From contig JACOSH010000392.1 in the NCBI GenBank assembly GCA_016178945.1, positions 1-41,825 on the forward strand: a stretch of DNA of 41,825 nt, read 5' to 3'. The notes below the pieces were generated by a model, which saw nothing but the letters and a program-made list of their open reading frames with translations, ran no database searches and was not told the DNA's origin. Of this stretch, positions 1 to 41,825 are shown in pieces (position 1 is the first letter of the stretch; every line of letters begins with the position of its first letter). The stretch is from Acidobacteriota bacterium (GTDB lineage: Bacteria; Acidobacteriota; Terriglobia; Bryobacterales; Bryobacteraceae). Made by a program: the position numbers and the translations under genes.

Positions 1-488
1 CACAACGCCAGATAGATAGCCGCGCGAACCAGGAAGAAGGGGCGATTCAGCCAGAAACGCTTGAACCACAGGAACGGCTCTTCGGCGCCGCTGCCGTGGC
101 GGGTCCAGGAGTAGAGGGACGGCTGGAACAACAGCACGATCACGATCGCCGCCGCGCCATACGGCAGCACGGCGGTCATCGCCTCGGGGACGCGGCGGAA
201 CGCGGCGCTCCATCCGGCGCCGGTCATGTACTGGAGCGCGACAAAGAACGCGCCCGCCAGGCCGAGTCCCAGCAGGTAGTAGGCGGCCAGCAGCAGATTG
301 GCCCACGCGCGCTCGGGCGCGAGCAGCATGCCGGCCGCAGCCGTGACGCCTCCGGCTACGCAGAACATCTGGAGCAGCCGGACCAGGCGAGCCGGGGGCC
401 GGTAGATGAGATCTCCGCGTCTCAGCGCGGGGCGGCCGTCTCCGGCGCCGGCTTCTGCAGCGCCCGAATATGTAAGATGACTTTCCAT
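1..488 (-). CDS. actF: Alternative complex III membrane subunit ActF (partial, C-terminus off the left edge)
   Basis: This is the N-terminal 162 residues of a polytopic membrane protein, the second large quinol-binding membrane subunit of alternative complex III (quinol:cytochrome c oxidoreductase). The start is an ATG at 488 preceded by GGAGGA six bases upstream. The reading begins M-E-S-H-L-T-Y and passes through R-R-G-D-L-I-Y into hydrophobic helices around residues 38-60, 63-85 and 100-122. It overlaps the end of actE by 67 nt, so an internal ATG at residue 39 is a weaker alternative start. Its place after actABCDE matches the known gene order. The rest of the protein lies outside the window, so completeness cannot be judged. 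Confidence 0.85.
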   Translation of the reverse strand, partial: MESHLTYSGAAEAGAGDGRPALRRGDLIYRPPARLVRLLQMFCVAGGVTAAAGMLLAPERAWANLLLAAYYLLGLGLAGAFFVALQYMTGAGWSAAFRRVPEAMTAVLPYGAAAIVIVLLFQPSLYSWTRHGSGAEEPFLWFKRFWLNRPFFLVRAAIYLAL

Positions 489-1012
489 CGATCCTCCCGC
501 GAAAGCTGCGACGCGTGTGAAGGCATGTTCTTTTGTCCGAAAGTGACAATGTGAAAGATCTGGCCGTCCTGGAGCTCCCGCGTCTTATCCGACGTCACCG
601 GCGGCGGCGCGGGATATCCCTTCATGACCACCGGCCCGTCGCCGTTTCCGGTGGGACCATGGCAAGGCCGGCAGAAGGTGACGTACAGGAATGCGCCGCG
701 CTCGACGGCCTCAGCGCTGGCCGACGTGAACGGATTCCGCAACTCCAGGGCGGCGCGGGCCGCCTCCTCCGGCGAGGCCGTGTAGTGCAGGGGCAGATAC
801 CCTCGGGGGATGGCGCCGGGGACCGGCGCCTGAAGCGTCTTGCCGTCCGCGAAGTTCGGATTCTCGGAGAAGGACTCATAGGGAACGGCCCGGACCATTT
901 CGGGCAAGAACTGGAAATTGGGCGCGGCCGGATCGTTGCGCACGGTCAGATTCAGCCCGGCGAGAACAGCCAGCCCCATCAGCAGCGCGATATTGAGCGG
1001 GGTACGCACCAT
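422..1012 (-). CDS. actE: Alternative complex III monoheme cytochrome c subunit ActE
   Basis: A 196-residue protein with an N-terminal membrane anchor or signal (residues 5-23) and a single haem c motif C-R-P-C-H near residue 114, followed by G-N-G-D-G. A distal Met ligand is probable in the K-N-M-P-S-H segment near residue 162. It is the monohaem cytochrome of alternative complex III, carrying electrons from the complex to soluble carriers or oxidases. Its ATG shares one base with the actD stop (TGATG). Family assignment rests on the cytochrome fold, size and position between the DUF3341 subunit and actF. Confidence 0.9.
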   Translation of the reverse strand: MVRTPLNIALLMGLAVLAGLNLTVRNDPAAPNFQFLPEMVRAVPYESFSENPNFADGKTLQAPVPGAIPRGYLPLHYTASPEEAARAALELRNPFTSASAEAVERGAFLYVTFCRPCHGPTGNGDGPVVMKGYPAPPPVTSDKTRELQDGQIFHIVTFGQKNMPSHASQLSREDRWKVILHIRALQKPAPETAAPR

Positions 1013-1554
1013 CAGTCCTCCACCCTTTCTTCGACGTGCACGGCGTTGTGCTCGTGGAACAACCGGCGCAGACGCGCCGGATCAAAGGCGGCGTCGGTCT
1101 CTTCCAGGACCAGCACGAAGCGGTCGTTGGTCACGGCCGGGTCGAAGATGAACGCTTTTTTGCCCGGCCAGAAACGGCTCACGATGAAGAAAGCGATCAC
1201 GGTGCTGACGCCGGCGAACAGCACCATCACCTCGAAGGTCACGGGCACGAAGGCGGGTAACGAGTTCCAGGGCTTGCCCCCAACGTTGATCGGCCAGGCC
1301 GAGGCGGTAGTCCAGAATTCGAACCACACTTTGAAGGCCGCGCCGAGCACGCCCAGCAGGAAGCAGACCAAAGGCAGGCGCGATGGCTCCAGCCCCATGG
1401 CGCGATCCAGGCCGTGGACCGCGTACGGCGCGAAGACGTCGGCAATCTTGAAACCCGCGCGGCGGACTTCTTGGGTCACGGCGAGGATGTCCTGTTCGTC
1501 CTCGAAGAAACCGACTAGGGTGCGGCGAGTGTTGGATGGGTGGCGGCGGTTCAT
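1012..1554 (-). CDS. actD: Alternative complex III subunit ActD (DUF3341)
   Basis: A 180-residue DUF3341 protein. The start at M-N-R-R-H (1554) overlaps the actC stop as ATGA. A cytoplasmic N-terminal domain contains the typical [10 protein letters not shown] segment and a small alpha/beta part. Two hydrophobic helices follow at about residues 67-88 and 103-125, with W-P-I-N-V-G-G-K between them. ActD is a small membrane subunit of unknown detailed role in alternative complex III. An upstream in-frame start at 1650 would intrude 96 nt into actC and is not needed. Confidence 0.9.
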
Positions 1555-2924
1555 GAGCGGCCTCCCGGGCGGCTCCGGCCATAGCTCAGCACGCCCTTGA
1601 CCTCGCTGATGGCGATCACCGGGATATAGCGGCAGAACAGCAGGAAGCAACTGAAGAACAGCCCGAAGCTGCCGATCAGCGTGGCGATCTCGATCGAGGT
1701 GGGCGCGTAGCTCGACCAGCTAGATGGAAGATAGTCCCGGTGCAACGAGGTGACCACGATGACAAAGCGCTCGAACCACATCCCGATATTGACGAAAACG
1801 GTGATCGCGAAGACCAGCGCCAGGTTGCCGCGCAGGCGCTTGGACCAGAACATCTGGGGCGCGAGCACGTTACAGACCACCATCACCCAGTAGCTCCATC
1901 CCATGGGTCCCAGTGCGCGGTTGATGAAAGCGAAGCGCTCGTAGCGGTTCCCGGAGTAGGCGGCCGTAAAGAACTCGGTGAGATACGCCAGACCGACCAT
2001 CATCGACGTGACAAGAATCAGCTTGCACATCTTGTCCACGTGATCGACCGTGATGTATTGCTCCAGCCGCATCGCCTTGCGAACCACCAGCATGAGGGTC
2101 AGGACCATCGACATCCCGGAGAAGATCGCGCCGGCCACAAAGTAGGGCGGCAGGATGGTGGTGTGCCATCCGGGAATCACCGAGGTGGCGAAGTCCCAAC
2201 TGACGATGGTGTGGACCGACACCACCAGCGGCGTCGCCAGCCCAGCCAGCAGCTTGTAGACGGTCTCATAGTGGAGCCAGGTGCGATAGGAGCCGTCCCA
2301 ACCCAGGCAGAAAAAGCTTGTGATCGAGCGCCGGAAACCGGGCCGCGCCCGGTCGCGAATGGTGGCCAGATCGGGCAGCAGCCCCATATACCAGAAGACC
2401 AGGGAGATCGTGAAGTAGGTCGAAATCGCGAAGAAATCCCAGACCAGCGGCGACCGGAAGTTGATCCACAGAGAGCCGCGCGAGTTCGGGTAGGGGAACA
2501 TCCAAAAAGCCAGCCAGGGCCGCCCCATGTGAATCAAGGGAAAGATGCCGGCGCACATTACGGCGAAGATGGTCATGGCCTCCGCCGAACGGTTCACCGA
2601 CGTTCGCCAGCTCTGGCGAAACAGAAACAGAATCGCGGAGATGAGCGTGCCGGCGTGGCCGATGCCGATCCAGAAGACGAAATTGGTGATGTCGAAGGCC
2701 CAGCCGACGGTGCGGTTCAGACCCCAGGTTCCGATGCCCGTGGTGAGCAGGTGATAAACAGCCGCCACTCCAGCGAGGAGAGCGGTGAGCGCGGCCAGGA
2801 AGGCTCCCCACCACAGGGCCGACGGCTTCCGCTCCATCGAGGCGCAGACGTCTTCCGTCACCCGGGACAACGATTTGTCCCCTTCAATCAGCGGACGGCG
2901 CAGAACGGAATAGACGGTTGCCAT
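1551..2924 (-). CDS. actC: Alternative complex III NrfD-like membrane subunit ActC
   Basis: A 457-residue polytopic protein of the NrfD/PsrC family with about ten transmembrane helices. It is the main quinol-oxidising membrane subunit of alternative complex III and pairs with the iron-sulfur domain of ActB. Visible landmarks include the N-terminal [12 protein letters not shown] tail on the cytoplasmic side, the segment [19 protein letters not shown], and repeated N-x-x-P-L/W-D-F-F motifs. It starts 10 nt after actB and its stop overlaps the actD start. Length and order agree with known act clusters. Confidence 0.93.
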
Positions 2925-2934
2925 GATTCTCTCT

Positions 2935-5877
2935 CTACGTGTCCCGGTTTCGCACCAGCGCCAGGTACCCGATGGACGGAAGCACGTTCAGATCCTCCAG
3001 CACGTGATAGCGGCGCGGGCTTTCCAGAAGTTTCGATATGCGGCTCTCCGGATCGTTCATGTCCCCGAACACGATCGCGCCCGCGGGACAGGTCTGCTGG
3101 CAGGCGGTCCGGATATCGCCATCCTCGATCTCCTCGCCGCGCCGCCTGGCCTCGATGCGCGCCTCCTGGATGCGCTGAATGCAGAAACTGCACTTCTCCA
3201 TGACGCCGCGCGAGCGCACCGTGACATCCGGGTTGAGCACCATGTTCTGGAGCTTGTCCTCGTGCGGATAGTCGAACCAGTTGAAGCGCCGCACCTTGTA
3301 CGGGCAGTTGTTGGCGCAGTAGCGGGTGCCGACGCAGCGGTTGTAGACCTGCTGGTTGAGGCCGTCGGCGCTATGCACGGTGGCCAACACCGGGCAGACC
3401 GTCTCGCAGGGAGCGTGCTCGCAGTGCTGGCACAACATGGGCTGGTGAGCGACAGTAAGCGAGTCTCCCTCGCCCGAGTAGTACCGGTCGAGCCGGATCC
3501 AGTGCATCTCGCGCTGGCGGCGCACCTCGTCCTTGCCGACCACCGGGACGTTGTTCTCCACCTGGCAGGCGATCACGCAGGCCGAGCAGCCGGTGCAGGC
3601 GGTAAGGTCGATGGCCATGCCCCAGCGCTGCCCGGGAACCGCATGGTCGGGGGGCCAGAGGTCGGCGGCGTGCCCGGTCTCCGGCCCCCGCCGGCGGGCT
3701 TCTTCCAGCGTGCGCTCCTCGATCACCGGCCGCCGCTCCCCGCCCAGCTCCTTTGGAACGTGGATATTGTGATGATGCTGGGTGGCGGCCAGCTCCTGGC
3801 GGCGTCCGGTCTTGCCGATTTTGTCGCAAACGGCGCTATAGCGCAGCGTGGAGCCGGAGAAGGCCAACAGCGGAGAGGCCGCCTTGCCTACGTAGCCATC
3901 CTCGCCCACGCTGAGCCGGCGGTGCAGCCAGGCTGGGCCAATCTTGGCGAATCGCTGCGTCTCTTTCCGCCCGTAGCCCAGCGCAATGGCCACCACGCGG
4001 TCATGCTGCCCCGGCTGAATCAGCGCCGGCAGCTCCAGCGTCTTGCCCCGCGCTTCGAGCCGGACGACATCGCCATCGGAGACGCCCAGATTGGCTGCCG
4101 CCGTGGGCGACAGGCAGGCATAGTTGTCCCAAGTCACCTTGGTTATCGGATCGGGCAGTTCCTGGAGCCATGGATTATAGGCGTGCCGCCCATCGAGCAT
4201 TCCGGCCTTGGGATAGAGAACCAGCTCAAAGGCCGCTCTTGCTGGCGGCTTCCGCTCCACCGCGACCATCGAGAACGGGCGGATCGCGGTCCGCGCCGGG
4301 GCGACCTCGACACAACCGTCGTGGACTGCCTTGTCCGACCAGGTCTGGAAGGATTTCTCTTGGGTCTGGCGCGGGAACACCGAGGCTTGCCAGCTTTCGC
4401 GCGACAGATCGTAGGCGGATTTCCGAATCCCCTGCCAGGCAGCCAGGCTTTCCAGCACGGAGCGGGTGTCGCCCAGCGGGCGGATCACCGGCTGCGTCAG
4501 GCTGAGGACTCCGCTAACCGGTTCGGCGTCGCCCCAGGACTCCAGGTAGTGATGGTCCGGACAAACGTAGCGCGACACGCTGGCGGTTTCATCCAGCCGC
4601 TCGGCGAAGCTCACGGCCAGCGGGACCTTCTGGATCGCCCGGGCCAGCGCTTCCCCGTCCGGAAGATCGTAGACGGGATTGACGCCGTACACAAACAGCG
4701 CGGCCACCTGGCCCTCCCGCAGCTCGCCGATCAGGCCTTCAAGCTGCCGGTCGTTGCCCTGGCGCTGGGCGGATGGGCGGTCCAGATCGAGCGTTGCGCC
4801 GTAGTTGCCGAGCGTGTGGTTCAGATAGTTGACCAGGACCTGGGTCGTCACGTCCTGGCTGCCGGAGACCACCAGGCTGCGGCCGCGCGCATTCCACAGC
4901 CGGTCCGCGAGCGGTTCCAGGGGCGCCGGGGGCGGTCCCAGCGGGCCCAGATCCAGCGCGGCGCCCGCTTTCATGGCGATGAGCGCGGCCAGGTGGGCCA
5001 CCACGGTCTCGAGCTCGGACGGAGCGACTCGGATTCGCCGATCCGCTTTGCTACCGGTGATCGAGAGGCGCGGCTCGAACTGGATGTGGTAGGAGAACCT
5101 GGCCGGCTCGCCTTCCAAAGACCGCCCGGCCGCGTAGCCCGCCGTGAACTCCACCGGGCTGATCCAGGTTCCCAGGAAATCGGCGTCGAAGCCGGCAATC
5201 ACTTCGGCCCGCTCGAAGCGGTAATGCGGAAGAACACGCGCACCGTGCGTCGCCTGGTGCGCGTCCAGAATCGCCGAACAGGAGAGCGGGTCGTAGACCA
5301 CGTGGCGCGCGCCGGGAAAGCCCTGGAGGAACCGGTCGATCATGTGGCGCAGCGTGGGGCTCAAAATCGCCGGCGAGAGGAAGCGGACCGCTTTGCGATC
5401 GCGGCGGAATGCGTCTAGCTCCGCGGTGATCTCGCGATCCACTTCCTCCCAGCCGGCCTGGGTCCCTCCTCTCAGGGGACTCTTCAGGCGCAAACTATCG
5501 TACAGTCCGAGAATCGAGGCCTGCCCTACGGCGCACAGGGCGCCGCGTGACAGGGCATGTTGCGGGTTGCCTTCCAATTTCACCGGCCGCCCGTCGCGAA
5601 CCTTCACCAGCAGCCCGCAACCGGCGCTGCACGCCCCGCACGTGGACGCATAGTGATAGGCGACGCCCGGCGTGATCTCCTCGGGTTTGTTCAGGTGGGG
5701 AATGGCCTTCTCGACCGGAGCGCGGCTGCAGCCGGCCAGCATCGCCCCGGCGAAGCTGAACCCAGCGGCCTTCAGGAAGCCGCGGCGGCCGAAGCCGTGG
5801 CTGCCGATTTGCAACAGCTCCGGGAACTCGTCCTGCTCGCTGCTCGGTTCGTTCAGGCTCTTCCAGTATTCGGTCAT
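2935..5877 (-). CDS. actB: Alternative complex III molybdopterin-like/Fe-S subunit ActB
   Basis: A 980-residue fusion of a molybdopterin-oxidoreductase-like domain and a C-terminal four-cluster ferredoxin domain. The start at M-T-E-Y-W (5877) has GAGGAGG eight bases upstream; a longer form from 5913 would run into actA. A twin-arginine signal (R-R-G-F-L-K, residues 31-36) is followed by a lipobox L-A-G-C (Cys50), so it is probably an exported lipoprotein. The N-terminal domain begins C-G-A-C-S-A-G-C. The C-terminal domain shows [27 protein letters not shown] and C-Q-Q-T-C-P. In this family the first domain is known to lack a molybdenum cofactor. Confidence 0.95.
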
Positions 5878-5887
5878 CAGAGCCTCC

Positions 5888-6541
5888 TCAGTAGTGGCAG
5901 GTCTGGCAGTCAATCGACGCCTGCACCGGTTTGCCGGCCACTCCCGTGCGATTTACGTCGCGATGACAGTTGACGCACCAGCCCATGCTCAAGTCCTCGG
6001 CCTGACGCATCCGCTCCATGGTCGTGACCTGCCCGTGGCATTGCTGGCATTCCACGCCCACCCCGACGTGCGCGCGATGATCGAAATAGGCGAAGTCGGG
6101 CAGTTTGTGAATCCGCACCCAGGCGACCGGTTTCTGCTCCTTGGCCGGGTCGCGCTCCAGATTCTCATTGAGCCCCAGCGCGTCATAGAGCTTCTGCAAC
6201 TCCGATGACACCAGCCGCCGCGGCGGCCGCTTCTCCTTCTGCGCCACATCGTCCTCGGCGTGCATGGCCCCCAGCGTGGCGGTGACAAACTTATGGCAGT
6301 TCATGCAGATGTTGGCCGACGGGATCCCCGCGTGCCGGCTCAGCTCGGCCCCTGAGTGGCAATACAAGCATGCGATCTGCAATTCGCCGGCGTGCAAACG
6401 GTGAGAGTAGGCGATGGGCTGCACCGGCTCGTAGCCCTGCTGGTTCCCGGGCAGGCGAAACGCGCCCACTTTGCCGAACAGCATGAAGAAGCTGAACCCG
6501 AGTCCCACCACCAGCACCCAGGTAACCACGCGCTGGTTCAT
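5888..6541 (-). CDS. actA: Alternative complex III pentahaem cytochrome c subunit ActA
   Basis: A 217-residue protein starting M-N-Q-R-V with one N-terminal membrane anchor (about residues 6-24). Five haem c motifs are visible: C-L-Y-C-H, C-M-N-C-H, C-Q-Q-C-H, C-V-N-C-H and the C-terminal C-Q-T-C-H, which ends two codons before the stop. This is the pentahaem subunit of alternative complex III. Its ATG overlaps the narK stop as ATGA (6541-6538), so it is translationally coupled to the nitrate transporter gene. A longer frame reaching to 7159 is only an upstream extension through narK. Confidence 0.95.
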   Translation of the reverse strand: MNQRVVTWVLVVGLGFSFFMLFGKVGAFRLPGNQQGYEPVQPIAYSHRLHAGELQIACLYCHSGAELSRHAGIPSANICMNCHKFVTATLGAMHAEDDVAQKEKRPPRRLVSSELQKLYDALGLNENLERDPAKEQKPVAWVRIHKLPDFAYFDHRAHVGVGVECQQCHGQVTTMERMRQAEDLSMGWCVNCHRDVNRTGVAGKPVQASIDCQTCHY

Positions 6542-7878
6542 TTCAGAACTCCCCCGTTGTCCGGCTGCTCCCGCGCGGGCCGGGCGGCAGGCTCCAGGGG
6601 CATCTCCCGGGTGTATTTCAGGATCCAGGCCATGGAAAGCGAGAACAGCGCCAGAAAAATGAAGACCACGAAGCCGATCGCATAGCCGCGCTGTCCCAGA
6701 TCGCGCACCGCGAATCCAAGCACCGGGGGAATGAAGAATCCTCCCAGCGCCCCCAGACCTCCGACCCAGCCGGCGCCGCCGCCCACCGCCTGCGGGATCT
6801 CTTGAGGAACCAGCTTGAAGACCGCCGCGTTGCAGACTCCCATTCCAAACGCCATCAGAACCACTCCGGGGACGGCCAGCTCGAACTGCGTGGTGGTCGT
6901 CATCACCATTGCGCCGAAAAGCATGACGAGCAGCGCCAGGATGGCCGTGTTCTCCCCGCCTTCCCGCAATTCGTCCGACAGGATGCCGCCGACGATCCGG
7001 ATCACCGAAGTGAGAACCGAATAGAGAGCGGTGAGCAAACCCGCGGTGATGGCGCTGACCGCGAAGAAGGATTTCCAGTAGATCGGGAACCAGGCCGTCA
7101 GCGCGATAAACCCTCCGAAAGTGGTGAAGTAAATCCACACCAGCGCCCAGGTTCTCCACACCCGCGCCGAGATCCGCAAGCTGTCGGTCAGACTGCCTTT
7201 CGGAAATAGCCCCTGTCCCCTCTCTCGCGCCATTTCACGGGCCTTTTCCGGAGGCTGGCCCTGCTCGAGGAACTGGAAGTACCAGGCGTTGCGGCCGAAC
7301 ATCGCATAGAGCGCCGTCCCGGCCGACAGGAAAATGAGCCAGGCCAGATAGGACCCAGCCAGTCCCAGACCGGCCAGGGCGAAGGGCAGCAGCAGGGAAA
7401 ACAATCCAGGCGCCAGGTTGCCGGCCCCCGCATACACCGCCAGCGCCTTGCCTTGTTTGCCCTGCGGAAACCAGTAGGAAACCTGGCTGACGCCAACCGA
7501 AAACGTGGCGATCCCGCAACCGCAGAACAGGCCCAGCAGCAACAGAAGCGGATAGAGGCCCGCGGACAGGTGCTGCGGGTAGAGCAGATTCACCACCAGG
7601 TAAAGACCCAGCATGCCCGCCACAGAAAGGGCTAACAGGATCAAGAAGGGCTTGCGCCCGCCCGTGGTGTCCACCCAGGCGGAGAACGGGATTCTCAGCA
7701 GCGCCCCGGAAAGCGCGGGCATGGCCACCAGGAACCCGATCAGCATAGGGCTCAGATGCATGACCTCCTGAAAGCGGCTAGCCGTGGAACCGAACAACGC
7801 AACCGACGCGAAGCCGACGAAGAACCCCAGCGTGGCGCCCGCCAGCCCCTGCCGGGGCGTGCCTTTGATCTCACCCAC
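6538..7878 (-). CDS. narK: NarK-type nitrate/nitrite transporter (MFS)
   Basis: A 446-residue, twelve-helix major facilitator protein. Two glycine-rich nitrate-signature segments are present, G-A-G-N-L-A-P-G around residue 146 and G-W-V-G-G-L-G-A-L-G-G-F in the second half. It would import nitrate and/or exchange it for nitrite at the cytoplasmic membrane to feed the cytoplasmic NarG active site. The start is GTG with a strong AAGGAGGG upstream. It follows narI by 18 nt and its stop overlaps actA. Whether it is the proton-coupled or antiport type cannot be decided from sequence alone. Confidence 0.93.
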   Translation of the reverse strand: MGEIKGTPRQGLAGATLGFFVGFASVALFGSTASRFQEVMHLSPMLIGFLVAMPALSGALLRIPFSAWVDTTGGRKPFLILLALSVAGMLGLYLVVNLLYPQHLSAGLYPLLLLLGLFCGCGIATFSVGVSQVSYWFPQGKQGKALAVYAGAGNLAPGLFSLLLPFALAGLGLAGSYLAWLIFLSAGTALYAMFGRNAWYFQFLEQGQPPEKAREMARERGQGLFPKGSLTDSLRISARVWRTWALVWIYFTTFGGFIALTAWFPIYWKSFFAVSAITAGLLTALYSVLTSVIRIVGGILSDELREGGENTAILALLVMLFGAMVMTTTTQFELAVPGVVLMAFGMGVCNAAVFKLVPQEIPQAVGGGAGWVGGLGALGGFFIPPVLGFAVRDLGQRGYAIGFVVFIFLALFSLSMAWILKYTREMPLEPAARPAREQPDNGGVLK

Positions 7879-7896
7879 TGCTTCACCCTCCTTTTC

Positions 7897-8589
7897 CTAG
7901 GCGCCGGCCCGTCTATACCAGCGCACCACCTGCGGTTTCCGCCACAAATACGGGTTCGGCACGACCAGAATGTGCACCAACCGGGTGAACGGGAAGAACC
8001 CGATCAGCGCGTACGCGTTGACGATGTGTACCTTCACGGCCAGCGGCATGGCCGCGATCGATTGGATCTCCGGATTCAGCTTGAGCAGCGACCACAAATA
8101 TGGGGTGGCGGTGGCGGCAAACCAGGATGAGCCCCAGGGGTGGAACAGGGCGACCCAGATCCCGCTCACCACTTGGATTACCAGCAGGACGAAGACCACC
8201 CAATCCGAAGTCGTGGTCACGCGCCGGATCTTGGATTCCGAAAGACGCCGCGCGATGGCCGCGCATAATCCCACCAGCGTCAGGAGCGCGAAGATCAGTC
8301 CCGACACCTCCAGGAAGTAGAGCCGCAGCGGGACGCTGTTGAACAGCAGGACCTCTCGGGGAATCAGAAAGCCCAGGATGTGCCCGGTCAACACCGCCAG
8401 GATTCCGTAGTGGAAGGGCACCAGTCCCCAGAAGTGCTGCTGGTTCTCCAGGAACTGCGACGACAGGCTGGAGTAGCTGAACGACTGCATCCGGTAGCGC
8501 TGGATCGTCACCAGGAAGAACGTAAAGAAAGCCATGTACGGGAAGACCGCGAACAGCAGTTCATCCAGGTAGTGTGGAGAGCCATTCAT
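7897..8589 (-). CDS. narI: Respiratory nitrate reductase gamma subunit NarI
   Basis: A 230-residue membrane cytochrome b with five predicted helices. It oxidises quinol and passes electrons through two haems b to NarH. Candidate haem ligands are His60, His70, His188 and His206; the 10- and 18-residue spacings equal those of the E. coli ligands (56/66 and 187/205). The start M-N-G-S-P at 8589 overlaps the narJ stop (ATGA). The C-terminus ends R-K-P-Q-V-V-R-W-Y-R-R-A, typical of the cytoplasmic tail. Confidence 0.95.
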   Translation of the reverse strand: MNGSPHYLDELLFAVFPYMAFFTFFLVTIQRYRMQSFSYSSLSSQFLENQQHFWGLVPFHYGILAVLTGHILGFLIPREVLLFNSVPLRLYFLEVSGLIFALLTLVGLCAAIARRLSESKIRRVTTTSDWVVFVLLVIQVVSGIWVALFHPWGSSWFAATATPYLWSLLKLNPEIQSIAAMPLAVKVHIVNAYALIGFFPFTRLVHILVVPNPYLWRKPQVVRWYRRAGA

Positions 8590-9124
8590 TGCTCGACTCC
8601 TTCCAAGATGGGAAACAGGTTCATCTCCGGCTTCCGCTCGCCCGGGGGAAGGCCCGTTTGATGGCACAACTCGGTGCGAATCGCCTGCAGCAGGAACTCA
8701 TAGGGATTCCCCTTTCCCTGGAGGCCGGCGAGCATCTTCTCCACCGCCGGCAGGACAAGTTGGGCCGCGAATTGGGCCGCCTCGGTGGGTGTCATCCGCG
8801 CCAGAACCATCAGGACCTGGGTGAGGTGGTCCGGCAGCTCGGCCGACTCGGCCAACTCGAACCGGCGCAGTTGCTGCCGCATGGTCACCAGGAAGCGGCC
8901 GCGCTCGTAGTTCTCGCCGTAAAGCTGCCAGCCGGCTTCGAGCGAGCAGAGCGGATTGATGTCGAAGGTGCGGGTGTAGAGTTCCTCGCGCTCCTCGACG
9001 TGGAGAGCCAGGACGGGCTTGGCGAACTCTCCCAGCAAACGCGCGGTCTCCGGATTCTCCGCCAGCGGGATCTTCAGCGGACCCAGCGGGTAATCCAACA
9101 AAGCGGCCAGATCGTCGTACAGCA

Positions 9125-9125
<1 letters not shown>
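8586..9125 (-). CDS. narJ: Nitrate reductase molybdenum cofactor assembly chaperone NarJ
   Basis: A 179-residue all-helical protein of the NarJ/TorD chaperone family. The N-terminal D-D-L-A-A-L-L-D-Y-P segment and the Y-T-R-T-F-D-I-N-P-L-C-S-L-E core motif are characteristic. It is a cytoplasmic private chaperone that binds apo-NarG and assists cofactor insertion and membrane attachment; it is not part of the final enzyme. The ATG shares one base with the narH stop and the stop overlaps narI. Confidence 0.93.
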
Positions 9126-10615
<1,490 letters not shown>

Positions 10616-10631
10616 CGCGATTCTCCTTTCC

Positions 10632-14279
<3,648 letters not shown>

Positions 14280-14282
14280 CCA

Positions 14283-15113
14283 TCACCTCGTCAATTCCAT
14301 CCCCCGAACCAAGGGGCGGCGCACCGCCCGGAACCGTCTCTTCCACGCCGCGTCGCAGGCCGCCAGCCCGATCACCGCCCCGCCCAACGCCAGGAAAAAG
14401 AAGTTGAGCAGCGCCACGGAATCGTCCTGCCCGCCGCGCTTGGCCGAGTCCTCGAACAGGGCCACCAGCAGCAGGGCCTCGTTGGCGTCCAGCGGGTGCT
14501 TGCGAAAGATGGGCTGCATGGTGGGCGTGGCCGGCGCAAACAACCAAGACGCCAGGTTCTTGCGTCCTTCCAGGCGTTCGAAGACCCGGGTCAAATCCGG
14601 CGCCAGCCGGCCGCCGCCGAGCCCTCCCAGGTCCTTCATGGTGTGGCAGGAGATACAGGGCGGCCCCCCGTTGAGCAGCTTCCGGGTTCCCCGGAACATT
14701 CGCCGGCCCTGCTCGATGTCCTCTCCGGTGAACGGGCGGTCGCTGATCTGCAGGCCGATGAACTGCGATTTTTCCAGCTTGGATTCGGCCTCGATCAGGC
14801 CCAGCAGCGCTTCGGCGCGCGCTTTGTTCATCCCCTGGACGGTGGGCATCACCACGCCGCGCGCCTGCTGCTGGAGCTGGAGCGCATAAGCGTCCCCGCT
14901 GTTGATCATTCCCTGGGGATTCATCAGGAATCGCGTCAGCCAGGCGGGGTCCTTCCGCTGGCCCACGTCCTTGAGGTCGGGCCCGGTGAGGCGCCCGCCG
15001 CCGATGGTGTGACAGCTTACGCAGTTCTGACGAAAGAACTCGGCCGCCTCCTGCGCGCCTCCCAGCGCCGGGAGAATCGCGGCGACCAGTAGCCGGACAT
15101 TGAACCGATTCAT
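14283..15113 (-). CDS. narC: Membrane-anchored dihaem cytochrome c upstream of narG (NarC-like)
   Basis: A 276-residue protein with an N-terminal signal (residues 6-20), two cytochrome c domains with haem motifs C-V-S-C-H (31-35) and C-I-S-C-H (153-157), and a C-terminal membrane helix (about 233-254) ending in a basic tail. Gene order narC-G-H-J-I-K resembles the Thermus nar cluster, where NarC is a dihaem cytochrome associated with the nitrate reductase. Function by analogy: electron exchange between periplasmic cytochromes and NarI or complex III. Its ATG overlaps the stop of the upstream regulator gene (ATGA). The symbol reflects position as much as similarity. Confidence 0.8.
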   Translation of the reverse strand: MNRFNVRLLVAAILPALGGAQEAAEFFRQNCVSCHTIGGGRLTGPDLKDVGQRKDPAWLTRFLMNPQGMINSGDAYALQLQQQARGVVMPTVQGMNKARAEALLGLIEAESKLEKSQFIGLQISDRPFTGEDIEQGRRMFRGTRKLLNGGPPCISCHTMKDLGGLGGGRLAPDLTRVFERLEGRKNLASWLFAPATPTMQPIFRKHPLDANEALLLVALFEDSAKRGGQDDSVALLNFFFLALGGAVIGLAACDAAWKRRFRAVRRPLVRGMELTR

Positions 15114-15535
15114 GACTCAGCCTTCTCCTTGCCGCTCGCGCGACCGATGCGCGCGATCGTGGTGGTTTCCAGAAACCGCATGTGCGCCTCGCGCAACGCC
15201 CTGTAACTCTCGTGCGCCGCGCAGGGAGTATCTTCCGAGCACCTCTCGTGCTCTCCCAACAGGCAGCGCGGACGGCTCTGGGTTCCATCGAACAGCTCGA
15301 CCACGTCCAGCAACCGGATCTCCTCCGGGCGCTTCGACAGACCGTAACCTCCGCCCGTCCCGCGGTGGGCGGTGACGATCCCGGCATGACGCAGCGCCAG
15401 AAGGATCTTCGCCAGGTAATTCTGGGGGATGCGGGCTTCGTCGGCCAGATCCCGCCCCAGGATCGCCGCCCCCTCGGGCACCTGCGACATCCGGATCAGG
15501 GCTCGAAGCGCGTATTCGGACGTGGCGGAGAGCAT
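15110..15535 (-). CDS. Rrf2-family Fe-S regulator, NsrR-like, heading the nar-act operon
   Basis: A 141-residue Rrf2 winged-helix regulator. The recognition region contains I-P-Q-N-Y-L-A-K-I-L and the wing G-T-G-G-G-Y-G-L. Cys91, Cys99 and Cys105 (C-x7-C-x5-C) are the likely iron-sulfur ligands, with the same spacing as nitric-oxide-sensing NsrR of Bacillus. It probably senses NO or redox state and controls its own operon. I chose M-L-S-A-T at 15535; the upstream TTG/ATG-type extension to 15565 would run through the predicted -10 element. The stop is embedded in the narC start. Confidence 0.88.
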   Translation of the reverse strand: MLSATSEYALRALIRMSQVPEGAAILGRDLADEARIPQNYLAKILLALRHAGIVTAHRGTGGGYGLSKRPEEIRLLDVVELFDGTQSRPRCLLGEHERCSEDTPCAAHESYRALREAHMRFLETTTIARIGRASGKEKAES

Positions 15536-15549
15536 TTGTTGACTTCTGG

Positions 15550-15584
15550 ATCTACATATACACAATCACCGCCCGCTCTGTCAA
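15550..15584 (-). promoter_or_regulatory. Promoter and candidate Rrf2 operator of the nar-act operon
   Basis: On the minus strand a perfect -35 TTGACA (15584-15579) is followed, after 18 bases, by TATATG (15560-15555), or after 16 by TGTATA. The -10 lies inside the element TTGTGTATATGTAGAT (15565-15550). A near match, with two extra central bases, occurs at the promoter of the other Rrf2 gene at 16465-16482. The predicted leader is only about a dozen bases, with no clear Shine-Dalgarno. Promoter call is from sequence; operator role is inference. Confidence 0.6.
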
Positions 15585-15673
15585 GAAAAAATTTTCCGCG
15601 CTCGATCGATGGCTCCAAGTAGTAGTAAAGGAGGGAGTTATACGCGGCGGACCGGCGTCACGGGAGAGGCGCC

Positions 15674-15687
15674 GTGACCGAGGTCAC
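15674..15687. promoter_or_regulatory. Perfect palindrome with CRP/FNR-type half-site spacing
   Basis: GTGACCGAGGTCAC is a perfect 14-bp inverted repeat. It has TGA-N6-TCA, the spacing of CRP/FNR-superfamily operators. Its centre lies 41.5 bp before the A of the downstream ATG. Overlapping it, GTCACGG (15657-15663) and CCGTGAC (15672-15678) form a second inverted repeat. An FNR/DNR-like nitrate or NO regulator is the natural candidate, but no such gene is in the window. Confidence 0.4.
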
Positions 15688-15721
15688 TGCCTCGCGGGCT
15701 GGTCCAGGCTACGGTGGAGGC

Positions 15722-16444
15722 ATGACCATCACCGAACAACAAACCGTCGCCGAAGTGGCTGCCCAATCCCTGGGCGCTGTCCGCACTTTTGAGAAACATG
15801 GCATTGACTACTGCTGCGGGGGCAAGCGCCCGCTGGAAGAGGTGTGCCGCGAAAAGGGCCTCGCTACCGGACAACTGCTGGCGGAGCTCGCCTCGGCCAC
15901 CAGCGTCGCCGGCGAGCAGGACAAGGACTGGCAGAGCGCCTCGATGCGCAGCCTGATCGGCCACATCGTCCAGACCCACCACGCGTATCTGAAGCGTGAG
16001 CTGCCCGCGTTGACCGAGCGCTTTCGGAAGGTCGTGTTCGCGCATGGGGAGCGCGATGGGGCCGTGTTACTGCCCATGGAAGGGATTTTTGCGGACATGC
16101 GGGAAGAGTTAGAAGCCCACATGTACAAGGAGGAGTTCATCCTGTTCCCCATGATCGGCCGCTACGAGGCCGCGGCCGAAGCGGGAGCGCCGCTGCCCAT
16201 GGCGCCTTTTGGCTCGATCGCCAATCCTATCCGCATGATGGAGCGCGAGCACGACAGCGCGGGCGGCGGGCTTGCGCGGATACGCGAGCTGAGCGGCGGA
16301 TTCGAGCTTCCGGCTCACGCTTGCGGCGCCTATCGGGCGCTTTACCAGGGGCTCCAGGAGCTGGAAGCGGATCTCCACGTCCACATCCATCTGGAGAACA
16401 ACATCCTGTTTCCGCGGGTGATCCGGTTGGAGGCAGGGCGTTAA
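15722..16444 (+). CDS. ric: Iron-sulfur cluster repair di-iron protein (RIC/YtfE/ScdA family)
   Basis: A 240-residue protein. The N-terminal domain carries the G-I-D-Y-C-C-G-G motif (Cys31, Cys32). A hemerythrin-like four-helix domain supplies His/Glu ligands, among them T-H-H-A-Y near 86, M-Y-K-E-E near 136, R-E-H-D at 177 and H-I-H-L-E-N-N near 221. The family repairs Fe-S clusters damaged by NO and reactive oxygen in the cytoplasm. It is divergent from the nar operon, which fits protection against NO made from nitrite. ATG at 15722 has GGTGGAGG just upstream; an in-frame GTG at 15674 with GGGAGAGG is possible but the family usually begins close to M-T-I-T. Confidence 0.92.
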   Translation: MTITEQQTVAEVAAQSLGAVRTFEKHGIDYCCGGKRPLEEVCREKGLATGQLLAELASATSVAGEQDKDWQSASMRSLIGHIVQTHHAYLKRELPALTERFRKVVFAHGERDGAVLLPMEGIFADMREELEAHMYKEEFILFPMIGRYEAAAEAGAPLPMAPFGSIANPIRMMEREHDSAGGGLARIRELSGGFELPAHACGAYRALYQGLQELEADLHVHIHLENNILFPRVIRLEAGR

Positions 16445-16455
16445 GCAGCCCGGAC

Positions 16456-16483
16456 TTGCCCCGGTTGTGCATTTCGGTAGATA
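16456..16483 (+). promoter_or_regulatory. Promoter of the rrf2-iolEDC operon
   Basis: TTGCCC (16456-16461) and TAGATA (16478-16483) are separated by 16 bases. The expected transcription start is about ten bases before the ATG at 16502, so the leader is very short and lacks a Shine-Dalgarno. This mirrors the layout at the nar-act promoter. Confidence 0.5.
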
Positions 16484-16502
16484 CTCATCTACAAGTGCAC
16501 AA
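16465..16502. promoter_or_regulatory. Nested inverted repeats, candidate Rrf2 operator
   Basis: An inner perfect repeat GTAGAT-ACTC-ATCTAC (16477-16492) sits inside an outer repeat TTGTGCA (16465-16471) / TGCACAA (16496-16502), whose last base is the A of the start codon. The left part TTGTGCATTTCGGTAGAT resembles the element at 15565-15550. A regulator bound here would cover the -10 and the start codon, suggesting autoregulation. Confidence 0.55.
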
Positions 16503-16927
16503 TGCTCTCCACCACCTCGCAACACGCGCTGCGGGCGCTGACGCACATGGCGTCCCTGCCCGAAGGGACTGCCATCCTGGGCCGGCAGTTGTCTGAGCGG
16601 GCCGGCATTCCGGCGAACTATCTCTCCAAAATTCTGTTGACGTTGGGCAACGCCGGTATCCTCGACGCCACACGCGGAACCGGCGGCGGGTACCGGTTAC
16701 GGAAGAAGCCGGAGCAAATCCGGCTCATCGAGGTGGTCGATCTGTTCGATCGGGCGCGGGCCCGGCCGGAGTGCTTTCTGGGCGGCGGCAGGATCTGCTC
16801 GGACACCAGCCCCTGCACCGCGCACGGGGAGTTCCGCGATGTGCGCGCCACCTACCTCCGATTCCTGGAATCCACCTCGATTGCCGATATCTCTCTCATG
16901 GAGCGCCCCAGAGGACGCAAGCGATGA
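16502..16927 (+). CDS. Rrf2-family Fe-S regulator coupled to inositol catabolism genes
   Basis: A 141-residue paralogue of the regulator at 15110-15535, the same length and alignable throughout, including I-P-A-N-Y-L-S-K-I-L and G-T-G-G-G-Y-R-L. Cys91, Cys99 and Cys105 keep the NsrR-like spacing. It should bind an Fe-S cluster and sense NO, oxygen or iron status. The stop overlaps the iolE start (ATGA), so it is co-translated with iolE. It lies 57 bases after the Fe-S repair gene. Whether it acts on the iol genes, the nar genes or both is not shown by sequence. Confidence 0.88.
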   Translation: MLSTTSQHALRALTHMASLPEGTAILGRQLSERAGIPANYLSKILLTLGNAGILDATRGTGGGYRLRKKPEQIRLIEVVDLFDRARARPECFLGGGRICSDTSPCTAHGEFRDVRATYLRFLESTSIADISLMERPRGRKR

Positions 16928-17802
16928 AGATTCGCGTTGCCAATGCCCCTGTAAGCTGGGGAATCATGGAGATCGAGGGCTGGAGCCCTCCTCTGCCGGC
17001 GGCAAGCTTCCTCGACCAGTTGCAGAGCGCTGGCTATACCGGCACGGAACTGGGTCCGTACGGCTACCTCCCCACCGATCCACTGGCCCTCGGCCGGGAA
17101 TTGGAGCGCCGCGGTCTGACCCTGACTTCCGCCTTCGTCCCGCTGCGGCTGAAGGAGCCCAATCTCGACCTGACGCCTGCCGAGACGGTAGCCCGGCTGC
17201 TGGGCGCGCTGGGAGCGCGATACCTGGTGCTGGCCGATGCGCTGTGGCCCGAGCGGGAAGCCATCGCCGGCCGCGTGCAGCAGTCCAACGTCCGGCTCAG
17301 CGAGGCGGAGTGGAACACGGCCAGCCGCAACCTCGCCGCGGCATCGCAGCTCGCGTCCGGATTCGGACTCAGGAGCGTCTTCCACCATCACGCCGGCACC
17401 TACATTGAGACGCCCGCTGAGATTGCCCGACTGCTGCAGGCGGCCCCGGTAGGGCTGTGCCTGGACACCGGCCACTACGTCTACGGCGGCGGCGACCCGG
17501 TCGAGGCGCTGGAGACTTTCGGCGCGCGGGTCGAGTATCTGCATTTCAAGGACGTCGATCCAGGCCGCCTGGAAGCTGCCCGAAAGGCCGGGCTGGGCTT
17601 TCTCGATGGAGTGCGCGCCGGCGTGTTCTGCCCCCTGGGCCAGGGATGCGTCCGGCTTGCCGATCTCCTGGATCGCCTTGACAAGATGAACTACGACGGC
17701 TGGGCCGTGGTGGAGCAAGACGCCGATCCGGCGGGCCGGTCCGACCCGTTTCAGGACGCCCTCGCCAGCCGTGAATTCCTGCGCTCCACGCTCGGGCTAT
17801 GA
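16924..17802 (+). CDS. iolE: Inosose dehydratase-like sugar phosphate isomerase/epimerase
   Basis: A 292-residue TIM-barrel protein of the xylose-isomerase-like family. The N-terminus N-A-P-V-S-W-G-I-M-E and G-T-E-L-G-P-Y-G-Y-L-P are typical of IolE (2-keto-myo-inositol dehydratase). Metal-binding and catalytic regions include F-H-H-H-A-G-T-Y near 154-160, C-L-D-T-G-H-Y near 180 and V-V-E-Q-D near 263. Neighbouring iolD and iolC support the assignment. The ATG at 16924 overlaps the regulator stop; a longer frame from 16771 is spurious. Confidence 0.88.
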   Translation: MKIRVANAPVSWGIMEIEGWSPPLPAASFLDQLQSAGYTGTELGPYGYLPTDPLALGRELERRGLTLTSAFVPLRLKEPNLDLTPAETVARLLGALGARYLVLADALWPEREAIAGRVQQSNVRLSEAEWNTASRNLAAASQLASGFGLRSVFHHHAGTYIETPAEIARLLQAAPVGLCLDTGHYVYGGGDPVEALETFGARVEYLHFKDVDPGRLEAARKAGLGFLDGVRAGVFCPLGQGCVRLADLLDRLDKMNYDGWAVVEQDADPAGRSDPFQDALASREFLRSTLGL

Positions 17803-17823
17803 TTGACCAAGGAGACCGCCCCT

Positions 17824-19677
17824 ATGACGCGACGACTCACGATGGCGCAGGCCGTCATTGAATTCCTCAAGCGGCAGAGCGTGGAACGGGATGGAAACCG
17901 GCGCCGGTTCTTCGCCGGCTGTTTCGGGATCTTCGGCCACGGCAATGTCGCAGGGATCGGGCAGGCGCTCCAGCAAAACCTCGACTTCCCCTTTTACCTC
18001 TGCCGCAACGAGCAGGCCATGGTCCACACGGCCGCCGCCTTCGCCAAGATGAGCAACCGGCTGCGGACATTGGTCTGCACTTCCTCGATCGGGCCCGGCG
18101 CCACCAACATGATCACCGGCGCGGCCGCCGCCACCATCAATCGCGTGCCGGTGCTGCTGCTGCCGGGAGATATCTTCGCGCGGCGCAACGTCGCCCCGGT
18201 CTTGCAACAACTGGAATCGCCCTGCTCACAGGACATCTCGGTCAACGACTGCTTCCGGCCGGTCTCCCGCTACTGGGACCGCATCCAGCGTCCCGAGCAG
18301 ATCCTGACCGCGCTCCCCGAGGCGATGCGCGTGCTGACCTCGCCGTCCGACACCGGCGCGGTGGTGCTGGCCCTGCCCCAGGACGTGCAGGCCGAGGCCT
18401 TCGATTACTCCGCGGCTTTGTTCGAAGAGCGGGTTTGGACCATCCAGCGCCCGCGGGGCGATGCCGGGATCTTCCGCCGCGCCGTGGAATGGATCCGCCA
18501 GTCGCGCCGGCCGATGATCGTCGCCGGGGGAGGGGTCCTCTATTCCGAGGCCACCGAGGCGCTCTCCCGCTTCGCCGCCCAGACCGGGATTCCGGTCGCC
18601 GAGACGCAGGCCGGCAAGGGATCCTTGTGCTACAACCACGGTCAGGCCTTGGGCGCGATGGGCGTCACCGGCACTCCCGGCGCCAATATCCTGGCGCGGG
18701 AAGCGGACCTGGTGATCGGGATCGGCACCCGTTACAGCGACTTCACCACCGCCTCCAAGACTGCGTTCCAGAATCCCGGCGTGCGCTTCATCAACATCAA
18801 CGTCGCCGAGTTCGACGCGGCGAAACACTCCGGTCTGGCGTTGATCGCCGATGCCCGCGTCGCGCTCGACGATCTCGGCCAAGCCCTGGCCGGCTACCAG
18901 GTCTCTGGAGAATACCGCGGGCAAATCGATCGCTTCCGCGCCGAATGGGAGCAGGAGGTCGACCGGATCTACGGCCTCGGCCACGGCCCGCCCATCAGCC
19001 AGGGCGAGGTGATCGGCGCCGTCAACAGCTTCTCCCGCCCCCAGGACGTCATGGTCTGCGCCGCGGGCAGCATGCCCGGCGATCTCCACAAGCTGTGGCG
19101 GACCCGCGATCCCAAGGGCTACCACCTCGAGTACGGCTATTCGACCATGGGCTACGAAATCGCCGGAGGCCTGGGGATCAAGATGGCCGATCCGGCGCGC
19201 GAGGTCTACGTGATGGTCGGCGACGGCTCGTACCTGATGATGGCCCAGGAGATCGTCACCTCGATCCAGGAAGGCTACAAGCTGAACATCGTGGTGGTCG
19301 ACAATCACGGGTTCAGCAGCATCGGGGGCCTGAGCCGCGCCTGCGGTAGCGGCGGATTCGCCACCGAGTATCGTTACCGCGGCGATGGAGTCCTGGGCGG
19401 CGAGACGTTGCCGGTAGACTTCGTGGCCAACGCCGCCAGCCTGGGCGCGTACGCCGTTCGCGCCCGCACCCGCGAGGAGCTCGGAGCGGCTCTGTCGGCG
19501 ACGCGCGGCCAGGATCGCACAAGTGTAGTGGTGGTCGAGACCGACCTCAACCAGCGGGTCCCCGGCTACGAATCCTGGTGGGACGTCCCCATCGCCGAGG
19601 CATCCGAAATGGAGGCCGTGCGGACCGCTCGTCGCGAGTATGAGATCGCCCGGAAGAGGGAGCGATACTTCCTGTGA
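17824..19677 (+). CDS. iolD: 3D-(3,5/4)-trihydroxycyclohexane-1,2-dione acylhydrolase
   Basis: A 617-residue thiamine-diphosphate enzyme that opens the ring of the inositol intermediate made by IolE. The pyrimidine-binding domain has the R-N-E-Q-A-M-V-H-T-A glutamate motif. The pyrophosphate-binding motif is V-G-D-G-S-Y-L near residue 470, with N-H-G-F about 30 residues later. Size and internal sequence fit IolD rather than acetolactate synthase. ATG at 17824 has AAGGAG nine bases upstream; a TTG at 17803 is less likely. It follows iolE by 21 nt. Confidence 0.92.
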   Translation: MTRRLTMAQAVIEFLKRQSVERDGNRRRFFAGCFGIFGHGNVAGIGQALQQNLDFPFYLCRNEQAMVHTAAAFAKMSNRLRTLVCTSSIGPGATNMITGAAAATINRVPVLLLPGDIFARRNVAPVLQQLESPCSQDISVNDCFRPVSRYWDRIQRPEQILTALPEAMRVLTSPSDTGAVVLALPQDVQAEAFDYSAALFEERVWTIQRPRGDAGIFRRAVEWIRQSRRPMIVAGGGVLYSEATEALSRFAAQTGIPVAETQAGKGSLCYNHGQALGAMGVTGTPGANILAREADLVIGIGTRYSDFTTASKTAFQNPGVRFININVAEFDAAKHSGLALIADARVALDDLGQALAGYQVSGEYRGQIDRFRAEWEQEVDRIYGLGHGPPISQGEVIGAVNSFSRPQDVMVCAAGSMPGDLHKLWRTRDPKGYHLEYGYSTMGYEIAGGLGIKMADPAREVYVMVGDGSYLMMAQEIVTSIQEGYKLNIVVVDNHGFSSIGGLSRACGSGGFATEYRYRGDGVLGGETLPVDFVANAASLGAYAVRARTREELGAALSATRGQDRTSVVVVETDLNQRVPGYESWWDVPIAEASEMEAVRTARREYEIARKRERYFL

Positions 19678-20621
19678 TCGACGTCTCGATTCTGGGCCGC
19701 ATCGGCTACGACCTGTATTCGGAAGAACCCCACGTGCCGCTCCCTCGCGTGCGGCGCTTCTCGCGCTACTTGGGCGGATCGAGCGCCAACATGGCGGTGG
19801 GGCTGGCGCGGCTGGGCGCCTCGGTAGGCATAGCCGGCTGCCTGGGCACGGACGCGTTGAGCGACTATCTGCTGGAGTTCCTCCGGTCCGAGAAGGTCGA
19901 CACCTCGCGGGTGCTCCGGGCTCCGGGCTTTCTCCCCTCGCTCTGCCTGACCGAGGTGGCGCCCCCGGACCGCTTCCCGCAGGTCTTCTACCGCCGCGAT
20001 CCCGCCGACACGCAGGTGGACCTGGGCGAGGCGGAGTTGAGCTACCTGGCCTCGGCCCGGATGTTCATCACCAATGGCACCTCGCTGTGCGCCTCGCCGT
20101 CGCGCGAATCGACTTATCTGGCTCTGGAGCGCGCCAAGGCGGGCGGCGCGCGCGTGGTGCTGGATGTCGACTACCGGTCCATGTCCTGGCGCAAGCCGGA
20201 GGAAGCCGGCCTGGCCGTGCGCCTGGCGCTGCCGCTGGTCGACGTCCTGATCGGCAACGACCTGGAGCTGAAGCTCGTTGCCGGCGCGGACACGCTCGAC
20301 CAGGCGATCGCCAAGCTGCGGGGCGCCCGCCTGCCAATGCTGGTTTCAAAACTGGGCGACCAGGGCACGCGGGTGTGGATGGGTGGCGAATCCGTCTTTC
20401 AGGAGCCTTACCGCGTCGAAGTGGTCTCGACCATCGGCGCGGGCGACGGCTTCGCTTCGGGCTTTCTCTACGCGCTGCTGCGCGACATGCCCGTCTCCGA
20501 GTGCCTCCACTACGGGAACGCCGCGGCGGCGATCGTGGTCAGCCGTCTGAGCTGTTCGGAAGCCATGCCGGCGCTGGCCGAGGTCGAAGCCCTCATGGGC
20601 CGGCAGCGGGCGCGGGCCTGA
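19674..20621 (+). CDS. iolC: 5-dehydro-2-deoxygluconokinase (PfkB family)
   Basis: A 315-residue ribokinase-fold sugar kinase. The N-terminal L-G-R-I-G-Y-D-L-Y and Y-L-G-G-S-S-A-N-M-A-V-G-L-A-R-L-G segments match IolC. The PfkB signature with the catalytic base is T-I-G-A-G-D-G-F-A-S-G-F near residue 252. It phosphorylates 2-deoxy-5-keto-gluconate. The GTG start overlaps the iolD stop (GTGA). The isomerase (iolB), dehydrogenase (iolG) and aldolase (iolJ) steps are not in this window. Confidence 0.9.
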   Translation: MIDVSILGRIGYDLYSEEPHVPLPRVRRFSRYLGGSSANMAVGLARLGASVGIAGCLGTDALSDYLLEFLRSEKVDTSRVLRAPGFLPSLCLTEVAPPDRFPQVFYRRDPADTQVDLGEAELSYLASARMFITNGTSLCASPSRESTYLALERAKAGGARVVLDVDYRSMSWRKPEEAGLAVRLALPLVDVLIGNDLELKLVAGADTLDQAIAKLRGARLPMLVSKLGDQGTRVWMGGESVFQEPYRVEVVSTIGAGDGFASGFLYALLRDMPVSECLHYGNAAAAIVVSRLSCSEAMPALAEVEALMGRQRARA

Positions 20622-20640
20622 GCGCCCCAAAAACAAGGCC

Positions 20641-20669
20641 TTGACATTCCCCGCCCGCTACTATATAGT
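20641..20669 (+). promoter_or_regulatory. Strong sigma-70-type promoter of the cytochrome/FG-GAP/methyltransferase operon
   Basis: TTGACA (20641-20646), 17 bases, then TATAGT (20664-20669). The -10 lies within a perfect palindrome ACTATATAGT (20660-20669). The expected start near 20676 leaves a leader of about 54 bases. Confidence 0.7.
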
Positions 20670-20697
20670 TCTTCATGTGGAACTCTACAACTCCACA
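20667..20697. promoter_or_regulatory. Overlapping inverted repeats at the transcription start, operator candidate
   Basis: AGTTC (20667-20671) / GAACT (20680-20684) with an 8-base spacer, and TGTGGA (20676-20681) / TCCACA (20692-20697) with a 10-base spacer, overlap one another just downstream of the -10. Such placement suits a repressor. I cannot assign a regulator family. Confidence 0.4.
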
Positions 20698-20729
20698 ACG
20701 GGAGCCGTCGAACCCCAGCCGGGTGATCC

Positions 20730-22847
20730 ATGGCGGATACACGTCCAAATACTGAGAGCAACGGCAAGCCTACTCAGAACCGCCAGCTCGAAAGGGTTCG
20801 GGGATGGCGAGCGCCGCTGGCGCACCTCACGTCAGGGCTCACTGCCTTCCTGACGATCAGCGGTCTCGCCATCCTTCTGGCTCCCTTCCACACAGCCAAC
20901 CAGGTGGCTGTGCTGGTCCATGCAGCGGTGGGAGTGGCGTTTCTGGTCCCCTGCGGCTGGTACTTGGCCCGTCACTGGCTGGCCTATTGGCGCAGTCCCC
21001 TCAGCCACCACCTGGTGCTCGGATACCTGGGCGGCGCCGCGCTCCTGGTCTGCTCCATCTCCGGCCTGGTCCTCACCTGGCAAGCGGCGTTTGGCTCGCG
21101 CATCAGCTACGGCTGGGATACGGTCCACAACATCACGACCTTTGCGATCCTGGCGTTTACCGTTCCCCACGTGGTGCTGGTGGCGATCCGCGCGGTGGCT
21201 CCCGCGGCGCCCGGCGCCTTCGTCAAGGCTGTGCTGGCGGTAACGCTGGCGGGTCTGGCGATGGTCGCCGCCGGAACCATGGCGGTGCGGCCGGCGAAGC
21301 TCCGCAATGAATTCCCCGCCGATTACAGCTACAAGTATGGCGTCGACCGGCCCTTCGCGCCCAGCCTGGCCAAGACCGCCGACGGCCGGGCCATGGATGC
21401 CCGCCTGCTCTCGGGCTCCCGCTCGTGCGGAACCTCCGGGTGCCACGAAGAGATTGTCCGGGAGTGGGAGCCCAGCGCGCATCGCTACGCGGCCATGGAC
21501 GTCGCGTTCCAGAAGATTCAAATGAACATGGCCAAGCAGAACGGGCCGGAATCCACCCGCTACTGCGGCGGATGTCACGACCCGATCTCGTTGTTCTCGG
21601 GCGCCAAGAACCTGTTTGTGGAGACCGAAAAGCTGACCTCCCTGGAGGGTTATCAGGAAGGCGTCTCCTGCCTGGTCTGTCACTCGGTGCGCAAGGTGGA
21701 TGTCAAGGGCAACGCCAACTACGTGATCGCACACCCGGCGCGTTACCTGTTCGAGATGGAGGACCAGCAGACCGGCGGCCGGACCACCCGGCTTCTCCGC
21801 GACTTTCTGATCCGCTCCTACCCCCGCCAGCACGTCGCCGACCTCAGCAAGCGCCTCTTCAAGACTCCCGAGTACTGCGCGGCCTGTCACAAGCAGTTCA
21901 TCGACCAGGAGATCAACAACGTCGGATGGGTCCAGCTTCAGAACCAGTACGACAACTGGCGCCAGAGCCGCTGGAACCATCCCGGCGATGCGCGCAGGAC
22001 CATCGAATGCCGCGAGTGCCACATGCCCCTGGTGGCCTCCTCGGACCCCGCCGCCGGCGACGCCCAGGACTATAACCGCTCGCCCAAAGACGGAAAACAC
22101 CGCAGCCATCGTTTCGTCGCCGCCAACCAGATGATTCCTCCGCTGCTGAAGCTGCCCGGCTGGGAGAAGCACGTCGAGCTGACGGAGCAGTGGCTGAAGG
22201 GCGGCTATGAGGTGCCGGAGATCGCCCACAAGTGGCGCAGCGGACCGGTGGTGTCGCTGGAGATGATCGCGCCCGAAAAAGCGCGACCCGGCGAGAAGGT
22301 GGACCTGAAACTGATCGTCAGCTCCAATAAAGTCGGCCACGATTTCCCCACTGGTCCCCTGGATATCATCCAGACCTGGCTGGAGGTCGTGGTCCGCGAT
22401 GGCGCGGGTAAAATCGTCTTTTCGAAAGGTACCGTCGACGATCAAGGTTTCATTGAGCCCGGAACCTTCATGTTCAAGGCCGAGCCGGTGGACCAGCAAG
22501 GCAACCTGATCGACCGCCACAATCTCTGGGAGATGGTCGGCGTTCGCTACCGCCGCTCGCTGTTTCCGGGCTTCTCCGACACGGCCGAGTTCAATTTCCT
22601 CTGCCCGCAACTGGCGCCCGTGCGCACGAAGGTTTTTCCCCAACAGGTCTCTTATCCGATTGGGGTTCCCCGGAGCGCCTCCTCGCTTACGGTACAAGCC
22701 CGGCTCCGCTACCGCAAGGTCGACCAGTATCTGGTGAATTTTCTGTTTGGGAAGGAGAGCCGGCTGACCGCGCCCGTCACCGAGATGGCGGTCACGACGC
22801 GGGTGATCCCGGTGGAAGTCGCTGCCCGCGCTCGGGGAGCCGATTAG
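20730..22847 (+). CDS. Membrane cytochrome: b-type helical domain fused to a pentahaem c domain
   Basis: A 705-residue protein. The first 190 residues hold about five membrane helices with several histidines (for example 54, 64, 93/94, 133, 147) that could bind haem b. A periplasmic part follows with five putative haem c sites: an unusual C-x4-C-H (Cys233-His239), then C-G-G-C-H (279), C-L-V-C-H (314), C-A-A-C-H (383) and C-R-E-C-H (427). The C-terminal 250 residues form a beta-rich domain with K-V-G-H-D-F-P-T-G, a motif seen in multihaem cytochromes. A quinol-linked electron transfer role across the membrane is likely; substrate unknown. No Shine-Dalgarno is evident. First gene of a five-gene operon. 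Confidence 0.8.
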   Translation: MADTRPNTESNGKPTQNRQLERVRGWRAPLAHLTSGLTAFLTISGLAILLAPFHTANQVAVLVHAAVGVAFLVPCGWYLARHWLAYWRSPLSHHLVLGYLGGAALLVCSISGLVLTWQAAFGSRISYGWDTVHNITTFAILAFTVPHVVLVAIRAVAPAAPGAFVKAVLAVTLAGLAMVAAGTMAVRPAKLRNEFPADYSYKYGVDRPFAPSLAKTADGRAMDARLLSGSRSCGTSGCHEEIVREWEPSAHRYAAMDVAFQKIQMNMAKQNGPESTRYCGGCHDPISLFSGAKNLFVETEKLTSLEGYQEGVSCLVCHSVRKVDVKGNANYVIAHPARYLFEMEDQQTGGRTTRLLRDFLIRSYPRQHVADLSKRLFKTPEYCAACHKQFIDQEINNVGWVQLQNQYDNWRQSRWNHPGDARRTIECRECHMPLVASSDPAAGDAQDYNRSPKDGKHRSHRFVAANQMIPPLLKLPGWEKHVELTEQWLKGGYEVPEIAHKWRSGPVVSLEMIAPEKARPGEKVDLKLIVSSNKVGHDFPTGPLDIIQTWLEVVVRDGAGKIVFSKGTVDDQGFIEPGTFMFKAEPVDQQGNLIDRHNLWEMVGVRYRRSLFPGFSDTAEFNFLCPQLAPVRTKVFPQQVSYPIGVPRSASSLTVQARLRYRKVDQYLVNFLFGKESRLTAPVTEMAVTTRVIPVEVAARARGAD

Positions 22848-22859
22848 CAAGCAGGTCCG

Positions 22860-24632
22860 ATGTTTAAGCATGCCACCCTGACTCCTCGCAAGCGTCTCAT
22901 CCTCCGGCACACCTTGACCGGAATGACCCTGGTGGTTCTGACGACCGGCATCCTCTTTTCTCTGCGCAAACGGCCCGAGCCTTACGCGCCTGGCGGCGAA
23001 ATCGAGGGCGTGACCAGCGAGCTCAGCCGCCGGGCGCCCGCCGGTTACCCAGCCGTCCGTTTCGTGGATGTGGCCCGCGAGGCCGGAATCGGCTTTCGCC
23101 ACTTTCCCGGCAAGCGGACCACTCAACTCCCCGAAGACATGGGCTCGGGAGCGGCCTGGGGCGATTTCGACAACGACGGCTACCTGGACCTGTACGTCTG
23201 CGATGTCGCCGGCCCGGCTCAGGGCGGCAACCGGCTCTATCGGAACAACGGCGACGGCGCCTTCACCGACGTGACGGCAAGAGCCGGCGTGGGCTACCGG
23301 GGAGCCTCCATGGGAGCAGCCTGGGCCGACTACGACAATGACGGCTACCTCGACCTCGTGGTCACCAGCTTCGATCGCATCGTCCTCTACCGCAACCTGG
23401 GCAATGGCTCGTTTGCCGACGTCTCCCACGCCGCCGGCCTGGACGGATTCCGCGGCTTCTGGACCGGCGCCTCCTGGGCCGACTATGATCGCGATGGCCA
23501 CGCCGATCTTTACATCTGCGGCTATGTCCGGTACTCTTTCCAGCCCGAGTTCGCCGGCAAGACCTCGCGGCAGTTCGAGACCCTGGTCCCCTTCACCCTC
23601 AATCCTTCGTCGTACCCGCCGGAGCGCAACCTGCTCCTGCACAACAACGGCAGGGGGGGCTTCACGGATATGGCCCGCCAGGCGGGCGTCGCCAATCCCA
23701 CCGGTCGCAGCCTCTCGGCCGCCTGGTGCGACTTCGACGAGGACGGCTGGCCCGACCTGTACGTGGCCAACGATGTCTCCGATAACGCCATGTTCCGCAA
23801 TCTGGGCAACGGCAGGTTCGAAGATATCTCGCACAGCGCCTGGGTCGCCGACTACCGCGGCGCCATGGGCCTGGCCATCGGCGACTTCGACCGCGACGGC
23901 GATTTCGACATCTTCATCACCCACTGGATCGCCCAGCAGGACGCGCTGTTCTGGAACCTGCGCTACAGCCACGATGGGGGTTCGAAGCCGGGACCGCTCC
24001 GGTTCACCGACATCGCCGACATGAGCGGCGTTGGGCAGATCTCCCTTGGCGTGATCGGCTGGGGAACTTCGTTTTTCGACTACGACAATGATGGCCAGCT
24101 CGACCTGTTCGTGGCCAATGGCAGCACCTTCCAGGACGAGAAGGATCCGAGCCGCCTGGTCCCCATGAGGAACTTCCTCTTCTGGCAGAAGAGCCCGGCC
24201 GACGGTTTCTTCGAGGTCGGCCGGCTCAGTGGAAAGGTCTTTGAGGAGCTGCATGTGGGACGCGGCGCCGCGTTCGCCGATTACGACAACGACGGCGACG
24301 TGGACATTTTCGTGGTCAACCACTCAGGCCCGCCGCTGCTGCTGCGTAACGACGGCGGCAACCGGAACAACTGGGTCAAGGTGCGGCTCCGCGCCCGCAA
24401 GAGCAACCGCAGCGCCATCGGCGCGGTCGTTGAGATCGAAACCGCGGGCGTCCGGCAGAAACATCAGATCGGCAGCCAGCCCTCGTACCTCTCGCAGAAC
24501 GCGCTGGAGGCGCACTTCGGCGTGAGCCGCCACGCCGTGGTGGACCGTCTGACGGTGCGCTTTCCGAGTGGACTGGTCCAGGAGCTGCGCCAGGTCCCCG
24601 TCAACCGCCTGATCACGGTGGAGGAGCCATGA
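22860..24632 (+). CDS. CRTAC family protein: FG-GAP/VCBS repeats with ASPIC/UnbV C-terminal domain
   Basis: A 590-residue protein with an N-terminal membrane segment (about 18-37), so exported and anchored. About seven calcium-binding-like D-x-D-x-D-G-x-x-D-L repeats (for example G-D-F-D-N-D-G-Y-L-D-L-Y) build a beta-propeller. The last 110 residues, N-N-W-V-K-V-R-L to R-L-I-T-V-E-E-P, are an ASPIC/UnbV domain. The family's biochemical role is unclear; surface binding or scaffolding of an extracytoplasmic complex is plausible. It follows the cytochrome gene by 12 nt and overlaps the next gene (ATGA). Confidence 0.85.
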   Translation: MFKHATLTPRKRLILRHTLTGMTLVVLTTGILFSLRKRPEPYAPGGEIEGVTSELSRRAPAGYPAVRFVDVAREAGIGFRHFPGKRTTQLPEDMGSGAAWGDFDNDGYLDLYVCDVAGPAQGGNRLYRNNGDGAFTDVTARAGVGYRGASMGAAWADYDNDGYLDLVVTSFDRIVLYRNLGNGSFADVSHAAGLDGFRGFWTGASWADYDRDGHADLYICGYVRYSFQPEFAGKTSRQFETLVPFTLNPSSYPPERNLLLHNNGRGGFTDMARQAGVANPTGRSLSAAWCDFDEDGWPDLYVANDVSDNAMFRNLGNGRFEDISHSAWVADYRGAMGLAIGDFDRDGDFDIFITHWIAQQDALFWNLRYSHDGGSKPGPLRFTDIADMSGVGQISLGVIGWGTSFFDYDNDGQLDLFVANGSTFQDEKDPSRLVPMRNFLFWQKSPADGFFEVGRLSGKVFEELHVGRGAAFADYDNDGDVDIFVVNHSGPPLLLRNDGGNRNNWVKVRLRARKSNRSAIGAVVEIETAGVRQKHQIGSQPSYLSQNALEAHFGVSRHAVVDRLTVRFPSGLVQELRQVPVNRLITVEEP

Positions 24633-26245
24633 GGAGCGCTTGGCTTTGGATTGGCGCCTCGGCGGTCAGCGGGCTGCTGGCTCTCTGGGTGGTCACCCCG
24701 GGCTCCTCGGTGGGATCGCGCGAGGCGGACGGTCCACGGGAGGCCGAAAAACAGCGCATCAGGAGCTTCTGGAATTCCTACCACCAGGCCAACTCCCTGC
24801 GTCTTCAGGGCGATCCAGCCGGCGCGGCGCAGCTCTACCGGCAGTGTCTCGATGTCGACCCCCATCATGAGGACTCTCTCTACTACCTGGCAGTCAGCCT
24901 TGAAGAGATGGGAGACTACCAGCCGGCCGCGGCCACGCTGCGGAAGCTGATCGAGCTGAATCCCTCCAGCGGCCGCGCGCTCTCGGAGTTGGCCAACGTC
25001 TTATCCACACCGGCGCCCGGCGCGCCCGCCGGCTTCCCCGAGGCTCGACGGGCCCTGGAATGTACCGTCGAAGTGAACCGGGAGCAAGCCGGCCCCTTCC
25101 TGCGGCTATGCCTGCTCGATCTCAACGAAGGGAAGTTCGACGCCGCCCTGGTCCGTTTCCGAACCGCCGCCGGATTCGGCTCTCCCGAAGGCAACTACTG
25201 GATCGGGTACACCTACTATCTGCTCCACCGGCGCCCGGAAGCCCTCCAGTTCTTCCACAAGGTGCTCGACCGGTACGCGCAGGAGCGAAAAATGGCGGGA
25301 CAAGGCATCCGCGCCGAGGGCGACGTATGGCCCGATGCCACCAAGCCGCTGACCGCGCTGGAGCGATCCGCTCTGAAGGCGACGCTCTTTTCCCGCTGGA
25401 TCGAGACGTCCGGCCCGGAAGTCGCCGGCATCAAGCTGGAAGGGGGCCGCGCGGCGCCCTCCTTTGAGGTCCAGCGCACCGGGCGCCCCAGGGCCCGCGT
25501 CCTGTTGATCGACCTCGACGGAGACGGCCAGGCGGAGCGCGTCGAGGCCGGCGCCGAGCTACGCCTGTATCGCCGCGAGGGCGACCGCTGGGTCGAGCGA
25601 ACCGCGCACTCCGGACTGGTCTCCGCAGGATGGGTCACCGATATCGTCGCGGCCGATTTCAATGGTGACGGCCGCCCGGATTTGTTCGTGCTCCGGTGGC
25701 TCAAAGACGCGGCGCTCTACCTGAATCGAGGCGGCGGCCTGTTCTCCGATTCGACCGCGCAGTCCGGGCTGCAGGGCATCCGCGGGCGCAGCTTCAGCGC
25801 GCTTTCCTTCGACTACGACCGGGACGGCCGCCTGGACCTGCTGGTCAGCGCGCATGCGCCCTTCGACGATGTCGCCCGGAGTCTCCTCCAGCCCGAATTC
25901 AAACCCGCGGCCCACACGCCCCGGCTCTTCCACAATCGTGGCGAGGGTTCCTTTGAGGACGTCACTGCCGCCGCCGGGCTCACCACCTGCTACGGCACGA
26001 TGCAGGCCCTGGCCGCCGACCTGGATTCGGATGGTTACCCGGACCTGCTTCTGGTCAATGGCAGTCCGGATGCCCTCCGCCTGGAGCCGACCGTTCTCCT
26101 GCGAAACGTGGAGGGCCGGGAATTTCGCCCCTGGCCACAGGCGCTGGGCATGGACCGCCCAGCCAATCGGATCGGCGCATTGGTTCAGGCCCCGGGAATC
26201 AATCTGGTCCCCAATCCTTTGCTTTCGAGGAGGGCCGCCCGATGA
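24629..26245 (+). CDS. TPR protein with C-terminal FG-GAP/VCBS repeats
   Basis: A 538-residue protein with an N-terminal signal or anchor helix (5-24). Residues about 45-220 are helical tetratricopeptide-like repeats (A-A-Q-L-Y-R-Q-C-L-D-V-D-P-H-H and so on). The C-terminal half has four D-x-D/N-x-D-G repeats, such as A-D-F-N-G-D-G-R-P-D-L-F and F-D-Y-D-R-D-G-R-L-D-L-L. It lacks the ASPIC/UnbV domain of the preceding gene. It likely partners that protein outside the membrane. Starts with ATGA overlap and GGAGGAG upstream; its stop overlaps the methyltransferase start. Confidence 0.82.
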   Translation: MRSAWLWIGASAVSGLLALWVVTPGSSVGSREADGPREAEKQRIRSFWNSYHQANSLRLQGDPAGAAQLYRQCLDVDPHHEDSLYYLAVSLEEMGDYQPAAATLRKLIELNPSSGRALSELANVLSTPAPGAPAGFPEARRALECTVEVNREQAGPFLRLCLLDLNEGKFDAALVRFRTAAGFGSPEGNYWIGYTYYLLHRRPEALQFFHKVLDRYAQERKMAGQGIRAEGDVWPDATKPLTALERSALKATLFSRWIETSGPEVAGIKLEGGRAAPSFEVQRTGRPRARVLLIDLDGDGQAERVEAGAELRLYRREGDRWVERTAHSGLVSAGWVTDIVAADFNGDGRPDLFVLRWLKDAALYLNRGGGLFSDSTAQSGLQGIRGRSFSALSFDYDRDGRLDLLVSAHAPFDDVARSLLQPEFKPAAHTPRLFHNRGEGSFEDVTAAAGLTTCYGTMQALAADLDSDGYPDLLLVNGSPDALRLEPTVLLRNVEGREFRPWPQALGMDRPANRIGALVQAPGINLVPNPLLSRRAAR

Positions 26246-27015
26246 TGCCGGCCCTGGCGCCTACGGTAACCCTGCGTGACGCCGTGCGCGAGGCCTACTC
26301 GGCCGCCGCCGCGGATCCCGAGCAAAGGCACCAGTTCCCTCGCGGGCGTGAGCTGGCCGCGAACCTGGGCTACCCCCGCCACCTGCTGGCCGACTTGCCC
26401 GAAGAGTGCGTTGAGGCTTTTTGCGGGGTTTCCAACGTGCCGCTCTTCGCCGATCTCCCGGGCGACGAAGTCGTTCTCGACTTAGGATGCGGAGCGGGGC
26501 TGGACTCGCTGGTGGCCGCCCGGCGAGCCGCCGAGGTAATCGGCGTGGATTTCAGCCCCGCCATGATCGCTCGCGCCCGGCGCGCCCGGCAGCGGGCCGA
26601 CGCCGCCAACGTGCATTTCTGCATGGCCGCCGCCGAAGCTCTGCCTCTGCGCGGCGCCTCCATCGACGTGGTTCTGGTCAATGGCATCTTCAACCTCAAT
26701 CCCGCACGGGACGCGATCTTCGCCGAGCTCGCGCGGGTCACCCGCCCCGGAGCGGTGGTGTATGCCGCCGAGATCGTTCTGCGAGAGCCGCTGGCCCGGC
26801 TCCGCCGGCTATTTCCGGGGAAGCGGGACGAAGTCCCCGAAAACCCTGCCGGCTGGTTCGCCTGAATCGCCGGCGCCAAGGAAGGCGGGGCCTTCCTCAA
26901 CGAGTTCCGCGCCGCCGGATTTGGCCAGGCGCGCATTCTCCGCACCACCCGCAACGCGCGCACCCGGAACCCGCTCGTGGTGGTGGCGGAAGTTGTCGCC
27001 CGGAGGACATTCTGA
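26242..27015 (+). CDS. ArsM-like SAM methyltransferase, candidate selenoprotein (Sec208 read from TGA)
   Basis: Read to the first TGA this is 207 residues; reading TGA 26863-26865 as selenocysteine gives 257 residues ending at TGA 27013. The class I fold shows motif I V-L-D-L-G-C-G-A-G near 78-86, G-V-D-F-S and a second Cys region E-A-F-C-G-V-S-N (Cys61). Across the TGA the frame reads W-F-A-[TGA]-I-A-G-A then F-R-A-A-G-F, which is the ArsM-family W-x-x-C-V/I-A-G-A ... A-A-G-F region. The TGA falls on the conserved metalloid-binding Cys. The downstream part keeps family sequence, arguing against a decayed gene. Substrate could be arsenite or another thiophile; unproven. ATG overlaps the TPR gene stop. 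Confidence 0.8.
26863..26897 (+). promoter_or_regulatory. Candidate Sec codon and bacterial SECIS hairpin
   Basis: TGA (26863-26865) is followed by a perfect 7-bp stem AGGAAGG (26879-26885) / CCTTCCT (26891-26897) closing a five-base loop CGGGG. Twenty bases separate TGA and loop, and the loop has G in its second position. These values fit the published bacterial SECIS rules (16-37 base spacing, small loop, G in the first two loop bases). An outer stem between CCGGCG (26870-26875) and the CGCCGG after 26910 could extend it. Confidence 0.7.
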
Positions 27016-28655
27016 CCGCCGATAAGCATCCCAAGGGCTCTCATGCCCGTATCCTGCTGACCTCCGTCTTCGGTCCTTTCGCCCAAGACGATGAGTTCGG
27101 CAGCCGTTCCATCAACCCGATGGAGCTTTATCACAACCAGGTGACCCGCGCCCAAGGCGCTTTCTCCCTGCGCATGTTTCACCGGTCCTGGGGCATCATG
27201 CTCATCCAGGAGAACATCTCGGCCCCCTGCACCGTGCTCGACTTTCCCACTCGCGAGGCCTTCGCCCGGGAGCTTCAAGCCCATCGTTACGACATCGTGG
27301 GGATCTCCTCCATCATCGTCAACGTCGGCAAAGTCCGCGAGATGTGCCGCATGGTCAGGGAGGTTTCCCCGCACTCCACCCTGGTGGTGGGCGGGCACGT
27401 TTCCGCCATTGCCGACATAGCGAGCCGGGTGGACGCCGACCACATCGTCCGGGGCGACGGTGTTTCCTGGATGCGCCGCTTCCTGGGCGAGGATGCCGCC
27501 GCCCCGATCCGCCATCCGGAAATCGTCTCCGGTTTCGGACATCGCGTGATGGGCCTGAAACTGCCGCGGAACAGCGGCTCGACCGCCGCCACGGTCATCC
27601 CCTCGGTCGGCTGCCCGCTGGGCTGCAACTTCTGCACCACCTCCGCCTTCTTCGGCGGCAAAGGCAAGTTCCTGAATTTCTACCAGACCGGCGAGCAGCT
27701 CTACGAGCTTATGTGCCGCCTCGAGCAACGGCTCAAGGTGCGATCCTTTTTCATGATGGACGAGAACTTCCTGCTATACCGCAAGCGCGCCATCCAGCTC
27801 CTGGAGCGGATGAAGGAAGGTGGAAAGAGCTGGGAGTTGTACGTGTTCTCCTCGGCCAACGCGATCGGCAAGTACACGGTCGAGGAGTTGGTGAGCCTGG
27901 GCGTTTCCTGGGTTTGGATGGGCCTGGAGTCGCCCCACTCAAGGTATGCCAAACTCCAGGGCGCCGACACTCTCCAATTGGCCCACGAGCTGCGCCGGCA
28001 CGGCATTAAGCTGCTTGGCTCCACCATCGTTGGCCTGGAGCATCACACGCCGCAGAACATGGTCGAAGAGATCGAGCACGCCGTGGCCCATGAAACCGAC
28101 TTCCACCAGTTCATGCTCTACACCCCGGTCCCCGGCACCCCGCTCTACCAGGAAATGGACCGGCAAGGGAAACTCCTCGACGTGGATCTGGCCGACATCC
28201 ATGGCCAGGACAAATTCAATTTTGAGCACGCGGCCATCTCCCGCGAGGACTCGAAGCGGTTTCTCGACTGGGCCTTCTGGCGCGACTTCGAGCGCAACGG
28301 CCCCAGCCTGTTTCGCATCTGCCGCACCACCCTGGAAGGCTGGAAACGCTACAGGAATCACCCCGAGCAGCGCATCCGCGAGCGCTTTGAGCGGGAGGCC
28401 AGGATGCTCAAAAGCGCCTACGCCGGAATGCTCTGGGCGATGGAGCACCATCTGCGCGAAACCAACCAGGCGGTCAGCCAGCAGGTCCGGGCGCTGCGCC
28501 AGGACATCGCCCGCGAGTTGGGGGCCGCCTCCCAGTGGGCTGCGCGCCTGCTCGGCCCGCTCCTGCTCTGGACCGCGCGGCGCGAAGAAAAACGGCTGGC
28601 CCGCGGCGTCACTTACGAGCCGCGCATGATCGTCGAGCGAAGAAACTGGGCTTAG
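27012..28655 (+). CDS. B12-binding-domain radical SAM enzyme
   Basis: A protein of about 547 residues. The N-terminal 190 residues look like a Rossmann-type cobalamin-binding domain (R-I-L-L-T-S-V, Y-D-I-V-G-I-S-S, T-L-V-V-G-G-H-V). The radical SAM motif is C-P-L-G-C-N-F-C (Cys201, 205, 208), then barrel segments such as M-M-D-E-N-F and G-L-E-S-P. The C-terminus is a helical extension. Many relatives methylate unreactive carbons or phosphorus; the substrate here is unknown. No ATG/GTG fits: the best start is CTG at 27012 with GGAGGA five bases upstream, overlapping the preceding stop as CTGA. It is the last gene of the operon. Confidence 0.82.
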   Translation: MTADKHPKGSHARILLTSVFGPFAQDDEFGSRSINPMELYHNQVTRAQGAFSLRMFHRSWGIMLIQENISAPCTVLDFPTREAFARELQAHRYDIVGISSIIVNVGKVREMCRMVREVSPHSTLVVGGHVSAIADIASRVDADHIVRGDGVSWMRRFLGEDAAAPIRHPEIVSGFGHRVMGLKLPRNSGSTAATVIPSVGCPLGCNFCTTSAFFGGKGKFLNFYQTGEQLYELMCRLEQRLKVRSFFMMDENFLLYRKRAIQLLERMKEGGKSWELYVFSSANAIGKYTVEELVSLGVSWVWMGLESPHSRYAKLQGADTLQLAHELRRHGIKLLGSTIVGLEHHTPQNMVEEIEHAVAHETDFHQFMLYTPVPGTPLYQEMDRQGKLLDVDLADIHGQDKFNFEHAAISREDSKRFLDWAFWRDFERNGPSLFRICRTTLEGWKRYRNHPEQRIRERFEREARMLKSAYAGMLWAMEHHLRETNQAVSQQVRALRQDIARELGAASQWAARLLGPLLLWTARREEKRLARGVTYEPRMIVERRNWA

Positions 28656-28692
28656 GAAAAGCTGAAATGGCGTGCCGTAGAATAGAGTTGTC

Positions 28693-28947
28693 GTGCAAAA
28701 GTTCCAGGCTGTTTATGAAGGAGGCGTCTTGCGGCCAGTTGAGCCATTGTGTCTCGACGAGCACCAGCTTGTCAGCGTGGTCATCCTGGATGAGATCGCG
28801 TCCGGCGACGACATCCGGTTCGAGGCTCCGGAGCGCTTCGCGGCACTGGCGGATCGCAACGTCAGCCTGGAGAACGTGCGCCGGGCGCTATCCAAGATTC
28901 CGGGTTCGCTGGACCCCGACTTCGTGGCTGAGCGGAACCAGCGCTGA
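28693..28947 (+). CDS. AF2212-like (DUF104) antitoxin
   Basis: An 84-residue protein whose first half, F-Q-A-V-Y-E-G-G-V-L-R-P-V-E-P-L, is the signature of the AF2212-like antitoxin family. The second half is acidic/helical and would wrap a PIN-domain toxin. The start is GTG with no clear Shine-Dalgarno; TAGAAT at 28678-28683 could be a -10 giving an almost leaderless message. It sits 4 bases before a PIN-domain remnant, the usual partner, which is broken here. Confidence 0.75.
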   Translation: MQKFQAVYEGGVLRPVEPLCLDEHQLVSVVILDEIASGDDIRFEAPERFAALADRNVSLENVRRALSKIPGSLDPDFVAERNQR

Positions 28948-28951
28948 TTAA

Positions 28952-29166
28952 GTGCCCGGCTACTTCATCGACACAAGCGTCCTGGCGAAGTTGTACCATC
29001 CCGAGATTGGGAGCGAGGGGATGGAGTCGCTGGCGCGATCGCCCGGAGTCAGGCTCGTCATCTCCCAACTTTCCTTGATCGAGATTCAATCTGTCTTCGC
29101 TATCAAGGTCAGGACGTGGCCACCTTGGAGCGCCTCACTGTACTCGATCCAACGCAGACTCGGTAA
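28952..29166 (+). pseudogene. VapC-type PIN-domain toxin remnant with internal deletion
   Basis: The GTG start gives G-Y-F-I-D-T-S-V-L-A-K-L-Y-H-P-E, the catalytic N-terminus of PIN toxins, and runs through L-S-L-I-E-I-Q-S-V-F-A. Family similarity then stops near 29105. A little further on, in another frame (+2), the bases 29116-29166 read V-A-T-L-E-R-L-T-V-L-D-P-T-Q and a stop, resembling the usual PIN C-terminal end. The central and acidic catalytic residues between are missing, consistent with an internal deletion of about 80 residues. An open frame to 29257 after the junction is not family-like. Confidence 0.65.
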
Positions 29167-29177
29167 TCGCGGAAAAG

Positions 29178-30224
29178 TTACACCTTCCCGCCCGCCTTCC
29201 GGATGTGAATGTTGCCACCGGAGGTGTGTAGCCGAAGCGCCGGTCCGCCGCCGTTGATGGACGTGCGCAGCACGTCGCGCCGCGACTCCGGCTGGGGCTC
29301 GCCAAACTCGCTGTGCACGCGCCCGCCGCTGGCGCTGGCGTCCACATCCACGCCCGCCGAAGGCGCAAGCTGCACCGTAATGCTGCCGCCGGAGGTCTCC
29401 AGCTTGGACGGCCCCTTGGGCTTCTCGCGCAGGTAAGCGCGCACGCTGCCCCCCGATGTGCTCGCGTCGATCGCGCCGACCGACTCCTTGACTTCGATGC
29501 TGCCCCCCGAAGTCTTGGCGGTCACGCGCCCGCTGGCCCGCTCGATATGGATCGATCCGCCCGACGTATGGGCCTCGACATCCCCGGAGACATCGCCGAT
29601 ATGGATCGACCCTCCCGAAGTCCGGACATCCGCCGTGCCGGCGCCGCCCTCCAGCCGGATACTCCCGCCCGAGGTTCGCCCCCAGACGGGCCCATCGACT
29701 TTTCCGAACTGCAGCGATCCGCCGCCGGTCTTCCCGCGCACCGAGCCTTTCAGGTCGCCCACCGAGACCGAGCCGCCATGCGTGCTCAGGTCGGCGTTGA
29801 ATTCGCGCGGCGTCAGAATCTTGTAGTGGTGCGTCCGCAGGAACTCGGCGTACTCCAGGCAGCGCCCGTCCCGGCAATGCTGCCGCCTGCCACTCACCTG
29901 CGAACGGGCCACCCACCCGGTCTTGAACACGCCCCGGACCGTCACGTCATTTCCGGTTTGCGTCACCTGCAGGTCGAAGTCCTTGAGGATTCTCTCCGAC
30001 TCGGTCCGGTCGCGCCCCTCCACTTTGCGGGACACCTCCACCTCGACCTTGTCGCCCGGCCCGGGCAGGACTTCGATCGAGCCATACTCGGCGTCGACCG
30101 TCAGTTTCCCCCCGGCTTTCGCCGGAACCGAGCGGTTCATCCGGTCTTCCAGTTCCACCCCGGCCTGCAGGACGGCGACCGCCGCCAGCAGCCCGGCACT
30201 GAGCGCACTCCTGATCATCGTCAT
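29178..30224 (-). CDS. Exported DUF4097-type repeat protein (putative adhesin/beta-helix)
   Basis: A 348-residue protein starting M-T-M-I-R-S-A with a signal peptide (to about residue 22) and GGGAGG upstream. After an N-terminal beta domain, about nine short repeats of the type T-S-G-G-S-I-x-I/V appear every 18-22 residues, the pattern of DUF4097 single-strand beta-helices. A Cys pair (H-C-R-D-G-R-C) lies before the repeats in an unusual insertion. Function is unknown; relatives are called putative adhesins. The stop lies 12 bases from the PIN remnant end on the other strand. Confidence 0.82.
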   Translation of the reverse strand: MTMIRSALSAGLLAAVAVLQAGVELEDRMNRSVPAKAGGKLTVDAEYGSIEVLPGPGDKVEVEVSRKVEGRDRTESERILKDFDLQVTQTGNDVTVRGVFKTGWVARSQVSGRRQHCRDGRCLEYAEFLRTHHYKILTPREFNADLSTHGGSVSVGDLKGSVRGKTGGGSLQFGKVDGPVWGRTSGGSIRLEGGAGTADVRTSGGSIHIGDVSGDVEAHTSGGSIHIERASGRVTAKTSGGSIEVKESVGAIDASTSGGSVRAYLREKPKGPSKLETSGGSITVQLAPSAGVDVDASASGGRVHSEFGEPQPESRRDVLRTSINGGGPALRLHTSGGNIHIRKAGGKV

Positions 30225-30301
30225 GTACCTCCCCGCACTGCCGGTAGACGTTGGAAACCCCGTTAGGTCACGTCTCATAGTACAATTCCTCGGGAGTTTC
30301 C

Positions 30302-31171
30302 ATGTCCTTCACCCCGAGATACATCGCCACTTCGCTGTGTTTGCTGGCGGTCTGTTCCGCCCAGTCCCCGCTGCCGGTCAAATGGGAGGAGCTGACCGCC
30401 GTCGACTTTGTAGACGCGATTCGCAAATCGCAAGGCGTCTGCCTGCTGCCCATCGGCATCCTCGAGAAGCACGGCCCGCACCTGCCCCTGGGAACCGACC
30501 TGATCAACGTCCGATACGTCTCCCAGCGCGGAGCCCAGCAGGAGTACGCCGTGGTTTTCCCCGAGTATTACTTCGGCCAGATCTTCGAGGCCAGGCAGGA
30601 GCCGGGGACCATCGCCTACAGCGCCCGCCTGCAGCTCGAACTACTCCAGGAAACCGCTGACGAAATGGCTCGTAACGGCTGCAAGAAGATCCTGATTGTA
30701 AACGGGCATGGCGGCAACAATCATCTGCTGCCCTACTTCTCCCAGTCGCAGATGGCTTCGCCCAAGGACTACGTGGTGTATGTCTACCAGCGAGGCGCCT
30801 ATCCGCCCGGCCGCCCTCCCATGAAGACTAAGGTGGACGGCCATGCCGGAGAGTCGGAAACGTCGCACACCTTGGTTTCCCGCAAGGACCTTGTCCGCAT
30901 GGACCGCGCCGGAACGCAATCCGGCGCCGACCGCAACCGCCTCGATCTGCCCCCCGGCGTCTACACCGGCATCTGGTGGTATGCCAAGTTCCCCGACCAT
31001 TACGCAGGCGATGGCACGGCCGCCAGCCTCGAGCTGGGCGAGTTCGACATGAAGGCCTGGGCCGACGGCGTCGCCAACGCAATCCGCGCCGTCAAGGCCG
31101 ACCAGAACAGCCTCCGCCTTCAGGACGAATTCTTTGAGAAATCGAAGCGCCCGCTGGAGACTCCGCAGTAG
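30302..31171 (+). CDS. Exported creatininase-family amidohydrolase
   Basis: A 289-residue creatininase-fold protein with a signal peptide ending near S-A-Q (residue 21). Metal-site motifs are visible: [12 protein letters not shown] (Glu55, His57, Asp66), V-N-G-H-G-G-N-N-H (His136) and H-A-G-E-S-E-T-S. The family hydrolyses cyclic or linear amides such as creatinine or formamides; the substrate here cannot be told. Divergent from the DUF4097 gene across 77 bases. Confidence 0.88.
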
Positions 31172-31189
31172 CCGCGACCGCGGCGCCGT

Positions 31190-31218
31190 TTGCCAACGCG
31201 GCGATGCGGCGGTATAAC
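31190..31218 (+). promoter_or_regulatory. Promoter of the acyl-CoA carboxylase operon
   Basis: TTGCCA (31190-31195), 17 bases, TATAAC (31213-31218). The expected transcription start is about 31225, five or six bases before an in-frame GTG at 31231. The promoter overlaps the ATG at 31204, arguing for the GTG as the real start. Confidence 0.5.
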
Positions 31219-31230
31219 AGACTGACTGGC

Positions 31231-32829
31231 GTGGCGCCCATCCGAACCACCGTCGACCGCAACTCCGAGCTCTACCGCTCCAACTACGCGAGCATGCAGG
31301 CCGCGCTGGAACGCCTCAGGTCCGAGCTCCAGCGCTCGACTCAGGGCGGCGGCGAGAAATACGTGCGGCGGCACCTGGAGCGCGGCAAGCTGCTGCCGCG
31401 CGAGCGGGTCGAGATGCTGCTCGACGAGGGCTCCTACTTCCTGGAGCTGGCGCCGCTGGCCGGCATCGGCCTGGACAACGAATCGCCGGGCGCGGGCGTC
31501 ATCGGCGGCATCGGCGTGGTGAGCGGGCGGGAATGCCTGATCATCGCCAACGAGGCCACGCTGAAAGGCGGCGCCACCGGCGAGGCCGGCCTGTGGAAGA
31601 ACTCGCGCCTGGCCGATATCGCCTTGGAGAACCGCCTGCCCGCGATCCTGTTGGTGGAGGCGGCCGGCGCCGACCTGCCGGTGCAAAGCAAGATCTTCGT
31701 CCCCGGCGGGCGCGGCTTCCGCGAGATCACGCGCCGCTCGCGCCGCCGCATCCCCACCATTGCGGTGGTGTTCGGCAACGCCACCGCCGGCGGCGCCTAC
31801 CTGCCCGGCATGGCCGATTACGCGGTGATGGTCAAGAACCAGGCGCAGGTGTTTCTCGCCGGACCGCCCTTGGTCAAGATGGCCACCGGCGAGGTGGTCG
31901 ACGAGGAGTCGCTGGGCGGCGCGGAGATGCACTCGCGCGTTTCGGGTCTTTCCGACTACCTGGCCGAAGACGAGCTGGACGCGCTGCGCATCGCCCGCGA
32001 GATCGCGGGTCATTTCAACGCTGAGAGGCCCGCCGTGCCCAACCGCCGCCAGGCCGAGGATCCGGTCTACGACCCGGACGAGCTGCTGGGCATCGCCTCG
32101 GCCGATGTGCGCGTGCCCTTCGAAGTCCGCGAAGTGATAGCCCGCATGGTCGATGGATCGCACCTTTCGGAATTCAAAGCCTCTTACGGGGCGACGCTGG
32201 TGACGGGCTTCGCTCACATCCACGGCTTTCCGGTGGGCATCCTGGCCAACAACGGCGTGCTGATGTCGGAGTCGGCGGCAAAAGGGGCGCAGTTCATCGC
32301 CTTGGCCAACCAGCAGAACATCCCGCTGGTGTTCCTGCAGAACATCACCGGGTTCATGGTCGGGCGATCCTATGAGGAGCAGGGCATCATCCGCAACGGC
32401 GCCAAGCTGATCAACGCCGTGTCGAACTCCACCGTCCCGGCCTTCACGGTCATGATCGGCGGCTCCTATGGGGCGGGCAACTACGCCATGTGCGGGCGCG
32501 CCTACGAGCCGCGCTTCCTGTTCACCTGGCCCAATCACCGCATCGCCGTCATGGGCGGCCAGCAACTGGCCGGCGTGATGGACATTATCAAGCGCGATGC
32601 GGCGGCGCGCCAGGGAGCCGCGGTCGATGAGAGCCAGCTCGCCGCGGCGCGCACGGCCCTGGAGCGGCAAATCGACCGCGAATCCGATTGCTACTTCGCC
32701 ACCGCGCGCCTCTGGGACGACGGCATCATCGACCCGCGCGATACCCGCACGGTGCTGGGTATCTGCCTCTCGGCGGCCGGCAACCGGCCTATTGAAGGCA
32801 CGATGGAGTGGGGCGTATTCCGCCACTGA
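31231..32829 (+). CDS. Acyl-CoA carboxylase carboxyltransferase subunit, methylcrotonyl-CoA carboxylase-like
   Basis: A 532-residue carboxyltransferase with two crotonase-like domains. Segments such as [19 protein letters not shown] and [16 protein letters not shown] with M-G-G-Q-Q-L-A-G-V resemble the beta subunit of 3-methylcrotonyl-CoA or geranyl-CoA carboxylase rather than propionyl-CoA carboxylase. It moves carboxyl from biotin to acyl-CoA, probably in leucine degradation. Start choice: GTG at 31231 because the promoter appears to overlap the alternative ATG at 31204. It is followed after one base by its biotin partner. Confidence 0.88.
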
Positions 32830-32830
32830 T

Positions 32831-34758
<1,928 letters not shown>

Positions 34759-34783
<25 letters not shown>

Positions 34784-36336
34784 CGAACGAAGTCCCCGTC
34801 CAGCACCTCAATCACCTGGCTGGCTTTGACGCCATCCTTCTCCACGGTCACGCGGTGTTTTCCAGGCGGCAATGTGATCTGCGCGGGCGTCTTCTTGGGC
34901 CACAACTTGTCGTCGATCCAGATCGACGCATCTGGCGGCTGGGTTTGCAGCAGCACATCGCCGGCCAATGGAATCAGGGAGATGGCCGGGAGTTCCAGCG
35001 TCCCCCCGGAAACCTGGATCTCGCGGCGTTGCTCGCGATGCCCCTCCAGCGTCAAACGCAGCACGTGCTTGCCCTGCGTGGCTTCCAGCGCGCAGGGCGT
35101 GGTGCACGACTTTTCCGTCTCGTCCAGACGCGCCTTGGCGCCGGCGGGCTCGGTCTTAATCGCGACCTCCGCGACCACTGGCGCCGGAGGAGGCCTCTTG
35201 GTGGGCGCAGGAGGAGCGGGCGGCGTATCCGTTTTACGCGGAACTGGCTTGTCGACCGGACTTTGAGCGATTGGAGGTGCGGGCGCGGCGGGTGCGGGCC
35301 TGGGAGGAGCCGTCGGCGTCCGGTTCAGTTGAAACACGACGCCCCATCCCGCCAGCCCGAGTACCACCAGCGCGCCCGCCGCCCACAACCCCCGTCTGGC
35401 AAGCCGGCTGGCTGGCCGGGGCGGCGCTTCCCGCCGCACTGGGGGAGGTGTTTCGATAACTTGAGGCTCCGGGGCGCGCGGCCGCGGTGTGGCTGCTGCT
35501 GGCGCCCGAGGCCGTCGGGCCGGAAATACCGACTCCAGCGCCACTCGAAACTCTGCGGCCGTCTGAAAACGCTCGGTAGGCTCTTTGGCCATCGCCCTCA
35601 AGATCACTTCGGACAGCGTCGCGGGCAGCCCGGCGGCCACCTCGTGAGGAGGCGCAGGTGTCATCTGCAAGTGCGCCAACATGATCGCGAACTCGCTTTC
35701 GCCGTCGAAGGGGTGTACCCCGGTGACCATCTCGTACAGCATGATGCCCACCGAGTAGATGTCCGTGCGCGGGTCTGACTGCTGGCCCTTCACCTGCTCC
35801 GGAGACATATAGTATGGCGATCCGAGCGCGGAGCCGGTGATCGTCAGCTTGTGCTCCGTGGCCGCCTTGGCGATTCCGAAGTCCAACAGCTTGACGATTC
35901 CGTCCATCTGGAGAATGATGTTGGCCGGTTTGATATCCCGGTGTACTACACCCTTGGTATGGGCGTACTGCAACGCCTGGAGCACCTGGGACGCGTAGCC
36001 CGCGGCCAAGCGAACGTCGATCGGGCCGTCCTGCAACTTCGTCGACAGGGAGACACCATGCACCAGCTCGATGATCATGGCCAGGCGGTTCTCCAGACGC
36101 AACGCGGTGTAGAGTTCCGCAATATTGGGGTGACGCAGGCTGGCCTGCACCTTGATTTCGCGGACGAAGCGGTCGCACAACTCCGGCGAGTTCCGCAGGT
36201 CCGGCAGGAGCACCTTCATGGCGTCGACGCGGTCGGAGATCACATTTCGAACCTTGTAGACAGTACCCATCCCCCCGGAGCCTAGTAGTTCCAGGATCTC
36301 GTAGTCGCCGATTGTTGAACCCACTTCGAAGGCCAT
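34759..36336 (-). CDS. Transmembrane Ser/Thr protein kinase with PEGA repeats
   Basis: A 525-residue PknB-type kinase. Glycine loop L-G-S-G-G-M-G-T-V-Y (18-27), Lys in A-M-K-V-L-L, catalytic H-R-D-I-K-P-A-N (132-139), D-F-G (152-154) and S-P-E-Q in the activation segment all appear intact. A Pro/Ala-rich juxtamembrane region and one membrane helix (about 317-337) lead to an extracytoplasmic part with two PEGA domains (I-K-T-E-P-A-G-A-K, L-Q-T-Q-P-P-D-A-S). The start M-A-F-E-V was chosen over one 12 codons upstream because the kinase fold begins at once. TATAAA near 36365 is a possible -10. Confidence 0.92.
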
Positions 36337-36429
36337 AACCAAAACGTTCCTGCTGCAATCCGATTTATACATTACGCCTTTTTATTCAAGAATGAAATCC
36401 TTTTTTTCGGCGCTAGTCCCGGCGGAGTC

Positions 36430-36447
36430 GGGCGGGGAGGCCCGCCC
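36430..36447. repeat. GC-rich hairpin between divergent genes
   Basis: GGGCGGG-GAGG-CCCGCCC is a perfect 7-bp stem with a 4-base loop. A second hairpin, TGGGCC ... GGCCCA, follows before the start of the next gene. No U-run follows, so it is not a typical terminator; it lies in the probable leader of the gene at 36486. The rest of 36337-36485 is an AT-rich promoter-like stretch for the kinase. Confidence 0.45.
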
Positions 36448-36485
36448 CTCTTGGGCCTGCCTCGCTGGGCCCAGAAGGGAGTAGA

Positions 36486-37355
36486 ATGAGTCTCCAGATG
36501 CGCTCGCTGCTCCTACTGGCATTTCTCCCGGTGGTCTGTGCGCAGCCCGTCAAGCTGCGGTTTCAGTGCACCGCCGAGGACATCCACGCGGGCGGGCTGG
36601 CCTGCACCGAGGAGGAGCCCTGCGCGGTCTATCTGGAACTGTCCGCGCTGGAGCCGGTGGGTAGCCAGGCGTTCTTGATCGGCAACATCCACTCCCAGAC
36701 CACCACGCTCTACGCTTTGTTGCTGGCCTCCGCAGATGGCGGCAAGACCTGGCGCGAGCCGATCGAGCGGCTCCCAGACGCCAGCCTGGACCATATCCGT
36801 TTCGCCGATTTTGAATACGGCTGGATCAGCGGCCAGCCGCTCCATCCCCTGCCGCACGACCCATTCGTCCTGCTCACCAACGATGGCGGCAAGACCTGGC
36901 GGCGGCAGCCTGTCTTCGATGAGCCGCGCGCAGGAAGCGTCTTGCAGATGTGGTTTGAATCCCGCGGCAGCGGCAGCATGGTCATCGACCGCGGCCAGTC
37001 CACCGAAGGAATGCGCTACGAGTTGTACGAATCCCTCACCGGCGGCGAGAGCTGGATGATCCGGGAAGCCGCCGAGCGTCCCATCCCCATCAAGCGCATG
37101 CCGGTCTCTCCGGCCAACACGGACTGGCGGATCCGCCCGGACGGCGCCAGCAAGACTTTCCGCATCGAGAAACGCGAGGCGGGCAAGTGGCATCTCCTGT
37201 CGAGCTTTCTGATTTCCCTAGACCCCTGCAAACCTCCGCCGCCGCCCGCCGAGCCGCCGCCCGAAGCCGCGCCGCCCGACGAGGCGAAGCCCCCGGCCGA
37301 CCCCGCGCCCGCGCGTCCCAAGCCGAGTCTGAAGCGTCCTCCCGCGCCCAAATGA
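36486..37355 (+). CDS. Exported BNR/Asp-box repeat protein with proline-rich tail
   Basis: A 289-residue protein with a signal peptide (to about residue 19). Three Asp-box-like motifs are present: S-A-D-G-G-K-T-W, T-N-D-G-G-K-T-W and S-L-T-G-G-E-S-W, the mark of sialidase-type or YCF48-like beta-propellers. The last 55 residues are Pro/Ala-rich and probably disordered. Function is unknown. Its stop overlaps the start of the hydantoinase gene (ATGA), and AAGGGAG precedes its own ATG. Confidence 0.8.
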   Translation: MSLQMRSLLLLAFLPVVCAQPVKLRFQCTAEDIHAGGLACTEEEPCAVYLELSALEPVGSQAFLIGNIHSQTTTLYALLLASADGGKTWREPIERLPDASLDHIRFADFEYGWISGQPLHPLPHDPFVLLTNDGGKTWRRQPVFDEPRAGSVLQMWFESRGSGSMVIDRGQSTEGMRYELYESLTGGESWMIREAAERPIPIKRMPVSPANTDWRIRPDGASKTFRIEKREAGKWHLLSSFLISLDPCKPPPPPAEPPPEAAPPDEAKPPADPAPARPKPSLKRPPAPK

Positions 37356-38980
37356 CCACCGCCATCGAACTGGAACTGTTCCGCCATCTGTTCGTGTCCA
37401 TCGCCGAAGAGATGGGCGTGGTCCTGCGTAAGACCTCCTACTCGGCCAACATCAAGGAACGTCGCGATTATTCCTGCGCGGTCTATGACTCGGCCGGCGA
37501 GACCGTGGCCATGGGCGACCATATGCCGGTCCATCTGGGAGCCATGCCGCTCTCGGTAAGACACGCCCTGGAGGCCTTCCCGCTTGGCCCCGGCGACGTC
37601 GCGATCCTGAACGATCCCTTCCGCGGCGGCACTCACCTGCCAGATATCACCGCCGTTTCTCCCGTATTTCTGGGCCGCCGGCCGGTCTACTACCTGGCCA
37701 ACCGCGCCCACCACGCCGACGTCGGCGGCATGAGCCCCGGCTCCATGCCACTGGCCCGCGAGATCTACCAGGAGGGCATCCGCATTCCGCCCGTGTTGCT
37801 GGTCCGGGGCGGCGTGCTGGATCGCGAGCTGCTGCGCCTGGTGCTGGCCAACGTGCGCACCCCGGAGGAGCGCGAGGGCGATCTTCGCGCCCAACTGATG
37901 GCCATCGCGCGGGGCGAGCGCCGGCTGCGCGAGATCACGGCCAAGTATGGCTTGGCGCGCGTCCGCCGCAACATGGCGGCCTTGCAGGACTACAGCGAGC
38001 GAATGACCCGCGCCGCCATTTCCAGGCTCCCCGGCGGCGTCTATCGATTCACCGACTACCTGGACAACGACGGCATTTCCGCGCGGCCAGTCAAGATCGC
38101 GGCCGCCATCACGATCTCCGGGGACGGCGCGCATGTCGACTTCACCGGATCGGACCCGCAGGTGGCCGGATCCGTCAACGCCAACTACGCCATCGCCGTC
38201 TCCGCCGCCATGTATGTGTTCCGCTGCCTGGTGCCCGGCGACGTGCCGTACACGGCGGGCCTGCTCCGCCCAATCCGCATCACCGCACCCGAAGGCACGG
38301 TGGTCAACGCGCGGGAGCCGGCGGCGATGGCGGCGGGCAATGTGGAGACCTCGCAGCGCATTACCGACGTGCTGCTGGGTGCGCTGGCGCAAGCCGCGCC
38401 GGACCGCATCCCCGCGGCCTCCTCCGGCACCATGAACAACCTCACCATCGGCGGTCTTACGGTCCGCTTCGCCTATTACGAAACGATCGCCGGGGGAATG
38501 GGCGCTTCGGCCGTGGGCCCCGGCCCCAGCGCCACCCACACGCACATGACTAACAGTTGGAACACGCCGGTGGAGGCCTTCGAGCACCAGTATCCGCTGC
38601 GCATCCGCCGTTACCGGATCCGCCCGGGCTCGGGCGGCCCGGGCCGCCAGCGCGGCGGCGACGGCTTGATCCGGGAAATCGAGTTCCTCACCCACTGCGA
38701 AGTGACCATCCTCTCGGACCGCCGCGCCCGCGGCCCCTACGGCCTCTACGGCGGCCAGTCCGGCCAGCCCGGCCGCAACACGCTGCTGCGCGCCGGAAAG
38801 GCTCTGCCGCTTCCAGCAAAGACTAATTTTCAGGTCCGGCCCGGCGACATCCTGTGCATCGAAACGCCCGGCGGCGGGGGATGGGGTTACGGGGCCAGCA
38901 CGCGCTCCCACCGCGCAACGCCGTCGCCGGCTGCCTCGGCCAATCGCAGCAGCTCGGCATCCAGCGGTTCCGGGCTGTAG
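37352..38980 (+). CDS. hyuB: Hydantoinase B/oxoprolinase family protein
   Basis: A 542-residue HyuB-type subunit. Landmarks include [41 protein letters not shown] and the C-terminal T-P-G-G-G-G-W-G-Y. HyuB works with HyuA in ATP-dependent hydrolysis of hydantoins or 5-oxoproline, or as part of acetone/acetophenone carboxylases. No hyuA is next to it. The last 30 residues after G-W-G-Y-G are Ser/Arg-rich and lie antisense to the convergent MgtC-like gene, so that tail is probably non-functional sequence. Confidence 0.9.
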
Positions 38981-39570
38981 ACGTCGGCTTGCAGCGCGAC
39001 CGTGCCGCCCTCCCCCGGACGTGTCTCGACGGCCTGCAAGCACAGCCCGCGGCTCTGCACCGCGGCCAGCAACTGCTCGCGCGTGGAGGTTTCACGCTGC
39101 TTGGCCACAGTCCAGATCAATCGATAGTGGAAATCCAGACCAGCGAAACCGCCGCGGCTGCGGTCGAGCCGGTGGGACGCCGCATGTAACAGGGTGTTGA
39201 CGGCGAGTACCGCGAGCGCGCCCAGGCCTGCCTGCCAGAACAGGCCGTAGCCCGCCAGGGCCCCGATTGCCGCCGCGCACCACAGCGTCGCCGCCGTGTT
39301 CAGGCCCCGCACGTGCAATCCATCGCGGATAATGATGCCGGAGCCGAGGAAACCGATTCCGGTGACAATCTGGCCGGCGATGCGCAGGTCCTCGGTGCGC
39401 AGCGGCAGCGAGACCCCCAGCAGCACGTACAGAGCCGCGCCGCTCGACACCAGCGCGTTGGTTTGCAGCCCGGCCACGTGCCTGCGGTACTGCCGCTCCA
39501 AGCCAATCGCCGCGCCTAGCAGCAGGGCCAGCGCCAGGCGCGCCGCAAATGAATCCCACGGAAGGCTCAT
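38887..39570 (-). CDS. MgtC/SapB family membrane protein
   Basis: A 227-residue protein with four to five membrane helices in the first 130 residues. The conserved segments L-G-A-A-I-G-L-E-R-Q, G-I-G-F-L-G-S-G-I-I-I and G-L-N-T-A-A-T-L-W are typical of MgtC. A cytoplasmic ACT-like C-terminal domain follows. The family is linked to magnesium limitation and control of ATP synthase, but the function here is not known. Its 3' end overlaps the hyuB tail by 94 bases. Confidence 0.88.
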   Translation of the reverse strand: MSLPWDSFAARLALALLLGAAIGLERQYRRHVAGLQTNALVSSGAALYVLLGVSLPLRTEDLRIAGQIVTGIGFLGSGIIIRDGLHVRGLNTAATLWCAAAIGALAGYGLFWQAGLGALAVLAVNTLLHAASHRLDRSRGGFAGLDFHYRLIWTVAKQRETSTREQLLAAVQSRGLCLQAVETRPGEGGTVALQADVYSPEPLDAELLRLAEAAGDGVARWERVLAP

Positions 39571-39657
39571 CGCCGTGGTTGATAGTATAGCTCAGCGCGG
39601 AACATCGGCCTCCCCCGACGCGTAGTACCCTTCGTAGTATCCTTGAGAGGAATTCCG

Positions 39658-40362
39658 ATGGCGCTGAAATCCATGCAGGCCGTCGCGCTGCTGGGGCTGG
39701 CCGGCTGCGTGATCACCACCACTCCCACCGGCGAAACGCGGCGCGAGTCCCGCTCCATTGATCTCGACAAATCGGAGATGGTCCGCGTCGATCTGAAGAT
39801 GGGCGCAGGGGAGCTGAAGGTCAGCGGTGGCGCGCTGAAGCTGATGGAAGCCGACTTCACCTACAACGTACCTTCCTGGAAACCGGATGTCCGCTACAGC
39901 TCCGGAGGCTTTCGTGGGAACCTCACGGTGGAGCAGCCCGGGAAAAGCTCATCCACGCTCGGCAACGCCACCTACTCCTGGGATATCCGCCTGAGCGATG
40001 ACGTCCCCTTGGACGTCAGCGTGAAGTTCGGCGCCGGCGAAGCCCGCATGGACATCGGGAGCCTGGCGCTCCGAAGTCTCGAGGTGAACATGGGGGTCGG
40101 CGAGTTGAAGCTCGACCTGCGGGGCCGCCCCAAGCGCGACTACTCCGTCAACATTCACGGCGGGGTCGGCTCGGCGACCGTCCGCCTGCCCAAAGACGTG
40201 GGCATCGTCGCCGACGCCGCCGGCGGCATTGGCGGCATCAGCGTCAGCGGCCTCCGCAAGGAGGGCGGGCGCTGGGTCAGCGAGGACTACCAGCACGCCA
40301 AAGTGACGATCCGGCTCAGTATTCGCGGCGGCGTCGGCGAGATCAAGCTGGTCGCCGATTAG
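39658..40362 (+). CDS. LiaF-like/toast-rack lipoprotein
   Basis: A 234-residue lipoprotein with lipobox L-A-G-C near residue 17. The beta-rich domain contains repeats such as V-D-L-K-M-G-A-G-E-L-K-V, V-S-V-K-F-G-A-G-E-A-R-M-D and V-N-M-G-V-G-E-L-K-L-D-L, as in toast-rack/LiaF-like and DUF4097-related proteins. Function is unknown. ATG at 39658 has AGAGGA upstream; a TTG five codons earlier is less likely. Convergent with the next gene, sharing four bases. Confidence 0.8.
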   Translation: MALKSMQAVALLGLAGCVITTTPTGETRRESRSIDLDKSEMVRVDLKMGAGELKVSGGALKLMEADFTYNVPSWKPDVRYSSGGFRGNLTVEQPGKSSSTLGNATYSWDIRLSDDVPLDVSVKFGAGEARMDIGSLALRSLEVNMGVGELKLDLRGRPKRDYSVNIHGGVGSATVRLPKDVGIVADAAGGIGGISVSGLRKEGGRWVSEDYQHAKVTIRLSIRGGVGEIKLVAD

Positions 40363-41051
40363 TCGGTCGACTTCTGGGTCACACGCTTCCCGTCCGAAGA
40401 CGCCTCCACCTTTATGGTGAAGCCGTTGGTGCCCTTCAGGTCGTACGACTTGCCGAACCCGCGGTAGTAGTGATCCGAGTAGTACAGCGAGAAGGGACCG
40501 TTCCAGTTGGCGGCGAAGTACTTCAGGTTGGCGATCTGGGTCGGTTTGTTCGGTTCGTGACCCGCGTATCGCACCAACTTGACTTCAGCCTTCCCGTTGC
40601 CAATCTTGGCATGAGCCGTCTTGCCATCCGGCGAGATCGACCAGGTGATCTCGGAGGTATCGGTCTGGAACGACTTCCACTTGACCGGATAGATCTTGCC
40701 CAGGATGGCCCCCATCGCATCGCGCTGTTCCTTGGTGCTCTTCGGCTCGAAGGTCACCACCAGCCAGTCGGCCTCGCCCTTGGTGGCCCAGTCGGCGCCC
40801 AGATCCCCGTTGAGCCAGATCTTCATGCCTTTCAGGTCTACGTCACCGTAGTTTCCCGCCAGCACGCGGGGCACGTTATTGAAGTTGCAGTGATGCTCGC
40901 CCGTGTGGTGATCCTGGGCGTACTTGTTGAAATAGCAGGGGCAAAACAGGCTGCAAGAACAAGCCTCGATATACTCCAGGCTGATCTTCCAGGGTTTGTC
41001 CTGTCCCAGGGCTACCACCGTTGCGATCAAGAAAGCGGCCAGTCTCTTCAT
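40359..41051 (-). CDS. Exported DUF1326 protein
   Basis: A 230-residue protein with a signal peptide (to about residue 16) and the DUF1326 Cys-rich motif C-S-C-S-L-F-C-P-C-Y-F (Cys31, 33, 37, 39), followed by H-H-T-G-E-H-H-C. The Cys/His cluster suggests metal binding or redox activity; the family has no established function. GGAGG lies eight bases before the ATG. The stop overlaps that of the convergent lipoprotein gene. Confidence 0.88.
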   Translation of the reverse strand: MKRLAAFLIATVVALGQDKPWKISLEYIEACSCSLFCPCYFNKYAQDHHTGEHHCNFNNVPRVLAGNYGDVDLKGMKIWLNGDLGADWATKGEADWLVVTFEPKSTKEQRDAMGAILGKIYPVKWKSFQTDTSEITWSISPDGKTAHAKIGNGKAEVKLVRYAGHEPNKPTQIANLKYFAANWNGPFSLYYSDHYYRGFGKSYDLKGTNGFTIKVEASSDGKRVTQKSTD

Positions 41052-41147
41052 GGAATCTGCCTCCAGGACCCATCTTGAAGCTAGGTCCGGGTGCGAAAGC
41101 AGTGTCGGGCGGTAAAAAGTCGGGGTTCTTACAGTAAAAAGCCTCGG

Positions 41148-41825
41148 TTACTTGGACGGCCGGGCGATCCAGACGCTGCCGGTGACCTCCGAGGCGCTGA
41201 AGATCAGCTTACCCGGCGCCGCGGCCAAGCCGATCGCTCCGACGTCGCCGCTGCTCAAGGAGCGCCTGGCCTGGTGCAGGTGCAGGACCGGGAAGGGGAG
41301 GCCCTGAGGCTCGGCCTGGCGGTCCAGCCGCTGCGCCCAAATACAGCGAAACGCGTCCCGTTCCGAGAGCCAGTACAACAGGCTCGAGTCGGGCGACCAG
41401 GCGGCGTTTCGCTCCAGAGCCTGGCCGTCGGTGACCGGAAGCCACCCTTCTTCCCCGACTGGCGCTCCCGGCTTGACCGGCGCGACGAAAATCTGCCGGC
41501 GCACTGGGCTCAGGATCGCGTGGAACGATACCCAGTGAGAGTCCGGCGAGAAACCAGGGTTAGCCAGGTTCCAGGTGGCGTGCTGCAGCAAGGGGGTGAT
41601 CTGACGCGTGGACAGCCGCAGCGCCCCCACCCCCAAGGGACCCGGCGGCCGTTCGAGCTGGAACAGGATCTGCGCCTCATCCGGCGACCAGCCCCACGCC
41701 CGCGAGCACCCCTCACAGAGGGTCTCCCGGTCGCCGCCGGCGGCTGAGACCAGATAGCTGGCCGAGCGACCGCCGGCCTGCTCGGAATAGACGATGCGGG
41801 ATCCGCTGGGGCTGATGCGCGGATA
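41148..41825 (-). CDS. PD40/TolB-like beta-propeller protein (partial, N-terminus off the right edge)
   Basis: The C-terminal 225 residues of a larger protein, open from the right edge (first readable residues Y-P-R-I-S-P-S-G-S). Blades show the PD40 pattern: R-I-S-P-S-G-S-R-I-V-Y, G-W-S-P-D-E-A-Q-I-L-F, G-F-S-P-D-S-H-W-V-S-F and A-W-S-P-D-S-S-L-L-Y-W. A Cys pair C-E-G-C precedes one blade. Such propellers often form the sensor half of acidobacterial kinases or winged-helix regulators, but the missing N-terminus prevents a choice. Confidence 0.75.
   Translation of the reverse strand, partial: YPRISPSGSRIVYSEQAGGRSASYLVSAAGGDRETLCEGCSRAWGWSPDEAQILFQLERPPGPLGVGALRLSTRQITPLLQHATWNLANPGFSPDSHWVSFHAILSPVRRQIFVAPVKPGAPVGEEGWLPVTDGQALERNAAWSPDSSLLYWLSERDAFRCIWAQRLDRQAEPQGLPFPVLHLHQARRSLSSGDVGAIGLAAAPGKLIFSASEVTGSVWIARPSK

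Follow-up and report, generated by a model that had tools for sequence, protein, structure and literature searches.

A predicted selenoprotein of the ArsM methyltransferase superfamily lacks both partner cysteines of the canonical As(III) site

We found that a stretch of DNA from an Acidobacteriota bacterium (41,825 nt, hereafter the window) carries a gene that very probably encodes a selenoprotein, namely an ArsM-superfamily methyltransferase of the class I SAM-dependent type whose selenocysteine 208 (Sec208), inserted with the aid of a downstream hairpin, would act as a lone selenolate on a soft substrate. This reading is drawn from sequence comparison. ArsM-type proteins with Sec are already known as a kind, and what is noteworthy here is not the Sec itself but the loss of both partner cysteines around it.

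The methyltransferase frame lies at 26242–27015 on the forward strand and consists of 257 codons followed by a terminal TGA stop (27013–27015). A preliminary description of this DNA had proposed a single frame split by an in-frame TGA at 26863, and we confirmed that codon 208 (26863–26865) is the only internal TGA. The start codon shares bases (ATGA) with the stop of the preceding gene, which encodes TPR and FG-GAP repeats (24629–26245, forward strand), and the gene for a B12-binding radical SAM protein, whose 5' end is not fixed, starts at approximately the end of the methyltransferase (27000–28655, forward strand).

By domain content, the protein is of the class I SAM type (Pfam Methyltransf_31, 3.6e-24). 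Its top NCBIfam matches by E-value were the selenoprotein families ArsM_AhpD_UU (NF041537; 168.7 bits versus a cut-off of 510), MTase_UXPK_star (NF047649; 159.2 versus 460), and ArsM_DUF2284_UU (NF041536; 134.3 versus 575), with arsenite methyltransferase NF008823 next (133.3 bits, below the curated cut-off of 263); no cut-off was reached among the 25 families listed of 53 that matched. All 22 members of an alignment of the window's clade matched the same four families, the comparison of scores with cut-offs covering the first member. The methyltransferase part of the three selenoprotein families aligns over approximately residues 10–236 of the window protein; however, their names and profile lengths indicate a second Sec domain, whereas the window protein stands alone, its frame stopping at 27015 with no second Sec domain fused behind it. 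An AlphaFold2 model built from the 22-row alignment had a mean pLDDT of 89, and 10 of its 11 best PDB chains were ArsM, the remaining one being RebM. Codon 208 aligned (phmmer) to the cysteine in the GECLAGA of 5evj, a solved arsenite methyltransferase, which bears out the earlier claim that the TGA sits at a conserved ArsM cysteine. Together, the domain match, the 5evj alignment, and the model give the window protein a SAM-dependent methyltransferase fold of the ArsM type, and the label "ArsM-like selenoprotein" holds.

The in-frame TGA recurs across the family. A pattern scan of one genome per species (84,980 species), using six peptide patterns of which none spans the UGA codon, returned 53 loci; one was unrelated (L106), and TGA is present at the site in each of the remaining 52. 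These 52 comprise 43 full or nearly full-length genes, three copies of loci from a separate 101-genome search, three frame-broken genes (L100, L101, and L103), and three contig-edge fragments (L102, L104, and L105), the broken genes and fragments still having the TGA. Nearly all scan records with the clade gene are metagenome-assembled, and the scan records are labeled Acidobacteria (with sub-groups), Chloroflexi, Deltaproteobacteria, Proteobacteria, Methylomirabilota, Rokuibacteriota, Planctomycetota, Magnetobacteriaceae, Myxococcales, and Thermoleophilia. The 101-genome search, which covered relatives plus the window's own genome, gave nine strong matches, counting the window (E of 6.2e-61 or better). 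Every one of them has a single in-frame TGA, and one also runs over its own terminal TAG. When a profile of the clade was run against 396 genomes of the phylum and 251 genomes of another phylum, the matches above 340 bits (five, the window among them, and two, respectively) each had one TGA, and the next matches fell below 215 bits.

For alignment, we used 55 Sec rows, 52 from the window's clade and three from a sister clade. Forty-three of these were not chosen by TGA, and 12, the window among them, came from the 101-genome search and were chosen for carrying it; three rows (L085, L091, and L096) are not quite complete. Scan rows left out were the unrelated locus, the three copies (L061, L082, and L083), and the broken genes and fragments, and two loci of the 101-genome search were also omitted, one decayed (L035) and one whose match ends just short of its TGA (L036). 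The clade motif at the UGA is W-x-x-U-[IV]-x-G-A. At the UGA column, the 55 Sec rows face Cys in 31 of 31 canonical rows, and Cys replaces Sec in five sister-clade rows. No Cys form was found within the window's own clade (0 of 56 rows), so that the TGA/Cys exchange anticipated in the preliminary description is documented only for the sister clade, and not within the clade to which the window belongs.

CmArsM is described as binding As(III) through Cys72, Cys174, and Cys224; in the same account, the C72A mutant loses methylation of iAs only, and C174A and C224A methylate neither iAs nor MMA (PMC3877260). By alignment, the window protein has Val63 (26428–26430, forward strand), Gly148 (26683–26685, forward strand), and Sec208 at these three columns and does not have the three cysteines. 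The only cysteine kept in all 52 rows of the main-clade alignment is Cys83 (26488–26490, forward strand), which lies within the SAM-binding motif DLGCGAG. Across 131 aligned rows, all 87 Sec rows carry Gly at the column of Cys174 and Val, Thr, Met, or Ile at that of Cys72. Cysteine occupies all three columns in 39 of the 44 Cys rows, the other five being the sister-clade rows with Gly at 174 and Cys at 224, and canonical rows picked by NF008823 score alone have all three cysteines in 31 of 31 cases. Judged from the alignment, the predicted protein lacks the other two As(III) thiolates and has no canonical As(III) site. These findings weaken the earlier proposal of a more nucleophilic metalloid-binding site, as Val63 and Gly148 replace two cysteines that are missing in all 87 Sec rows.

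The 131 rows are the distinct ones of 133 and include 39 fetched rows from the two phylum profile searches. One extra listing of 20 loci added only eight, since eight others repeat main-clade genes and four were left out (L150 and L153, Sec with Gly by eye; L163 and L165, C-C-C by eye). The sample was gathered by similarity to the clade and to NF008823, from two phyla, 24 chosen genomes, and one pattern scan, and a C-C-Sec form may exist outside it. One of the six scan patterns includes Gly148, so that the scan loci were to some extent preselected for Gly there; rows from the other searches, including the 101-genome search and the two phylum profile searches, are free of this bias. In a published set of 343 ArsM orthologues, Cys72, Cys174, and Cys224 are reported as conserved, although having three or more of four cysteines was a condition for inclusion (PMC5552862). 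In a quick-search tree of 85 of the 131 rows, with the three ligand columns removed beforehand, the rows of the window's clade fell into one group and the three-cysteine rows into another (SH-aLRT of 99 each). On this tree, whose root is not known, the Sec/Cys label needs five changes and the Gly/Cys174 label needs one. Two Cys rows (L178 and L186) are long branches, and one main-clade row (L032), labeled as other Sec by a string rule, sits in the clade.

The comparative evidence indicates that UGA 208 is read as selenocysteine with the aid of the hairpin just downstream, and Sec208 would stand where CmArsM has its As(III) ligand Cys224. We propose that the lone selenolate would capture a soft electrophile, for which a trivalent arsenical that already bears methyl or small-thiol ligands, or a similar metalloid, is the likeliest candidate, and that the captured substrate would be positioned for methyl transfer from SAM. 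With two of the three ligands gone, this cannot be an ordinary As(III) site. That the substrate is an arsenical at all is a guess and may well be wrong, though the single-cysteine ArsM of Thermus, which still makes MMA and DMA, keeps an arsenical conceivable for the window enzyme. We also entertain, tentatively and with some doubt, that the Sec branches of the ArsM superfamily form a separate lineage using a lone selenolate without a thiolate trap, either on another soft substrate or as a self-methylated relay. Soft substrates considered for such a lineage were a methylated arsenical, Sb, Te, Hg, and an organic thiol. If this is true, the "arsenite methyltransferase" database names for these selenoproteins would be wrong.

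It is unlikely that Sec merely improves a canonical As(III) site in an otherwise ordinary arsenite methyltransferase. Such an enzyme would fit the superfamily and fold match, the alignment of Sec with the As(III)-binding Cys224, and the report that Thermus single-cysteine ArsM methylates As(III) to MMA and DMA (PMC8649762). However, Val63 and Gly148 stand where Cys72 and Cys174 would be needed, the second being Gly in every Sec row, and either C174A or C224A is enough to abolish methylation of both iAs and MMA by CmArsM in the account cited above (PMC3877260). The NF008823 score of 133 against a cut-off of 263 also speaks against it, as does a separate C-C-C ArsM in the same genome (C598), which is 34% identical over 180 residues and suggests that the two enzymes likely have different tasks. 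Compared with CmArsM, CrArsM, and AS3MT, all of the C72/C174/C224 type, the window protein shares the fold, the SAM domain, and the last ligand position but lacks two of the three As(III) ligands and has Sec as the third. With the Thermus thermophilus enzyme (TtArsM), it shares a single chalcogen ligand in an arsenite methyltransferase framework; this likeness is by description, and TtArsM is called evolutionarily distant from other ArsMs and has its cysteine at position 77 (PMC8649762).

The genes around the methyltransferase were compared at 52 loci, the window and 51 fetched ones, with fragments and broken genes counted. Counterparts of the window's two direct neighbors were absent from clusters of four or more of these loci. 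The largest recurring cluster, found at 10 of the 52 loci, consists of histidine kinases by eye. Another gene cluster occurs near the methyltransferase at nine loci, on the same strand in eight of the nine, and all of these records are labeled Acidobacteria or groups within; the member that we scanned (L066) is nucleoside phosphorylase-like (PNP_UDP_1), which would fit removal of the SAM-derived nucleoside product. A LysR cluster is present at four of the 52 loci, and the best match of two scanned members was NF040786 (selenium metabolism LysR), under the cut-off. Across these 52 loci, no conserved neighbor fixes the substrate.

In the 52 clade rows, differences at codon positions 1, 2, and 3 were 0.26, 0.24, and 0.62 after the UGA, compared with 0.34, 0.27, and 0.65 upstream, and past the UGA the other two frames have stops in 33 and 37 of the rows. 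This pattern of differences indicates that the sequence after the UGA stays coding. In the 22-row alignment, W205, G211, A212, F218, E221, F227, N238, and R240 are invariant.

The window's hairpin has the geometry given in the preliminary description, with a 7-bp stem (AGGAAGG/CCTTCCT) and a CGGGG loop, starting 13 bases past the TGA and with the loop 20 bases past it. An energy model extends it to 8 bp with a GGG loop, and the resulting SECIS-like element, AGGAAGGC-GGG-GCCTTCCT, lies at 26879–26897 (forward strand) with its loop approximately 21 nt past the UGA. Taken alone, this hairpin is not significant and was dropped as evidence for Sec: an equally good fold arises in 18 of 200 dinucleotide shuffles of the 25-nt element, in 109 and 113 of 200 when longer stretches are shuffled, and in 17% of 300 synonymous recodings. 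Across the family, the mean folding energy was −11.9 kcal/mol (52 loci, window included) versus −8.0 for synonymous recodings, with none of 300 recoded sets as low, and 20 control windows within the same genes gave z values of −2.5 to +1.6. When the recoding test was widened to the 131 rows, the hairpin was far stronger than in recoded sets for UGA genes of the window's clade (n = 56, z = −8.4, 0 of 200 sets) and for those of the sister clade (n = 29, z = −7.7, 0 of 200 sets), but not for sister-clade Cys genes (n = 5, z = +0.4, 132 of 200 sets) or for genes with all three cysteines (n = 39, z = −0.9, 33 of 200 sets); two further Sec genes gave z = −1.9 (5 of 200 sets). The hairpin goes with the UGA, exceeding codon constraint in Sec genes and not in Cys genes. 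In most sister-clade genes, the hairpin lies about five bases nearer the UGA, and a few individual sister-clade Sec genes (e.g., L200 and L205) fold no better than their own recodings. In the 52-row alignment, 92.8% of hairpin cells are paired, falling to 50–77% when the partner is slid by 1 to 3 columns. Changes on both sides occur in three of six pairs, and 41 of 500 shuffles, as well as two slid versions, reach this number too; covariation adds little, since the number of such pairs is not exceptional.

The preliminary description had tied its reading to Sec machinery in the genome, and part of this was found. The assembly is 92% complete, with 7.34 Mb in 606 contigs. It contains a gene for tRNA-Sec (77.7 bits, anticodon tca) as well as a selA (350 bits) truncated by a contig end. 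Family searches did not find selB or selD in this fragmented assembly, and SelB was likewise not found by tblastn of eight relatives' SelB against loci fetched from the genome or by a SelB-wing_3 domain search. Several frames were rejected as candidates by eye: for SelB, C499 (EF-Tu), an end fragment of C56 (EF-Tu-like), and C51 (CysN, adjoining a CysD-like frame), and for SelD, C291 (ThiL-like at the start of the frame, followed by a methyltransferase-like part). Among the genomes searched, the window's included, 86 of 101 have selB above the cut-off and 52 of 61 have selD, which often contains one TGA. SelB passed the cut-off in six of nine genomes with a full main-clade gene versus 80 of 92 others; carriers are not enriched for selB, which is nearly universal in relatives and was not found in three of nine carriers, and co-occurrence gives no support. 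The absence of selB and selD probably reflects an assembly gap. The genome of the relative G085 has a Sec methyltransferase of the sister clade beside selB and selA.

It is very improbable that the UGA is a true stop, leaving either a functional 207-aa N-terminal product or a pseudogene. The missing selB and selD would fit such a stop, as would decay in a few relatives (extra stops in L035 and broken frames in L100, L101, and L103), but coding conservation with invariant residues around and past the UGA, a hairpin tied to the UGA, and TGA at the same codon in all 52 scan relatives argue against it. Reading of the UGA as another amino acid through a reassigned code or suppressor tRNA (e.g., as Trp), or an assembly error, has nothing in its favor beyond the missing selB and selD, and we rejected Trp recoding and a base error as hardly credible, given that separately assembled relatives share the TGA, Cys occupies the column in canonical and some sister-clade relatives, the methyltransferase gene and the gene before it both end in TGA, and a tRNA-Sec gene is present. 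Decoding of UGA 208 as selenocysteine, as the preliminary description had it, is by contrast strongly supported by the TGA in 52 of 52 relatives, the coding pattern, the family-wide hairpin, and Cys in homologues, and on this comparative evidence the codon is almost certainly read in that way.

The preliminary description had left it uncertain whether such a selenoprotein is already catalogued, and as a kind it is. "Arsenite methyltransferase" (NF008823, motif UxxG) is marked "Experimentally verified" in Table 1 of PMC13188914, citing Fomenko 2007, and the same source lists ArsM_AhpD_UU, ArsM_DUF2284_UU, and MTase_UXPK_star with the motif UxxG, citing Haft and Tolstoy 2025. In ocean data (GOS), arsenite S-adenosylmethyltransferase is given as eight selenoproteins in four samples with 245 Cys homologues (PMC2398784), and an arsenite methyltransferase selenoprotein also appears in a list in PMC9312934. 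The window protein resembles the catalogued Sec arsenite methyltransferase (PRK11873/NF008823) in its superfamily, its one Sec, and its UxxG motif (here UIAG), but at 133 bits it falls below the 263-bit cut-off. In a limited literature search, we recognized no paper whose accessible text describes this clade or the loss of cysteines in Sec forms, and others may exist.

Gene callers probably truncate these genes at the UGA, and members of the clade would tend to be overlooked. In the sample examined, the clade and its relatives offer a natural control for SECIS detection, since within one superfamily the hairpin goes beyond codon constraint in Sec genes and not in Cys genes (sister-clade Cys genes, n = 5). 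The residue pattern raises the question of whether an enzyme of the ArsM type that has a single selenolate and lacks the partner thiols can still methylate arsenic, and if so, by what route.

The genome that holds the window (G000) also encodes a canonical arsenite methyltransferase (locus L145, C598:414-1208), which carries all three As(III) cysteines and scores 356.8 bits against the arsenite methyltransferase model NF008823, above the cut-off of 263 bits. Elsewhere in the window, we labelled by eye minus-strand frames (8586-15113) that resemble an operon for respiratory nitrate reductase, cytochrome genes included, and inositol catabolism-like frames of the IolE, IolD and IolC types on the plus strand (16771-20621). 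Near the Sec methyltransferase, genes belonging to a single cluster occur in nine loci, all Acidobacteria records (L066, L069, L072, L076, L082, L086, L093 and L105, plus L054 on the opposite strand), and the member at L066, the one scanned, is nucleoside phosphorylase-like. A decayed copy of the methyltransferase gene, with several stops, lies at L035 in a relative's genome (G028 C89).

SelD of many relatives contains one in-frame TGA and is thus, within this group, probably another selenoprotein. Two further Sec methyltransferases (L191 and L193) branch beside the clade of the window's enzyme and share a C-terminal RNART motif with it; together, they may represent a third Sec group. At one relative's locus (L148, G085 C197, 4880-9074), selB and selA adjoin a Sec methyltransferase of the sister clade. 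In five other sister-clade members (L154, L178, L186, L195 and L199), Cys replaces Sec, and the partner cysteines, CmArsM Cys72 and Cys174, are likewise missing. These five proteins are natural single-cysteine controls that could be used in an enzyme assay.
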